Assembly (NCBI RefSeq): GCF_009791395.1
Contig: NZ_WSZK01000015.1
Span: forward strand, 124,001-188,000
DNA from: Halomarina oriensis
GTDB lineage: Archaea > Halobacteriota > Halobacteria > Halobacteriales > Haloarculaceae
Direction: 5' to 3'
DNA length: 64,000 nt
Shown here: positions 1 through 64,000 of the stretch, piece by piece
How positions within the stretch are numbered: position 1 is the stretch's first letter
Layout: each line of letters begins with the position of its first letter
Made by a program: the position numbers and the translations under genes
The notes under the pieces: model-generated
Seen by the model: the letters and a program-made list of their open reading frames with translations, nothing else
The model's database searches: none
What the model was told of the DNA's origin: nothing

Positions 1-1387
1 GGTCGGCGTCACCGTGGTCGTGGTCGTCCTCGTCTTTGTCCTCGTCACCGGCCGCATCGCGGCCGTTGCCCGCGATGAGTTCGTCGCTGTCGTCCATCAT
101 GTCGAGGTTCTTCAGGTTGTCGCGCTCCTCGAAGTCCTCGACGGCGTCCAGCAGGTCCTGCTGGGTGAGCGTGGTGCGCTCCTCGGTGAGCGCTTCGAGG
201 ACGGCCTCCCGGAGGACGAGTCGGAGGTCGCTCCCCGTCAGCCCCTCGGTCTCGGCCGCGAGGGCGTCGGGGTCGAAGTCCACGATGTCCATCTGCCGGG
301 TGATGACCCGGAGGATGTCCGAGCGCATCCCGTCGTCCGGTTTGGGGAAGTTGACGATCTCGTCGAAGCGCCGCCAGGCCGCCGAGTCGAGTTGGTTCGG
401 GTGGTTGGTCGCCCCGATGAGCAACACCTCGTCGCGGATGAGCGAGATCTCGTCGATGGACTTCAGGAGCGTGTTGACCGCACGCTTGATGGCGGCGTGT
501 TCGTCCGACGAGCGCGTCTTCGCCACGAAGTCGAACTCGTCCATGAAGAAGATACACGGCGAGAGCCGTTTGGCGACCATGAACGCCTTGTCGACGTTCT
601 TGGCCGTCTCGCCGAGGTACTGACTCGTTATCATCGACAGTTTCACCTCGACGAACGGCAGGTCGAGTTCGTGGGCCAGCGCGCGGGCGATACTCGTCTT
701 CCCGGTGCCGGGCGGGCCGACGAACAGCAGTTTCCCGATCTCCCGGAGGCCGATCTGCGCGAGGTAGTCGCGGTGCTCGATGGCTTTGACGATCTTGCCG
801 ATCTCGCCCATCTGGTCGTCGGTGAGCACGAGGTCGTTGAGCGTCATCTCGACCTCCTCGGGGGCGCGGACCTCCACGAGGTCGAGCATCTCCTCGTCGT
901 CCTCGTCGAACATCTGGTCGAGGAGGCTGTCGATCCAGATCCGGTCGGCGTGGACCGGGCGGTTGTTCGCGCGAGCGACCTCGTAGTCGACGTCCTCGAC
1001 GTCGTCCTCGAAGAACTGGGCGAGCGTCGGGTTCGCCAGCAGCCGTTCGGCGTCGGCCCGCTCGGCGAACCACTTTCGGGCCATCCCGACGTCGGTGAAG
1101 CCGATTTCGCCGGAGAACTCCGTGCGTTCGGTGAACATCAGGTCCGAGACGGCATCCCAGGGGTGGGCGAGGTCGGTCGCCTCGGCGACGGCCGTCTCGG
1201 TGGTCGAGAGAGGCCGTTCGATGCCACCCGGCGCGGGGCGGCCGGAGGACTCGTCGGGGGTCGCGTCGGCGCTCCAGAAGGCGCGGCGATACGCGGGGGG
1301 GAGGTCGCCCGGGTCGAGATTGCGGTTCTCGCTGTAGACGTGCGCTGTCAACAGCAGTTCGACGACGTCGAGCGCCGGGGCGGTCAT
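1..1387 (-). CDS. AAA-family ATPase (partial, C terminus outside window)
   Basis: A single-AAA-domain ATPase, probably an ATP-driven remodelling or unfolding factor; no substrate can be named. The N-terminal half (about 190 residues) is unrecognised. It is followed by an AAA core with Walker A GPPGTGKT, Walker B FFMDEFD, a sensor-1 stretch (LLIGATNHP) and an arginine-finger region around AAWRRFDEIV. After the core the chain becomes Asp/Glu/His-rich (DEDKDEDDHDH) and runs off the left edge with no stop, so the C terminus is missing. The start is the ATG at 1387, which begins the conserved reading (MTAPALDVVELLL). It lies 92 bp from the frameshifted agl23 on the same strand. The domain call is firm; the biological role is unknown. 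Confidence 0.85.
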   Translation of the reverse strand, partial: MTAPALDVVELLLTAHVYSENRNLDPGDLPPAYRRAFWSADATPDESSGRPAPGGIERPLSTTETAVAEATDLAHPWDAVSDLMFTERTEFSGEIGFTDVGMARKWFAERADAERLLANPTLAQFFEDDVEDVDYEVARANNRPVHADRIWIDSLLDQMFDEDDEEMLDLVEVRAPEEVEMTLNDLVLTDDQMGEIGKIVKAIEHRDYLAQIGLREIGKLLFVGPPGTGKTSIARALAHELDLPFVEVKLSMITSQYLGETAKNVDKAFMVAKRLSPCIFFMDEFDFVAKTRSSDEHAAIKRAVNTLLKSIDEISLIRDEVLLIGATNHPNQLDSAAWRRFDEIVNFPKPDDGMRSDILRVITRQMDIVDFDPDALAAETEGLTGSDLRLVLREAVLEALTEERTTLTQQDLLDAVEDFEERDNLKNLDMMDDSDELIAGNGRDAAGDEDKDEDDHDHGDAD

Positions 1388-1479
1388 TTCCCGGAGAGTT
1401 ACGGCTTGAGCGTGATAAGACCGTCGGAGAGCGGTCGTGCCGGCGCGGTCACGCGGCCGGTCGACGACACCGGCGTGGT

Positions 1480-3418
1480 CTATCGGCCGACTCGGGCCGG
1501 AGCGACCGACTGGTTACCACCGTCGGGGTCGAGTGCGTCGAACACCCGCGACTCGACACTGGCGTACTGCCGCCAGTCCTCGCGGACGAAGACGACGAAC
1601 TCGCTGGACCAGCCGTAGCGCTCGAAGGTGTGTTTCTCGTAGCCGTCAAGATACGGCTCGATGTCCGAGGCGTTCCCCCCCGTCGTTGCCCGGTCGGTCG
1701 GCGAGCGTGACGACGACGGGCGGGAGCCGTTCGGGAGCAGTCCGCTGAACGTCGCTCGCACGAATCCGACTGTCGACCCGAACCTCCGGTTCGCCGGGGG
1801 CACGGGTCTCGTACTGCTGTTGTTCGATGTACCACGCCATCGGCAGGCGGTCGAACCAGTTGCCCGTCCGGTACGGGTGGTCGGCCTTCGACTCGTTGCC
1901 GGTGTAGAACTCGTCGCCGAAGTAGAGGATGTCCGTCCCACGGTTCTCGCGGGAGACGTCGGCGACCTCTCCTTCGAGGAGCGTCTTCAGTTCCGGCGTC
2001 GAGGACTGGGCGTACTGGACGAGCTGGTCGTCGTCTGCGGTGTGGTCGGTGAAGTAGACGGTCGTTCCGACGGCGTAGCCGACCTGCGCGGTGACCAGGA
2101 GCAAGACGACGGCAGCGAGCGCCACCCCGGTCCGGTCGTCGGTCCGGAACGCGTCGACGCCCCACCGATACAGGACCGCCAGACCGACGGCGGCGGGGAA
2201 GACGAGGCCGACGACGGCGTGGACGGCCGCCCACGGCGCTTTGATGTCGGTGACGATGGGGTAGCCCGCGACCGAGAACAGGCCCCAGAAGAACCCGAGC
2301 GTGACGAGCGCCCGCGGTCCCGACTCGCCGTAGCGGTCGGCGGCGACCCCGACGAGCGCCAGCACGGAGACGGCCAGCGCACCGACGCCCATCGTCTTCA
2401 GGTAGTGGCCGAGATACTCGAGATAGGAGTGTTCACGGTCGGTCACCCACCGGTTGAACTCCTCCCAGGCTCCGACCGTGGACTCCTCGACGACCGCGAG
2501 AAACGGCGACGGGTCGCCCGCGAGGAGCGACCCGAGAGACGCGTAGAGGTCCAGTCCACCGGCGCTGTAGGGGTCGCCGTAGCCGCCACCCCGTGGCGCG
2601 TAGAAGAACACGACGACCGCGAAAAACAGGACGGCCAGTCCGACGGCCGTGAGCGTCCAGCCGACCCCCTGGAGGCCGAGTCGGTCCCTCGACCGTTCGT
2701 ACGTCTCGGCCCCGGTGGCGCGGTGGACGTACCCCGCCAGTGTCTCGCGGGCGGGGACCCCCCGGCCCCGGTTCCGAACGAGACTGGTGTCGAGGACGAA
2801 GACCCCCGCCCCCAGCCAGCACATCGGGTACAGCAGTGCGTTCTCCTTCGCGCTCAGCGCGAGGGCGGCGGTGACGACGGCGACGGCCAGCCAGCGGCGG
2901 TGGCGGGTGTCGTACGCCCGGACGAGGCCGCCGAGCGAGACGAGCATGAACGCCGCGACGAGGACGTCACTGCGCATGAACCGCGAGTAGTACAACAGGA
3001 GCGGGTTGAACGCCAGTAGCAGGGCCAGCGCGACCACTTCCGAGTCACGGAGCCGCGAGCGGAACAGCAGCGCCGCCAGCGGCATCGACGCCCCGACGAG
3101 CGCGACGACGAGTCGCGCGGAGAAGTCGGAGGGGCCGAGCGCCGAGAACACCCAGCGGTTGACGATGGGCAGGAACGGCCCGTGGATGATGGCGCGGTAC
3201 TCGAACGCGCCGGTCTCGGTGTACCTGAGAATCCAGTAGGCGACCCGTGCCTCGTCCTGGTGTGCGATGCGGTCGCCGAGCGCGACGAGACGGGCGAGCA
3301 GGCCCACCGCCGTGATAGCGAGGACGGCGAGCAGTGTGGTGCCACCGGGGAGACGGTCGAGCGTGGCCCGGACGCGACCCGCTCGGGTCGCCCGCGTGGT
3401 CGGCGAGTCCGTCGCCAT
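1480..3418 (-). CDS. agl23: Agl23-like membrane protein (TIGR03663 family), frameshifted near the C terminus
   Basis: Polytopic membrane protein of the TIGR03663 / flippase activity-associated Agl23 family, linked in haloarchaea to lipid-linked glycan handling for N-glycosylation; it resembles GT-C glycosyltransferases. About ten hydrophobic segments follow an N terminus with the loop HQDEARVAYW. A soluble region starts near residue 460. The uninterrupted frame stops at 1646 (590 residues, ending in the non-family tail ERLGHRAVS). A second frame from about 1674 down to 1480 carries a plausible continuation (NASDIEPYLDGYEKHTFERY, then an EFVVFVREDW stretch). The frames join at a run of seven G on the coding strand (1675-1681); six G would give one 645-residue protein. 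This is either a sequencing slip or a true loss of the last 64 residues. Confidence 0.8.
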
Positions 3419-3612
3419 CGGTCAGCGACCACCCCTCGGTGGCGTCGTCGCCCGGCGGACGGCGGAGGGCGTGTCGGTCATGCCAACGGGTTTCAGGCAC
3501 CGCGGCAAGAATCCTTCTACTGCCCGCCGTCGGTCGCGGGACGCCGCCGAACCGACCGATCGTGTCGCCGTCCGTGGGTAAACTCCGAGAACCGCGAGCG
3601 GCGTTCTGCCGC

Positions 3613-3620
3613 AATTTAAG
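3613..3620 (+). promoter_or_regulatory. TATA-like box of the thiolase gene
   Basis: The sequence AATTTAAG is centred about 27 bp before the ATG at 3644. That is the distance expected for a leaderless haloarchaeal transcript starting at or next to the ATG, and it supports 3644 over the in-frame ATG at 3620. Confidence 0.5.
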
Positions 3621-3643
3621 TGTGCGACTCACCTGCATCCGGT

Positions 3644-4777
3644 ATGGCCGACACGACACCCGTCGTCGTCCGGGCGTACCGAACCCCCTTCGGAAAGGAA
3701 GGCGGCGCGTTCGCCGACGTACGAAGCGAGGACCTGACGATTCCGCTCGTCAACGAGATTCTGGCCGACACCGGTCTGTCGGGCGAGGACATCGACGACC
3801 TGATGCTCGGCTGTGCACAGCAGCGCGGCGAGCAGGGCAACAACATGGCGCGCATCGTCGCGCTGCTGTCGGACCTCGGCGAGTCCGTCCCCGGCACGAC
3901 CATCAACCGCTGGTGTGCCTCCTCGGCACAGGCCGTCGTCAGCGCGGCCGACGCCGTTCGCGCGGGCCAGCGCGAGGCCATCATCGCCGGCGGCGTCGAG
4001 AACATGTCCCGCACCAAGATGGGCGCGAACAACGAGATTCACCTCCGGATGAACGAGGACTACAACCTCGCCGCGCTCCAGATGGGCATGACCGCCGAAG
4101 AGGTCGCAGAACGCTACGACGTCTCGCGTGAGGACCAGGACGACTACGCGTTCCGCAGCCACCAGCGCGCCAGCGAGGCGACCACGTCCGGTCGCTTCGG
4201 CGACGAAATCATCCCCATCGAGACCGACGAGGGCACCGTCAGCGAGGACGAGGGTATCCGCCACGACGTGAGCCGCGAGAAGATGGGCGAACTCCCGACC
4301 GTCTTCAAGTCGGAGGGCAGTGTCACGCCCGGCAACGCCTCGCAGATTACCGACGGTGCGAGCGCGCTACTCGTCACCTCGAAGGCGTTCGCCGAAGACA
4401 ACGACCTCGACGTGCTCGCCGAAATCGGCAACAACAGCGTCGCCGGTGTCGAACCGGAAGTGATGGGCATCGGTCCCGTCCCCGCCGTCGAGGACCTGCT
4501 CGAACGCTCGGGTCGAACAATCGAGGACTACGGTCTCGTCGAACTGAACGAGGCGTTCGCCAGCCAGTGTCTCTACTGCCAGCGCGAACTCGGTATCGAC
4601 GACGAGAAGTTCAACGTCAATGGCGGGGCCATCGCGCTCGGCCACCCGCTCGGTGCGACCGGTGCTCGCCTGCCCGTCACGCTCGTCCACGAGATGATCA
4701 AGCGCGACGCCGAACGCGGCATCGCCACGGAGTGCGTCGGCTTCGGACAGGGAATGGCCATCGAGTTCAGCCGGTAA
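3644..4777 (+). CDS. thiolase family protein (acetyl-CoA C-acyltransferase)
   Basis: Thiolase of 377 residues that either cleaves 3-ketoacyl-CoA or condenses two acyl-CoA units; which direction operates is not visible. All three catalytic elements are present: nucleophile Cys91 in NRWCASS, His334 in ALGHPLG, and Cys364 in ECVGFGQG. The NEAF motif (302-305) is also intact. The length matches biosynthetic and degradative thiolases. The ATG at 3644 is chosen because a TATA-like box lies 27 bp before it and the family N terminus ([13 protein letters not shown]) starts there. It is a lone transcription unit, divergent from agl23 and closed by a T6 tract. No partner SCP2/OB-fold gene lies nearby. 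Confidence 0.9.
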
Positions 4778-4789
4778 GACTCACCAACC

Positions 4790-4799
4790 AGATTTTTTA
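4790..4799 (+). terminator. T-tract terminator after the thiolase gene
   Basis: AGATTTTTTA gives six consecutive T about 15 bp after the thiolase stop, in the 52-bp gap between two convergent genes. Oligo-T tracts are the known archaeal termination signal. Confidence 0.5.
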
Positions 4800-4829
4800 G
4801 TGCGACGTGGCAGGAGCGTTGAGCGACGG

Positions 4830-5648
4830 CTATCTGCGCGGCTTTCGCGCCTCGATGGCCGACGAGACGAGGAACTCGCTCAGGTCTCGCGAGTCGTTCC
4901 ACTCGCGGATGAACGAGGCGCTCTCGTCTTTCGGAGCGATAGCGACGGCTTCGAATCCGACCGTGTCGAGCATCTCTTCGAGGTCGGCGACGGTCGCCGC
5001 ACCCGAGACGCAGGCAGCCAGCGCCTCGGGGTCCTCGCGCACGTCGTCGGGGAACGGCGCGGTCTGGACGACGTCCGAGATGGCGACCCGGCCACCGGGC
5101 CGGAGGACGCGGAACGCCTCGGCGAACACCCGTTCTTTGTCGGGTGAGAGGTTGACGACGCAGTTCGAGACGACGACGTCGACTGCCTCGTCGGCGACCG
5201 GCAGGTGTTCGATTTCGCCGAGCCGGAACTCGACGGTCTCGGCGTCGTTCCGTCTCGCGTTCTCGCGGGCTTTCTCGACCATCTCGGGCGTCATGTCGAC
5301 GCCGAGGACGCGCCCGGTCGGACCGACCGCCTGCGCGGCGAGGAAGCAGTCGAACCCCGCACCGGACCCGAGGTCGAGGACCGTCTCGCCCGCGTTCAGG
5401 TTCGCGATAGCCGTGGGGTTGCCACAGCCGAGTCCGAGGTTCGCCCCTTCGACGACCGAATCGAGGGCCTCGTCGTCGTACCCGACCGCTCGCGACTGCT
5501 CGTCGGCGCTCGACGAGTCGCATCCGCACTCACAGCCGTCGGCACAACAGCCACCACCGCTCCCTTCGGCAGCGATACCGGCGTAGCGCTCGCGGACGAG
5601 ACGGCGCTGGTCGGCCGCGCTCCGGACTGCTCCGTCGGGGTCACTCAT
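4830..5648 (-). CDS. arsM: arsenite S-adenosylmethyltransferase ArsM
   Basis: SAM-dependent methyltransferase predicted to methylate As(III) to volatile or less toxic species. The protein has 272 residues: a Cys-rich N-terminal segment ([14 protein letters not shown], 31-44), then a Rossmann methyltransferase fold with motif [11 protein letters not shown] (91-100). The three cysteines conserved in ArsM enzymes are present at 75 (LGLGCGNP), 163 (VSNCVVN) and 213 (AACVSG). The ATG at 5648 is preferred over the in-frame GTG at 5657 because a GAGGTG Shine-Dalgarno sequence lies 8 nt before it. It overlaps the end of arsR by 8 bp on the same strand, so the two form one operon under the arsR operator. 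Confidence 0.9.
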
Positions 5649-5997
5649 CGTCGCCACCTCGAACGTCGTCGAGCGTGTCGAGCAGTCGTACCGCGACGGG
5701 GGTGACGCTGTAGTAGCGCCAGCGGCCCTCCTTTCGCCGAGAGACCAACCCGGCGCTGTGCAGTCGGGAGAGCGCCTGACTGACCGCGCCCTGACTCACG
5801 CCGAGTGCTGGCTGGAGTTCACAGACACAGACGCCGTCCGATGCGCTCGCCACGATGCGCAACGCCTCGTAGCGCGTGTCGTTCCCCATCGCCGAGAGCA
5901 GTGCCACGTCGGTCGCGACGGTGTCCTCTGCGACGTCGACCGGCATCGAACAGCACGCCTCACCCGTCTCGTCGGTGACCGGAGTTTGAGAGTTCAT
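5641..5997 (-). CDS. arsR: ArsR-family metalloregulator
   Basis: Winged-helix repressor of 118 residues, predicted to leave DNA when trivalent arsenic or antimony binds. The metal-site signature GVCVCELQ sits in the helix before the recognition helix (Cys57 and Cys59), followed by the HTH GVSQGAVSQALSRLHSAGLV and the wing RRKEGRWRYYSV. Cys15 and Cys16 near the N terminus could be extra ligands. The first gene of an arsR-arsM operon. A perfect 20-bp palindrome lies 15-34 bp before its ATG, which fits autoregulation by blocking the TATA region. Confidence 0.9.
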   Translation of the reverse strand: MNSQTPVTDETGEACCSMPVDVAEDTVATDVALLSAMGNDTRYEALRIVASASDGVCVCELQPALGVSQGAVSQALSRLHSAGLVSRRKEGRWRYYSVTPVAVRLLDTLDDVRGGDDE

Positions 5998-6007
5998 TTT
6001 AGCTACT

Positions 6008-6031
6008 GCTAATATTAGCAGCTGCTAATAT
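6008..6031 (-). promoter_or_regulatory. arsR operator/promoter palindrome
   Basis: A perfect 20-bp palindrome, ATATTAGCAGCTGCTAATAT, occupies 6012-6031. It overlaps a second perfect palindrome, GCTAATATTAGC, at 6008-6019. Both lie 11-34 bp upstream of the arsR ATG, where the TATA box of a leaderless transcript must sit. Inference: ArsR dimers bind here and block the basal factors. Confidence 0.7.
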
Positions 6032-6082
6032 AGCGCTGTCGGCAGTGGTGAACTGCTCGTCGGCCGGTAGCAGGACGGAACG

Positions 6083-6088
6083 GTTATC
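6083..6088 (+). promoter_or_regulatory. TATA-like box of the BtrH-like gene
   Basis: GTTATC is centred 27 bp before the ATG at 6112, fitting a leaderless transcript. It is divergent from the ars operator only 50 bp away. Confidence 0.4.
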
Positions 6089-6111
6089 GGCCGCCCCCGA
6101 CAGCCTCGGAC

Positions 6112-7110
6112 ATGGAACGCTTGGGCTACGACCACGCGACGGGCCGCCACTGTGGCTCGACGTCGCTGTCGAACCTCGCACGCTACTACGACTGGGGCCT
6201 CGACGAGGAGACCTGTTTCGGCCTCGCCTCCGGTCTCGGCTTCACCTTCTTCGAACTCGACGACTCGCCACACCGGGCGTTCTTCGGCCGACCCGTCTCC
6301 CTCGAACGCGCGTTCTTCCACACGCTGGAGATACCACACGTCGAACGCGAGGGTGCGGACTGGGACGAGACGTGGACCGACGTCCGTGAACGCATCGACG
6401 AGGGCCACCCCGTTCTCGTCTTCACGGATATCTACGACCTCCCCTACTTCGACACGGAGACCCACTTCGCGCCTCACTCGCTGCTCGTCGTCGGGTACGA
6501 CGAGGGTGAGGCAATCCTCTCGGACAGCGAGTTCGACGACCCCCAGCGGGTTCCGGTCGCGGACCTCCGTGGGGCGATGAACTCCCGGGCGATGGTCCCG
6601 TTGCAGAACCGTTACGTCGTCGTCACCGACCCCGAACTCGGTGCGGACCTCGACACCGCCGTCGAGGAGGCCACCGTCGAGATGGCCCGCTCGATGCTCC
6701 GACCGGGGACGGGCCGCTACGACCCCGGAACGGTCGGCGTCCACGGCCTCGCGGGCATCCAGCGCCTCGTCTCGGACATGGCGTCGTGGATGCAGCTTCC
6801 CGACCCCGCGTGGACCGTCCGGTTCGCCTACCAGAACGTCGAGCGACGTGGGACGGGCGGCGGCGCGTTCCGTGGCCTCCAGCGTGACTTCTTCCGGGCC
6901 GTCGACCACCCGTTCGGCGACGACGTCACCGAGGAGATGGCCGCCATCGCCGAGGAGTGGACGGCCGTCGGCGAAACACTGAAACAGGCGAGCGAAGCGG
7001 ACGAGGACCGAGAACTGCGCGACGGCATCGACGAGGCGGCGGGCGAGATTCGACGACTCGCGGACCGCGAGGCGCGACTCTACCAGTCGATACTCGATTC
7101 GGCGAACTGA
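6112..7110 (+). CDS. BtrH N-terminal domain protein (with DUF4872-like C-terminal part)
   Basis: A 332-residue protein of the butirosin-BtrH type, a papain-like fold related to an acyltransferase and to bacteriocin-processing domains. The N-terminal domain has the nucleophile region GRHCGSTSLSNL (Cys14) and the later His segment THFAPHSLLVVGYDEG with the following Asp, which together could form a Cys-His-Asp set. The C-terminal half (about 190-332) is helical and matches the DUF4872 part usually fused to BtrH_N. The substrate in haloarchaea is unknown, and no biosynthetic partner gene is nearby. It is divergent from arsR and followed convergently by the thioesterase. Confidence 0.75.
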   Translation: MERLGYDHATGRHCGSTSLSNLARYYDWGLDEETCFGLASGLGFTFFELDDSPHRAFFGRPVSLERAFFHTLEIPHVEREGADWDETWTDVRERIDEGHPVLVFTDIYDLPYFDTETHFAPHSLLVVGYDEGEAILSDSEFDDPQRVPVADLRGAMNSRAMVPLQNRYVVVTDPELGADLDTAVEEATVEMARSMLRPGTGRYDPGTVGVHGLAGIQRLVSDMASWMQLPDPAWTVRFAYQNVERRGTGGGAFRGLQRDFFRAVDHPFGDDVTEEMAAIAEEWTAVGETLKQASEADEDRELRDGIDEAAGEIRRLADREARLYQSILDSAN

Positions 7111-7118
7111 GCGACGGC

Positions 7119-7550
7119 CTACCGCTCTTGCCCGGCCGTCCACGGCGTCTCGCCGCTGACGCCGCCCGTCTTGTAGACACCCCGAGCGGTGGCGACGTGC
7201 GTGTCCGACCCGTCCTCGATGTCGACGGTGACGGTGGCGACGCTGTTCCCATTGCGCGTCACTTCGGCCTCGGCGACCAACCGCTCGCCCGTCGCCGGTG
7301 CGAGGTAGTCGATGCGCATGTCGATGGTCGGTGTCACCGTCTCGTTGAGGTCCACGACGGCGGCCCCACCGATGGTATCGGCCAGCGAGTACGCGACGCC
7401 ACCGTGGGCGATCATGCTGCCCGGGTTCGAGGAGTGTTCTTCCTGCAGGTCGACGTGACCCACGGCACGTCCGTCACCCACCTCGTCGAGTTCGATGCCG
7501 AGGTGGTTGGCGAACGGGATGGAGTCGAAGAAGGCGTCGACGAGGCTCAT
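7119..7550 (-). CDS. PaaI-family hotdog thioesterase
   Basis: A 143-residue hotdog-fold protein predicted to hydrolyse acyl-CoA thioesters. The family core is visible: the SNPGSMIAHGGVAYSLADT helix, with the HGG motif and the Asp that positions the nucleophile, then TPTIDMRIDYLAPATGERLVAE forming the central strands. The start at 7550 (MSLVDAFFDSIPFANHLGIEL) is the family N terminus; an in-frame upstream extension is Arg/Ser-rich and not coding-like. It is downstream of the antiporter gene on the same strand with a 73-bp gap, so it could share a transcript. Substrate unknown. Confidence 0.8.
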   Translation of the reverse strand: MSLVDAFFDSIPFANHLGIELDEVGDGRAVGHVDLQEEHSSNPGSMIAHGGVAYSLADTIGGAAVVDLNETVTPTIDMRIDYLAPATGERLVAEAEVTRNGNSVATVTVDIEDGSDTHVATARGVYKTGGVSGETPWTAGQER

Positions 7551-7623
7551 ACCCGTCGCTCGGGCGGTTCGGCCAAGGGCGTGTCGGAACGGCGAAGAAC
7601 TGCGATACAGGACGCGAGACGAG

Positions 7624-9540
7624 TCACTCGGGGTGACAGAACACCATCGCCTCGCGGACCGACTCGCGGTCGCCGATGATGGTGATACGGTCGCCACGGT
7701 CGAGGACGAAGTCCGCGTTGGGGACCTGCACCTCGCCGTCCCGAGCGACGAGCGTGATGAGACACCCACCGGGCAGTTCGGGACCGACCTCGCGGACCGA
7801 CCGGCCCACGAGGTCCTCGGAGGTGACCTCGACCTCCTGGACGTCGCCGTTCTCGCCGATACCGGAGGTCCACTTCGCCAGCGCCGGGCGTTCGATGAGG
7901 TTGTCGATGGCCTGGGCCGTCGCCGTCGTCGGGGCGACGGTCCGGACGCCGAGGTCCTCGAACGCGTCGACGTTGTTCGCGTTGTTGACCCGCGAGACGA
8001 TGGTTTCGATGTCGAACCGGGAGTCCGCGAGCTGTGAGACCAGCAGGTTCACGTCGTCGTCGCCGGTGGCGGCGACGAGCGTGCTGGCCTTCCCGGCCCC
8101 GGCCGACTGTAACACGTCGATGTCGGTGCCGTCACCCTGCATGACGGTGTGCCCCTCGTTGCGAGCGAGTTCGAGTATCTCGACGGTCTCTTCGACGATG
8201 ACGACGTTCTCTCCACGGTCTTCGAGACGGTCCGCGAGCGCACGGCCCACGGTGCCGCCTCCGATGATGATTGCGCGCATAGGGATGATGTCGAGGTACT
8301 CCGCGATGTAGCGGGCGAGGCCGGCCTCGAACACGACCGTCGCCATGATGACCAGAAAGACGGTGCCGACGAGCAGCGTGGCGGCGCTGTCGAGTGCCGC
8401 CGCCTCCGCCGCCGTCCCGGCGATGTCGCCGGCCCGGATGCCGGCGGCTTCCGCACGGAGTTCGACGGCGAACAGCGTCGCCACGGACGCCGGGATGATA
8501 CCGCGTGGCCCGACGAAGCTCATGAACAGCTTCTCACCGGTCGTGAACCGGTCGCCGAACAGCGAGACGAACACCAGCAGCGGCCGGATGACCACTGCGA
8601 CGACCACGACGACGATGATGCCACCGATGCCCAGGTCGATGACCTCCTGAGGCTGGAGCAACGCCGCCAGCGCGATGAACACGAACGACAACACGATGAG
8701 CGTGATGTCGCCTTTGAAGTCGGTGATGTCCTCTTCGTACGGGAGGTCGGCGTTGCCCAGCAGGATGCCTGCGGTCGCGACGGCTGGCAGGCCCGCCTCG
8801 GTGGCGAAGTAGTCGGCCGCGCCGTAGGAGACGAGCGCACCGGCGAGCACGAGCAGGCGGGCGTTCTGCGGAGCGCTCTGTGGCGAGAGGTCGACGTACC
8901 GGATGGCGTAGTAGAGCCCGCCCGCGACGACGACGCCGACGAGCATGCCGATACCGAGACGCTCGACGAACCCTGCGACGAGGCCACTCTCACCGGTGTG
9001 GCCGATGACCACCTCGAAGACGACGACGGCGATGATGGCCGCCGTGACGTCGTTGACGATACCCTCCGTCTCCAGGGCCGCCTCGACCCGGTCACGGGCC
9101 GGGACGACCTCCAGAATCGGCGCGATGACCGTCGGCCCGGTGGCGACGAGCAACGCCCCGATGAGGAAGGCGACGTCCCACTCCGCAGGGAGCGCCAGTT
9201 TCACGACGATAGCCGTCCCGACCAGCGCGATGACCGCGCCGACGGTGACGAGACGGATGGTCTCGGCCGGCGCTTCCCGCAGTTTGTCTATCTTGAGGTG
9301 GAACGCCCCCTCGAAGACGATGATGGCGACCGAGAGACCGACGATGGCCGACAGCGACTCACCGAACGTCGCCTGCGAGACGATAGGTTCGGGGAGGAAG
9401 AAGCCCGAGACCGGCCCCAGCAGCAGGCCGGCGGCGATGAGGAAGATGATACTCGGTGTCCTGAAGCGGTCTCCGAGTATCTGCGAGACCACGCCGAGGG
9501 CGATGATACCGGCGACGAGGGGGATGAGTTCACTGGCCAC
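7624..9540 (-). CDS. CPA1-type Na+/H+ antiporter with C-terminal TrkA-N and TrkA-C domains
   Basis: A 638-residue cation:proton antiporter fused to a regulatory module. Residues 1-420 hold about 12-13 membrane segments with NhaP-type features, including the VATGPTVIAPIL and EGIVNDVTAA segments that carry the transport aspartates, and SFVGPRGIIPASVA. From residue 421 (MRAIIIGGGTVGRALADRL) comes a Rossmann TrkA-N domain that binds NAD(H) or another nucleotide, and from about 560 a TrkA-C domain (VGRSVREVGPELPGG). Role: sodium extrusion and pH control in a salt-in organism, gated by nucleotide. Ion selectivity is inferred from the family. Confidence 0.88.
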   Translation of the reverse strand: MASELIPLVAGIIALGVVSQILGDRFRTPSIIFLIAAGLLLGPVSGFFLPEPIVSQATFGESLSAIVGLSVAIIVFEGAFHLKIDKLREAPAETIRLVTVGAVIALVGTAIVVKLALPAEWDVAFLIGALLVATGPTVIAPILEVVPARDRVEAALETEGIVNDVTAAIIAVVVFEVVIGHTGESGLVAGFVERLGIGMLVGVVVAGGLYYAIRYVDLSPQSAPQNARLLVLAGALVSYGAADYFATEAGLPAVATAGILLGNADLPYEEDITDFKGDITLIVLSFVFIALAALLQPQEVIDLGIGGIIVVVVVAVVIRPLLVFVSLFGDRFTTGEKLFMSFVGPRGIIPASVATLFAVELRAEAAGIRAGDIAGTAAEAAALDSAATLLVGTVFLVIMATVVFEAGLARYIAEYLDIIPMRAIIIGGGTVGRALADRLEDRGENVVIVEETVEILELARNEGHTVMQGDGTDIDVLQSAGAGKASTLVAATGDDDVNLLVSQLADSRFDIETIVSRVNNANNVDAFEDLGVRTVAPTTATAQAIDNLIERPALAKWTSGIGENGDVQEVEVTSEDLVGRSVREVGPELPGGCLITLVARDGEVQVPNADFVLDRGDRITIIGDRESVREAMVFCHPE

Positions 9541-9689
9541 TGTTTCGGGTCCTCGCCGTCAGCGTCGTCCCCGACCACTAAACCCCCACCGGTTCCGTCG
9601 AGCGCTTTCCGACCACCACCAGCGACAGAACGGACGTTCGTCCAGCTCTCGCTCGGTTCGGTTGACGTTGCACGGGAGATGGACGCCGG

Positions 9690-10607
9690 TCAATCGTCGC
9701 GGTCGCGGTAGTCGAGGTAGCCGAGCACGCCGCGCGTGTTCAGGCGCGTCTCGGCGCGTGCCTTCCGCTCGCTCCAGACGTCGCCCATCTCGGTCTCGCG
9801 CTGGAACCGTTCGATGACCGCCTCGTCGTCGCCCAGTTCCTCGCGCGCGGCCTCGACGTCGGCGACCCACTCCGACAGGACCGCCTCGTACCGGTCGAGC
9901 AGTCCGTCGGTCTCGGCCGACCCGAAGTGCGTGAACAGCAGCGTCTCGGGGGCCAGTTCGCGGAGCAGGTCGACGTCCGTGAGCGCCCTCTCGAAGTGGA
10001 ACTGCGCGGGCGGGGTGGTCTGGACGACGTCGTCCAACTGCGGGACGTAGATGCCCGCCGCGTCGGCGGCGAAGACGGCGTCGTTGGCGGGGTCCTCGAA
10101 GACGACCTGGTGGGGGGCGTGGCCCGGCGCGTGGTGGACGCGCAGTTCGTGGTCGCCCAGGTCGACGACGTCACCGTCGGTCACCTCCCGGATGCGCTCG
10201 TGGGGCACCGGGATGGGGTCGTCGTAGTACTGCCACTGGTCTTCGACGGCCGCCTTCGTCCCCTCGACCAACCGTGAGGGGTCGGCGAGGTGCGGTGCCC
10301 CCGTCTCGTGGACGACCACCTCGGCGTTCTCGCAGGCCCGTGCGAGGTGGCCCGCACCGCCCGCGTGGTCGAGGTGGACGTGGGTGACCGCGACGACGTC
10401 GAGGTCCTCGGGGGCGATGCCGACCCGTGCCATCGCGTCGAGGATGTCCGCGGCGCGGGTCCCCAGTCCCGTCTCGACGACGGCCGGTCGCTCGGCGTCG
10501 AGGACGTAGACGCCACCGTACTCGGGGGTGTCGTACATCCCCACGTCGAGGAAGTGGAGGTCCTCGCAACTGCCCGTCTCGACTTCGACGAGGTCACCGA
10601 TTGCCAT
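9690..10607 (-). CDS. MBL-fold metallo-hydrolase
   Basis: Metallo-beta-lactamase-fold hydrolase of 305 residues. The metal motif THVHLDHAGG (75-84) supplies the HxHxDH ligands, and later histidines occur in HHAPGHAPHQ and LLFTHFG, with an Asp in VFAADAAG. A dinuclear zinc site is therefore complete. The C-terminal part (about 240-305) is helical and charged. The substrate cannot be told from sequence. It is divergent from serS, with a 160-bp gap that contains an AT-rich stretch (GATTTTTCA on its own strand) near the expected promoter position. Confidence 0.85.
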   Translation of the reverse strand: MAIGDLVEVETGSCEDLHFLDVGMYDTPEYGGVYVLDAERPAVVETGLGTRAADILDAMARVGIAPEDLDVVAVTHVHLDHAGGAGHLARACENAEVVVHETGAPHLADPSRLVEGTKAAVEDQWQYYDDPIPVPHERIREVTDGDVVDLGDHELRVHHAPGHAPHQVVFEDPANDAVFAADAAGIYVPQLDDVVQTTPPAQFHFERALTDVDLLRELAPETLLFTHFGSAETDGLLDRYEAVLSEWVADVEAAREELGDDEAVIERFQRETEMGDVWSERKARAETRLNTRGVLGYLDYRDRDD

Positions 10608-10767
10608 GTCCGGAGGTGCGTCGGAGGCAGTGAAAAATCGGTCGGGTCCAGCGCTTGGACGCTACGTCGGGCCCGAGCGAGACGACGAGTCGGACGCCCC
10701 CAACCCCACTGCGACCCCGAACCACAGATGCGACACGCCTTTGGCCGGACCGGCGGAACCGGCGAGT

Positions 10768-12150
10768 ATGCTCAGCAGACAGTTCGTCCGGGAGAACCCG
10801 GAGGTCGTCCGTGACGCCCTCCAGAACAAGGGCGTCACGGACGTCGACCTCGACCACGTCCTCGACGTCGACGAGGAGTGGCGCTCGCTCAAGGCCCGTG
10901 GTGACGACCTGCGACACGAACGCAACGAGGTCAGCCAGCGCATCGGGACACTCAAACGCGACGGCGAGGAGGAGGCGGCCCAGGAGGCCATCGACCGGTC
11001 GAGCGAACTGAAAGACGAACTGGAGACGGTCGAAGAGCGCGCCGACGAACTCGAAGGCGAACTCGAAGCCGCGCTGCTCGAACTGCCGATGGTTCCCCAC
11101 GAGGACGTGCCGGTCGGACAGACCGAAGCCGAGAACGTCGAACGCCGGCGCGAGGGGTTCGACGACCTGCGCGAACTGCCCGACGACGTGGTCCCCCACT
11201 ACGATATCGGCGAGGACCTCGACGTGCTGGACTTCGAGCGTGGCGCGAAGGTCAGCGGCGGCGGCTTCTACTTCCTGAAGGGCGACGGTGCGCGCCTCGA
11301 ACACGCGCTCGTCCAGTTCTTCCTCGACGTCCACCGCGAACAGGGCTACGTCGACGTCTTCCCACCCATCCCGGTCAACTCGCGGTCGATGACCGGAACG
11401 GGCCAGTTCCCGAAGTTCGTCGACGACGCCTACCGACTGGGCGGGGCGAACACCGAGGCGTACGACGACTCGGACCTCTGGCTCTGTCCGACGGCGGAGG
11501 TGTCGGTGACGAACATGTACCGCGACGAGATACTGCTCGACGACGACCTGCCGCTGAAACACCAGGCGTACTCGCCGAACTTCCGGCGTGAGGCGGGCGA
11601 ACACGGCACCGAGACCAGAGGCATCGTCCGCGTCCACCAGTTCAACAAGGTGGAGATGGTCCAGTTCGTCCGGCCCGACGAGAGCTACGAGGCGTTCGAG
11701 GGCCTGCTCGACGACGCCGAGGAGGTCCTCAGGGAGCTCGGTCTGCCCTACCGCATCCTGGAGATGTGTACGGGCGACCTCGGGTTCACGCAGGCGAAGA
11801 AGTACGACGTCGAGGTGTGGGCACCCGGCAACGACGAGGACGACGGCCCCGAGGAGGGCGGCCGGTGGCTCGAAGTCTCGTCGGTGTCGAACTTCGAGGA
11901 CTTCCAGGCCCGACGTGCGGGCATCCGGTACCGTCCCGAGCGTCACGAGAGCGCGGAGTACCTCCACACGCTCAACGGGTCGGGCCTCGCCCTGCCGCGC
12001 GTGATGGTCGCCATCCTGGAGTACTACCAGAACGACGACGGCACCGTGACAGTGCCCGAGGCCCTCAGACCGTACGTGGGCGGTCAGGAGACCATCGAGG
12101 GTCACGACCCGGTCGGCGAGAGCGCACTGGGGAGCGGCGACCGCGAGTAG
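10768..12150 (+). CDS. serS: seryl-tRNA synthetase
   Basis: Class II aminoacyl-tRNA synthetase that charges tRNA-Ser, 460 residues, of the common (bacterial-like) type and not the methanogen type. Residues 1-110 form the long antiparallel coiled coil that grips the tRNA (LKARGDDLRHERNEVSQRIG). The catalytic core carries motif 2 (SPNFRREAGEHGTETRGIVR) and motif 3 (LNGSGLALPRVMVAILE). The ATG at 10768 begins the family N terminus MLSRQFVRENPEVVRDAL; the upstream in-frame extension is not conserved-looking. Confidence 0.97.
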   Translation: MLSRQFVRENPEVVRDALQNKGVTDVDLDHVLDVDEEWRSLKARGDDLRHERNEVSQRIGTLKRDGEEEAAQEAIDRSSELKDELETVEERADELEGELEAALLELPMVPHEDVPVGQTEAENVERRREGFDDLRELPDDVVPHYDIGEDLDVLDFERGAKVSGGGFYFLKGDGARLEHALVQFFLDVHREQGYVDVFPPIPVNSRSMTGTGQFPKFVDDAYRLGGANTEAYDDSDLWLCPTAEVSVTNMYRDEILLDDDLPLKHQAYSPNFRREAGEHGTETRGIVRVHQFNKVEMVQFVRPDESYEAFEGLLDDAEEVLRELGLPYRILEMCTGDLGFTQAKKYDVEVWAPGNDEDDGPEEGGRWLEVSSVSNFEDFQARRAGIRYRPERHESAEYLHTLNGSGLALPRVMVAILEYYQNDDGTVTVPEALRPYVGGQETIEGHDPVGESALGSGDRE

Positions 12151-12285
12151 TCGGTCCTCGCTCCGCGGTCTGAACCCCTTCGACCCGACTAGACGGAGGA
12201 CGTGACAGTCACGCTACCGGAGCGGAGTCGCTCACGTCGCAGGGACCAGCGGTTTGTGGCTCGCGGGCGTCGAGTGCTGACAGTG

Positions 12286-13071
12286 ATGAACACGACGTCC
12301 ACGGTGAAGTCGGTCGTCTCGGTCGCCCAGGACCGCAACCTGACCCTGCTCGCGGCCGGCTTCGCCTACTACGCGTTCGCCTCGGCGATTCCGCTGGTCG
12401 TCCTGTTCCTGATACTCGGCTCCATCGTCGGCGGCGAGGCGTTCACCTCGCTCGTCGTCGAGCAGGTGGGGTCGTTCCTCTCGGGAAGCGGCGAGGAGGT
12501 CGTCCAGCAGGCGCTGTCGGCCGGTGCGGGACGAACCGGTGCGGGTATCGTCGGATTCCTCCTGGTCGTCTGGAGCGCCATCAAGGTCGTCCGGGGACTC
12601 GACGTCGCGTTCGCGGAGATATACGCGACCGTCGACGACCCATCACTGGTCGACCAGGTCACGGACGGCCTCGTCACGCTGGTCGGGGTCGTGTTCGCCG
12701 TCGGCCTGATGATCGCGGTCGGTGTGGTGCTTCGCGGGGGCGTCCTAGAGATGGTCCCGTACCCGAACCTCCTCGGCGCGCTGGCGCTGCTCGTGGGCCT
12801 CACCGTCGGTCTCCTGCCGCTGTACTACGTCCTTCCGGAGACGGACATGACGGTCCGACGAGCGCTCCCGGGCGCGGCCGTCGCCGCCGTCGGTTGGCTC
12901 GTCCTCCAGTTCGTCTTCCAGGCGTACCTCGCCGGCTCCGGGAAGTACGCCGCCTACGGCTTCCTCGGTGCGGTGTTGCTGTTCGTCACCTTCCTCTACT
13001 TCGCCGGCATCCTACTGCTGGTCGGCACGACGCTCAACTACGTTCTCGGACCGCGGCCGACTCGGGCCTGA
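12286..13071 (+). CDS. YihY/UPF0761-family membrane protein
   Basis: A 261-residue inner-membrane protein of the YihY (BrkB-like) family with six predicted membrane segments: the first around 27-55 (LLAAGFAYYAFASAIPLVVLF, trimmed), then pairs near 95-115, 135-165, 175-195, 205-225 and 230-255. The family function is not settled; annotation as RNase BN is historical and wrong. The ATG at 12286 (MNTTSTVKSVVSVAQDRN) is preferred because the preceding in-frame codons encode a basic stretch unlike the family. Confidence 0.8.
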   Translation: MNTTSTVKSVVSVAQDRNLTLLAAGFAYYAFASAIPLVVLFLILGSIVGGEAFTSLVVEQVGSFLSGSGEEVVQQALSAGAGRTGAGIVGFLLVVWSAIKVVRGLDVAFAEIYATVDDPSLVDQVTDGLVTLVGVVFAVGLMIAVGVVLRGGVLEMVPYPNLLGALALLVGLTVGLLPLYYVLPETDMTVRRALPGAAVAAVGWLVLQFVFQAYLAGSGKYAAYGFLGAVLLFVTFLYFAGILLLVGTTLNYVLGPRPTRA

Positions 13072-13125
13072 CGGAGGGCCTCGCGGAGGCCGGTCGGGAC
13101 GGTCCGTCCACCTGTCGGAGCCCCG

Positions 13126-13497
13126 TCAGTGTGTGTACGTCGTCAGCCGCGTCACTCGTCCGTCGGCGACGGCGAACACGTCGACGAACCCGAACCACTC
13201 GCTCCCGTCCGCTCGCAGGAGTCGCCCCCGGACGGCCACCTCGCGCACGTCCCCGGAGTCGTCCGCGTCGCTCGGCGAGTCGTCTCGAACGTACACCGCA
13301 TCGAGTTCGTGCGTAGTGTCGGTCGCCGGACGCTCCTCGCGCATGAACCGGACGAACCGGTCGCGGCCCTCGATGGTCCGGTCCGGCCGGTCGTGGACGA
13401 ACGCGGGCGCGAGCAGGTCGCCGAGCGCGTCGTCCGTGGCGTCCGCGGCGTCGTCGATGGCGCGGTAGTACGACCGGGCGAGCGTGGAGGGGTCCAT
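13126..13497 (-). CDS. NTF2/SnoaL-like protein
   Basis: A 123-residue small alpha+beta protein that fits the NTF2/SnoaL cone fold: N-terminal helices ([20 protein letters not shown]), the [20 protein letters not shown] segment, then strands ending in [19 protein letters not shown]. Such proteins are small enzymes or ligand-binding proteins; no active-site set can be proven here. The start at 13497 ([11 protein letters not shown]) is chosen over 13524 because the fold begins there. It is divergent from tsr3. Confidence 0.7.
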
Positions 13498-13595
13498 ACG
13501 GAGCGTGTCGACGGCCGGTCGCAAAAACGCTCGTGACCGCGACCCGGCCGACCGGCGAACGGCGTGTTTTTCTCACACCGTCGGTAACTCGTCGT

Positions 13596-14117
13596 GTGGA
13601 CCTGCACGTCCGGTACGAGGGCGACGACGACCCGAAGAAGTGTTCGGCCCGAAAGCTCGCGCGCTTCGACCTCGCGGAGCTACACCGCTCGGCACGCGCG
13701 ACACCGACCGGTATCGTGCTCAACCCGTTCGCCGAGCAGGCGCTCGCACCGGGGGACGCCGCCCCCACGGCAGACGAACCGGGCTTCGAGGCGCTCGTGG
13801 CGCTCGACTGCTCGTGGGAGACCGCCGAGCGCGAGGCGTTCGACCTCCGTGGTCGCCACCGCGCGCTGCCCTTCCTCGTCGCGGCCAACCCCGTCAACTA
13901 CGGGACGCCGTTCCAGTTGAACACCGTCGAGGCGTTCGCCGGCGCACTCTGCATCCTCGGCGAACGCGACCAGGCCGAGGCCATCCTCTCGAAGTTCCGC
14001 TGGGGCCACACCTTCCTCGAACTCAACGCGGAGCCACTGGAGCGCTACGCCGACTGTGCGAACTCCGAGGAAGTGGTCGCCGTCCAGCAGGAGTACCTCG
14101 ACGCGGGCGAGGAGTGA
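13596..14117 (+). CDS. tsr3: 16S rRNA aminocarboxypropyltransferase Tsr3 (DUF367)
   Basis: Tsr3-family enzyme of 173 residues that transfers the 3-amino-3-carboxypropyl group of SAM to a uridine or pseudouridine derivative in small-subunit rRNA helix 31. Family landmarks are the N-terminal [41 protein letters not shown], and the helical [19 protein letters not shown] with downstream Tyr/Asp. The protein starts at a GTG (13596) reading [17 protein letters not shown]; a T-rich box (TGTTTTTCT) about 27 bp upstream supports this as a leaderless start. It lies alone between short genes of the other strand. Confidence 0.88.
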
Positions 14118-14125
14118 GTCGGTGA

Positions 14126-14584
14126 CTACGACTCGCTCGTGGCGAGTTTCGTCAACCGCTCGCGGACGACCCACGGCGGCGAGAGACTGTCGAGGTCGGA
14201 CTCCAGTTCGAGCGCGTCGAGTGCTGCCCGTCCTTCCGGGGTGTTCGGTCGAGAGAGCGCGTGGTAGAGATACGAGAGACGGAGCAACGACCGGGCGCGC
14301 TCGACCTCCATGTCACTGTGGACGCGGAACACCGTCCGCCCGGAGGCCGGCGTCAACGGGTCCGGGGTCGTCCAGCGAGCGTCCACGAGCGGTTCGTGGA
14401 GGAGACGGCCGAACGTCACGGCCACCCGGCCGCCGAACGTCGCCGCCCCGACCTCACGACTGCCGAGCGAGAACACCCGGCCGCCGCTCCGACCCGGTTC
14501 GACCGTCACGCCGGGCCACCGGCTCACCTCGTCGACGAGGGGTTCCATACGGAGGGACGCATCTGATTCGGTACGAGAACTCAT
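14126..14584 (-). CDS. luciferase-domain-like protein (DUF5519-type)
   Basis: A 152-residue protein resembling the DUF5519 'luciferase domain' family: GVTVEPGRSGGRVFSLGSREVGAATFGGRVAVTFG as paired strands (given here only as the region 24-58), then LVDARWTTPDPLTPASGRTVFRVHSDMEVERARSLLRLSYLY as the closing strand and helix. Function unknown. The start at 14584 is supported by TTAATATC on its strand at 14605-14612, about 24 bp upstream; an internal ATG at 14548 is an alternative. The family assignment is from pattern only and moderate. Confidence 0.6.
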   Translation of the reverse strand: MSSRTESDASLRMEPLVDEVSRWPGVTVEPGRSGGRVFSLGSREVGAATFGGRVAVTFGRLLHEPLVDARWTTPDPLTPASGRTVFRVHSDMEVERARSLLRLSYLYHALSRPNTPEGRAALDALELESDLDSLSPPWVVRERLTKLATSES

Positions 14585-14604
14585 ACCAAGGCTACGCGGT
14601 CGGA

Positions 14605-14612
14605 GATATTAA
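14605..14612 (-). promoter_or_regulatory. TATA-like box before the DUF5519-like gene
   Basis: TTAATATC on the minus strand lies about 24 bp before the ATG at 14584, just after the stop of the upstream membrane gene. Confidence 0.4.
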
Positions 14613-14613
14613 G

Positions 14614-14910
14614 CTACTCTGAGGGTTCGTCGGCCCCGCTCGCGTCCCCGGTGAGACGGCCCGCGTCGGCGGTCACCCGGTAGCGGCCGCTCGCAGCGTG
14701 GCGCTCGGCGAGGGCCGGCGTCGTCGTCACGAACCCACCGAACCCGACCCCGGAGACGACGATAGCCAGCGCGAGGAGGTCGCTCACGGCCACCGGGAGC
14801 GTCGGTCCGAGGCCGACGAACGAACACCCCGTACCGAGGAGCACGACGGCGAACAGGAACGGACCGCGGCCGTCGCGGAGCACGAGCGAGGACCGTACGA
14901 CGAGGCGCAC
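14614..14910 (-). CDS. small two-helix membrane protein, unknown
   Basis: A 98-residue protein with two hydrophobic helices (about 17-37, FLFAVVLLGTGCSFVGLG; and 39-61, PVAVSDLLALAIVVSGVG), followed by a polar, acidic tail. The N terminus is basic (MRLVVRSSLVLRDGR), so it probably faces the cytoplasm. No family recognised. It precedes the DUF5519-like gene on the same strand with a 29-bp gap. Confidence 0.6.
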   Translation of the reverse strand: MRLVVRSSLVLRDGRGPFLFAVVLLGTGCSFVGLGPTLPVAVSDLLALAIVVSGVGFGGFVTTTPALAERHAASGRYRVTADAGRLTGDASGADEPSE

Positions 14911-14954
14911 GAACGGACGTGACAGTCACAGGAACGTAAACGTTCGCCGGCGCG

Positions 14955-15986
14955 TCAGCGGAACCCGCGAGTCCCCGCGAGCGTGAGCGGACTGGTCGGC
15001 AGTCCCGTGGGGACGTCCGGGTCGTTGTAGTCGCTCGGTGCGACGTCGTTGGGCGTCTCGGGGTAGAACACCGACGCGAGACGCTGAATCTGCCCACGCC
15101 CCACGTCGAGTTCGAACTGCCCGCCGCCGTAGAGCGACGTCCCGCGGTCACGGGCGTACTCGATGCTGTCCAGGAGGGACTCGACGGTGCCGAACCGCGA
15201 CGGTTTGACGTTGAGCCACGACGGCTCGAACGGGAGGTCCTCGATGGTCTCGACGCTCGTGATGGGCGCGTCCCACGAGATGCGCTCCGCGGCCCCCTCG
15301 ACGATGGGTCGGGTCTCGTCGGTCAGCGCCGGGTCCTCGACGACGGCGTCGGAAAAGCCCTCGACGACACGTTCGTACAGCGCCGGGTCGGGGTCCTGGT
15401 CGACCGTGGTTCCGTGGTACTGGCCCTTCAGGTCGAGGATGCGCACCGGGTAGTCCGCCAGGTCGGCGACCAGCGCGTCGTCCCACTCGCTGGTCGGGTC
15501 GAGTTTGAACTCGGTGTCGGGGTAGACGTCGAGGATGTCGTCCAGGCGGTCCGTGCTCGGGTCGTCGCCGAGTCGCGTCGAGACGACGAACCGGAGCGAG
15601 TCGTGCTCGTGGTCGAGCACGCTCGCCAGGTCGGTGTCGGCCTGCCGGAGCGCCAGGTCGAGCGCCGCGCTCTCGAACCCCCAGCGGCGGTAGTGGTACG
15701 ACGCCTCGCGTTCCGCCGGTTCGGGGAACAACTCGACGTCGTCGAGGTACTCGGAGAACCCCGAGAGCGTGTACTCGCCGGCGAGGTCGAGGTCGTGGCC
15801 CACCAGTCGCTCGTGGTCCTCGGTGTCGTAAGTGACGTCCTCGCCTTTCCCCGTCTCGCCCGCCCCCGACAGCGCGACGGTCGTCGACATCCGGTCGAAC
15901 CCCGAGGAAGTGGCACGCTCTTGGGTCGTTCGTTCGTGGTCCTCGACGACCAGCGACAGGTCCGCCACCGAATCGTACAGCGACAT
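14955..15986 (-). CDS. enolase-superfamily-like protein
   Basis: A 343-residue protein with features of the enolase/mandelate racemase TIM-barrel: strand ends carrying FKLDPTSEWDD, VRILDLKGQYHG, AVVEDPAL (the usual E/D-D-P turn) and the catalytic-lysine-like SWLNVKPSRFGTVESLL, then the GTSLYGGGQFELDVGRGQIQ loop. The N-terminal capping domain includes TTVALSGAGETGKGEDVTY. The reaction is unknown; haloarchaeal homologues are usually called enolase-like. Its 5' region holds the dispersed repeat described at 16049-16171. Confidence 0.65.
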   Translation of the reverse strand: MSLYDSVADLSLVVEDHERTTQERATSSGFDRMSTTVALSGAGETGKGEDVTYDTEDHERLVGHDLDLAGEYTLSGFSEYLDDVELFPEPAEREASYHYRRWGFESAALDLALRQADTDLASVLDHEHDSLRFVVSTRLGDDPSTDRLDDILDVYPDTEFKLDPTSEWDDALVADLADYPVRILDLKGQYHGTTVDQDPDPALYERVVEGFSDAVVEDPALTDETRPIVEGAAERISWDAPITSVETIEDLPFEPSWLNVKPSRFGTVESLLDSIEYARDRGTSLYGGGQFELDVGRGQIQRLASVFYPETPNDVAPSDYNDPDVPTGLPTSPLTLAGTRGFR

Positions 15987-16048
15987 ACCCGTTCGTCGGG
16001 TGGCGCAGGCTTACCGTTTGGTGTGGGCCGACCGACCGCACGGACCAC

Positions 16049-16171
16049 GGGTGGGACTGGAAGGGGCCGGGCGCTCGGCGAGCGAGACGAAGCAAGCACT
16101 GGAGTGAGCAGCGCGAACGAAGCGCGCAGCGAGTCACAGCCGTCGAGCGTCCGGGGGCTTCCGAGGCGGTC
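16049..16171 (+). repeat. dispersed intergenic repeat (copy 1)
   Basis: A non-coding block that starts with GGGTGGGACTGGAAGGGGCC and ends with CGGGGGCTTCCGAGGCGGTC. Its core at 16084-16104 matches 20 of 21 bases with the reverse complement of 36185-36205, and its right end resembles the outer arms of the 36.1-36.3 kb element. It sits between the enolase-like gene and rpl40e. Inference: a copy of a small repeat family that is common in haloarchaeal intergenic DNA. Confidence 0.55.
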
Positions 16172-16228
16172 ACGACACCAGTCTCGGTGAAACGACCCCA
16201 TCGACACCACCTAGCCAGCACTCGCAAT

Positions 16229-16236
16229 CCTTAACC
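16229..16236 (+). promoter_or_regulatory. TATA-like box of rpl40e
   Basis: CCTTAACC centred 26 bp before the ATG at 16259, consistent with a leaderless mRNA. Confidence 0.45.
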
Positions 16237-16258
16237 GCGCCCGTCAAGAGAATCGCAC

Positions 16259-16408
16259 ATGGCCAGTTTCGAGGAAGCAGAAGCGCGGATGCTGAACAAG
16301 ATGATCTGCATGCGCTGTAACGCCCGCAACTCCCCCGAGGCGACGAAGTGCCGCAAGTGCGGCTACAAGAACCTCCGGCCGAAGGCGAAAGAGCGCCGCG
16401 CGGTCTAA
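16259..16408 (+). CDS. rpl40e: 50S ribosomal protein L40e
   Basis: A 49-residue zinc-ribbon protein of the large ribosomal subunit. Four cysteines form the CxxC...CxxC site: Cys17 and Cys20 in ICMRC, Cys31 and Cys34 in KCRKC. The ends are typical: N-terminal [14 protein letters not shown] and C-terminal basic [13 protein letters not shown]. Unusually lysine- and arginine-rich for this acidic proteome, as expected of an rRNA-binding protein. The gene is monocistronic, with a TATA-like box 26 bp upstream, and is followed by a T-tract and a series of hairpins. Confidence 0.95.
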
Positions 16409-16411
16409 AAC

Positions 16412-16420
16412 GACCTTTTA
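16412..16420 (+). terminator. short T-tract after rpl40e
   Basis: GACCTTTTA four bases after the rpl40e stop, then a 9-bp hairpin with a 3-nt loop at 16430-16450. The T-tract is short, so termination here may need the hairpins or be partial. Confidence 0.35.
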
Positions 16421-16428
16421 TGCCCGCG

Positions 16429-16720
16429 CCGGGGTCGCACAGCGACCCCGACAGGGTAAAAGCTCTCCCAGCAAGCGCGCGGGACGTAGTCCCGCTGGCA
16501 ACCGGCGGCTTCGCCGCCGGTGACGAAGCTTCTGGGAGCCTGTGAGACGCTCCGCGTCTCACAATGGGACCAAAAGGATTCCTCCCTCACTTCGCGCTCC
16601 CCGAGCGCTCCGCTCGGTCGTCACCCCGCTCGCTCACTCCGGAGGACTCGCTCCGCTCGTCTTCCGTGCTCCCGCTCGCTTCGTTCGCGGGAACTCCGTT
16701 CGCTCGCGGTACGACTCGTT
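16429..16720. repeat. cluster of hairpins with 3-nt loops in a 395-bp gene-free stretch
   Basis: The gap 16409-16803 has no credible gene. Five perfect inverted repeats, each with exactly three loop bases, follow one another: 16430-16450 (9-bp stems), 16479-16495 (7 bp, GCGGGAC/GTCCCGC), 16501-16521 (9 bp, ACCGGCGGC/GCCGCCGGT), 16541-16563 (10 bp, TGTGAGACGC/GCGTCTCACA) and 16601-16617 (7 bp, CCGAGCG/CGCTCGG). Further CGCTC/GAGCG-rich stretches run to about 16720. This could be a structured RNA transcribed past rpl40e, or a set of extragenic palindromes. Confidence 0.6.
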
Positions 16721-16803
16721 GTACTGAAGTCGTCGGTCGAGCGTGTGAACGTGGTTCGATAGACGCGTGCCGCGTGTGTAACACGGCGTTTAGCGCCGAG
16801 CCG

Positions 16804-17427
16804 TCAGCACTCGACCGGTTCGACCCATATCGTCGCCGGTTTCCCGTCGGGCACGCCGAGGAACGTCGCGTACGCGACGGCCTGCTCGGTGGTGCTTGAG
16901 TTTGCTGCGATGTGGACGTTTCCCTGTCCGGGGTCGATGAACGCCTGCCCTGCTGTGTAGGTCCGAGCAACGCAGTCACGCTCGTTGATGAGTTCGAGTT
17001 CTCCCTCGGTGATGGTCACGATAACCGGTCCGGGGTGGGTGTGCCACCCGGACGTCCCGCCCGGCTGCCAGGTCACTTTTGCGAGAACGACGCTCGACGC
17101 GTCGAACGGAAGCAGCGACGTGATGGGTCCCAGGTCGCTCTCTTCGTAGTCCACCAAGAACCCTGCAGCGACGCTGTCCGGGAACGCCGCATGAGGCGCG
17201 AGCAGTTCGACGCTGAATCCTTCGGGTTCGTCCACCTCGTTTCTCCCCGTTGGTTCGTTCTCGGAGCGGGACTGAGTCGCTGCCGCTGGTGCGTTCAACA
17301 TGAGCGCTCCGAGCACGACTGCGCTGGTTTTCAGTACCGTTCGGCGGACCACACCACCCGTCGAGTCCGTCGCAGTACTTGTCTCGTCGTTTGTTTCACC
17401 GGTCTGATGGCTGTCGGTCGATGGCAT
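16804..17427 (-). CDS. Tat-exported cupin-domain protein
   Basis: A 207-residue secreted protein. A twin-arginine signal (RRTVLK at 28-33, hydrophobic stretch 34-50, cleavage probably after ANAPAAA-like residues near 50) marks export of the folded protein. The mature part is a single cupin barrel with metal-ligand candidates His129 and His131 (GWHTHPG) and His172 (GNVHIAAN). It could be a small dioxygenase, isomerase or a metal/ligand-binding protein; nothing nearby tells which. Promoter: GTTTATACC on its strand 29 bp before the ATG. Divergent from uvrB. Confidence 0.75.
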   Translation of the reverse strand: MPSTDSHQTGETNDETSTATDSTGGVVRRTVLKTSAVVLGALMLNAPAAATQSRSENEPTGRNEVDEPEGFSVELLAPHAAFPDSVAAGFLVDYEESDLGPITSLLPFDASSVVLAKVTWQPGGTSGWHTHPGPVIVTITEGELELINERDCVARTYTAGQAFIDPGQGNVHIAANSSTTEQAVAYATFLGVPDGKPATIWVEPVEC

Positions 17428-17451
17428 GACGGGCGGGGTACGCTACCTGTC

Positions 17452-17460
17452 GGTATAAAC
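17452..17460 (-). promoter_or_regulatory. TATA-like box of the cupin gene
   Basis: GTTTATACC on the minus strand, about 29 bp before the ATG at 17427, in the 198-bp divergent region shared with uvrB. Confidence 0.5.
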
Positions 17461-17625
17461 TAGTCAGAGAGGTTACAATTGGGACTGTCCGTCTCGTGGC
17501 ATACTCTCGTATAGGCCCGGCTGAGTTTGGGACGTGAGACCCACACTCTGCAGCTAGCACCACCCCACCCACACGTCCACTCCGCTGGCGTGCGCCTCAA
17601 GTACGCGCGACTCCACCATCGGACA

Positions 17626-19680
17626 ATGAGTGACGCTGGGTCTCCGTTGCAGCCAGACCGGCCGGGGAAGGACCGACCGTTCCGTGTCGAGGCACCGTTC
17701 GACCCCGCCGGTGACCAGCCGGAAGCCATCGAGCAGTTGGCCGACGGCTACCGACAGGGGATGAGCGAACAGACGCTGCTGGGGGTGACGGGGTCGGGGA
17801 AGACCAACACCGTCTCGTGGGTCGTCGAGGAGATTCAACAGCCCACGCTCGTCATCGCGCACAACAAGACGCTCGCCGCACAGCTCTACGACGAGTTCCG
17901 GAACCTGTTTCCCGACAACGCCGTCGAGTACTTCGTCAGCTACTACGACTACTACCAGCCCGAGGCGTACGTCGAGCAGACGGACACCTACATCGACAAG
18001 GACGCCTCCATCAACGACGAGATCGACCGGCTACGCCACTCCGCGACCCGGTCGCTGCTGACGCGTGACGACGTCATCGTCGTCGCCTCCGTGTCGGCCA
18101 TCTACGGTCTCGGTGACCCGCACACGTACGAGGACATGGCGCTGCGCCTCGAAGCCGACCAGTCCATCGACCGCGACGAACTCCTGAAACGGCTCGTCGA
18201 CCTGAACTACGAGCGCAACGACGTGGACTTCACGCAGGGCACGTTCCGGGTTCGCGGCGACACCGTCGAGGTGTACCCGATGTACGGTCGCTACGCCGTC
18301 CGCGTGGAGTTCTGGGGCGACGAGATAGACCGGATGCAGAAGATAGACCCGCTCGAAGGCGAGGCGAAAGGCGAGCAGGAGGCCGTCCTCGTCCACCCGG
18401 CGGAGCACTACTCGCTGCCCGAAGCGCGCATGGAGGAGGCCATCGCCGAGATAGAGGACCTGATGCACGAGCGCGTGAGCTACTTCGAGCGCTCGGGCGA
18501 CCTGCTCGCCGCCCAGCGCATCGAGGAGCGCACGACGTTCGACGTCGAGATGATGCGCGAGACGGGCTACTGCTCGGGCATCGAGAACTACTCCGTCCAC
18601 CTCGACGACCGACAGCCGGGGGACGCCCCGTACACGCTGCTCGATTACTTCCCCGACGACTTCCTCACCGTCGTCGACGAGTCACACGTCACGCTCCCGC
18701 AGGTGAAGGGGCAACTCGCGGGCGATAAGTCCCGCAAGGACTCGCTGGTCGGCAACGGCTTCCGCCTGCCGACGGCGTACGACAACCGCCCGCTCAGCTT
18801 CGAGGAGTTCGAGGAGAAGACCGACAACCTGCTCTACGTCTCGGCGACGCCGGGCGACTACGAACGCGAACAGAGCGAGCAGATCGTCGAACAGATCGTC
18901 CGCCCGACGCACCTCGTCGACCCGAAGGTCGACATCTCACCCGCCGAGGGGCAGGTCGAGGACCTGCTCGACCGCATCGACGAGCGCATCGAACGCGACG
19001 AACGCGTCCTCGTCACGACACTCACCAAACGGATGGCCGAGGACCTGACCGAGTACCTCGAAGAGTCGGGCGTGGCCGTCGAGTACATGCACGACGAGAC
19101 GGACACGCTGGAGCGCCACGAGTTGGTCAGAGGCCTCCGTCTCGGCGAGTTCGACGTGCTCGTCGGCATCAACCTGCTCCGGGAGGGGCTGGACATCCCC
19201 GAGGTGAGCCTCGTCGCCATCCTCGACGCCGACCAGCAGGGGTTCCTCCGCTCGGAGACCACGCTCGTCCAGACGATGGGGCGTGCGGCGCGAAACGTCA
19301 ACGGCGAAGTCGTCCTCTACGCCGACGACACCACCGACGCGATGGCCGCCGCCATCGACGAGACCCAGCGCCGTCGTGAGATTCAACAGCAGTTCAACGA
19401 AGACCACGGCTACACGCCGACGACCATCGAGAAGGACGTCGGCGAGACGAACCTGCCGGGGAGCAAGACCGACACGAAGAACGTCGCCGACGTCGACCCC
19501 GACAGCGCCGAGGAGGCCGAGGAGTACGTCGCGGACCTCGAACGCCGGATGAACGAGGCCGCCTCCAACCTGGAGTTCGAACTCGCCGCCGACATCCGCG
19601 ACCGCATCCGGACGGTCAGCGAGGCGTACGAACTCGACCGCGAGGAGGAGGGCGTCCCGGCACCCGCAGAAGAGTTCTGA
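17626..19680 (+). CDS. uvrB: excinuclease ABC subunit UvrB
   Basis: Damage-verifying helicase-like subunit of bacterial-type nucleotide excision repair, 684 residues. Walker A GVTGSGKT (53-60), the damage-probing beta-hairpin region [21 protein letters not shown] as the DExH motif, helicase motifs V/VI ([22 protein letters not shown]), and a C-terminal UVR domain ([24 protein letters not shown] in the last 50 residues) that contacts UvrC. The ATG at 17626 is chosen because the upstream frame is not protein-like. uvrC lies 8 kb away on the other strand; uvrA is not in the window. Confidence 0.97.
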
Positions 19681-19711
19681 GCGACGCTCCGGGCGACGCA
19701 GTGCGACGTGC

Positions 19712-20222
19712 TCAGTCCTCGCCGGGTACCGCCCCGTCCGACTCCGCGCTCGCTTCTACTTCGGAGTCACCGGCCGACGTCTCGCCGTCGACGGTCACCC
19801 CGCCGTCCGGCCCGTCGCGTTCGTTCACGTCGAGTTCGCCGTCACCGGACGCAGTCCGGTTGCCCGAGGGGTCGTCAGACCCCTCGCTGTCGCCGTCGTA
19901 GTCCCCGTCGAGCAGTTGCTCGCGGGGCGTCGTCCCCTTGTCGTCGACGGACATGTCCGCGTAGCCCTTCTCCATCCGGATGCCGTGCCACTCGACGCCC
20001 CACTCGGTGAGGCGGGCAACCGTCTGATTGGCCGCGTCCCACGGCCGGGCGGTCCAGACGATGATGGTGTGGCCCGCGTCGTACTGCTCGTCGACCCAGT
20101 GGACCATCTCCTCGTCGGGGGCCGGAGCCTCGGTCGTCCGGCCGTCCGGTCGTCCGGTCGTCCTCCTCGCCCTGCGTGAGCGTAGCGTCGAAGTCGACCG
20201 CGATGTGCTGCTGCTCGTTCAT
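19712..20222 (-). pseudogene. HAD-like phosphatase broken by an 8-bp tandem repeat
   Basis: The N terminus in one frame (MNEQQHIAVDFDATLTQGEED, from 20222) has the HAD nucleophile motif DFDAT. The rest lies in another frame from about 20131 down: APAPDEEMVHWVDEQYDAGH, then TIIVWTARPWD (motif II) and RMEKGYADMSVDDKG (motif III). The frames are separated by four near-identical 8-bp units at 20131-20162; two units (16 bp less) or five would join them, two giving a 164-residue protein. The tail from about residue 100 is low-complexity and acidic. Either a decayed gene, an assembly slip, or a slippage-controlled switch. Confidence 0.7.
20131..20162. repeat. 8-bp tandem repeat inside the HAD-like gene
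   Basis: Four consecutive units on the plus strand: CGGTCGTC, CGGCCGTC, CGGTCGTC, CGGTCGTC. Because 8 is not a multiple of 3, each gain or loss changes the reading frame; four copies put the gene out of frame. Confidence 0.8.
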
Positions 20223-20311
20223 GCCAGTCTCGGGGAGGGTCACCCGGTCGGTGTATCAATCCGTGGCCAACAGCGGCGTGGTCGTCGACGCGTCGCAACT
20301 CCAGGCGGTCG

Positions 20312-20360
20312 TAAAACAAATTTGTTTTAGCTATTCCAAGCTCGCTTGGCAAACTTTATG
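20312..20360 (+). promoter_or_regulatory. palindromes and TATA-like box before the ribonucleotide reductase operon
   Basis: An 18-bp perfect palindrome TAAAACAAATTTGTTTTA (20312-20329) and a second inverted repeat CCAAGC-TC-GCTTGG (20336-20349) are followed by ACTTTATGG (20352-20360), a TATA-like box. A start near 20385 would give a leader of about 60 nt to the ATG at 20445. Inference: operator for a dimeric repressor controlling nrdA-nrdB. The regulator is not identified. Confidence 0.5.
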
Positions 20361-20444
20361 GAGAGACCACGGTAGTGACCAGACAGCGCAAACTGCCGTC
20401 GTCGGTCGAGAGACGGCCGGAGACGGCGAGTGGCGACACTACCA

Positions 20445-22934
20445 ATGAGTCAACGAACCAGTGACCACGACGGACTGCGCTCGGTCGTCGAGCGCGCACG
20501 CACCGGCTACGAGCAGGTCGTCGACGAGGCGGCGACGGACGAACTCGTCGAGACGGTCGAACGGAGCCTCCCGCGCGACGCGGACGCCCGGACGAGAGAC
20601 GACGCCATCGTCGACGCCGCCAGCGCCCGCATCGAGCGCGACCCGGCCTACGAGCGCGTGGCGGCGCGGGTCGCCCGGTGGCGGTACTACCGTCGGCTGC
20701 TCGGAACCGTCCCCGAGGACGACGCCGCGTTCGCCGACGCCTACCGCGAGTCGTTCCGCGACAGCCTCACGAACGGCGTCGAGGCGGGGAGGCTCGACGG
20801 ACGGATGACCGAGTTCGACCTCGACGCGCTGGCCGACGCGCTCCGTCCCGAACTGGACGAGCGACTGGGCTACGTGGCGATGGAGACGCTCGTCCAGCGG
20901 TACTTCCTCCGCGTCGACGACGAACCCACCGAACTCCCGCAGGTGTTCTGGATGCGGGTCGCGATGGGACTCGCGCTGAACGAGGACGACAGAACCGGCC
21001 GTGCTATCGAGTTCTACGAGACGATGGCCCGTCTCCGGTTCGTCCCCTCGACGCCGACACTGTTCCACGCCGGGACGAGCCACGCTCAGCTCTCCTCGTG
21101 TTACCTGACGACGGTCCCGGACGACCTCGACGCCATCTTCGACGCCTACGGCGAACACGCCAACCTCTCGAAGTGGTCCGGCGGTCTCGGCACCGACTGG
21201 ACGCCCGTGCGGGCGACCGGCGCGACCATCGAGTCGACCGGGGTCGACTCCACCGGCGTCGTCCCGTTCCTGAAGATTTCGAACGACGTGACGGCGGCCA
21301 TCAACCGCTCGGGGAAACGTCGCGGGGCGGCCTGTGCCTACCTGGCGTGCTGGCACCTCGACTTCCCGGCGTTCCTCGACCTGCGACGCAACACGGGCGA
21401 CGAACGCCGCCGCACCCACGACATGAACACCGCGGCGTGGATTCCGGACCTGTTCGTCCAGCGCGTCCGTGAGGGCGGCCAGTGGACGCTGTTCTCACCC
21501 GACGAGGTGCCCGACCTCCACGAGACGTACGGCAGCGCGTTCGTCGAACGCTACGAGGAGTACGAAGCGCAGGCCGACGCGGGCGACATCGAGCAGTTCG
21601 AGCGGGTCGACGCCGCCGACCTCTGGCGGAGGACCCTCACCCGCCTGTTCGAGACGGGCCACCCGTGGCTCACGTTCAAGGACCCCTGTAACGTCCGCTC
21701 GCCACAGGACCACGCGGGCGTCGTCCGCTCGTCGAACCTCTGTACGGAGATTACGCTCAACACGTCGGCCGAGGAGACGGCGGTCTGCAACCTCGGGTCG
21801 GTCAACCTCTCGCGGCACGTCGTGGACTCCGGCGCGGACGAGGCGGCAGACGCCACGGTCGGTGACCGCGCGGCGACGCTCGACCGAGCGCGTCTCGCCG
21901 ACACCGTCGAGACGGCGATGCGACTGCTCGACAACGTCGTCGATCTGAACTTCTACCCCAGCGAGAAGGCCGAGCGCTCGAACCTGCGCCACCGGCCCGT
22001 CGGTCTCGGCGTGATGGGGTTCCACGACGCGCTCACCGCCCTCGGCGTCCCGATGGCCAGCGAGGCGGCGGTCGAACTCGCGGGCGACCTGCAGGAGCGC
22101 GTCGCGTATCACGCGATTCTGAACTCCGCTCGACTGGCCCGCGAACGCGGCACCTACGAGAGCTACGCGGGGTCGAAGTGGGACCGCGACGTCTTCCCGC
22201 AGGACACCATCGACCTGCTCGAACGCGAACGCGGCGAGTCGGTGGCCGTCGACCCCGAGGAGTCACTCGACTGGTCGACGGTCCGCGAACACGTCGCCAC
22301 CCACGGGATGCGCAACTCCAACACGATGGCCGTCGCACCGACGGCGACCATCTCGACCATCGCCGGGACGACGCCCTCGGTCGAACCGCGCTACTCCAAC
22401 CTCTACGTCAAGTCGAACATGTCCGGCGAGTTCACGATGCTCAACGAGCGCCTCGTCGCGGACCTGAAACGCGAGGGCCTCTGGGACGACGGGATGGTCG
22501 ACCGCCTGAAGTACCACGACGGGTCGGTTCAGGAGATAACCGACGTTCCCGAGTCGGTTCGAGAACGCCACCGGGGCGCGTTCGAGATAGACCCACGCCA
22601 CCAGATTCGAGTCGCCGCCCAGCGCGGCGTCTGGATAGACCAGAGCCAGTCGCTCAACGTCTTCTTCCCCGGCACCGACGGGAGCGTCCTCGACGACGTC
22701 TACCAGCGCGCGTGGGAGTCGGGGCTGAAGACGACCTACTACCTGCGAACGCTCGGCGCGAGTCAGGTGGAGAAGTCGACGCTCGACCTCTCGGAGTACG
22801 ACGGGACACAGTTCCGGGACCGAGGTGACGACGGAGAGGACACGGCCACAGACGGGACTGACGGGACCGGCGAGACCGACCCGTCCCGTGACCTGCCGAG
22901 CGTCGAGGACCCGACCTGCGACGCCTGCCAGTAG
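20445..22934 (+). CDS. nrdA: ribonucleoside-diphosphate reductase, class I large subunit
   Basis: Large (alpha) subunit, 829 residues, reduces ribonucleotides to deoxyribonucleotides. Catalytic features: redox Cys219 (AQLSSCYL), the NLCTEI loop with the thiyl-radical Cys, the partner Cys in TAVCNLGSVN, and the radical-transfer pair YYLRT near residue 767, which argues for a class I enzyme fed by a small subunit. The C-terminal CDACQ supplies the shuttle cysteines (825, 828). No ATP-cone motif (VxKRDG) is visible at the N terminus, so overall activity control may be missing or located elsewhere. The small subunit follows after 51 bp. The ATG at 20445 is favoured over one at 20430. Confidence 0.88.
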   Translation: MSQRTSDHDGLRSVVERARTGYEQVVDEAATDELVETVERSLPRDADARTRDDAIVDAASARIERDPAYERVAARVARWRYYRRLLGTVPEDDAAFADAYRESFRDSLTNGVEAGRLDGRMTEFDLDALADALRPELDERLGYVAMETLVQRYFLRVDDEPTELPQVFWMRVAMGLALNEDDRTGRAIEFYETMARLRFVPSTPTLFHAGTSHAQLSSCYLTTVPDDLDAIFDAYGEHANLSKWSGGLGTDWTPVRATGATIESTGVDSTGVVPFLKISNDVTAAINRSGKRRGAACAYLACWHLDFPAFLDLRRNTGDERRRTHDMNTAAWIPDLFVQRVREGGQWTLFSPDEVPDLHETYGSAFVERYEEYEAQADAGDIEQFERVDAADLWRRTLTRLFETGHPWLTFKDPCNVRSPQDHAGVVRSSNLCTEITLNTSAEETAVCNLGSVNLSRHVVDSGADEAADATVGDRAATLDRARLADTVETAMRLLDNVVDLNFYPSEKAERSNLRHRPVGLGVMGFHDALTALGVPMASEAAVELAGDLQERVAYHAILNSARLARERGTYESYAGSKWDRDVFPQDTIDLLERERGESVAVDPEESLDWSTVREHVATHGMRNSNTMAVAPTATISTIAGTTPSVEPRYSNLYVKSNMSGEFTMLNERLVADLKREGLWDDGMVDRLKYHDGSVQEITDVPESVRERHRGAFEIDPRHQIRVAAQRGVWIDQSQSLNVFFPGTDGSVLDDVYQRAWESGLKTTYYLRTLGASQVEKSTLDLSEYDGTQFRDRGDDGEDTATDGTDGTGETDPSRDLPSVEDPTCDACQ

Positions 22935-22985
22935 CGACCGACGAGACGAATCGCCCGACGACCACACTGCACACCCACATCACTG

Positions 22986-23978
22986 ATGCCGATTCTCGAC
23001 ACCGACGGAACCCACGACCCGAACAAGATACTGCCCATCGACTACGACTGGGCCCGCGAGTACTACCAGGCCGGCGTCGCCAACAACTGGACGCCCGAGG
23101 AGATACCGATGGGTGACGACGTCGACCAGTGGACGGGCGACGCGCTCACCGACGCCGAACGCCGCCTCGTCGAGTGGAACCTCGGGTTCTTCTCGACGGC
23201 CGAGTCGCTCACCGCGAACAACGTCGTCCTCGCCGTCTACGACCACGTCACCGCCCCGGAGTGTCGCCAGTACCTCCTCAGACAGGCCTACGAGGAGGCC
23301 ATCCACACGGACACGTTCATCTACTGCTGTGACTCGCTGGGGTTCGACCCGGAGTACCTCTACGGGATGTACGACCGCATCCCCGCCATCGAGGCGAAAG
23401 ACGACTTCGTCGTCGACCTGACCCGTGCAGTCGACGACCCGTCGTTCACCGTCGACTCAACCGCCGACGTGCGCGAACTGCTCCGTGACCTCGTCGGCTT
23501 CTACGTGGTGATGGAGGGCGTGTTCTTCTACGCCGGGTTCGCGATGATGCTCGCGCTCAAACGCCAGGGGAAGATGGTCGGCGTCGGCGAGCAGTTCGAG
23601 TACATCATGCGCGACGAGTCGCTGCACGTCAACTTCGGTGTCGACCTCGTCGGGCAGATTCGCGCCGAACACCCCGACGCGTGGAGCCCCGAGTTCGGCG
23701 AGGAGGTCGTCTCCCTCGTCACCGACGCCGTCGACCTCGAACGGGGCTACGCCCGCGAGGCGTGCCCACCCGACGTGATGGGAATGCACCCCGAGAGCTT
23801 CGAGGAGTACGTCGAGTACGTCGCCGACCGCCGCCTCGGACAGCTCGACCTGCCCGAGCAGTACGGGACGGAGAACCCGTTCCCGTGGCTATCGGAGTCC
23901 GTCGACCTCAACAAGGAGAAGAACTTCTTCGAGACGAAAGTCACCGAGTACCAGAGCGGAGGATCCCTCGAATGGTGA
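22986..23978 (+). CDS. nrdB: ribonucleoside-diphosphate reductase, class I small subunit with class Ic residues
   Basis: Small (beta, R2) subunit, 330 residues, ferritin-like. The six metal ligands are visible: Glu73 (TAESLTANN), Glu104 and His107 (EEAIH), Glu177 (VVMEGVFF), Glu211 and His214 (RDESLHVNF). The position of the radical tyrosine, four residues after His107, is Phe111 (HTDTF), and the first ligand is Glu where class Ia enzymes have Asp. Both are hallmarks of class Ic (Chlamydia-type Mn/Fe) proteins. A Tyr near the C terminus (TEYQSGGSLEW) can relay the radical to NrdA. It overlaps the thioesterase gene by 7 bp, so the three genes form an operon. Confidence 0.88.
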   Translation: MPILDTDGTHDPNKILPIDYDWAREYYQAGVANNWTPEEIPMGDDVDQWTGDALTDAERRLVEWNLGFFSTAESLTANNVVLAVYDHVTAPECRQYLLRQAYEEAIHTDTFIYCCDSLGFDPEYLYGMYDRIPAIEAKDDFVVDLTRAVDDPSFTVDSTADVRELLRDLVGFYVVMEGVFFYAGFAMMLALKRQGKMVGVGEQFEYIMRDESLHVNFGVDLVGQIRAEHPDAWSPEFGEEVVSLVTDAVDLERGYAREACPPDVMGMHPESFEEYVEYVADRRLGQLDLPEQYGTENPFPWLSESVDLNKEKNFFETKVTEYQSGGSLEW

Positions 23979-24475
23979 GCGAGGCCACGACCCTCGCGCC
24001 GGTACCCGAGACCGCCACACTCGTCGACTCCTACACCGAGATGAGCGAGATTCTGATGCCCAACCACACGAACAACCTCGGGCGGGCGCTCGGCGGGTCG
24101 GTGCTGCACTGGATGGACATCTGTGGAGCCATCGCGTCACGGCGGTTCGCCCGTCGACAGGTCGTCACGGCGTCGATGGACCACGTCGACTTCCTCGCGC
24201 CCATCACGCTCGGCGACGTCGTCACCGTCGAGGGCTACGTCTTCGAGACGGGCCGCGCGAGCATGGACGTGCGCGTGACCGTCCGGGCGGAGCGACCCGC
24301 AGCGGACGAACGCCGCGACACCGCCACCTCGTTTTTCACCTTCGTCGCGCTAGACGACGAGGAGACGCCGACGCCCGTGCCGACACTCGACTGTCCCGAC
24401 GAGCGCCAGCGTGCGCTCAGAGACCGAGCGCTCGAACAACGGTCCCGCAGACGACGGGACCTCGCGGAGGGGTAG
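23972..24475 (+). CDS. acyl-CoA thioesterase (hotdog, YciA/BACH type)
   Basis: A 167-residue hotdog thioesterase of the acyl-CoA hydrolase type, with MPNHTNNLGRALGGSVLHWMD (core Asn and the helix Asp), MDHVDFLAPITLGDVVTVEGYV and the ASMDVRVTVRAE strand. It should hydrolyse medium or long acyl-CoAs in the cytoplasm. The ATG at 23972 overlaps the nrdB stop (ATGGTGA) and is preceded by GGAGGATC, a good Shine-Dalgarno site, which fixes the start. The C-terminal 30 residues are Arg-rich. Its link with nucleotide reduction appears to be only co-transcription. Confidence 0.85.
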   Translation: MVSEATTLAPVPETATLVDSYTEMSEILMPNHTNNLGRALGGSVLHWMDICGAIASRRFARRQVVTASMDHVDFLAPITLGDVVTVEGYVFETGRASMDVRVTVRAERPAADERRDTATSFFTFVALDDEETPTPVPTLDCPDERQRALRDRALEQRSRRRRDLAEG

Positions 24476-24483
24476 TCCGCGAC

Positions 24484-25767
24484 TCAGTTCGACTCGGGGT
24501 CGGGTTCCGCCCCCTCGACGGCCTCGTCGACCGCCTCCTCGATCTCGATACTCGTCATCTCGACGTCGCTCTCGACGCCCGCGGCGATGTCGGTGATGTC
24601 GTCCAGACCGAGCATCTCGCGTGTCTCGCTGTCGAAGTCGTTGGTGTCGAGGGTCGCCGGCACGCCGTGGTCGGTCCCCGAGAGGTGCTTGCCGTAGCGC
24701 CCGAGTAGCGACGTGAGTTCCTGGGGCAGGACGTACGTCGTCGAGGGCGACTTGCCGATGTCGCTGAGCGTGTCGAAGCCCTTGTCGATGATGGCCCGTT
24801 CGCCCATCGACTCCGCGCTCTTCGCACGGAGGACCGTCGAGATGGCGTCACCCTGCGCTTCGAGGACCTGTGCCTGCTTCTCCCCCTGCGCACGGATGAT
24901 GTTCGACGTCTTCTCCCCCTCGGCACGTTCGACGGCGCTGACGCGTTCACCCTGTGCCTCCAGAATCATCGCCCGGCGGTGACGCTCGGCGCTCGACTGC
25001 TGTTCCATCGCGTTCACGACTACGGCGCTGGGCATCACCTCGCGGACCTCGACGGCCTCGACTTCGACGCCCCAGCGGTCGGTCGGCTCCTGTAACTCCT
25101 GGCGGATGAAGTCGTTGATGTCCTCACGCCGCGAGAGCGTCTCGTCGAGCGCCATGTCGCCGATGGCCGCCCGGAGCGTCGTCTGGGCGAGGTACGACGT
25201 CGCCCGCCGGTAGTCGTCCACTTCGAGGAACGCACGTTCGGCGTCGACGACGCGGACGTAGACGACGGCGTCGGCGGTGACCGGCGAGTTGTCGCGCGTG
25301 ATGGCCTCCTGGGTCGGGACGTCGAGCGTCTCGGTCCGCATGTCGAACGCGTAGGTGCGGGAGATGAGCGGCGGGACGAAGTGCAGACCGGGGTCGAGGA
25401 GGCCCTTGTTCGCGCCGAACACCGTCAGGGCGCGGTTCTCGTACGCCTGGACGAGTTCGATGGAGTCGACGAAGAGCGCGAGCACGGCGAGCGTGAGGGC
25501 GATGCCGACGGCTGCCAGCGACGAGACCGGTAGCATGCCGGTGAACCCCAGCGCGAGGACGGCGCCGGCGACGACGAACAGGTACCTGCTCCAGCGCGGC
25601 ACCGGTCGGTCGCCGCCGGCCCCGTACCCGGTGCCGAGGTTGTAGTCGCGGGTCGAGGACCCGGCGGAGCGACCCGAGCGGCCGCTGGAGGCTCGACCCT
25701 GGTTCGTCTCCCCCTCGCCCACCGCCTGGCCGAGTTTGTAGAAGACGCTGTCGCGGGACCCACTCAT
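24484..25767 (-). CDS. SPFH/stomatin-prohibitin family membrane protein
   Basis: A 427-residue membrane-anchored scaffold protein. After a Gly/Ser-rich N terminus come two close hydrophobic segments (about 60-78 and 80-100), then an SPFH domain (NRALTVFGANKGLLDPGLHF to VREVMPSAVV), then a coiled coil rich in Glu/Ala/Arg/Gln (SSAERHRRAMILEAQGERVS and the repeated RAQGEKQAQVLEAQGDAIS) typical of stomatin oligomerisation, and an acidic tail. Likely role: membrane microdomain organisation or protease control. The usual NfeD partner is not adjacent. The ATG at 25767 is chosen over 25791. Confidence 0.85.
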   Translation of the reverse strand: MSGSRDSVFYKLGQAVGEGETNQGRASSGRSGRSAGSSTRDYNLGTGYGAGGDRPVPRWSRYLFVVAGAVLALGFTGMLPVSSLAAVGIALTLAVLALFVDSIELVQAYENRALTVFGANKGLLDPGLHFVPPLISRTYAFDMRTETLDVPTQEAITRDNSPVTADAVVYVRVVDAERAFLEVDDYRRATSYLAQTTLRAAIGDMALDETLSRREDINDFIRQELQEPTDRWGVEVEAVEVREVMPSAVVVNAMEQQSSAERHRRAMILEAQGERVSAVERAEGEKTSNIIRAQGEKQAQVLEAQGDAISTVLRAKSAESMGERAIIDKGFDTLSDIGKSPSTTYVLPQELTSLLGRYGKHLSGTDHGVPATLDTNDFDSETREMLGLDDITDIAAGVESDVEMTSIEIEEAVDEAVEGAEPDPESN

Positions 25768-25860
25768 ACGTTGACTATCGGTGACATACACCTAAGCGTT
25801 TCGTGGGCGCGACACCGATACCACCGGCGACGCGAAGTCCTCGCGTCCCCTACCGACCAC

Positions 25861-26199
25861 ATGAACGTCGTGTTCCACTGTTCGAGCGGCGACGGCGCCG
25901 ACCACGGCCACGCCCTCGCCAACGCGCGGAACCTGCTGGCCGACGACACCGTCACCGTCGACGAACTCGCCGTCGTGTTCAACGGCGAAGCGGTCCGGGC
26001 CGTCGCCGAGAACGCACCACACGCCGACGAGATTCGGGGAATCACCGACGACGTGCGGTTCGTCGCGTGCTCGAACTCGCTGGCGAGCCGTGACCTCCCC
26101 CCGGAGACGCTCGTCGACGGCGTCGAACTCGGGAGTTCGGGCGTCGGAACGGTCGTGAAACTGCAGGCGGCGGGCTATCACTACGTGAAGGTACCCTGA
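25861..26199 (+). CDS. DsrE-family protein
   Basis: A 112-residue DsrE/DsrF-like protein. It has the N-terminal strand MNVVFHCSSGDG, the ELAVVFNGEAVRAV second strand, and VRFVACSNSLASRDLPPETL, where the Cys corresponds to the conserved cysteine that carries sulfur in sulfur-relay members. Ends with the strand VGTVVKLQAAGYHYVKVP. A role in sulfur transfer is possible, but no tusA/dsr neighbours are present. It is divergent from the SPFH gene. Confidence 0.8.
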   Translation: MNVVFHCSSGDGADHGHALANARNLLADDTVTVDELAVVFNGEAVRAVAENAPHADEIRGITDDVRFVACSNSLASRDLPPETLVDGVELGSSGVGTVVKLQAAGYHYVKVP

Positions 26200-26275
26200 A
26201 CGCCGACCTCGACACGAACGTCCCCGGTGACGCGCCGTCCCAGCGTCTCACCCCGACGCGCGATGTTCCGAGAAG

Positions 26276-26950
26276 CTACTCCGACAGCACGCCGTCACCG
26301 GCGGTCCGTCCCCAGTTCAGCCCGTTCGAGATGAACGTCTTGTGGCCCCGCCGGAGCCGTTCGGAGGCCGCCTGATGCGAGATGCCGAGTTCCTCGGCGA
26401 TACCTTCGATGTCGATGCGCCGGGGGATGTCGTAGTAGCCGCGGTCGAGCGCCAGCACGAGCGCCTCGTACTGCTCGGTCGAGAGGCCGAACCGGCCGCT
26501 CCGTGTCCCTTCCATCTCGTAGATGTTGTTCACCTCGACCGCGAAGTTCGACGCCGTACAGAAGTCGTAGGTCGCCGACAGCGAGTCCCGCGTCGGAAAG
26601 AGGAGGCGGAACTCCCAGCGCCCGTCCCGCCCGCGAGCGCTGAGAATCGTCGACTCCCCCTCGACGAGCATCTGTGCGAGCGCTCGAATCTTGTACACCC
26701 ACTCCATCCGGTAGAAGAACTCGCCGTCGAGGTCTTCGAGGAGTTCGAACGACCCGACGGAGCCGTCGGCCTCGAACGCCGCTTCGAGACCCTCCCGGTC
26801 GGCACCGAGCGCCCAGACGTACGGGATGGCCGTGCTCTTGTCCCGAGCGACGATCTTCACGGGTTCGAACATCGCGGACGGAACCGCCTCGAACGTCTCC
26901 CACAGCGCGAACTCGGTCGCCGGCACCTCGATCTCCGCGATGGTGCTCAT
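26276..26950 (-). CDS. Bat-type helix-turn-helix regulator (HTH_10)
   Basis: A 224-residue transcription factor of the bacterio-opsin-activator type common in haloarchaea. The N-terminal about 150 residues form the sensor-like domain seen in these proteins (FALWETFEAVPSAMFEPVKI through FRLLFPTRDSLSATYDFC). The C-terminal HTH_10 is LSTEQYEALVLALDRGYYDIP, then IDIEGIAEELGISHQAASERLRRG. Ligand and targets unknown. A TATA-like AGTATAACTC lies 27 bp before its ATG on its strand. Confidence 0.87.
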   Translation of the reverse strand: MSTIAEIEVPATEFALWETFEAVPSAMFEPVKIVARDKSTAIPYVWALGADREGLEAAFEADGSVGSFELLEDLDGEFFYRMEWVYKIRALAQMLVEGESTILSARGRDGRWEFRLLFPTRDSLSATYDFCTASNFAVEVNNIYEMEGTRSGRFGLSTEQYEALVLALDRGYYDIPRRIDIEGIAEELGISHQAASERLRRGHKTFISNGLNWGRTAGDGVLSE

Positions 26951-27395
26951 AACGCTTCCACGCGACCGACCGAGTTATACTGCCGGCTGTAACCCTCCTG
27001 GTGATTTCGGCACCACGAGGTGCCGACTCCCTCCACGACGGGGCGGTCGTCAGTATCGAGACCGGCCGAACGGAGACGGAGCGGACAGCCCGTGACGGCC
27101 CATGGACGGGTTTATAAGCGAGCCGGTCACTCCGGACGCGGTGTCGACCGGGTCGACGACGGCCGGTCCGGGACGATGCGGACCGAGAGACGCTGACACG
27201 GGTATTCGACGGAGTCCGGTGAGCGGCCGCGAGGAGTAGTCCGTGGGTGGCGATCGCGTCGGGGGACGGGCCGGGAGACGACTCGTCCGCGAGTCGGCAG
27301 TGATGTGCAGGGACAGACTCCCTTCGCTGGCCCGCCTGCTTCCGGTGTGACGGACGGGCGCTGACGCCAGGCCCGCCGCCGTCGGACGATAGACA
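26951..27395. other. 445-bp gene-free region with inverted repeats
   Basis: No frame here reads like a protein. It holds the HTH gene's promoter (26969-26980, minus strand), an inverted repeat TCGGCACC-ACGA-GGTGCCGA at 27007-27026, a TATA-like GTTTATAAGC at 27109-27118 pointing right, and a near-perfect palindrome GTCGACC-G-GGTCGAC at 27143-27157 at about the expected transcription start. A start there would leave about 250 nt of leader before the amphi-Trp gene, or define a small RNA. Confidence 0.45.
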
Positions 27396-27641
27396 ATGGC
27401 AGAAACCACGAAACACACGACCGAGATGACGCGCGAGGAACTGGCGAACTACCTCAGAGGAGTGGCGGAGGAGTTCGAGCACGACGACAGGACGACGGTG
27501 AACGTCGGTAACAAACGAGTGGAACTGAACCCGGCGTCGACGGTCGACTGCACGGTGAGCGTCGAGGAGAAGTCCCGACTGCTGGGGAGCGACTCGGAGA
27601 CGCTGACCATCGTCGTCGACTGGAAGCTGGGGGGAGACTGA
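27396..27641 (+). CDS. amphi-Trp domain protein
   Basis: An 81-residue acidic protein of the amphi-Trp domain family, a short haloarchaeal and bacterial domain with a conserved helix (TREELANYLRGVAEEFEHDD) followed by amphipathic strands that end with a Trp (TLTIVVDWKLGGD). Function unknown. Its stop lies one base before the ATG of the next gene (TGAGATG), so they are translationally linked. Confidence 0.82.
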   Translation: MAETTKHTTEMTREELANYLRGVAEEFEHDDRTTVNVGNKRVELNPASTVDCTVSVEEKSRLLGSDSETLTIVVDWKLGGD

Positions 27642-27642
27642 G

Positions 27643-28044
27643 ATGGTCGAACCGCTCGTCTTGCAGGTCGACGCCGGGGACGAGTCGCTCGTGGGGGCGT
27701 TGTTCGTCTTCCTCGTGAACCTGCTGGTCGGGACCGTCGGTATCCGCCTCGGCGCACGCCTCGTCGTCGACAGCGACACGGGCTACCGTCGTGCGGCGGT
27801 GACCGCCCTGTTGGGTGCCGTCGTCTGGGCCGTCGTCGCGTTCGTCTTCGACTGGATACCGGTTCTCGGCCCGCTCCTGTCGCTCCTCGCGTGGGTTGGA
27901 CTCATCAACTGGCGCTACGAGGGCGGCTGGCTCACGGCGGCGGGTATCGGTCTCGTCGCGTGGCTCGTCGTCGTCGGTATCCTCTACGTCCTCGCCGCGC
28001 TCGGCGTCATCGGGTTCTCGGCGCTGGGCGTGCCGGGAGCGTAG
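27643..28044 (+). CDS. small polytopic membrane protein, unknown
   Basis: A 133-residue membrane protein with about four hydrophobic segments: 17-37, 50-70, 72-88 and 98-125. Two Trp-rich turns (VVWAVVAFVFDWIP, INWRYEGGW) stand out. No family recognised. It directly follows the amphi-Trp gene (1-nt gap), and the pair probably works together at the membrane. It is convergent with uvrC, 50 bp away. Confidence 0.65.
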   Translation: MVEPLVLQVDAGDESLVGALFVFLVNLLVGTVGIRLGARLVVDSDTGYRRAAVTALLGAVVWAVVAFVFDWIPVLGPLLSLLAWVGLINWRYEGGWLTAAGIGLVAWLVVVGILYVLAALGVIGFSALGVPGA

Positions 28045-28094
28045 GACCGACCGCGGCACGCCCACGCGACGTTCTGCGCCGCCTGCCGACCCGG

Positions 28095-29867
28095 CTACAA
28101 CCGTTTTCTCAACGTCTCGGCCGTCTTCTCGCCGACGCCGGGGACGCTCGTCAGGTCGTCGTGGCTCGCCGACCGGACGTTCTCGACGCTGCCGAACCTC
28201 CTGAGCAAGCGCTGGCGCGTCTCCGGGCCGACACCGGGGACGTCGTCGAGGACGGTCTTCACCTCGTCGCGGACGTGCTGGTGGTACTGGACGGCGAAGC
28301 GGTGGGCCTCGTCGCGCACCCGTTGAAGCAGGTGGAGGTGAGCGGCGTCGCTCGGCCAGCGCTGTTCGCCGTCGGGCGTGACGACGCGCTCCTCGCGCTT
28401 GGCGAGGCCCACGGCGGGGACGTCCCACCCGGCGTCGGCGAGCGCCTCGCGGGCCGCGTCGAGTTGTCCCCGGCCGCCGTCGACGAGCAACAGGTCGGGG
28501 TCGGGTCTGTCGTCGCGTGCCTGCTCGCCGTCACGACCCTCCACCGCACGGGTCGCCCGCCAGTGGACCAGGTCGTACATGTTCGCGTAGTCGTCGTTGA
28601 CGTCTTCGAGGCGTTTGCGGCGGTAGTCGGCCTTCTCGGGCGAACCGCCGACGAACGTCACGTCGGAGCCGACGACGGCCTTCCCCTGGGCGTGGCTCAC
28701 GTCGAACCCCTCGATGCGCTCGACGGCACCGAGGTCCGGGAAGCTCCCGCGCAGTGCGTCTCGGAGGTCACGGGCCTCGTCGCGCATCCCGACGCTCCGA
28801 CGGGCGTTCTTGAGCGCGAGGTCGACGAGGGTGGCCTCCCGGCCTGCGCCCGGAATCCGGACGGCGACGCCTTCGCGCTCCAGCCAGTCGGTCACCTCGG
28901 TCCCGTCGGGACGTTCGGGGAGGAGGAGCGCGTCGGGTAGCTCCCGCTCGGCGTAGTACTGCGGGACGAACGCGCTGAGGACGCTCGCCACGGCCTCGTC
29001 GGCGTCCGGGGCGTCCATCACGTGCCGTTCTCGGTCCACGAGTTGCCCGCGCTCGCTCCGGAGGCGGGCGACGGTCGCCCGGTCGCCCTCGACGGCGACG
29101 CCGAGGACGTCGACGGTGCGCTCGCCGCCGCTCGGCCCGCTGACCGCCGCGCTCGCGCCGCCGTGGAACGCCTCGACCGCCTCCAGTCTGTCCCGCAGGT
29201 TCGCCGCCCGCTCGAAGTTCTCCTCGTCGGCGGCCTCCTCCATCGCGCGACGGAGCGGGTCGGCGAGGACGCCGGTCTCGCCCTCGAAGAACCGAGTGAC
29301 GGACTCCACGTCCGCGAGGTAGTCGCTCTCGCCGATTTCGCCCGTGCAGGGGGCGGTACAGAGACCGATGTCGTAGTCGAGACACGGACGAGACCGGCCG
29401 CTGAACTTGTGGTCCGAACAGCCCCGCACGCCGTAGGTCTCTCTGAGGGCCTTGACGACGACGTCGACGCGGCCCTTGTCGGTGTAGGGGCCGTAGACCG
29501 TCGCCGAGTCGTTCGGGTCGCGGGTCACCTCGATGCGGGGGAACTCGTGGTCGGTGAGCTGGACCAGCGGGTAGGACTTGTCGTCTTTCAGCCGGACGTT
29601 GTAGCGTGGCTGGTGGCGTTTGATGAGGTTCGCCTCCAGCAACAGCGCCTGCGTCTCGGTGTCGGTCACCGCGAAGTCGACGCTCGCGGCGCGCTCGACC
29701 ATCCGGCGAATCCGGGCCGAGCGCGGGTCCGCGTAGGAGCGCACCCGGTCGCGTAGCTCGACGGCTTTGCCGACGTAGAGGACCGTCCCGTCGTCGTCGA
29801 GGAACTGATAGACGCCCGGTTCCCGTGGGAGGGCACCGGCACGTGTGCGCACCGCGGTCCCGTCCAT
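28095..29867 (-). CDS. uvrC: excinuclease ABC subunit UvrC
   Basis: Dual-incision nuclease of bacterial-type excision repair, 590 residues. The N-terminal GIY-YIG domain makes the 3' cut (GVYQFLDD at 18-25; VLYVGKA at 29-35), followed by a Cys-bearing stretch ([18 protein letters not shown]), the UVR domain ([20 protein letters not shown]), the RNase H-like 5'-cutting domain ([31 protein letters not shown]), and tandem helix-hairpin-helix motifs at the end ([27 protein letters not shown]). The ATG at 29867 is chosen because the upstream frame is low-complexity. Confidence 0.97.
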
Positions 29868-29973
29868 CCGTTTCGAGGCACGGGCCGAAGGGGTAAGAGC
29901 GTACCGTGTGCGGTGGCGGTCGGTGGCTCCTCCGGGCCGAACCGATTTGCGCGACGCACCCCTCACGCCGGGT

Positions 29974-30534
29974 ATGGACGAGGAAGCCCCCGGCGAACCG
30001 GGAGGAGTCGGCGACTGGGTCGTCGAGTCCTCACGCTCGCTCGGCGTCGGCGGGACCACGGTCGGCTACGACCGACTCACGCGACCCGACGGCGAGCGGG
30101 CGGGGGCCGGCTGGGTCGAACACCGCGCTTCGGTGGCCATCGTCGCCCGCCACGAGGGCGACGTGCTGTTCGTCGAGGAGTACCGACCCCGACTCCGGGA
30201 GACGGTCCTGACGTGTCCCGTCGGGAGCGCCGAACGCGAGGAGTCGCTGGCGGCGGCCGGCCGACGCGAACTCCGCGAGGAGACCGGGTACGAGGCCGAG
30301 CACGTCGAGGTGCTGGCCGAACACTACCCCGTGGCGTGGCTTCGGTCGACGCGTGGGGCCGTCTTCGCCGACGGACTGAGACGGGTGGGACAGGACCTCG
30401 ACGACTCGGAGTTCGTCGACGTCCACCGCGTGCCGGTCGAGGAGGCGCTCGACCGCGCACTGAACGGCGAGGGGCCACGGACCGCGTGGACGCTCCTGCC
30501 GCTGTTGCTCGCCCGCGAGGGGGACCTGCTGTGA
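29974..30534 (+). CDS. Nudix hydrolase
   Basis: A 186-residue Nudix hydrolase. The full Nudix box spans residues 84-106 (Gly84, Glu90, then RELREETGY with Glu99, Glu102 and Glu103). The layout, with a long N-terminal strand region before the box and [13 protein letters not shown] after it, resembles ADP-ribose or ADP-sugar pyrophosphatases. The exact substrate is not provable. It is divergent from uvrC and followed after 53 bp by a small gene. Confidence 0.87.
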
Positions 30535-30587
30535 GCGGCGGCGGAGGAAGCCACAGCTACAAACCGTCCCCGGAGGTACTCCGAACC

Positions 30588-30890
30588 ATGACCGAGGACG
30601 ACGGCGAGCGGGAGGCGGCGGAATCGGCCACGGGGACGGTCCGGGTGTGGCTCGTCGAACGCGACTACGACGACCGGAACCTCGTGACACTCGTCTACGC
30701 GACGCCCGACGGGGAGCGCTACCAGCGCCACGAACGCTCGGCACACCTCCTCTCGAGCCAGGGCGTGACGGCGGCCACCGACGCCGACCCGGCGGACCTC
30801 GAATCCGTCGACGACGAGGAGCGCCGGGAACGGTACGCCGAGGAGGTCGACCGGGTCCGCGAGCGCCACGACCCCGGCGACACCCTCTGA
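30588..30890 (+). CDS. small acidic protein, unknown
   Basis: A 100-residue soluble acidic protein with two strands near the N terminus (TVRVWLVERDYDDRNLVTLVYATPDG as residues 16-41) and a helical, charged C-terminal half (ESVDDEERRERYAEEVDRVRERH). No family recognised, though it looks like a conserved haloarchaeal unknown. It lies 53 bp after the Nudix gene, same strand. Confidence 0.6.
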   Translation: MTEDDGEREAAESATGTVRVWLVERDYDDRNLVTLVYATPDGERYQRHERSAHLLSSQGVTAATDADPADLESVDDEERRERYAEEVDRVRERHDPGDTL

Positions 30891-30980
30891 ACGGGACGGC
30901 ACCCGGACGACTCCCGGACCTGTCCATCGGACACCGACACTGGCCGTCGTACGGGTGTCAACGGTTCTCGGAGTAGCAAC

Positions 30981-30989
30981 GATTATCAC
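30981..30989 (+). promoter_or_regulatory. TATA-like box of the ABC exporter operon
   Basis: GATTATCAC centred about 28 bp before the ATG at 31014, in a locally AT-richer stretch. Confidence 0.4.
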
Positions 30990-31013
30990 GAGAGCTTCAC
31001 AAATCTGGCGCGT

Positions 31014-31991
31014 ATGCCCGCGATAGATGTCGACGGCGTCACGAAGCGGTTCGGTGGCGGCGTCACGGCTCTCCAGGACCTGAACCTCACCGTCAAGGAG
31101 GGGGAAATCTACGGCTTCCTCGGCCCCAACGGGGCGGGGAAGTCGACCACTATCAACATCCTGCTGGACTTCATCCGGCCCACCGAAGGGTCGGCGACGG
31201 TGCTGGGGATGGACGCACAGGCCGACTCGAAGGCCGTTCGACGGCGCGTCGGCGTCCTCCCGGACGCCTACCACGTCTACGAACGGCTGACCGGTCGCCA
31301 GCACGTCCAGTTCGCCATCGACTCGAAGGAGACGGGCGAGCGTCCCGAGGACCTACTGAACCGTGTCGGTATCAGCGAAGCCGCCGACCGCAAGGCCGGT
31401 GGCTACTCGAAGGGGATGGCCCAGCGCCTCGTGCTGGCGATGGCGCTCGTCGGCGACCCCGACCTGCTCATCCTCGACGAGCCGTCGACGGGGCTGGACC
31501 CGAACGGTGCCCGCGAGATGCGCCGTATCATCCAGCAGGAGAACGACCGTGGGACGACCGTCTTCTTCTCCAGCCACATCCTCGAACAGGTCGAGGCCAT
31601 CTGTGACCGCGTCGGTATCCTCCACAACGGCGAACTCGTCGCCGAGGACTCCATGGAGAACCTGCGGGCGAACATCGGCTCCGGGTCGACGCTCACCGTC
31701 ACCGTCGACGAACCGACCGAACCCGCCGTCGAGGCCGTCCGCGACGTCCCCGGCGTCAGCGAGGTGAGCGTCGACGGCACCAGCATCGTCGTCGTCATCA
31801 GCGACGCCTCGAAGACGAGGATCCTCGAAGCCATCGAGGAGAACGGCTGTGAGGTGCGTGACTTCGCCACCGAGAAGGCGTCGCTCGAAGAGCTGTTCGC
31901 CACCTACACCGAGGGTGGTCGGGACGGCCTCCGGAACGGAACCACGCCGACCGCGACCCAGGACACGACCGAGACGGAGGCCCGACGGTGA
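31014..31991 (+). CDS. ABC exporter ATP-binding protein
   Basis: A 325-residue ATPase of the NatA/ABC-2 exporter type. Walker A GPNGAGKS (37-44), signature YSKGMAQR (132-139) in the ABC-2 form, Walker B LLILDEPSTG (152-161) and the H-loop FFSSHI. A C-terminal about 90-residue extension carries a small regulatory fold (LTVTVDEPTEPAVEAVRDVPG) and ends in a Thr-rich tail. The gene overlaps the first permease by 4 bp (GTGA). The cargo is unknown. Confidence 0.92.
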   Translation: MPAIDVDGVTKRFGGGVTALQDLNLTVKEGEIYGFLGPNGAGKSTTINILLDFIRPTEGSATVLGMDAQADSKAVRRRVGVLPDAYHVYERLTGRQHVQFAIDSKETGERPEDLLNRVGISEAADRKAGGYSKGMAQRLVLAMALVGDPDLLILDEPSTGLDPNGAREMRRIIQQENDRGTTVFFSSHILEQVEAICDRVGILHNGELVAEDSMENLRANIGSGSTLTVTVDEPTEPAVEAVRDVPGVSEVSVDGTSIVVVISDASKTRILEAIEENGCEVRDFATEKASLEELFATYTEGGRDGLRNGTTPTATQDTTETEARR

Positions 31992-32809
31992 GCTGGGGAG
32001 CCGTCGCACGCAAGGACTTCAGCGACGCCGTCCGAGTCCGGTGGTTCTGGGCACTCGGTGCGCTGTTCGTCGTCTTCGCAGGCGGCGGTGCGTACCTCTA
32101 CGCCGAGTTCTTCTCGGCGTTCGGCGAGACGACCGGCATCGGCTTCATCGGGTTCCTCAGCGCCGCGACCGGCATCCTCGTCCCCGTCATCGGCCTCGTG
32201 CTGGGCTACAAGACCATCGCCGGCGAACGCGAGTCGGGCAGTCTGAAGCTCCTGTTGAGCCTCCCCCACACCCGTGGTGAGGTCGTCGCCGGAAAACTCG
32301 TCGGCCGGAGCGCCGTCGTCAGCATCGCCATCCTCGTCGGCTACCTCGTCGCCCTCGTCGTCGGCCTCGCGCTGTTCGCCGAGTTCAGCGTCGTCGACTT
32401 CCTGACGTTCACCGGCCTCTCCGTCCTCCTCGCGTGTGCCTGGATCGGTATCTCGCTCGGTCTGTCGACGGCGACGGGGTCGACCTCGCGGGCCGCCGTC
32501 TTCGCCTTCGGTTTCTGGCTCGTCGTCCAGTTCCTCTGGGACATCGTCGTCACCCTGCTCGTCTGGGCGGTCAACGGCTTCTCGCTGGAGGCGCTCGGGA
32601 ACCTCCCCGACTGGGCGCTGTTCCTCTCGGTCATCATGCCGAACAGCGCGTTCAGCAACGCCAACGGCATCGTCGCCGACTCGCTCGGGGCGACCGGCCA
32701 GTCGACGCCGTGGTTCACCGAGCCGTGGTTCGGCCTCCTCGTCCTCGTCGCCTGGGTCGTCGTCCCGGTCGGTCTCGGCTACCTCCGGTTCCGGAACGCC
32801 GACCTCTGA
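31988..32809 (+). CDS. ABC-2 type permease (NosY-like), first of two
   Basis: A 273-residue permease with six membrane segments. It starts with the cytoplasmic KDFSDAVRVRWFWALGALFV common to this family and carries the coupling stretch YKTIAGERESGSLKLLLSLPHTRGE that contacts the ATPase. The GTG at 31988 overlaps the ATPase stop. The second permease is its paralogue (same coupling motif, same topology), so the transporter is probably a heterodimer in the membrane. A T5 stretch at 32822-32826 follows. Confidence 0.9.
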   Translation: MSWGAVARKDFSDAVRVRWFWALGALFVVFAGGGAYLYAEFFSAFGETTGIGFIGFLSAATGILVPVIGLVLGYKTIAGERESGSLKLLLSLPHTRGEVVAGKLVGRSAVVSIAILVGYLVALVVGLALFAEFSVVDFLTFTGLSVLLACAWIGISLGLSTATGSTSRAAVFAFGFWLVVQFLWDIVVTLLVWAVNGFSLEALGNLPDWALFLSVIMPNSAFSNANGIVADSLGATGQSTPWFTEPWFGLLVLVAWVVVPVGLGYLRFRNADL

Positions 32810-32821
32810 GCACGAGGTAGC

Positions 32822-32826
32822 TTTTT
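32822..32826 (+). terminator. possible weak T-tract between the two permease genes
   Basis: GCTTTTTCA 13 bp after the first permease stop. Five T could cause partial termination and lower the second permease relative to the first; weak evidence. Confidence 0.25.
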
Positions 32827-32891
32827 CACCCGACGGTCCAGACGGGCCGTATGGTCCGAAAGTCGTACTTTCCTCCACGGAGTGAGCGCCG

Positions 32892-33689
32892 ATGAGCGGC
32901 GTTCGCTCGGTCGTCAAGAAGGACTTCAACGACGCGCTCCGGTCGCGCCGGTTGCTGGCGCTCGTCGCGCTGTTCGTCCTGTTCATCGTCGGCGCGGAGT
33001 ACCTGCTCGTCGAGGTCATCGGCGGCGAAGTCACGTCCGCCGAGGCGCTCGTCGTCTCGTTGCTCTTCCCGACGATGCTGCTCGTCCCCCTCATCGGGCT
33101 GGTCACCGGCTACAAGGCCATCGCGGGCGAACGCGAGTCGGGCAGTCACAAGCTCCTGTTGACGCTCCCACACTCGCGGGCCGACGTGGTGCTGGGGAAA
33201 CTCATCGGTCGAACCGCCGTCGTGTTCGTCGCCATCCTCGCGGGGTTCCTCGCCGGCGGCGTCGTGGCGTTCGCGCTCCTCGGGAGCTACGAACTGACGC
33301 CGTTTCTCGTCTACCTCGCCATCACGCTGCTCTACGCGCTGGCGTTCGTCTCGCTGGGTATCGGCATCTCGGCGTCGACCGGTTCGACGAGCGTCGCCGT
33401 CATGGCGAGTTTCGGCGCGTTCCTCCTGTTCCAGTTCCTCTGGAGCTTCCTCGTCGGCCTCGTCGACGACCACCTGTTCCCCGAGACGAACCCCGAGTTC
33501 CTCCAGGCCATCGCCCAGTTCAGCCCACTCAGTTCGTATCTGACTGGCATCAATCGGTTCCTGAACGACGGCCCCGTGCCCGACCTGCCGTACTACCAGG
33601 AGGGCTGGTTCGCCGTCCTCGTCCTCGTGCTGTGGGCGACGGTCCCCGTCACCGTCGGCTACCTGCGGTTCCGCAGCGTCGACATCTGA
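32892..33689 (+). CDS. ABC-2 type permease (NosY-like), second of two
   Basis: A 265-residue permease with six membrane segments, paralogous to the preceding one: KKDFNDALRSRRLLALVALFV at the N terminus and YKAIAGERESGSHKLLLTLPHSRAD as the coupling motif, plus a shared ending (VPVTVGYLRFRSVDI versus VPVGLGYLRFRNADL). It lies 82 bp after the first permease. The long extracytoplasmic loop with DDHLFPETNPEF differs between the two. Cargo unknown. Confidence 0.9.
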   Translation: MSGVRSVVKKDFNDALRSRRLLALVALFVLFIVGAEYLLVEVIGGEVTSAEALVVSLLFPTMLLVPLIGLVTGYKAIAGERESGSHKLLLTLPHSRADVVLGKLIGRTAVVFVAILAGFLAGGVVAFALLGSYELTPFLVYLAITLLYALAFVSLGIGISASTGSTSVAVMASFGAFLLFQFLWSFLVGLVDDHLFPETNPEFLQAIAQFSPLSSYLTGINRFLNDGPVPDLPYYQEGWFAVLVLVLWATVPVTVGYLRFRSVDI

Positions 33690-33848
33690 GCCGTCGGCCG
33701 TCCGAACCTTCTTCTCGGAGCACGCGGCCAGCGCCGCCGTGACCTGAGCGTCGACACCGGACGGTTCGCGGGAGCGGGGCACACCACCCCGGCGGTTGGA
33801 AGCCGTGTGACGACCCGTCCGGCGAGTGCAGTCCGTCGCCCGTTCGCC

Positions 33849-36386
<2,538 letters not shown>

Positions 36387-36408
36387 GCTGGCCGTCCAAC
36401 TGCCGACC

Positions 36409-37605
36409 ATGCCCGACGACGACTTCCTACTGCTCAATCCGGGCCCGGTGCCGCTCTCGGAGGACGTCCGAACCGCGATGGACGGCCAGATGGTCTCCCA
36501 TCGCTCGGCGGCGTTCGAGGCGATCTACGAACGCGCACAGGACGGCCTCGACGAGATATTCACCCGCTCGACCCTCTCGGGCGAGTCCACGGGCGACGGG
36601 ACCTCCCTCGTCCTCAACGGGACGGCGACGATGGGGATGGAGATGGCCGTCTCGAACCTCGTCGGTCCCGACGACGAGGTCGTGGCGCTGGTCAACGGGA
36701 AGTTCGGCCGTCGGTTCGCCCGCATCGCCGACCGCTATGCGACCGTCACCCGTGTGGAGGTCGAGTGGGGCCAGTCGTTCGACGTGGAGGCCGTCGAGGC
36801 GGCCATCACCGACGAGACGGCGCTCGTCACCGTCGTCCACAACGAGACGTCGACGGGCCTCCTGAACCCCGTCTCTGCCGTCGGCGAACTGACCGCGGAG
36901 TACGACACGCTGTTCGCCGTCGACGGCGTCACCTCGGTGGGCGGCGACGTGTTCCGCATCGACGACTGGCACGTCGACGTCGCCATCACGGACGGGCAGA
37001 AGGCGCTCGCCGCGCCGCCCGGCATCAGCGCCGTCTTCGTCACCGAGCGTGCGGCCGAGGCCGCTCACGAGCGGAAGGAAGCCAGCGACGGCGCGGGCAT
37101 CCCGTTCTACTCCGACATGCCGTGGCACCTCCGGAAGGCCGAGCAGCACCAGACGCCGTTCACGAGCGCCGTCCCGCTGTTCCGGGCGCTCGCCGTCGCC
37201 GTCGATGAGATCCACGAGGAGGGGATGTCCGACCGCATCGAACGCCACCGCCGACAGGCCGAGGCGTTTCGTGATGGGTTCGCCGCGCTCGGTCTGGAGG
37301 CGTTCCCGGACGCCGACGGCCCGACGGAACTGTCGAACACGCTCACCGCCATCGCCCTGCCGGAGGCGATTCGTGGCGACGACGCGACGGCGTTCTTCGA
37401 CGCCGTCGCGGAGCGCGACGTCAGCATCTCGGGCGGGCAGGCTCACCTCGGCGGCGATATCTTCCGGGTGAGCAACATGGGCCACCTCACACCCGAACAG
37501 GTCGCCCGCGGCGTGCGGACGGTCGGCGAGGCGCTGGGCGACGTCGGCGTCGACTGCGACCCCGAGGCGGGCGTGGCGGCCGTCGAGGACGTGCTGAACG
37601 GGTAG
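36409..37605 (+). CDS. class V aminotransferase (alanine--glyoxylate / serine--pyruvate type)
   Basis: A 398-residue PLP enzyme of the alanine-glyoxylate aminotransferase family. The Schiff-base lysine is Lys198 (TDGQKALAAPPG), with the PLP-binding VDGVTSVGGD just before it and the N-terminal LLNPGPVPL signature. Likely reactions are glyoxylate or hydroxypyruvate transamination with alanine or serine. There are no pathway genes adjacent, so substrate choice is open. The start is fixed by the TATA box 27 bp upstream. Confidence 0.88.
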   Translation: MPDDDFLLLNPGPVPLSEDVRTAMDGQMVSHRSAAFEAIYERAQDGLDEIFTRSTLSGESTGDGTSLVLNGTATMGMEMAVSNLVGPDDEVVALVNGKFGRRFARIADRYATVTRVEVEWGQSFDVEAVEAAITDETALVTVVHNETSTGLLNPVSAVGELTAEYDTLFAVDGVTSVGGDVFRIDDWHVDVAITDGQKALAAPPGISAVFVTERAAEAAHERKEASDGAGIPFYSDMPWHLRKAEQHQTPFTSAVPLFRALAVAVDEIHEEGMSDRIERHRRQAEAFRDGFAALGLEAFPDADGPTELSNTLTAIALPEAIRGDDATAFFDAVAERDVSISGGQAHLGGDIFRVSNMGHLTPEQVARGVRTVGEALGDVGVDCDPEAGVAAVEDVLNG

Positions 37606-37770
37606 CCCGGACGTCGTTTTCGACGCGAGAAGCCGGCCGCTCACCGGGGTTCCGAGAGCGGTCGGAGAACGCGACACGAGTCGACGACACCGACTGGTTC
37701 GACTGGCGACCGCTCCTTTCCCGTCGGGGGAAGCGAGCCAGGTCGGGGTCGATGCGAAGCATCCCTGTTC

Positions 37771-38976
37771 TCATACCGCATCCGTCCGCGAGGCCCCGGA
37801 GGGGTCGGGAGCGAGCCGTGAGAGCGCCGGGAGCGCCGCCAGCGCCAGCGCGACTTCGAGGCCACCGACGACGACGAACGCGAGGGTGTAGCCGAACTCG
37901 CTGGCGAGGACGCCGCCGACGACGATGCCGACGAGGAAGCCCAGCGACCCGACGACGTTGTACCCGCCCATGGCGACGCCTCGCTCGTCCGGACCGGCGA
38001 GGTCGGTCACGAGCGCCATCGTCGCGGGGGCCATGAACGCGCCCGTGACGCCGGTGGCGACGAGCGCCAGCGCGGCGAGTGTGACGGTGGGCATGAACAC
38101 CACGGTGACGACGACGACGCCGTAGAGCGTCGAGCCGAGCGCGATGGGAATCCGCCGACCGATACGGTCGGAGACGACGCCCATCGGGTACTGGAGCAGG
38201 GCGAACGGCGCGAAGAAACACGCCAGCACGAGGCCCGTCGTCGCGGCGTCGAGCGCGAACGCCTCGCGGAGGTAGACGGTGCCGACGAGCGCGAAGAACC
38301 CCGCGGTGAGGCGGTCGATGAACCCGAAGGCGTACGGGAGGGCGAAGGCGGGACGGTCACGAACGAGTGCGAACGCGGCCAGGAGCGTCTCCCGACGGTC
38401 GCCCGTCTCGGGCCGGGGCGTGTCCGAGCGGACGAGCAGGACGACGAGGCCGGCGAGTGCGAGCAGGAGGGCGGCCGCGACGATGGGTGCGAGCGGGTCG
38501 ACGCCGGTCAGGCGACCACCGACCGGAGCGCCCATCGCCGTCCCGAGACCGATGGCGATGCCCGCCGCGCCCATGTTGCGGCCGTGGCCGCCGTCGAGGT
38601 CCATCAGTGTCGTCATCGCCAGCGAGAACGCGCCGATGGTGAACGACCCCTGGACGAACCTGACGAGGAGGACGGTCCCGAAGCCGGTTCCCCGTGGGAG
38701 GGCGGCGAGGACGAGGTAGCCGACCGCTCCGCCGAGCGCACCGGCGGTTATCAGCGGGATGCGCCGGCCGAGGCGGTCCGAGAGCGCCCCCCAGAGGCCC
38801 GCGAAGAGGACGAACCCGGCGAACTCGCTGGCGAGGAACCACGTGCTCGCGTCGAGGTCGGTCGTCGCACCGAGCGCACCGACGAGGTCCGTCACGCCGG
38901 GGTACAGCAGTACCTGCGCGAACAGCACGGCGAAGACGGTAGCGGCGAGGACGACACGTGCACGGCGAGTGGACAC
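37771..38976 (-). CDS. MFS transporter
   Basis: A 401-residue major facilitator superfamily protein with twelve predicted membrane helices. The loop 2-3 signature is ALSDRLGRRIPL, repeated in the second half as VVSDRIGRRIPI, which shows the internal 6+6 duplication. It resembles drug or metabolite exporters, but the substrate is not predictable. Convergent with the aminotransferase, with a 165-bp gap in which I see nothing but a short T4 (37616-37619). Confidence 0.9.
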   Translation of the reverse strand: MSTRRARVVLAATVFAVLFAQVLLYPGVTDLVGALGATTDLDASTWFLASEFAGFVLFAGLWGALSDRLGRRIPLITAGALGGAVGYLVLAALPRGTGFGTVLLVRFVQGSFTIGAFSLAMTTLMDLDGGHGRNMGAAGIAIGLGTAMGAPVGGRLTGVDPLAPIVAAALLLALAGLVVLLVRSDTPRPETGDRRETLLAAFALVRDRPAFALPYAFGFIDRLTAGFFALVGTVYLREAFALDAATTGLVLACFFAPFALLQYPMGVVSDRIGRRIPIALGSTLYGVVVVTVVFMPTVTLAALALVATGVTGAFMAPATMALVTDLAGPDERGVAMGGYNVVGSLGFLVGIVVGGVLASEFGYTLAFVVVGGLEVALALAALPALSRLAPDPSGASRTDAV

Positions 38977-39347
38977 GCCACTGGGTAGGGCCTGCGCCCT
39001 TCTAACGGCGTCGTCTTCGACATTCGGGAGCCGAGCAGGCGACGGTGGATCGCAGATACCATTCAGATATGAATGGATACGCTCACGCGAGCGAGATAGT
39101 CCGGGCGCAAAACGGTGGCTCGACGGCGCTCACCGAGCACATCCGCGGCGTACAGTCATTCGTTGGTTGCAACGAAATGCTTGAACTTGTGAACGAACAC
39201 TACCGAACGATTGAATTCACCGGCGTATTTTTTCTGAAACAGGTAATTGACGGGGGATACCGTTCTCGCAACAATACAGTCTTCGCAGATATTGCGACAG
39301 ACACCACAATCTATTTAAATTAGTCGCGGCCCGTGTCGTCCCGAGAC
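38977..39347. other. AT-rich gene-free region with promoter of the surface protein gene
   Basis: From about 39150 to 39325 the base composition drops sharply (well under 50% G+C against about 70% around). It holds an inverted repeat TTCGTTG-GTTG-CAACGAA (39160-39177) and a TATA-like TTTAAA (39314-39319), about 30 bp before the ATG at 39348. An open frame of 92 codons (GTG at 39045 to 39323; MNGYAHASEIVRAQNGGSTA within it) is present but has no recognisable features; it may be chance or a relic. Confidence 0.5.
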
Positions 39348-42017
39348 ATGTCGGAGCGAACCAGTGGACGTAACGGTCCAGCGAGTGGCGACACTACTGC
39401 GACCGATGAAGCGGACGAATCGAACGACGTGAACGACGGGCTGCTCGGTCGGGTCGACCGACGGCAGTATCTGAAGCTCGGGGCGGCAGCGGCGGCCGGT
39501 GCAGTCGGAGTCTCGGGGGCTACGGCCGCACAGACGCGAGACGGCGTCTCGTTCGACCGGGTCGTCGACGCGGTCGACGACCTCGGGATGGACCCGAACG
39601 GGAACGAACCGATCGACTCGAAACTCGACCGGGCGTGGCGGAGCGGGACGCTCATCGAGTTCCCGGCGGGTGACTACCTCGTCACGGAGCAACACGGCTA
39701 CTTCAGCGACAGGAACGTCGGCATCGTCGGGAAGACCGGCGACCGCTCGGACGTGCAGTTCGTCTTCCCGGACGGCTACGACGACCGGTTCCTCGTCGTT
39801 CGGTTCGGTGGCGACTGGCTGTTCAGCGACTTCACCATCCAGCAGTCCGACGACCGCAACACCGGCGTCGGGTGTACGTTCGCGCCGAACGACGGCATGA
39901 CCATCCGGAACGTCGAGATCGACGGGTACAACCCACGGAACAAGCAGCGTGGGCTGAACATCGCCGTCTACGACAGCGGCGGCGAGGCGACCATCGACGG
40001 CTACGTCCGGGTCGGGGAGAGCGCGGTCGGTAACTACCCCTCCGGGACACAGGCGATGCTCGTCCCGACGGACCACAAGGGGACGCTGAACATCCGCAAC
40101 TCCCGCGTCGAGAACGCGGGCGAGAACGGCATCTACGCCAGCCGTGGGTCGGGCGACGTTCGCATCGAGAACTGCTACTTCGCCAACAACGACATCGCGT
40201 CGGTCCGTATCGCCGGGGGCGGGTCGTACGTCAAGAACTCGACGTTCGTCGTCGACACGGACAACACCTCGAACAGCGGGGACTACGACAACGCCCGTGG
40301 TATCTGGCTGGAGTCCGGAGCACAGGACTACAGCGGCGGACTCGTCGAGAACTGCGAGTTCGTCCTCCGGTCGGCGGACAACTCCGGAGGCCTCCTCCGA
40401 ATCGCCGGGTCGGCCAGCGACGTGACGATCCGTGACTCCCGGTTCCGCAACACGACCCGGTTCAACACGATCTACGCCGAACCCGGTCCCGGCTCCATCA
40501 CCGTCGAGAACTGTAGCTTCACCGACGACGGGACGAACCCGCGTCAGGACTACGGCTCCATCGGCATCGACCAGCGGAACGGGTCGACCGTCTCCGGGTG
40601 CTGTATCGACACGGGCGGGTCCCGGAACGGTGTCGTCGTGATGAACGCCAGTAGCTGTACGGTCCGGCGCTCGACCATCGACGTCGGTGGCCGAGCGGTC
40701 GTCTCGCGTGGGTCGAGCGTGGCCACCTCGGGCATCTCCAACAGTGGAAGCTGTCCGCTCCCCTCCGACAGTGGGAGCGGCGCGGGCGGTAGCGCCGGCG
40801 GTTCCTCCGGCGGGTCCGACGACGAGGACACCGGCGACGAGGACACCGACGACGGGAGTTCGGGCGACGACGGCTCCTCGTCCGACGACGGCGGGTCGTC
40901 GAACGACGGGTCCGACGACGAATCGAGCGACGGTGGCGACGACGGCCGTGGCGACGCCCCGAGCGGGACGCGGACGCTCAAGCTGAGCTCCGATAGCCTC
41001 TCGCGGTACGAGTTCACCGTCAGCGGTGACCTCTCGTTCGACGACGCCTTCGGGACCGAAGACGCCCTCAGCGGGTCGTCCAGTCGAGGCGTCCTCGCGG
41101 GCGGCACCGACAAGTACGAGTTCAGCGGCGAGATCACCTCGTTCACCATCGAGGGCTCGCCGACGGTCCTGCTCGACGGCCAGCGCGTCGACCCGGACTC
41201 CCTCGGCGGCGGGGCCAACGGCGGGAGCGACGGCGGGTCGAGCGGCGACTCCTCGTTCGACGACGACGGGTCGTCGAACGACGGGTCCGACGACGAATCG
41301 AGCGACGGTGGGTCGGCCGGCGGCGACGAGAGCGACTCGGGCGGCTCCTCCGGCGGCACGATGCACTCGCTCAAGCTCTCCGACAGCGCGGTGTCGCCCT
41401 ACGAGTTCACCGTCAGCGGTGACGTCGCGTTCGACCCGTCGTTCGGGAGCGAAGACCGCATCGACGGCTCGACGGTGAGCGGCGTGCTCGCCGGCGGCAC
41501 CGACAAGTACGAGTTCAGCGGTGAGATCACCTCGTTCACCACCGAGGGCTCGCCGACGGTCCTGCTCGACGGCCAGCGTGTCGACGCTGCCTCGCTCGGA
41601 ACCGGGGCCAGCGGCGGGAGCGACGGCGGGTCGAGCGGCGACTCCTCGTCCGCCAGCGACGACGGGTCGGCCGACGACTCGGCGAACGAGAGCGACGACA
41701 GCGGGTCGTCGAACGATGGGTCCGACGACGGTGGCGACGAAGCGCAGGGTTCGTCGAGCGGTGGCGAACTCGCCAACACCGTGTTGCTCCGCTCGCAGGA
41801 CCTCGCGCCGTACGACATCGAGGTCAGCGGCGACATCGCCTTCGACCCGAACTGGGGGACCGAGGACTCGGTCTCCGACAGCAGTGCGAGCGGCTTCCTC
41901 AACGGCGGCGGTGACGCCTACCGCTTCTCCGGGGAGATAACCAGCTTCGAGTACGAGGGCGACGTCGAGGTGCGCCTCAACGGCGAGGACGTCGACCCGA
42001 GTTCGCTGGGGAACTGA
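39348..42017 (+). CDS. Tat-exported beta-helix surface protein with three C-terminal repeat domains
   Basis: An 889-residue secreted protein. Tat signal RRQYLKLGAAAAAGAVG (38-54). Residues 65-480 form a right-handed parallel beta-helix of pectate-lyase type, with rungs such as NGIYASRGSGDVRIENCYF, which may bind or cleave polysaccharide. Three copies of an about 80-residue beta domain follow (from 541, 672 and 808), each with F-T-V-S-G-D, then FSGEITSF, and ending VD..SLG. They are joined by Ser/Asp/Gly-rich linkers that look extended and flexible. No C-terminal membrane anchor or PGF-CTERM tail is visible. Likely a cell-surface or secreted carbohydrate-active or adhesive protein. Confidence 0.8.
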   Translation: MSERTSGRNGPASGDTTATDEADESNDVNDGLLGRVDRRQYLKLGAAAAAGAVGVSGATAAQTRDGVSFDRVVDAVDDLGMDPNGNEPIDSKLDRAWRSGTLIEFPAGDYLVTEQHGYFSDRNVGIVGKTGDRSDVQFVFPDGYDDRFLVVRFGGDWLFSDFTIQQSDDRNTGVGCTFAPNDGMTIRNVEIDGYNPRNKQRGLNIAVYDSGGEATIDGYVRVGESAVGNYPSGTQAMLVPTDHKGTLNIRNSRVENAGENGIYASRGSGDVRIENCYFANNDIASVRIAGGGSYVKNSTFVVDTDNTSNSGDYDNARGIWLESGAQDYSGGLVENCEFVLRSADNSGGLLRIAGSASDVTIRDSRFRNTTRFNTIYAEPGPGSITVENCSFTDDGTNPRQDYGSIGIDQRNGSTVSGCCIDTGGSRNGVVVMNASSCTVRRSTIDVGGRAVVSRGSSVATSGISNSGSCPLPSDSGSGAGGSAGGSSGGSDDEDTGDEDTDDGSSGDDGSSSDDGGSSNDGSDDESSDGGDDGRGDAPSGTRTLKLSSDSLSRYEFTVSGDLSFDDAFGTEDALSGSSSRGVLAGGTDKYEFSGEITSFTIEGSPTVLLDGQRVDPDSLGGGANGGSDGGSSGDSSFDDDGSSNDGSDDESSDGGSAGGDESDSGGSSGGTMHSLKLSDSAVSPYEFTVSGDVAFDPSFGSEDRIDGSTVSGVLAGGTDKYEFSGEITSFTTEGSPTVLLDGQRVDAASLGTGASGGSDGGSSGDSSSASDDGSADDSANESDDSGSSNDGSDDGGDEAQGSSSGGELANTVLLRSQDLAPYDIEVSGDIAFDPNWGTEDSVSDSSASGFLNGGGDAYRFSGEITSFEYEGDVEVRLNGEDVDPSSLGN
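41103..41585 (+). repeat. near-identical 90-bp direct repeats within the surface protein gene
   Basis: 41103-41192 and 41496-41585 match at 87 of 90 bases, 393 bp (131 codons) apart, inside repeat domains 1 and 2. The linker segments around 40893-40936 and 41268-41311 are also almost identical. The spacing is in frame, so recombination would add or remove whole domains. Confidence 0.75.
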
Positions 42018-42139
42018 CCGGCTGAGGCAGTCCCGCGGTCTTTCGACTACCCGCCGGGACGGCGACGCACCATCTGCATGACAGCAAGCGTTGCCGTAAC
42101 TGGCGGTTATTTACTTTCGTAGACGTATGCGTCATAGAC

Positions 42140-43453
42140 ATGAGTCACGACGAGACCGGGAGCGGCGGTGCGGGGGACGCCGCCGCCCGCTGGGGGTTCG
42201 GGACCCGCTGTGTCCACGCGGGCGGGCGTGACACGGCGGGGGTCGAGGCGGCCGCGACACCCCTGTACCAGACCACCTCCTACGAGTTCCCCGACGCCGA
42301 CACCGCCGCCGACCGGTACGCGCTGGCCGACGACGGGGACGTCTACAGCCGTATCTCGAACCCGACGGTCGCCACGCTCGAACGCCGGCTCGCCGACCTG
42401 GAGAACGGTACGGGGGCGCTGTGCACCGCGTCGGGTATGGCCGCGTTCGACGCCGCCACGCTCGTCCTCGCCAGCGCGGGCGACAACGTCGTCTCCGCGT
42501 CCTCCATCTACGGCGGTACCCACGCCTACCTCAGCCACACCGCCCGTCGGCGCGGCATCGAGGCCCGATTCGTCGACACGCTCGACCCCGCCGCGTACGC
42601 CGCGGCCATCGACGAGGACACCGCCTACGTCCACCTGGAGACCATCGGCAACCCCTCGCTCGTCACCGCGGACGTCGACGCCGTCGCCGACGTCGCCCAC
42701 GACCACGGCGTCCCCCTGTTCGTCGACAACACGTTCGCCACGCCCGCGCTCTGTCGGCCACTGGAGCACGGTGCGGACCTCGTCTGGGAGTCGACGACGA
42801 AGTGGATTCACGGTGCAGGGACGACGCTCGGGGGCGTCCTCGTCGAGGACGGGTCGTTCCCGTGGGCCGACTACCCCGAGAAGTTTCCCGAGGTGGGCGG
42901 CGAGAACCCCGCGTTCCACGGCGTCTCGTTCGCCGAGCGCTACGGCGACCGTGCGTTCGTCGAGACGGCCCGCCAGCGCGCCACCCGCTCGCTGGGCGAC
43001 CAGCAGTCGCCGTTCGACGCGTGGGTCACCCTGCAGGGCCTCCGGACGCTCGCCCTCCGGATGGAACGACACTGCGCGAACGCCCAGCACGTCGCGGAGT
43101 GGCTGGCCGCCCACCCCGACGTGGCGTGGGTCACCTACCCCGGCCTCGAAGACCACGAGACGCACAGCACCGCCTCGCGCTACCTCGACGGTGGCTACGG
43201 TGGCGTCGTCGCGTTCGGTCTCGACGGCGGCTACGAGGCGAGCAAGCGCCTCTGTGAGGGCGTCGAGATGAGCCGCTTCCTCGCGAACGTCGGCGACGCG
43301 AAGACGCTCGTCATCCACCCCGCGTCGACGACCCACGCACAGTTGACCGAGTCCGAACAGCGCGCCTCCGGCGTCACGCCGGACCTCGTACGCCTCTCGG
43401 TCGGTATCGAGGACCCGGAGGACATCGTCGCGGACCTGGAGGGGGCGCTGTGA
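42140..43453 (+). CDS. metY: O-acetylhomoserine aminocarboxypropyltransferase (MetY)
   Basis: PLP enzyme of the Cys/Met metabolism family, 437 residues, makes homocysteine from O-acetylhomoserine and sulfide. PLP lysine Lys221 in [16 protein letters not shown]; substrate and cofactor residues in YSRISNPT and TASGMAAF; the aspartate in FVDNTF. The long insert [22 protein letters not shown] is characteristic of MetY over cystathionine gamma-synthase. The next gene, metX, makes its substrate and overlaps by 4 bp (GTGA). A TATA-like GTTATTTAC lies about 30 bp upstream; no SAM riboswitch is visible. Confidence 0.92.
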
Positions 43454-44700
43454 GCGAGCACGTCGCCCTCGGCTCCTTCGAGTTCGACTGCGGCCAGTCC
43501 ATCCCGGAGCTCGAACTCACCTACGAGACGTACGGCGAGCGCGCGTCCGACGACTCGAACGTCGTCCTCGTCTGTCACGCGCTCACCGGGAGCCACAACG
43601 TCGCCCGAACGCCGGGCACCGCGGCTACCGACGCCGAGACGAGCGACGACACCTCCGCCGCGGACCAGGCGACGGCGTGGTGGCACGACGTCGTCGGCCC
43701 CGGCAAGACCATCGACACCCGTGAGTGGTTCGTCGTCTGTGCGACCGTTCCGGGGTCGTGTTACGGGTCGTCGGGACCGAACAGCACGAACCCCGAGACG
43801 GGCGACCCCTACGGCACCGACTTCCCGCCCGTCACCGTCGCCGACTGGACGCGGGCGCAGGCCCGACTCCTCGACCACCTCGGTATCGACACGCTGGCGG
43901 CCGTCGTCGGCGGGTCGGTCGGCGGGATGAACGTCCTCGACTGGGCGCGACGCTACCCCGACCGCGTCGAACGGGTCGTCGCCATCGCCACCGGCGCACG
44001 CCTCGACGCGCAACTGCTCGCGCTCGACGGTATCGCCCGCCGAGCCATCACCACGGACGACGACTGGCAGGAGGGTGACTACTACGGGACGGGCCGGGAA
44101 CCGACCGAGGGACTGGCGCTCGCTCGCCAACTCGCGCACGTCACCTACCTCTCGAAGGACTCGATGGACGACCGGTTCGGTCGCCGGAGCGCCACCCGCG
44201 ACACCGGGCAGGGCGCCGACTTCTCCAGTGACCCCGGCGCGGCGTTCTTCCCGTACCGCGACGTCGAGTCGTACCTCGACTACAACGCCGACCGGTTCAC
44301 CGAGCGCTTCGACGCCAACGCCTACCTCTATCTCACCCGCGCGATGGACGAGTTCGACCTCGCGGCGGGCTACCGCGACGAGGCCGACGCGCTCGCCGCG
44401 TTCGACGGCGAGGCGCTCTGTCTCTCCTACACCGGCGACTGGCACTTCACCGTCGGGCAGGGCGAACGCCTCGCCGAAGCGTTCCGCGCCAACGGCACCG
44501 ACGTCGCCCACCACGTCGTCGACTCGGAGTACGGCCACGACGCCTTCCTCGCCCACCCCGAGACGCTCGACGCGCCGCTCCGGGACTTCCTGAGCGACGG
44601 CGTGAAAGGCGGGTCCGTCCGCGACGACGGCGCGGAGCACGCCACCGACGAGCGACCGCGGTTCGCGCCGGTCCACGCCAGCCTCTTCGGGCAGGGGTGA
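43450..44700 (+). CDS. metX: homoserine O-acetyltransferase
   Basis: Alpha/beta-hydrolase-fold acyltransferase of 416 residues that acetylates homoserine for methionine synthesis. Nucleophile Ser156 in VGGSVGGMN; the catalytic Asp and His lie in YTGDWHF and EYGHDAFL. The active-site signature [14 protein letters not shown] is intact. A Ser/Thr/Asp-rich insert near 57-75 is a probable haloadaptive loop. It starts at the GTG 43450 that overlaps the metY stop. Whether acetyl- or succinyl-CoA is used is inferred from the pairing with MetY. Confidence 0.94.
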
Positions 44701-44733
44701 GCGGCGCGGTCCGCTCGCCGGCGGACTGGACGA

Positions 44734-44991
44734 CTACCGCCAGAAGACGACGACGCCGACGCCCACCAGCACCGCGACGGCGTACGCGGGATGGGCGACG
44801 AGCACCGCGCTCACGACGGCCGGCGAGACCGACCGGAGGGTCACGTCGGGAGCGCTCAGTTCCCGGACACGCATCGAGAGGACGGTCGTCGCCGCGATGG
44901 CCATCACCGCACCGGAGACGACGAGCGGCTTCGCGCTGGCCCACGCGAGGGCACGCCCGACGACGCGACCGGGGAGCGCGACGGGATTCAT
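44734..44991 (-). CDS. small two-helix membrane protein, unknown
   Basis: An 85-residue protein with two hydrophobic helices (about 20-40 and 58-84), ending in FWR. N terminus [17 protein letters not shown]. No family recognised. A TATA-like TTTTTATCC on its strand (45015-45023) lies 27 bp before the ATG, which supports it as a real gene. Convergent with metX. Confidence 0.6.
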   Translation of the reverse strand: MNPVALPGRVVGRALAWASAKPLVVSGAVMAIAATTVLSMRVRELSAPDVTLRSVSPAVVSAVLVAHPAYAVAVLVGVGVVVFWR

Positions 44992-45014
44992 ACTCGGGAG
45001 AACGTCACGGAGGA

Positions 45015-45023
45015 GGATAAAAA
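45015..45023 (-). promoter_or_regulatory. TATA-like box of the small membrane protein gene
   Basis: TTTTTATCC on the minus strand, about 27 bp before the ATG at 44991. Confidence 0.45.
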
Positions 45024-45089
45024 CGCGTCAGACGCGCGGCGTCCGTCGGGACGGACAGCGGGTGGCCGTGGTGGCGCTCGACGGCCGTC

Positions 45090-46031
45090 TCAGTCCTGCT
45101 CCGTCGGGACCAACTCGAAGCTAACGTCGGTCGCGTTCTCGGAGTACTCCCAGAGGCGGCGGGCGGCGTCCCGGTCGTGCGAACGGTCGGTCGACTCGAC
45201 GCGGGTCGGCCCGCCGCGCATCTCCATGAAGCCGTCCGGGCCGTAGTACGCCCCGCCGACCACGTCGGGCGCGGTGGCGGCGTAGAGCTGTGGGAGTGCC
45301 CCCTGCTCGGCGTCCTGTGCGACGATACGGTTGAGGAGGCCCATCGCCAGCTTCCGGAGGCGAGAGCCACGCATCTCCGGGCCACGGGCCTGGAGTTCGG
45401 TCGCGGAGTAGCCGGGGTGGGCGGCGACGCTGCTGGCGTCGGCGTCCGTGGCCTCGAACCGGCGCTGGAGTTCGTAGGCGAACAGCAGGTTGGCGAGCTT
45501 GCTCTGTGAGTAGGCGCTCCACGGGCCGTAGTCGGTCTCGCCGTGGAGGTCGCCGAAGCGCATCTTCCCGCCCGTGTGGGCGGTACTGGAGACGGTGACG
45601 ACACGGGCGTCCTCGGCCGCGAGCAGCGGGTCGAGGAGCAGACCGGTGAGCGCGAAGTGGCCGAGGTGGTTGACGCCGAACTGCATCTCGAAGCCGTCGG
45701 CGGTCTCGCGGCGCGGAATCGCCATGATGCCGGCGTTGTTGACGAGGACGTCGAGGTCGTCGTGGCGGCGACCGAACCGCTCGGCGAACGACCGGACGGA
45801 GGCGAGGTCCGCCAGGTCGAGGTCGAGCAGTTCGAGCGAGGCGTCGGGCGTCTCGTCGCGGATGCGGTCGAGGGCGTCACGGCCGCGGTCCAGACTGCGA
45901 CACGCGAGGACGACGTGGGCGTTCGCGGCCGCGAGCGCACGGCTGGTCTCGAAGCCGAGGCCGCTGTTCGCACCGGTGACGAGGACGGTTCGCCCCGACT
46001 GGTCGGGGATTCGGTCGGCGTCCCAGTTCAT
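45090..46031 (-). CDS. short-chain dehydrogenase (retinol dehydrogenase-like)
   Basis: A 313-residue SDR oxidoreductase. Cofactor motif TGANSGLG, structural NNAG, catalytic Ser in VSSTAHTGG and the YxxxK pair in YSQSKLANL. The PxxG-type stretch AAHPGYSATEL follows. It resembles the WW-domain oxidoreductase/retinol dehydrogenase branch, with NADP(H) likely from the Arg in LACRSLDRG. Substrate unknown. The start is at 46031 (MNWDADRIPDQSGRTVLV), with an alternative at 46046. Confidence 0.87.
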   Translation of the reverse strand: MNWDADRIPDQSGRTVLVTGANSGLGFETSRALAAANAHVVLACRSLDRGRDALDRIRDETPDASLELLDLDLADLASVRSFAERFGRRHDDLDVLVNNAGIMAIPRRETADGFEMQFGVNHLGHFALTGLLLDPLLAAEDARVVTVSSTAHTGGKMRFGDLHGETDYGPWSAYSQSKLANLLFAYELQRRFEATDADASSVAAHPGYSATELQARGPEMRGSRLRKLAMGLLNRIVAQDAEQGALPQLYAATAPDVVGGAYYGPDGFMEMRGGPTRVESTDRSHDRDAARRLWEYSENATDVSFELVPTEQD

Positions 46032-46139
46032 CGAACGGCACCCCACGCGGGGAGAGACGACTGGCGGTTCACAGGCACCGTTGAACCGTCCCGACGAATA
46101 GCGTATCGGACCGCTGTCGGCGGAACGACGGGGGGCGAC

Positions 46140-46772
46140 TCACAGCAGTCCCCGCTCGGCCAGCAGGTCGTGGAGGTCGGCCATCGACGTGACGACCGTG
46201 TCACACGCCGGTTCGACCGCCGGTTTCGGGTCGTAGCCCACGGCGAGACCGGCCACCTCCAGCATCGGCAGGTCGTTCGCGCCGTCGCCGACGGCGACCG
46301 TCTCGTCCATCGGGACGCCCACCTCCGCGGCGAGGGCGCGAAGCGCGTCGTCTTTCGTCCCCTCGACGAGCGGGCCCTCGACCCCGCCGGTGAGCGTGTC
46401 GTCCGCGTCGAGGACGCGGTTGGCGACGACGGTGTCGACGTCGACTCCCTCGCGGGCGAGGGCGGCCTCGACACCGCGCTCGAACCCGCCAGTGAGGATG
46501 GCGACGTGGTGGCCGGCCTCGCGGAGCGCCGCGACGACGTCGGCCGCGTTCGGGCGCAACACGACGTCGCCGAACGCCCCGTCGGCGCTCTCCGTCGAGA
46601 GACCCTCCAGTAACGCGACACGCTGGCGGAGGCTCTCGGCGTAGTCGAGTTCGTCGTTCATCGCCCGCTCGGTGATGCGGGCCATCTCCTCGGCCGCTCC
46701 GACGCGTCGCCCGAGCAGGACCGTCATCTCCGAGTCCGACAGGGTGCCGTCGAAGTCGAACGCAACGAGCAT
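46140..46772 (-). CDS. serB: phosphoserine phosphatase
   Basis: HAD phosphatase of 210 residues for the last step of serine synthesis. Motif I DFDGTLSDSE (nucleophile Asp6 and Asp8), motif II ILTGGFERG, and motif III VAVGDGANDLPML with the GDGxND form typical of SerB. Conserved Lys in EGTKDDALRAL. serA lies 600 bp away on the other strand, so both ends of the phosphorylated serine pathway are here; serC is not recognised nearby, although a class V aminotransferase occurs at 36.4 kb. Confidence 0.92.
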   Translation of the reverse strand: MLVAFDFDGTLSDSEMTVLLGRRVGAAEEMARITERAMNDELDYAESLRQRVALLEGLSTESADGAFGDVVLRPNAADVVAALREAGHHVAILTGGFERGVEAALAREGVDVDTVVANRVLDADDTLTGGVEGPLVEGTKDDALRALAAEVGVPMDETVAVGDGANDLPMLEVAGLAVGYDPKPAVEPACDTVVTSMADLHDLLAERGLL

Positions 46773-46865
46773 ACACCGCGTTCGGATGGAGGGGGCATAC
46801 GCCCGACGGTCCACGCAGTTCCTGTCGAACGCGGCCGCCGGACCGTCCGAGCCCGGGCGTCGTCC

Positions 46866-47219
46866 TCACCTCCCGTTCGAGACGTCCTCGCACGTGAGGT
46901 CGGGCGGCGTCGAGTCCGTCGTGGGGGAGTCGACCTGCTCGTACAGTTCGATTCGGCCGGTCCCCGTCACCCTGACGAGCAGCCCGCGATACGAGAACGT
47001 CACCGACGCGATGTTCATCGCTCGCGTCTCGTCGTCCAGCAGACCGTCCAGGGCGTCCCAGTCGACCGTCTCACCCAGCGGCGGGGTCGACGCATCGCCC
47101 CGCCCGCACTCCGCTTCCACGAGGGTGACGAGCGTCGTCAGCAGTTCACCCTCACCGGGCGCGAAGGGGCCGGCCGCTACGGGGTCGTGCTCGGCGACTG
47201 CCGGCGGGTCGTCGCTCAT
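46866..47219 (-). CDS. HalOD1 output-domain protein
   Basis: A 117-residue single HalOD1 domain, a haloarchaeal output domain often found after receiver domains or alone; its molecular role is unknown. Core: LVTLVEAECGRGDASTPPLG, then WDALDGLL, and the paired strands SVTFSYRGLLVRVTGTGRIEL. The start is at 47219 (MSDDPPAVAEHDP) because a TATA box lies 23-27 bp upstream; an in-frame ATG-like extension to 47255 would run through that promoter. Confidence 0.8.
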   Translation of the reverse strand: MSDDPPAVAEHDPVAAGPFAPGEGELLTTLVTLVEAECGRGDASTPPLGETVDWDALDGLLDDETRAMNIASVTFSYRGLLVRVTGTGRIELYEQVDSPTTDSTPPDLTCEDVSNGR

Positions 47220-47225
47220 TGATTC

Positions 47226-47249
47226 GTCGTAGTTTCTACTGATATAAAC
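47226..47249 (-). promoter_or_regulatory. HalOD1 gene promoter with flanking inverted repeat
   Basis: TATA-like TTTATATC on the minus strand (47238-47245) is bracketed by perfect 7-bp inverted arms GTAGTTT (47226-47232) and AAACTAC (47243-47249). Inference: an operator overlapping the TATA box. Confidence 0.45.
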
Positions 47250-47376
47250 TACCACGGGCTAACAGATTAGGTGTCGTCCGCCCGGTGACGCAACCGACGG
47301 AGAACGGAGCGGCCGGCGACCGCGGAGCGTGGTCCGTGGTAACCAAGCGTGTGCAAGGATGGCCGCCGCCGCAAAC

Positions 47377-47384
47377 GGTTATCC
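47377..47384 (+). promoter_or_regulatory. TATA-like box of serA
   Basis: GGTTATCC centred 27 bp before the ATG at 47407; this supports 47407 over an in-frame ATG at 47398. Confidence 0.5.
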
Positions 47385-47406
47385 TCGGGGCCTGTGAGTG
47401 AGGGGC

Positions 47407-48993
47407 ATGAAGGTACTGGTGACGGACCCCATCGCCGACGCGGGGGTAGACCGCCTCGGAGAGGCGGGGTTCGACGTGGTGACGGCGTACGACGCCGAGG
47501 GCGAGCGACTACAGGGACTCGTACGCGACGCGAACGCGCTGGTCGTCCGGTCGGGGACCCAGGTCGACGCGGCCCTGCTGGACGCCGCTCCGGAACTGGT
47601 CATCGTCGGGCGTGCCGGCATCGGCGTCGACAACATCGACATCGACGCCGCCACCGACCGCGGCGTCGTCGTCGCCAACGCCCCCGAGGGGAACGTCCGC
47701 GCCGCCGCCGAGCACACCGTCGCAATGGCGTTCGCCGCCGCCCGCTCCATCCCGCAGGCGCACATCCGCCTCACCGACGGCGAGTGGGCCAAGGGCGAGT
47801 TCCTCGGGACGGAACTCAACGGCAAGACGCTGGGCATCGTCGGCCTCGGCCGCGTCGGCCAGGAGGTCGCCAAGAAACTCGGTAACGTGGGGATGGACCT
47901 CGTCGCCTACGACCCCTACATCAGCGCCTCGCGCGCCGACCAGTTGGGCGCGGAACTGGCCGACCTGGAGACGGTCCTCGACCGCGCGGACTTCTGTACC
48001 GTCCACACGCCGCTGACCCCCGAGACGGAGAACCTCATCGGCGAGGCCGAACTCGACCGCCTCGCCGGTGGCTACCTCGTCAACTGCGCTCGCGGCGGCA
48101 TCGTCGACGAACCCGCACTCGCCGCGGCCGTCGCCGACGGGACCCTCAAGGGCGCGGCGCTCGACGTGTTCGCCGACGAACCGCTCGACCCCGACTCCCC
48201 GCTGCTCGACGTCGAGGACGTCGTCGTCACGCCCCACCTCGGCGCGTCGACCGAAGCGGCACAGGAGAACGTCGCCACGAGCATCGCCGACCAGGTCGTC
48301 GCGGCCATCGAGGAGGAACCGGTCGTCAACGCGCTCAACGCCCCCTCGGTCGACCGGAGTGCGTTCCCCCGCATCCGCCCGTACATCGACCTCGCCGAGA
48401 CCGCCGGCCGCATCGCCGTCGGCCTCTTCGACGGCCGTATCGACGACATCGAGGTCGAGTACGCCGGCGACATCGCCGAAGAGGAGGTCGACCTCGTCAC
48501 CGCCAGCGCACTCCGCGGCGTCTTCCGGCCGCTCCAGAGCCGAGTCAACACGGTCAACGCGATGCAGATCGCCGAGGAGCGTGGCATCGACGTCACCGAG
48601 TCGAAGACCTCCCAGTCCGACGTGTTCCAGTCGCGCGTGAGCGTCATCGTCTCCGACGGCGAGGAGGACGTACGCGTCTGTGGGACGCTCTTCGCCGGCG
48701 ACGACCCGCGTATCGTCCAGATCGACGGCTACCGCGTCGACGCCATCCCCCACGGCCACATGCTCGTCGCGCGTAACCACGACCAGCCGGGCGTCATCGG
48801 CCTCATCGGAACCGTCCTCGGCGACCACGACATCAACATCGCCGGGATGTTCAACGGCCGCGGGACCATCGGCGGGGAGGCGTTGACCGTCTACTCGCTC
48901 GACAGCGAGGTCCCCACCGACGTCGTCGACGAACTGGAAGCCGACGACCGCATCATCAAGGTCCAGTACCTCCACCTGAACGACGAGGGCTGA
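47407..48993 (+). CDS. serA: D-3-phosphoglycerate dehydrogenase
   Basis: First enzyme of the phosphorylated serine pathway, 528 residues, long (type I) form. NAD-binding GIVGLGRVGQEVAKKL, catalytic Arg, Glu and His in NCARGGIVDEPALAAA, EPLDPDSPLL and TPHLGASTEAAQ. After the catalytic domains come an intervening regulatory domain (VEYAGDIAEEEVDLVT) and a C-terminal ACT domain (NHDQPGVIGLIGTVLGDHDI) that can bind serine for feedback inhibition. Monocistronic, leaderless by its TATA position. Confidence 0.96.
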   Translation: MKVLVTDPIADAGVDRLGEAGFDVVTAYDAEGERLQGLVRDANALVVRSGTQVDAALLDAAPELVIVGRAGIGVDNIDIDAATDRGVVVANAPEGNVRAAAEHTVAMAFAAARSIPQAHIRLTDGEWAKGEFLGTELNGKTLGIVGLGRVGQEVAKKLGNVGMDLVAYDPYISASRADQLGAELADLETVLDRADFCTVHTPLTPETENLIGEAELDRLAGGYLVNCARGGIVDEPALAAAVADGTLKGAALDVFADEPLDPDSPLLDVEDVVVTPHLGASTEAAQENVATSIADQVVAAIEEEPVVNALNAPSVDRSAFPRIRPYIDLAETAGRIAVGLFDGRIDDIEVEYAGDIAEEEVDLVTASALRGVFRPLQSRVNTVNAMQIAEERGIDVTESKTSQSDVFQSRVSVIVSDGEEDVRVCGTLFAGDDPRIVQIDGYRVDAIPHGHMLVARNHDQPGVIGLIGTVLGDHDINIAGMFNGRGTIGGEALTVYSLDSEVPTDVVDELEADDRIIKVQYLHLNDEG

Positions 48994-49186
48994 GAGGGGT
49001 TCGCCCGCGTGCCGGGACCGGACCCCCCTCCCGACACGTGCGCACCCGAACGTTCAAACCGGACGCCGAGGCCAGCGTCGGCCATGCAGTGAGAGTCGCT
49101 GTGAGTGGTTCCACGCGGCGTCGTGACCGCACCCCGGAAGGGAGTCCGACACGGCCGCTCACGGGAGGACGGTGTCGGCTGCTCGA

Positions 49187-49426
49187 TCACTCCTCGTCGT
49201 TCCAGACGAGTTCCAGTCCCAACTCGGCGTCACAGCCGACCTCGCGGTCGGTGTCCTCGCGGGCTTCGGCGTCGTCCTGGTAGCCCCGGCAGTGGCCCTC
49301 CTGCAGGATTTCGACGACGTACGCCGGCGACCCACAGCGGGGACACTCCAGCCAGTGGCCGTCCTCGTCCTCGTGGAGCGCGTCCGGTTCGAGTTCCATC
49401 CGCGCGGCGTCGCTGTCGGTGCTCAT
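49187..49426 (-). CDS. small zinc-ribbon-like protein, unknown
   Basis: A 79-residue acidic protein with ECPRCGSPAYVV (CxxC) and later cysteines in EGHCRGYQ and VGCDAE, which could complete a zinc site. The sequence HEDEDGHWLECPRCG is typical of small haloarchaeal zinc-finger proteins. The start at 49426 (MSTDSDAARMELEPD) is preferred over 49447. The neighbouring 193-bp gap 48994-49186 holds no visible feature. Confidence 0.7.
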   Translation of the reverse strand: MSTDSDAARMELEPDALHEDEDGHWLECPRCGSPAYVVEILQEGHCRGYQDDAEAREDTDREVGCDAELGLELVWNDEE

Positions 49427-49488
49427 ACCTTCGAGAACTCGTGACACACGGAAGGGGGTAGGGCTTGCAACGTCAGTGACGACCCCGG

Positions 49489-50829
49489 CTACGGCAAGCG
49501 ACGTCGGAGTCGTGCCGCGAGGCTCCCCGAACGGCCGTCGAGGTGTGCGAGCACCGCGTCGGTGTCGTTGGCGACCGGTTCGGGGTCCCGCCCGGCGAGC
49601 GCCGCCGCGTCGGGGTCTTTCAGCAGGTGGCCCGTCGTCAGACAGACCACGTCCTCGCCCGCGTCGACGACCCCGTCCTCGCGGAGGCGACGGAGACCGG
49701 CGACGCTAGCCGCGCTGGCGGGTTCGACGCCGACACCTTCGGCGGCGAGTGCGCGCTGGGCGTCGGTTATCTCGTCGTCCGAGACGGCCACCGCGGTTCC
49801 GCCGGTCTCGCGGATGCCCGGCAGCGCCTTCGGCGCGTTGACCGGGTTGCCGATGCGGATGGCCGTGGCGATGGTCTCGACCGCCTCCCAGCGGCGCACC
49901 TCGTCGGCGTCGTTCTCGACGGCCTCGACCATGGGGGCGGCTCCCTCGGCCTGGACGCCCGTGAGCTTCGGGACGTCGCCCGGCGCGAGCGCACCGGACT
50001 CGACGAGTTCGCGGAACGCCTTGTAGAGCGCGGCGGTGTTGCCCGCGTTGCCGACCGGCAGGACGATGCGGTCGGGGAACCGCCCCGTCTCCGCGTAGAA
50101 CCGTTCGAGAATCTCGAAGCCGATGGTCTTCTGTCCCTCCAGTCGGAAGGGGTTGAGCGAGTTGAGCAGGTACGCCTCCCCCCGCGCGGCGAGGTTCTGG
50201 ACGATGTCGAGACAGGAGTCGAAGTTGGCGTCGACTTCGAGGATGCGTGCACCGTGGAGCGCCGCCTGTGCGACCTTCCCGGCGGCGACCTTCCCGGAAG
50301 GGAGGAGAACGAGGGTTTCCAGCCCCGCTCGACCGCCGTAGGCGGCGAGCGCGGCGCTCGTGTTCCCGGTCGAGGCGCACGCGAGGCGGTCCACACCGAG
50401 TTCCCGAGCGACGCGAACGCCGACGGTCATCCCCCGGTCCTTGAAACTGCCCGTCGGGTTCATCCCCTCGTGTTTGATGCGGAGGTTGCGCACGCCCAGG
50501 TCGCCTTCCAGTCGCGGCACCTCGTACAGCGGGGTGTCGCCCTCCGGGAGCGAGACGCCCTCCTCGAACGGGAGGGCGGCCGCGTAGCGCCAGACACCGA
50601 GGCTGGTCGACTCGTCGAGAGCCGGGCGGGCGGGGTGGTCGCCGCCGGTGCCGAAGTCCGCGAACGTCGGGTAGTGCTCGTAGCGCGCTTCGAGGAGGCC
50701 GTCGCACTCGTCGCAGGTGTAGCGCACCGCGTCGAAGGGGGCGAACGACTCGCCACAGTCGATACAGGCCAGCCAGACGCCGTCGTCGGCCGCCTCGGGC
50801 GTCGTCTCCGAGAGTTCCAGTGTCGCCAT
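49489..50829 (-). CDS. thrC: threonine synthase
   Basis: PLP enzyme of 446 residues that converts O-phosphohomoserine to threonine. An N-terminal zinc ribbon (Cys22, Cys25, Cys39, Cys42), common in archaeal ThrC, precedes the catalytic domain. PLP lysine Lys130 in PTGSFKDRGM; the Ser/Thr/Asn stretch CASTGNTSAAL; phosphate-binding GNAGNTAAL. Both threonine and methionine branches of homoserine use therefore appear in this window (metX, thrC). The ATG at 50829 begins MATLELSETTPEAADDG. Confidence 0.93.
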   Translation of the reverse strand: MATLELSETTPEAADDGVWLACIDCGESFAPFDAVRYTCDECDGLLEARYEHYPTFADFGTGGDHPARPALDESTSLGVWRYAAALPFEEGVSLPEGDTPLYEVPRLEGDLGVRNLRIKHEGMNPTGSFKDRGMTVGVRVARELGVDRLACASTGNTSAALAAYGGRAGLETLVLLPSGKVAAGKVAQAALHGARILEVDANFDSCLDIVQNLAARGEAYLLNSLNPFRLEGQKTIGFEILERFYAETGRFPDRIVLPVGNAGNTAALYKAFRELVESGALAPGDVPKLTGVQAEGAAPMVEAVENDADEVRRWEAVETIATAIRIGNPVNAPKALPGIRETGGTAVAVSDDEITDAQRALAAEGVGVEPASAASVAGLRRLREDGVVDAGEDVVCLTTGHLLKDPDAAALAGRDPEPVANDTDAVLAHLDGRSGSLAARLRRRLP

Positions 50830-50909
50830 TGGGTCTCCTGCGGGCGACGCGGGCAAAAAGCGGCCGGTCGATGCGGCTTCTGCCGGGCGGTCCGGTGACG
50901 CGTCGGAGC

Positions 50910-51287
50910 CTACTCGCCGAACTCGTCGATGCGATCGTGGACGTACGCCGACCACTCGTCGAGCGTCTCGTGCATCAGTACCTTCGCCTCGTCGAGCGGC
51001 GTCGCGGTGTACTGGTAGACGTGGCCGCCGCCGTCGAGCAGGCGTCGTCGCCGTTCGGCCAGCCCCTTCTCGCGGAGCGTCGACAGCGACCGGTTGACGT
51101 TCGACCGGTCGCGCTCGACCACCTCGGCGAGTTCGGCGACGGTCGTGCCGGGGTTGTCCAGTAGCGTGAGGTACGTCTCGGACTCGTGGCGCTGGATGCC
51201 GAAGACGCAGGCGAGCACCTCGGCGAACGGGGGAGCCTCGTCCACCATCAACTCGCGGAATCGGTTCGGACTCGGGTCCGGGTCCAT
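50910..51287 (-). CDS. winged-HTH transcriptional regulator (TrmB/MarR-like)
   Basis: A 125-residue DNA-binding protein. Winged helix: ESETYLTLLDNPGTTVAELAE as the first helices, VVERDRSNVNRSLSTLREKG as the HTH, and the wing AERRRRLLDGGGHVYQYTAT. A C-terminal helix (HETLDEWSAYVHDRIDEF) probably dimerises. It lacks the sugar-binding domain of full TrmB. It lies 80 bp upstream of thrC on the same strand; targets unknown. Confidence 0.8.
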   Translation of the reverse strand: MDPDPSPNRFRELMVDEAPPFAEVLACVFGIQRHESETYLTLLDNPGTTVAELAEVVERDRSNVNRSLSTLREKGLAERRRRLLDGGGHVYQYTATPLDEAKVLMHETLDEWSAYVHDRIDEFGE

Positions 51288-51323
51288 AGGGGTCGATAGA
51301 AGCGACTGGCGAATAAAGCCACG

Positions 51324-51563
51324 TTACGTATCGGTCGCGTAGCCGTTGTTGACCATACACTGGCGCATCTCGTCGGCGGCGGTGTGCTTGTGAAGCCGTG
51401 TCGGCGTGTCACAGTAGTACGTCTCGCCGTCGAATCGCAGCGTCACTTCGTGCGGGTCGCCGAGGAACGTCGTGCTGACGACGATGCGCTCGCCGGCTTC
51501 GAGGCGGTCGAGGAGTTCGTCCGTCGTGTGCTCTCCCGCCTCGACCGTCGTCGGAGTACTCAT
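51324..51563 (-). CDS. small conserved haloarchaeal protein, unknown
   Basis: A 79-residue protein with an N-terminal helix (HTTDELLDRLEAGERIVV), a beta hairpin (HEVTLRFDGETYYCDTPTRLHKH) and a final helix (DEMRQCMVNNGY). Cys and His residues are scattered and do not form an obvious metal site. No family recognised. It sits 36 bp before the winged-HTH gene on the same strand, so it may be co-transcribed with it. Confidence 0.6.
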   Translation of the reverse strand: MSTPTTVEAGEHTTDELLDRLEAGERIVVSTTFLGDPHEVTLRFDGETYYCDTPTRLHKHTAADEMRQCMVNNGYATDT

Positions 51564-51705
51564 CGAGAGGACGGTCGGCGGCCACGACTATCAGTGTTCG
51601 TTCGTCCCGGCCGCACGGATAAATCCGAGTCGTCTGTGCGTCTGTGTGTCACAACCAAGCACACGGGGTGGCGCTAATCCGTCGGGCAGTCACCCCACTG
51701 GTGCG

Positions 51706-52182
51706 ATGAGTCAAGCGACAGCGACCAACACGACGACCAGCACAGCAACGAACACCGGATGGGTGACCGGCGTCGCCGGCGGTATCGTCGGCGCGGTGGT
51801 GATGGGTGCCCTGATAAGCCTCATGAACCCGCCGACCCTCCAGGTCGCCATCCCGAGCCTGTACACGCTCGCGCCGCCCGAGAACGGACTGCTGGGGTGG
51901 ATCGTCCACGTCTCTCACGGCGCCGTACTGGGCCTCGTCTTCGTCGCCATCGTGAACGCGAGGGGCCTTCGCGGGTCGGTCGGTGGCCTCATCGGTGGTG
52001 GTGTCGCGTGGGGTGTCGTCACGTGGGTCGTCCTCGCCGCCCTGCTGATGCCGGTGTGGCTGGACGCGGTCGGGTCGCCGGCGAACCCGCCGTTCCCGAA
52101 CTTCGCAATGCCCAGCCTGCTCTGGCACGTCGCCTACGGCGCGGTGCTCGGAACTGTCGTGGCCGTCGCCGACTACCTGTAA
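51706..52182 (+). CDS. four-helix membrane protein, unknown
   Basis: A 158-residue membrane protein with four hydrophobic segments: about 19-42, 60-82, 87-112 and 135-157, after a Thr/Ala/Asn-rich N terminus. Paired Gly-rich helices (GVAGGIVGAVVMGALISL; GLIGGGVAWGVVTWVVLAAL) and two His in WIVHVSHG and LLWHVAYG suggest an internal duplication. Homologues are sometimes named histidine kinase, but no kinase motif is present here. Function unknown. Confidence 0.65.
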   Translation: MSQATATNTTTSTATNTGWVTGVAGGIVGAVVMGALISLMNPPTLQVAIPSLYTLAPPENGLLGWIVHVSHGAVLGLVFVAIVNARGLRGSVGGLIGGGVAWGVVTWVVLAALLMPVWLDAVGSPANPPFPNFAMPSLLWHVAYGAVLGTVVAVADYL

Positions 52183-52251
52183 CGGACCGAGCTCCGTTTC
52201 GACCGGCGGGAGGGAGACGGGGTCGGCGTCGAGGACTACGGCCCGCACTCC

Positions 52252-53196
52252 TCAGTCGAGTAGCCACGTCAACAGCGCCTTCTGTGCGTGCAGGCGGTTC
52301 TCGGCTTGCTCCCAGACGAGCGAGCGCTCCGATTCGATGACGGTGTCCGTCACCTCCTCGCCGCGGTGGGCGGGGAGACAGTGCATCACCGCCGCGTCGG
52401 TGCCGGCGAGCAGGGACTCGTTCAGTTGGAACCCGCCGTCCTCGAAGACGGCGAGTTTCTCGGCACGCTGGTCCTCCTGACCCATACTCACCCAGACGTC
52501 GGTGTAGACGACGTCGGCGTCCGCGACGGCCGCTTCGGGGTCGTCGGTCACCGTCGGCGTCGCACCGAGGTCGGTCGCCCGCTCCACGACGGCGTCGTCG
52601 ATGCCGTACTCGGCGGGCGTCGCCACGGTCAGGTCCAACCCCGCGAGCGCCGCACCGACGACGAACGACTGCGCGACGTTGTTGCCGTCGCCGACCCACG
52701 CGACCCGTGCCTCGTCGCCGAACCGTTCGCGGATGGTCAGCAGGTCGGCGAGCGTCTGACAGGGGTGGGCGGCGTCGGTGAGGCCGTTGACGACCGGGAC
52801 CGTCGCGTACTCCGCGATTTCGACGACGTTGGCGTGGTCGAACGTCCGGACCATCACGGCGTCGACGTACCGCGAGAGCGTCCGCGAGATGTCTTTGGCG
52901 GGTTCGCGGCCGCCGAGGCCGACGTCGTCGGGGCCGAGGAAGACGGCGTGCCCGCCGAGCTGTGTCATCCCCGTCTCGAAGGAGACGCGAGTGCGCGTCG
53001 ACGGTTTCTCGAACACCATTCCGAGGGTCTGACCGGCGAGGAACTGGTGGGTGTTGCCCGCCCGCTGGGTCGTCTTGAGCGACGTCGCGCGGTCGAGAAT
53101 CTCCGTCACCTCCGCGGGCGAGAGGTCGTCGATGTCGAGCAGGTGACGCGGGCCGGCCGCGTCCTCGTCACCGCTCTCGTCGGTCGTGAGGCTCAT
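52252..53196 (-). CDS. argF: ornithine carbamoyltransferase
   Basis: Makes citrulline from ornithine and carbamoyl phosphate; 314 residues. Carbamoyl-phosphate loop STRTR (66-70), HPCQTLADL, and the ornithine motif MHCLPAHRG, which separates it from aspartate carbamoyltransferase. The ATG at 53196 overlaps the stop of lysK by 4 bp and has GGAGGTG just upstream. It is the last gene of the argX-C-B-D-lysK-argF run. Confidence 0.96.
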   Translation of the reverse strand: MSLTTDESGDEDAAGPRHLLDIDDLSPAEVTEILDRATSLKTTQRAGNTHQFLAGQTLGMVFEKPSTRTRVSFETGMTQLGGHAVFLGPDDVGLGGREPAKDISRTLSRYVDAVMVRTFDHANVVEIAEYATVPVVNGLTDAAHPCQTLADLLTIRERFGDEARVAWVGDGNNVAQSFVVGAALAGLDLTVATPAEYGIDDAVVERATDLGATPTVTDDPEAAVADADVVYTDVWVSMGQEDQRAEKLAVFEDGGFQLNESLLAGTDAAVMHCLPAHRGEEVTDTVIESERSLVWEQAENRLHAQKALLTWLLD

Positions 53197-54272
53197 TCGG
53201 CACCTCCGAGGGTGCGGGCGACCGATTCGAGCACCGTCACCGAGCGGTCGAACTCCGCCAGCGAGAGACGCTCGTCCGGCGCGTGGTCGAGGTCCGAGTC
53301 GCCGGGGCCGTACGTCGCCATCGGGCAGTCCCACGCCTCGGCGTAGAGGTTCACGTCGGCGGTTCCGGTCTTCCGCAGGAGACGGGGGTCGCCGCCCGCC
53401 TCGCGGATGGCGACGCGGAACGCGCGAGCCACCTCCGTCCGGGGACTGGTCATCACGGGAGGAATCTCGTCGTGCCAGTGGACGCTCCCGCCGTTCAGTT
53501 CCCGCTCGACGCGCTCGCGGACCTCCTCGGTCGTCAGGGCGGGCGGGACGCGAAACTGGACGGCCATCGTCGTCTCGACGGCCAGACCGTCGTCGGTGGT
53601 GCCCCCCTCGACGGTCGTCGGCTTGGGCGTCACGCGCTCGAAGACGGGTGACCACTCCTCGCCCTCCGCTGGCGCGAACGCGCGCTCGACGCACGACCAC
53701 CACTGGAGGGCGTCCTGAATCGCGTTGTTCTCCGGCCGGGAGGTGTGGCCCGACTCGCTGGTGGCGACGTACCGTCCCGCCACGAGGCCCCGATAGCCGA
53801 GTGTGATGCCGTTCCACCCGGACGGTTCGCCGTTGACGACGGCGTCGGGCGCTTCGCGGTCGGTGACGAGGTGGCGCGCCCCCCGCGAGTCCGTCTCCTC
53901 GCCGACGACGCCGACGAACGAGACGTCCGTGTTCACGGCGGCGACGGCCATCGCCACCAGCGGCCCCGTCGCGTCGACGCTCCCACGACCCCACAGTACG
54001 GGACCGTCCTCGCCCTGTTCCACTCGAACCGGAATCTCACCAGGGACGGTGTCGACGTGCGACGTGAGCAACACCGAATCGTCCGCAGGGGCACGGACGT
54101 TACCGACCTCGTCGAGCCACGCCTCGCGGCCGTGCTCCTCGAAGAACGCGACGAGCAGTTCCGCCGCTTCGCGCTCGTCGCCCGACACCGAGGCCGTTGC
54201 GACCATCGACTCCAGCAGGTCGCGTGCTTCCTGCGCCGAGACCGTCGCCGTCGTCGCGTTCGCGGTCGTCAT
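53193..54272 (-). CDS. lysK: [LysW]-ornithine hydrolase (LysK/ArgE type)
   Basis: M20-type zinc peptidase, 359 residues, that releases ornithine from the LysW carrier protein. Metal ligands: His in TSHVDTVPG, bridging Asp in GRGSVDATGP, Glu-Glu in VGEETDSRG. The gene position between argD and argF, with lysW upstream, points to the carrier-bound arginine route and not to an acetyl-ornithine deacetylase. It overlaps both neighbours by 4 bp. Confidence 0.9.
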   Translation of the reverse strand: MTTANATTATVSAQEARDLLESMVATASVSGDEREAAELLVAFFEEHGREAWLDEVGNVRAPADDSVLLTSHVDTVPGEIPVRVEQGEDGPVLWGRGSVDATGPLVAMAVAAVNTDVSFVGVVGEETDSRGARHLVTDREAPDAVVNGEPSGWNGITLGYRGLVAGRYVATSESGHTSRPENNAIQDALQWWSCVERAFAPAEGEEWSPVFERVTPKPTTVEGGTTDDGLAVETTMAVQFRVPPALTTEEVRERVERELNGGSVHWHDEIPPVMTSPRTEVARAFRVAIREAGGDPRLLRKTGTADVNLYAEAWDCPMATYGPGDSDLDHAPDERLSLAEFDRSVTVLESVARTLGGAE

Positions 54273-55396
54273 CCGACCACCTCCGAGAGCGCGTCGACGA
54301 CCCGCGTGCAGTGCTCCTCGTCGACGACGAGCGGTGGGAGGAGTCGTAACACCGAGCGACCCGCCGGGAGCGCCAGCAACTGGTGGCTCATCGCCAGTTT
54401 CGGGAGCAGGCGGTTCGCACCGCGCTTGACCTCGATACCGACCATCAACCCCTCGCCGCGCACCTCGCGGACGTCCTCGCCGATGGCCGCCTGCAACTCG
54501 GTCAGCAGGTGGTCGCCCATCGCGGCGGCGTGATTCGGTAAATCCTCCTCGACCAGCACGTCGAGGGTAGCGTTCGCGGCGGCGGCGACGACGGGACCGC
54601 CCGAGAACGTCGACCCGTGTGGGCCGGCATCCTCGGCGACCCAGTCCCGACAGAGCGTCGCACCCATCGGAAGGCCGCTGGCGACGCCCTTCGCCGTCGT
54701 GACGACGTCGGGGGTCACGTCGTGGTGTTCGACCGCCCAGAACGCCCCCGTCCGACCGAGACCGGTCTGTATCTCGTCGAGGATCATCGCCGCGCCGTGG
54801 TCGTCACACGCCTCGCGGACCGACTGGAGGTAGCCCTCGGGCGCGGGGTTGATGCCACCCTCGCCCTGCATCGGTTCGAGGATGACGCCCGCCGTCTCGT
54901 CGTCGACGGCCTCGGCCATCGCCGCGCTGTCGCCGTACTCGACGAACTCGACACCGCCGGCGAGCGGTTCGAACGGGTCGCGGTACTCGTCTTTCCACGT
55001 CGTCGCCAGCGCACCCATCGTCCGGCCGTGGAAGCCGCGGGTGGTGGCGACTATCTTCGAGCGACCGGTCGCGCTCCGGGCGAACTTCAGCGCCGCCTCG
55101 TTCGCTTCGGTGCCGGAGTTACAGAGCCACACCCGGTCGCAGTCGCCGGGGCCGAGCGACGAGAGGCGTTCGTAGAGGCCGTCGCGCACGTCGACGGGGT
55201 ACGACCCCTGGACGTAGAGCAACTCGCCGGCCTGTTCCCGAATCGCCTCGACCACGTCGGGGTGACAGTGTCCGGCCGGCGTGACGGCGTAGGAGGCTCC
55301 GAAGTCGAGGAACGCCGTCCCCGAGTCGTCGTAGAGGTGGACGCCCTCGCCACGCTCGATGCGGAGCGGTTTCTCCGAGAAGACGAAGCTGCTCAC
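54269..55396 (-). CDS. argD: [LysW]-glutamate-semialdehyde aminotransferase (ArgD/LysJ type)
   Basis: Class III aminotransferase of 375 residues that converts the LysW-bound glutamate semialdehyde to the ornithine derivative. PLP-contact stretch CNSGTEANEAALKFAR, DEIQTGLGRTG before the Schiff-base lysine in TTAKGVASGLPMGA, and STFSGGPVVAAAA. Somewhat shorter than acetylornithine aminotransferases. It overlaps argB and lysK by 4 bp each. Confidence 0.93.
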   Translation of the reverse strand: MSSFVFSEKPLRIERGEGVHLYDDSGTAFLDFGASYAVTPAGHCHPDVVEAIREQAGELLYVQGSYPVDVRDGLYERLSSLGPGDCDRVWLCNSGTEANEAALKFARSATGRSKIVATTRGFHGRTMGALATTWKDEYRDPFEPLAGGVEFVEYGDSAAMAEAVDDETAGVILEPMQGEGGINPAPEGYLQSVREACDDHGAAMILDEIQTGLGRTGAFWAVEHHDVTPDVVTTAKGVASGLPMGATLCRDWVAEDAGPHGSTFSGGPVVAAAANATLDVLVEEDLPNHAAAMGDHLLTELQAAIGEDVREVRGEGLMVGIEVKRGANRLLPKLAMSHQLLALPAGRSVLRLLPPLVVDEEHCTRVVDALSEVVG

Positions 55397-56262
55397 CGTC
55401 CGGCCTCCACGGTCCCGGACTCGTCCACCTCGTCCACCAGTGCATCAGGGAGAATCGTCGTCCCCGCGCCGTCGAGCGCACCGCTGACGGGCGCGTCGGC
55501 GTTCGCATCGCCGATGGTGACGCTCGCCGCGCCATCTTCGAGTGCTTCGGTCGCGGCCATCACCTTCCGGGTCATGAACCCCTCGGCGGCGGCGGTGAGC
55601 GTCTCGTACGCGGTGGCCGAGTCCACCACGTCGACGACCGACTCGGGGTCGTCGAGGTCCGTGAGGACGCCGGGCACGTCCGTCAGGAGGACGAGGTCGG
55701 CGTCCAGCGCACCCGCGACGGCCGCCGCCGCACGGTCGGCGTCGGCGTTGGCCGCGAGCCACTGGTCTCCATCTTTCGCCAGCATCGGGACGGTCACGAC
55801 GGGCGTGTAGCCACCTGCGAGCAGCGTGTCGAGCAGGTCCGAATCGACCCGTTCGACGGTCCCCGAGTGGTCGCCACGGCGAATCTTGCGCTTGCCCTCT
55901 TCGACGACGCGTACGGCGGACTTCCGGGGGCCTTCGAGCAGGCCACCGTCCACCCCGGAGAGACCGACCGCGTTCACGCCGGCGTTCTGGAGGCCGACGA
56001 CGAGGTCGGTGTTGAGTTTACCAGGGAGGACCATCGAGAACACCGCCATCGTGCGCTCGTCGGTGAACCGTCCGACGACGCCCGACGGCGTCTCGACGTA
56101 CTCCGGGTCCTCGCCGAGCGATTCGAGGGTGTCGTCCACCGCGGTCGAACCGCCGTGGACGACGACCACCCGCTCGCCGCTCTCGACGAGGTCCGCGACG
56201 TCGGCCAGCGCGCCCTCGGGGTTCACGGCACGCGCACCACCGATTTTGACGACGACCGTCAC
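55393..56262 (-). CDS. argB: [LysW]-glutamate kinase (ArgB/LysZ type)
   Basis: Amino-acid kinase of 289 residues that phosphorylates the LysW-linked glutamate. Phosphate-binding VVKIGGARAVNP at the N terminus, VVVVHGGSTAVDD, and LVLLTDVPGVLTD with the conserved Asp. It starts with GTG at 56262, one base after the argC stop, and overlaps argD by 4 bp. The N-terminal feedback extension of arginine-sensitive NAG kinases is absent. Confidence 0.93.
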   Translation of the reverse strand: MTVVVKIGGARAVNPEGALADVADLVESGERVVVVHGGSTAVDDTLESLGEDPEYVETPSGVVGRFTDERTMAVFSMVLPGKLNTDLVVGLQNAGVNAVGLSGVDGGLLEGPRKSAVRVVEEGKRKIRRGDHSGTVERVDSDLLDTLLAGGYTPVVTVPMLAKDGDQWLAANADADRAAAAVAGALDADLVLLTDVPGVLTDLDDPESVVDVVDSATAYETLTAAAEGFMTRKVMAATEALEDGAASVTIGDANADAPVSGALDGAGTTILPDALVDEVDESGTVEAGR

Positions 56263-56263
56263 G

Positions 56264-57295
56264 TTACGGTGCCCCCACAGGGTGCAGACCCTGGAATTCG
56301 AGACCGGCCGTCTCCTCGATACCGAGTGCGACGTTGGCGGCGTGGACCGCCTGCCCCGCCGACCCCTTCATCACGTTGTCGATGGCCGAGAACACGACGA
56401 TACGGCCGTTTCTCGGGTCGAGTTCGAAGCCGACCTCGGCGTAGTTCGTGCCCGCGACCGACTTCGGTTCGGGGTAGCGATAGACGCCACCGCCGCCCGA
56501 GACGAGGCGGACGAACGGTTCGTCCTCGTAGCGTTCGCGGAACGCCCCCCACAGGTCACCCGTCGTGACGCGTTCGTCGGGGAAGACGTGACACGTCGCG
56601 CTCGCGCCGCGCACCATGTCGACGGCGTGGACGGTGAACGCGACGCGGCCGACGAACTGCTCGATTTCGGCCTCGTGGCGGTGGCTCGTCGGCGCGTACG
56701 GCCGCACCACACCGGAGCGTTCGGCGTGCGAGGCGGCCGCCCCACCGCCCGCGCCGCCCTCCGAGGAGCCGACCTTCACGTCCACGACGGGGCGCTGTGA
56801 ACCGAGGAGGTCGGCGTCCGCGAGCGGGAGCAGACCGAGCATCGTCGCAGTGGCGTTACAGCCACCCGAGGCGATGAGGTCCGCGCCGGCCAACTCCTCG
56901 CGGTTGAGTTCGGGGAGCGCGTACGTCGCGTCCGCGAGCAGTTCGGGACGCTCGTGGCCGTCGTACCACTCGTCGTACTGGTCTTCGGTGTTCAACCGGA
57001 AGTCAGCAGAGAGGTCGACGACGGTGTCGGCGGCGTCCCGGAAGTCGTCGATGCGCTCCATCGAGACGCCGTGGGGCGTCGCGGCGAACAGCACGTCGAC
57101 CGAGTCGAGGTCGGCGGGGTCGGTAAAGCGCAGGTCCAGTCCGCGCAGGTTGGGGTGGGCGTGACCGACCGTCTTGCGCGTCGCCGACCGACTCGTGGCC
57201 TGTTCGAGGTCGAACTCGGGGTGGCCGGCGAGCAGGCGAAGCAGTTCGCCGCCGGCGAACCCGCTGGCCCCGACGACGCTCGCGGTGAGCGTCAC
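56264..57295 (-). CDS. argC: [LysW]-glutamyl-phosphate reductase (ArgC/LysY type)
   Basis: NADPH-dependent reductase, 343 residues. N-terminal GASGFAGGELLRLLAGHPE binds the cofactor; the catalytic Cys lies in ASGGCNATATM; the substrate His in HAVDMVRGASATCHV region. It starts at GTG 57295, overlapping the argX stop by 4 bp, and argB begins one base after its stop. The insertion PEPKSVAGTNYAEVG is characteristic of the carrier-bound branch. Confidence 0.93.
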   Translation of the reverse strand: MTLTASVVGASGFAGGELLRLLAGHPEFDLEQATSRSATRKTVGHAHPNLRGLDLRFTDPADLDSVDVLFAATPHGVSMERIDDFRDAADTVVDLSADFRLNTEDQYDEWYDGHERPELLADATYALPELNREELAGADLIASGGCNATATMLGLLPLADADLLGSQRPVVDVKVGSSEGGAGGGAAASHAERSGVVRPYAPTSHRHEAEIEQFVGRVAFTVHAVDMVRGASATCHVFPDERVTTGDLWGAFRERYEDEPFVRLVSGGGGVYRYPEPKSVAGTNYAEVGFELDPRNGRIVVFSAIDNVMKGSAGQAVHAANVALGIEETAGLEFQGLHPVGAP

Positions 57296-58182
57296 GTCGT
57301 GGCCTCCACGGTCTGGTCGTCGCCCTCACCGTCACTCGCGGCGACGCGCGACTCCAACCAGTCGACGACCTTCGCAGGCACGTCCACGTCGACGGCGTCG
57401 TCGAGCGCCTTGAACTCGACCGTGTGGTTCACTTCGTGAATCGTGTATCCATCACCCGTCTCCATCAGGTCGACACCCAGGAGACCGCCACCGACGGCCT
57501 CGCTGGCGCGGGCGACGAGGTCCGCCACCTCGTCGTCGACCTCGAACGGTTCTGCCGTCGCGCCCTTCGCGGCGTTGGTGAGCCAGTGGTCCGACGAGCG
57601 GGTCATCCCCGCGATGGGGTCGCCGTCGGCGGCGACGACGCGGATGTCGCGGCCGGGTTTCTCGACGAACTCCTGGACGTAGAACACCTTGTGTTCGTAG
57701 TGGCCGAGCGTCGCCTTGTGTTCGAGGATGGCCTCGGCGGCGCTTCGGGAGTCGAGTTTCGCCATCAGCCGCCCCCACGACCCGACGACGGGTTTGAGGA
57801 CGCAGGGGTAGCCGTACCCCTCGATAGCGTCGAGGGCGGCGTCGGTGGTGAACGCCACCGTGGTGTCGGGCGTCGGGACGCCCGCCGCCTCCAGCGCGAG
57901 GCTCGTCTCGGCCTTGTCCGCACAGAGTGCGGCCGTCTCGGCGCTGTTGACGACGGGCACGTCGTAGTGGTCGAGGAAGCGCGTCGCGTACTTGCTCCGA
58001 CTCGTCGCCAGACAGCGGTCGACGACGACGTCGCAGTCGGTCAGTCCCTCGGGCGCGTCCGACAGCGAGAACTGCTGGTCGCGCACGTCGACTTTCGTCA
58101 CCTCGTGGCCGCGCTCGCGCAGTTCCGAGAGCAGCAGCTTCTCGTCGCGCCGGATGCGCGAGTAGAGGATGCCGACGTTCAC
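57292..58182 (-). CDS. argX: glutamate--LysW ligase ArgX
   Basis: ATP-grasp ligase of 296 residues (LysX/ArgX, RimK-related) that attaches glutamate to the C-terminal Glu of LysW. ATP-grasp features: CVLKPVVGSWGRLMAKL, YVQEFVEKPGRDIRVV, and the metal-binding IHEVNHTVEFKA. In haloarchaea the diaminopimelate route makes lysine, so glutamate rather than aminoadipate is the expected substrate (family knowledge). The GTG start at 58182 overlaps the stop of the 38-codon frame by 4 bp and is preceded by a strong GGGGAGGAGG Shine-Dalgarno sequence. Confidence 0.92.
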   Translation of the reverse strand: MNVGILYSRIRRDEKLLLSELRERGHEVTKVDVRDQQFSLSDAPEGLTDCDVVVDRCLATSRSKYATRFLDHYDVPVVNSAETAALCADKAETSLALEAAGVPTPDTTVAFTTDAALDAIEGYGYPCVLKPVVGSWGRLMAKLDSRSAAEAILEHKATLGHYEHKVFYVQEFVEKPGRDIRVVAADGDPIAGMTRSSDHWLTNAAKGATAEPFEVDDEVADLVARASEAVGGGLLGVDLMETGDGYTIHEVNHTVEFKALDDAVDVDVPAKVVDWLESRVAASDGEGDDQTVEATT

Positions 58183-58295
58183 GCCGCCTCCTCCCCTGCG
58201 GTGGTCTCGCCGCTTCGGGTCGACTCACGTGCTCGGTCGGCGACGCTCACGTGGGTCGCAAGCGTGCCGGGGAGTGTGTCCTGTGTCACCGTCAC
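58179..58295 (-). CDS. candidate 38-residue protein between lysW and argX
   Basis: An open frame from GTG 58295 to TGA 58179 fills the whole lysW-argX gap. Its GTG overlaps the lysW stop (GTGA) and its stop overlaps the argX GTG (GTGA), the same 4-bp coupling seen at argX-argC, argB-argD, argD-lysK and lysK-argF. The product starts VTVTQDTLPGTLATHVSVAD and ends in TTAGEEAA: polar, Thr/Ala/Glu-rich, no membrane helix. About 30 of 38 third positions are G or C. It may be a small protein or only a coupled leader for argX; unproven. Confidence 0.4.
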   Translation of the reverse strand: MTVTQDTLPGTLATHVSVADRARESTRSGETTAGEEAA

Positions 58296-58456
58296 TCCCC
58301 CCAGTCTTCCTCCAGTTCGGGGGCAACGTCGAGCTCGACGGGGTCGGTCGACAGCACCTCCAACTCCGCACCACAGGTCCCGCAGTCGAGTATCTCGCCG
58401 GTCTCCACGTCGTCGGGCAGGACCACGTCGGCCCCGCACTCTGGACAGGTCGTCAT
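58292..58456 (-). CDS. lysW: amino-group carrier protein LysW
   Basis: A 54-residue carrier protein whose C-terminal Glu carries intermediates from glutamate to ornithine. N-terminal zinc ribbon CPECGADVV (Cys4, Cys7) and CGTCGAELE (two Cys), an acidic body, and the conserved C-terminal EDWGE. Start at ATG 58456 with GGAGGT 4 nt before it. It is missed easily because it is so short. It heads the lysW-argX-argC-argB-argD-lysK-argF unit. Confidence 0.93.
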   Translation of the reverse strand: MTTCPECGADVVLPDDVETGEILDCGTCGAELEVLSTDPVELDVAPELEEDWGE

Positions 58457-58480
58457 CGTACCTCCGTCTGGGCGGCTCAG

Positions 58481-58523
58481 CTACTTAATTCCATCGAACC
58501 TATCAGAGAAAATAAACTATAGA
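58481..58523 (-). promoter_or_regulatory. promoter region of the lysW operon
   Basis: Two TATA-like boxes on the minus strand: GGAATTAAGTAG (58481-58492) and AGTTTATTTTC around 58511-58521. The second would give a leader of about 30 nt that contains the GGAGGT before lysW; the first would give an almost leaderless message. The rest of the 218-bp argH-lysW gap shows nothing more. Confidence 0.45.
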
Positions 58524-58674
58524 ACCGTCGCTAACGGCGTCGGAAGCGGTTTCGTCGGCGGATGCGTCGTCGGTGTGTCATCGGTGTGGTAGTTCAGTTC
58601 CGGCCGAAGCCGGCGGCATGGCCCGCCGTCGCGGTGTTCGGGACGGAGCGGTCCTGTGAGCGAGGACGGTCCGG

Positions 58675-60141
58675 TCAGACATACGCCGTCACCTCCGCAC
58701 GGAGTTCGTCGTTCGCGTCGCCGACCGCCGCCACGAGGTCTTCCAGAGCGGTCTCGTCGTCCGCGAGTCCCTCGGACACCGTGTCGAGATGTTCGGCGAC
58801 CGTCTCGGGGGCGGGCCCCCCGAGCGAGTCACGCGCGGCGACGTTCGAGACGGGGTCGAGCGCGGTCTTGACGGCCGCCTCCGAGACGTACGTCGACAGC
58901 GGTTCGTCGAGCACCTCCTCGGCGGCCGCGGCCACGAGGTCGAAACTCGGCGTGCCGCCCTCCTCGGCCGCCTCCGCAGCGAGCGCCAGCACCTCGTGAG
59001 CCGTCCGGAACGGAATCCCGGACGCGGCGAGCAGGTCGGCGACACCCGTCGCCGTCGAGAACCCCTCGCCGGCCGCCGCTTCGAGTTCCGCCTCGGGCCA
59101 GTCGGCGGTGGCGACCGCACCCGCGGCCACCGCCGTCGCCTCCGTCACGGCGTCGACGCTCGCCCAGATGTGCGGCGTCGCCCGTTGCAGGTCGCGGTTG
59201 TACGCGCGTGGCAGGCCCTTCAGCGTCGTCAGCAGGCCGTTGAGCCCCGCGCTGGCGTCGCCCGCGGTCCCCCGCACGAGTTCGAGCGTGTCGGGGTTGA
59301 CCTTCTGGGGCATGATCGAGGAGGTCGAGGAGTAGTCGTCCGCGAGGTCCACGAGGCCCTTGTTGGCGAAGACGAGGACGTCCTCGGCGAGTCCGGAGAG
59401 CGTCGTCGCCAGCGTGGCGAGTGCCGCCGCCGTCTCGACGAGGAAGTCCCGCGTCGCGCTGGCGTCCGTCGCGTTGTCCAGCACGCCGTCGAACCCGAGC
59501 AGTTCGGCGACGCGCTCGCGGTCGATATCGAACGTCGTCCCCGCGAACGCGGCCGCGCCGAGCGGCGACTGGTCGACACGGGCGTACGCGTCGAACAGGC
59601 GTGCCGTGTCACGGGCGAGCGCCTGCTGGTACGAACACGCCCAGTGCGCCACGGTGGTTGGCTGGGCTGGCTGGAGGTGCGTGTAGCCGGGCATCACCGT
59701 CTCGGTGTGCTCGGTGGCGACTTCGAGCAACGCCTCGCGGCAGGCGAGCGTCGCCTCGATGGCGTCGGCGAGGTCCTCGCGCAGGCGGTAGCGGATACAC
59801 GTCGCCACCTCGTCGTTGCGCGAGCGGGCGGTGTGCATCTTCCCGCCCACGGGGCCGACCTGGTCGATGACCGACGTCTCGATGGCCGCGTGGATGTCCT
59901 CGCCCTCGGGGAGACCGGCGTGTTCTTCTACCTCCACCACGTCGAGCGCCTGGAGGATGGTCGCCGCCTCCGTGTCGGTGACGATGTCCTGTTCGGCCAG
60001 CATGACGACGTGGGCGCGGTCGACCGCGAGGTCGGCCTGGAAGATGCGCACGTCGGCGTCGAGCGACGAGAGGAACGACCGAGCGGGGCCGCCGCTGAAG
60101 CGCTCGCGGCGGACCACGTCCGAGTCGTTCGTTCCCGTCAT
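58675..60141 (-). CDS. argH: argininosuccinate lyase
   Basis: Last step of arginine synthesis, 488 residues, fumarase/aspartase superfamily. The signature SSIMPQKVNPDTLEL is present, with the HTARSRNDEVAT and TVMPGYTHLQPAQPT stretches carrying catalytic residues. The ATG at 60141 lies one base after the argG stop; an in-frame GTG at 60159 would overlap argG. It forms a two-gene unit with argG, separated from lysW by a promoter-bearing gap. Confidence 0.96.
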   Translation of the reverse strand: MTGTNDSDVVRRERFSGGPARSFLSSLDADVRIFQADLAVDRAHVVMLAEQDIVTDTEAATILQALDVVEVEEHAGLPEGEDIHAAIETSVIDQVGPVGGKMHTARSRNDEVATCIRYRLREDLADAIEATLACREALLEVATEHTETVMPGYTHLQPAQPTTVAHWACSYQQALARDTARLFDAYARVDQSPLGAAAFAGTTFDIDRERVAELLGFDGVLDNATDASATRDFLVETAAALATLATTLSGLAEDVLVFANKGLVDLADDYSSTSSIMPQKVNPDTLELVRGTAGDASAGLNGLLTTLKGLPRAYNRDLQRATPHIWASVDAVTEATAVAAGAVATADWPEAELEAAAGEGFSTATGVADLLAASGIPFRTAHEVLALAAEAAEEGGTPSFDLVAAAAEEVLDEPLSTYVSEAAVKTALDPVSNVAARDSLGGPAPETVAEHLDTVSEGLADDETALEDLVAAVGDANDELRAEVTAYV

Positions 60142-60142
60142 C

Positions 60143-61384
60143 TCACTGTTCACTGCCACCGTCGGGGAGCGCCTCTGTCGTCTGTTTGGTCGCCTCCTTG
60201 GCCTTGTTCGCCAGACGCGTCTGGAACCCGTGGTACTTCGCGACGCCCGTGGCGTCCTCCTGGGCGATGCCGTCGACGGTCTCGGTGTCGAACGACGCCG
60301 CGGACTCGGAGTACGTGGCGAACTCGCTGTCGCGCCCGACCGGACGACACTGCCCGCCCTCGAACTTCAGGGTGACCGTGCCCGTCACGCGCTCCTGCGT
60401 GGTGGCGATGAACCCTTCGAGCGCGTCGACGAGCGGAGCCATCACGAGGCCCTCGTAGGCCTTCTGGGACCACTGGGCGTCGACCTGCTGTTTGAACTGG
60501 CGTTCCTCCGCAGTGAGGACGAGGCCTTCGAGTGCCTCGTGCGCTGTGAGCAGTGCGGTCGCCGCGGGGTGCTCGTAGTTCTCGCGTACCTTCAGGCCGA
60601 GCATGCGGTCTTCCATCATGTCGGTGCGGCCGACGCCGTGTTTCCCTGCGAGGTCGTTGAGCGTCTCGGTGAGTTCGACAGGGTCCATCTCTTCTCCGTT
60701 CAACGCGACTGGATACCCCTCCTCGAACGTGAGTTCGACGAGTTCGGTCTCGGCGTCTCCAGGAGTCGCGGTCCACTCGTAGATGTCCTCGGGCGGGACG
60801 TAGTTCGGGTCCTCCAGCGCGTCGCCCTCGACCGAGCGACTCCAGAGGTTCGTGTCGATGGACCAGTCGCCGCCGTTCCCGCCGTCGACCGGCAGGTCGT
60901 GTTCGGCGGCGTACTCGACCTCCCAGTCACGGGTCAAGCCGAGTTCGCGGATTGGCGCGATGACCTCCAGGTCGGAGCCACGCCAGACGGCCTCGAAGCG
61001 CAACTGGTCGTTGCCCTTCCCGGTACAGCCGTGGGCGACGGCGTCACAGCCCTCCTCGATGGCGACGTCGAGGATGGCCTGCGCGATGACGGGGCGGGCG
61101 AGCGCGGTCCCGAGCGGGTAGCCCTGGTAGTCGGCGTTGGCGCGGACGGCGTCGAAACAGAGGTCCGCGAACTCGGCTTTCGCGTCGACGACGAAGGTGT
61201 CGACGCCGAGTGCCTCGGCGGTCTCGTCGGCCTCGTCGAACTCCTCGGCGGGTTGGCCGACGTCGACGGTGACGCCGACGACTTCGTCGTAGCCGTACTC
61301 TTCTTTCAACAGCGGGACGCAGACGGTGGTGTCGAGCCCGCCGGAGAAGGCGAGCGCGACTTTCGATTTCGTGGTGTTGGACAT
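60143..61384 (-). CDS. argG: argininosuccinate synthase
   Basis: ATP-dependent ligation of citrulline and aspartate, 413 residues. PP-loop ALAFSGGLDTTV (10-21), the AHGCTGKGNDQLRFE substrate motif, and the GGDWSIDTNLW segment are all typical. First gene of argG-argH. The 293-bp upstream region (61385-61677) holds no other gene, and I cannot fix its promoter with confidence. Confidence 0.97.
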   Translation of the reverse strand: MSNTTKSKVALAFSGGLDTTVCVPLLKEEYGYDEVVGVTVDVGQPAEEFDEADETAEALGVDTFVVDAKAEFADLCFDAVRANADYQGYPLGTALARPVIAQAILDVAIEEGCDAVAHGCTGKGNDQLRFEAVWRGSDLEVIAPIRELGLTRDWEVEYAAEHDLPVDGGNGGDWSIDTNLWSRSVEGDALEDPNYVPPEDIYEWTATPGDAETELVELTFEEGYPVALNGEEMDPVELTETLNDLAGKHGVGRTDMMEDRMLGLKVRENYEHPAATALLTAHEALEGLVLTAEERQFKQQVDAQWSQKAYEGLVMAPLVDALEGFIATTQERVTGTVTLKFEGGQCRPVGRDSEFATYSESAASFDTETVDGIAQEDATGVAKYHGFQTRLANKAKEATKQTTEALPDGGSEQ

Positions 61385-61677
61385 CGGGTGTCGGGTGCGA
61401 TTGCAGCGAACGCGCCGAAACCTCGGCGCTGGGCGGTTGGAAACTGGGCGACGGTCGAGGGGAGAATGTAGTTACTGGGCCAGGAGGCCCGGTCGCACCC
61501 GTCGCGGAAGGGCACCGCCCGCGGCCGGCGTGCCGGGAGAGCGGTGAGTCGTCATTACCAAACCGAAACGACGCGACCAACATAAACCTGTCTCGAACGG
61601 CAAGCACTGCACTGGCGTGTGAGCACCCCACACGGACGTTCGGGGCGTTCTTGTCCGTTCGTCCACTCACTCGGAGG
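61385..61677. other. gene-free divergent region upstream of argG
   Basis: Divergent promoters for argG (minus) and the 2H phosphoesterase (plus) must lie here. Somewhat AT-richer stretches occur at 61551-61590 (ATTACCAAACC and CATAAACC). No perfect palindrome or known arginine operator is recognisable to me. Confidence 0.4.
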
Positions 61678-62172
61678 GTGTACAGTCTGAACGCCCCGAT
61701 TCCCGCCGATGTCGAGACGGTTGCACGGGAACTGCAGGCCGACCTCCCCGAGGGTTGTCGACCGCGCGACCGGCTCACGCTGGTCGTCAAACGGGTCGGC
61801 GAGGGCGAGACCGACCACCGGGAACTGGCTGGACGGGCGCGGGAGGCGCTCTCGGGAGCCTCGGCCAGCCACGCACGACTCGGGGGCGTCGGTACGTTCG
61901 GCGACGAGAACGGCCCCGTCGTCCACCTCCGCGTCGAGAGTCCGGACCTCGAACGCCTCCACCGTCGGCTCTGTCGGTCGTTCGACCCGGTTCCCGACAT
62001 CGAGAGTGAGAACTACGTCCCGCACGTCACGCTCGGGCGTGGCGGCGACGCGGGGGCGGGTACGTCGTTCTGTGAGCGCGAGGTGGAACCGGTCGAGTGG
62101 CAGGTCTCTGACCTGCTGCTGTGGTCGAACCGCTGGCGTGAACCCGTGACGTCACTGGCGCTCGGGCGGTAG
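61678..62172 (+). CDS. 2'-5' RNA ligase-like 2H phosphoesterase
   Basis: A 164-residue 2H-superfamily protein. The second catalytic motif is intact (YVPHVTLGR, HxT), but where the first HxT is expected the sequence reads RDRLTLVVKR, without His. Activity on 2',3'-cyclic or 2'-5' RNA ends is therefore doubtful; it may bind RNA or nucleotides. The GTG at 61678 (VYSLNAPIPADVETVA) starts the family N terminus; a TTG at 61651 is an alternative. Confidence 0.7.
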   Translation: MYSLNAPIPADVETVARELQADLPEGCRPRDRLTLVVKRVGEGETDHRELAGRAREALSGASASHARLGGVGTFGDENGPVVHLRVESPDLERLHRRLCRSFDPVPDIESENYVPHVTLGRGGDAGAGTSFCEREVEPVEWQVSDLLLWSNRWREPVTSLALGR

Positions 62173-62209
62173 TGGACTCTAATCGAGGCGCTCCGGTCGC
62201 GGCGGTCCC

Positions 62210-64000
62210 CTACGGTCGCGGCGGCGACCCGTCCCACGCCTCCATATCCGAGTAGAAGTTGAGCATGGCGAACTTCAGTTTCGACGGGTCGATATCTATC
62301 TGTTCGACGCGCTCCTCGGCCGGGAACGCCTCCTTGACGCTGTACTTCTTCATCTCGCGGCGAGCGCGTTTCGTGTAGCGCTCGTCGAGCAGGATCCGCA
62401 CGCCGAAGTCCGCCGGCGAGCGCACGACCCGCCCGAGCGCCTGTCGGGTCTTGCGGACCGTCGGCACCTCGACGGCGTACTGCCAGCCCACGTCCGTCCC
62501 GTCGAACGCCGTCTCGTAGGCGTCCTGCACCGCGTTCATCCGGTCGTCGAGGTGGGGGTAGGGCACGCCGACGACCACGACGGTCCGGGCGTCGTCGTCG
62601 TCGAAGCTCACCCCCTCGGCGAGGGTGCCCCACAGCGAGGTGAACAGCACGCCGTCGTCGTCAGCGGTGAACCGCTGGCGCAACTCCTCGGCGCGTTCGC
62701 CGGGCCGGTCGAGGTAGCGTGTCGCGTCGATTCCGGCCGTCCCGAGCAGGTCGTGGTAGCGCTCTGCCTCCCGATAGCTGGGGAAGAACGCGAGCGTGTT
62801 CCCCGGCGTGAATTTGACGGCGTCCGCCAGCGCCGAGGCGACCCGCGTCTGCGTGTCGCGCTCCTCGCGTTTCGAGGCGAACAGCGCCGGGATGTCCACC
62901 GCGTACGTCCGGCGGCGCTCCTCGGGGAACACCGCGCCGTACGCCATCTCGACCGGCCCGTCGGTGTCCGGGTCGTCGTTCTCGTCGCCGGCCTCGCCCA
63001 AATCGGCCCCCGACAGCCCCAGCACGTCGCCGAGCACGTCGAACGGTCGGAGCGTCGCGCTCATCAGGACGCTCGCGTGGAGTTCGTCGAACAGCGGTTC
63101 CGTGACACGACGCGGGATGCAGGTGTACAGTTCGGCGCGGCCGTAGATGGCGTCCTCGGCGGTCCCGCCGTCGGTCTGCGCCTGTCCGTTTCCGTTCGCA
63201 TCGACCGCGGCCCGTTCCCCGGCATCGTCGTCGCTTCCGTTGGCGTCGAAGCGGCCCGGTTCCCGCACGGAGACGACGGGGTACTGGCCCTCCTCGTCGG
63301 AGTCGCGCAACCAGTCGTCGACGAACGTCGCCGCCTGGAGGACGCGACACTCCTTGCGGGTCCGCGTCTCACCGTCCTTGTACGCCTCGTGGTACTGCCG
63401 GTCGAGGTCCTTCCCGAGTTCCAGCGCCACGTCGAGGTCCTCGTGGATGCCCTGGCCCGTGTAGGCGTCGAGGAAGGCGAGCGTCAGGTCGTCTCGGCCC
63501 CGGTCGTTGGTGATCGAGAGGTCGTACCAGTCCTCGCCGACCTCCTCGCGTTCGCCGTAGGCCAGCGCCTCCTCGTAGGTGGTCACGAGCGCCTCCCGGA
63601 ACGCGCTGACGACGTTCTCGGCCGGTTCGACGCGTGGGTCAGCGGTCTCTGCGAGTTCCGCCAGCGCGCTGTCGAGCGTCGGTTCGGCGAGCGCACGGGT
63701 CGCGTGGTCGCGGGCGGCGTCCTCGACGTTGTGCGCCTCGTCGAAGACGACGACGACGTCCTCGGGGTCCCTGCCGAGCCACCGGAAGAACTGCTCGCGG
63801 ATCATCGGGTCGAGCAGGTGGTGGTAGTTACAGACCACGAGATCGACGCCCTCCATCCCCTCTTTCAGCAGTTCGTAGCCACAGAACCCCTCCTCGTGGG
63901 CGTGTTCGTAGATGTCGTCGGGCGTCCGCACGTCCTCGAACAGCCACTCGTAGAACGGGTCGGTGTCGGCGACGAGGTTCTTGCGGTAGTACTCACAGAC
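62210..64000 (-). CDS. XPD/DinG-like superfamily 2 DNA helicase (partial, N terminus outside window)
   Basis: The N terminus is cut by the right edge; about 596 residues are visible. The Walker B/DEAH box is VVFDEAHN, motif III ASVLMSATL, motif VI QALGRVVRS. A Cys in VCEYYRKN at the edge and one in GFCGYELL may belong to the 4Fe-4S cluster of XPD-type helicases; the Walker A lies outside. A Asp/Gly/Asn-rich insert (about 230-270 residues into the visible part) is a haloadaptive loop. Predicted 5'-3' helicase for repair. Confidence 0.87.
   Translation of the reverse strand, partial: VCEYYRKNLVADTDPFYEWLFEDVRTPDDIYEHAHEEGFCGYELLKEGMEGVDLVVCNYHHLLDPMIREQFFRWLGRDPEDVVVVFDEAHNVEDAARDHATRALAEPTLDSALAELAETADPRVEPAENVVSAFREALVTTYEEALAYGEREEVGEDWYDLSITNDRGRDDLTLAFLDAYTGQGIHEDLDVALELGKDLDRQYHEAYKDGETRTRKECRVLQAATFVDDWLRDSDEEGQYPVVSVREPGRFDANGSDDDAGERAAVDANGNGQAQTDGGTAEDAIYGRAELYTCIPRRVTEPLFDELHASVLMSATLRPFDVLGDVLGLSGADLGEAGDENDDPDTDGPVEMAYGAVFPEERRRTYAVDIPALFASKREERDTQTRVASALADAVKFTPGNTLAFFPSYREAERYHDLLGTAGIDATRYLDRPGERAEELRQRFTADDDGVLFTSLWGTLAEGVSFDDDDARTVVVVGVPYPHLDDRMNAVQDAYETAFDGTDVGWQYAVEVPTVRKTRQALGRVVRSPADFGVRILLDERYTKRARREMKKYSVKEAFPAEERVEQIDIDPSKLKFAMLNFYSDMEAWDGSPPRP

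Follow-up and report, generated by a model that had tools for sequence, protein, structure and literature searches.

The window analysed here, a stretch of 64,000 nucleotides, comes from a genome of the genus Halomarina (a 4.07 Mb draft in 50 contigs, 99.6% complete), in agreement with the haloarchaeal origin assumed by the original prediction. On its minus strand, between uvrB and the gene for the large subunit of ribonucleotide reductase, it carries a gene of the HAD phosphatase type whose start and remainder are separated by a tandem array of 8-bp units (Table 1). TRF places this array at 20131-20163, with a period of 8, 4.1 copies, 92% match and no indels. The four tandem copies that had been proposed are therefore present, with the refinement that they are not all identical: unit 3 (GACGGCCG) carries one A>G change, so the copies do not represent a fresh perfect duplication. 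In minus-strand orientation, the array begins exactly 60 bases past the ATG at 20222. The other indel-free tandem arrays in the window have periods that are mostly divisible by three, as expected of a gene-dense genome.

Table 1. Features at and around the octamer array, in window coordinates
Feature	Position	Strand	Remarks
uvrB	17527..19680	+	Conserved neighbour; gene name from translated sequence
HAD gene, remainder	19712..20130	-	Other frame: linker, first helix, WTARPW (motif II), VDDK (motif IV), acidic tail
In-frame insertion of ~48 bp in acidic tail	19841..19888	-	YDGD / SEGSDDPSGNRTASGD / GELD; absent from relatives; boundaries by eye
Frame reached after four units	19875..20130	-	Non-homologous tail; stop at 19875-19877 (115-aa ORF)
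TCC (Ser) codon	19949..19951	-	Relatives have Tyr in (V/M)YVDDK; possible second lesion
CCC-CGA	20115..20120	-	In frame read with four units; conceivable +1 shift site
Array of four 8-bp units	20131..20162	-	GACGACCG GACGACCG GACGGCCG GACGACCG; +16 bp relative to five aligned relatives
HAD gene, start	20163..20222	-	ATG at 20222, motif I DFDAT; 20 codons ahead of array; homologous to relatives
Ribonucleotide reductase, large subunit	20430..22934	+	Conserved divergent neighbour; gene name from translated sequence

A reading frame split by the array

From its ATG the HAD gene reads MNEQQHIAVDFDATLTQGE, the DFDAT part being MNEQQHIAVDFDATLTQGEEDD. The part that follows the array, PDEEMVHW...WTARPW...SVDDKG (MVHWVDEQ onward), terminates at 19712 and lies in a frame one base apart from that of the DFDAT part. 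The predicted break between the DFDAT start and the motif II/III part is thus confirmed, and the HAD motifs of the window copy are not all contained in one reading frame. When copy numbers from one to seven were tried, VDFD and VDDK came together in a single ORF only with two units (164 aa) or five (172 aa), which is the arithmetic that had been put forward, while the four units present give an ORF of 115 aa that lacks VDDK. The array has in common with phase-variable genes a tandem repeat of non-triplet unit in which the number of copies determines the frame.

Independent use of the downstream ORF can be rejected: its frame has no ATG, GTG or TTG start upstream of the array, and its first start codon, the ATG at 20107, stands 3' of motif I, leaving a product without the nucleophile. 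A second way around the break would be a +1 ribosomal frameshift, programmed or fortuitous, at the CCC-CGA that follows the array, by which the four-unit gene could give some full-length protein. The downstream part does need a +1 shift, and CCC followed by CGA sits in the frame that is actually read; moreover, CCC_UGA serves as a +1 site elsewhere (PMC5009743), and a haloarchaeal virus has been proposed to use a +1 shift (PMC8211752). However, CCC-CGA weakly resembles known sites and is not conserved in the relatives, whose genes need no shift, and recoding is rarely documented in Archaea, the sole reported cellular case being a -1 shift (PMC8211752). We therefore regard such a rescue as very improbable.

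Intact relatives and the enzyme they encode

Among named relatives, Halomarina rubra ZS-47-S is the nearest. Five relatives were aligned across the spot of the array; all five have an open frame and an interval shorter by exactly 16 bp. Apart from the window copy, the frame is intact in every full-length relative read, among them the two closest Halomarina genes, which are syntenic (H. rubra and G056), and the remaining homologs read are free of the array and of stops within the domain. A repeat tract kept among orthologs, such as a contingency locus usually shows, is lacking here, the array being absent from all relatives examined. With two units, the window sequence would read DDRTTEAPAPDEE, which is near DDRTTDDPNPDEE of G056 and DDRTAADPDPDEE of H. 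rubra.

The window, H. rubra and G056 have in common the gene order uvrB-HAD-ribonucleotide reductase, and this conserved order identifies their HAD genes as orthologs. The window copy therefore has intact counterparts at the same locus, as a pseudogene is expected to have. From the open frame and the shorter interval of the relatives, we infer that the ancestor had the two-unit length and that 16 bp were gained in the window lineage.

The distribution of the gene is patchy, with a match of any kind in 22 of the 95 genera of the sampled order. Three well-assembled Halomarina genomes (G051, G053 and G054) have no clear homolog, and we found no convincing remnant beside uvrB in the Halomarina genomes that are without the gene. 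Given this patchiness and its absence from the three congeneric genomes, the gene is dispensable. In the search of genome contigs, the broken downstream ORF used as query gave no matches, and an alignment of intact relatives did produce them.

By sequence and predicted structure, the intact relatives are minimal cap-less HAD phosphatases: the orthologs possess the DxDxT of motif I, the T of motif II, the DD of motif IV and a predicted Rossmann-like fold. The assignment made in the original prediction is borne out by DFDxT, WTARPW and YVDDK in these intact genes. Their closest solved structures, by sequence and predicted fold, are those of phage AfhF (9iqw), BT0820 (2obb) and Vibrio cholerae 1xpj; these proteins and the EcbF/BcbF family have the same three motifs in the same order, whereas the haloarchaeal subfamily is distinguished from the BT0820/EcbF/BcbF group by its acidic tail. 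In five haloarchaeal HAD members the tail, which follows the domain, is EF-hand-like (DGYDGDGELDxxE); in the window this motif is split by about 16 residues.

None of the named Pfam and NCBIfam models reaches its curated cut-off. The H. rubra ortholog scores about 16 bits against the NCBIfam models for BT0820 and EcbF/BcbF, whose cut-offs are 162-165, and therefore does not qualify as an equivalog; a curated family assignment was rejected on these scores. The gene encodes a solitary small phosphatase, and its link to capsule-synthesis phosphatases is distant and by sequence only. In the predicted model of the H. rubra protein (mean pLDDT 79.6), the array position corresponds to a linker of low confidence that joins motif I to the first long helix.

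Rarity of the array and condition of the gene

The array is a genuine feature and does not represent a conserved element. Its 16-bp core gave two matches at no more than one mismatch, against a shuffle mean of 0.07, and has a single occurrence in the whole genome. In 2.32 Mb (57%) of the genome no other period-8 array reaches four copies, and no such array appeared in third-order Markov copies of the same 2.32 Mb, nor in Markov copies of 800 kb. A related, order-wide search of 392 genomes gave nothing beyond scattered and imperfect matches of three units. We rejected a conserved regulatory element, as the repeat is sporadic and imperfect elsewhere in the order and occurs once in this genome. 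We likewise rejected the idea of a genome rich in such switches: coding non-triplet arrays with at least four copies and a period of at least 7 number one in 2.32 Mb.

The sole other non-triplet array of comparable size in these 2.32 Mb is intergenic, with an 11-bp unit (TGCGACGGCAC) in about five copies (L183 11073-11130; G000:C24 about 151073-151130); it is flanked on one side by the 3' end of a large restriction gene resembling DNA methylases and on the other by a regulator of the AsnC type. A further 8-bp unit in about 3.6 copies, apparently intergenic, is found just past a PCMT-like gene (L172 7321-7350; G000:C16 about 167321-167350).

Beyond the frame break, the window copy shows two features that suggest further damage, the Tyr>Ser change next to VDDK and the 48-bp insertion in the tail. 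The Tyr is invariant in 23 bacterial and archaeal homologs; in the alignment, phage 9iqw has Ile at the equivalent position, so the change to Ser need not abolish activity. The downstream part appears from its codons to be under purifying selection, with a dN/dS of about 0.18 relative to H. rubra. Private nonsynonymous and synonymous codon changes stand at 4:4 in the window copy, compared with 2:6 and 2:7 in its two closest relatives, a nonsynonymous excess that is not significant (Fisher p=0.36). As the rest of the gene is so well kept, the gene either lost its frame recently or is in frame at times.

These data also bear on the possibility of an assembly or sequencing error, in which case the gene would be intact in the true genome, with two or five units. 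According to the original prediction, reads and close relatives that all show two or five units would point to such an error. The relatives from other species do have the two-unit length; this is not by itself proof of an error, and indicates a lineage-specific expansion. The uniform length in relatives would nevertheless suit an error, as would the 50-contig state of the draft and the good conservation of most of the gene. However, an array of 33 bp fits within one short read, contains no homopolymer and is situated deep inside an 838-kb contig, and the distinct base of the third unit makes a collapse or duplication by software unlikely. On balance, an error at this place seems improbable.

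Null allele or contingency locus

The original prediction had further proposed that the gene switches on and off within a population. In such a contingency locus, frequent gain and loss of 8 bp would set the phosphatase ON (two or five units) or OFF (one, three, four or six). This would be consistent with a non-triplet unit near the 5' end of the coding sequence, where a single gain restores the frame, and with the apparent purifying selection on the downstream part. The low-confidence linker is probably a flexible loop, in which eight extra residues might be tolerated, and the solved related phosphatases include a 'capsule biosynthesis protein'. There is also a resemblance to simple-repeat (SSR) phase variation in the mod gene of Haemophilus influenzae, where AGTC repeats form a non-triplet coding tract in the 5' part of the gene and copy number sets the frame.

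However, mod has over 30 units, against only four here, one of them interrupted, and the present array is known from one genome sequence. Since the repeat tract is absent from every relative examined, there is no conserved tract to serve as a switch, nor is there a second coding array of such a kind in the 57% of the genome that was read. The phase-variable genes described in the literature mostly code for surface-exposed proteins or enzymes of DNA modification (PMC3711429), a class to which a solitary cytoplasmic enzyme encoded between uvrB and ribonucleotide reductase does not appear to belong. The lack of this lone phosphatase in other Halomarina and the Tyr>Ser change at an otherwise invariant site are further contrary evidence. 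The proposed population switching is thus not supported, and a contingency locus of this kind is unlikely. Slightly less likely still is the specific proposal that the octamer array works as a haloarchaeal slip-strand switch, OFF with four units and ON with five or two, of a sugar-phosphate or nucleotide phosphatase. Among the titles and abstracts listed, which came from papers free of subscription, none reported SSR phase variation in a haloarchaeon. If the switch were true, it would be a rare case of simple-repeat phase variation in Archaea, and would extend to haloarchaea a type of simple-repeat contingency locus whose known examples come mainly from host-associated bacteria.

A one-off null mutation appears to fit the sequence data better than a contingency locus. 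We therefore favour, at a probability of roughly three in four, the view that this dispensable gene is a young pseudogene or a recently formed null allele, produced by expansion of an 8-bp repeat. The ancestral gene would have had a short GC-rich 8-bp near-repeat of two-unit length in the coding linker after motif I. In the window lineage, this near-repeat would have gained 16 bp (two units) by tandem duplication or replication slippage, and the expansion would have broken the frame, leaving the 115-aa product with motif I and without motifs II-IV. Slippage, which had been suggested as the origin of the repeat, is a likely cause alongside tandem duplication, in view of the 16 bp gained privately relative to the five relatives. 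The allele would presumably have lost its activity and be neutral and, in practice, irreversible; one further unit could in principle restore the frame, and we saw no sign that this occurs frequently or is put to regulatory use.

With frameshift null alleles and young pseudogenes formed by short tandem duplication, the locus shares a lineage-specific non-triplet gain, intact orthologs of ancestral length, a conserved gene order and a patchy, dispensable gene. It differs from typical duplication null alleles in having two extra 8-bp units instead of one duplication, such that one more would restore the frame. The locus is a warning against taking a solitary repeat that breaks the frame as evidence for phase variation, and it may cleanly illustrate the expansion of a short coding near-repeat and the resulting knockout of a dispensable gene.
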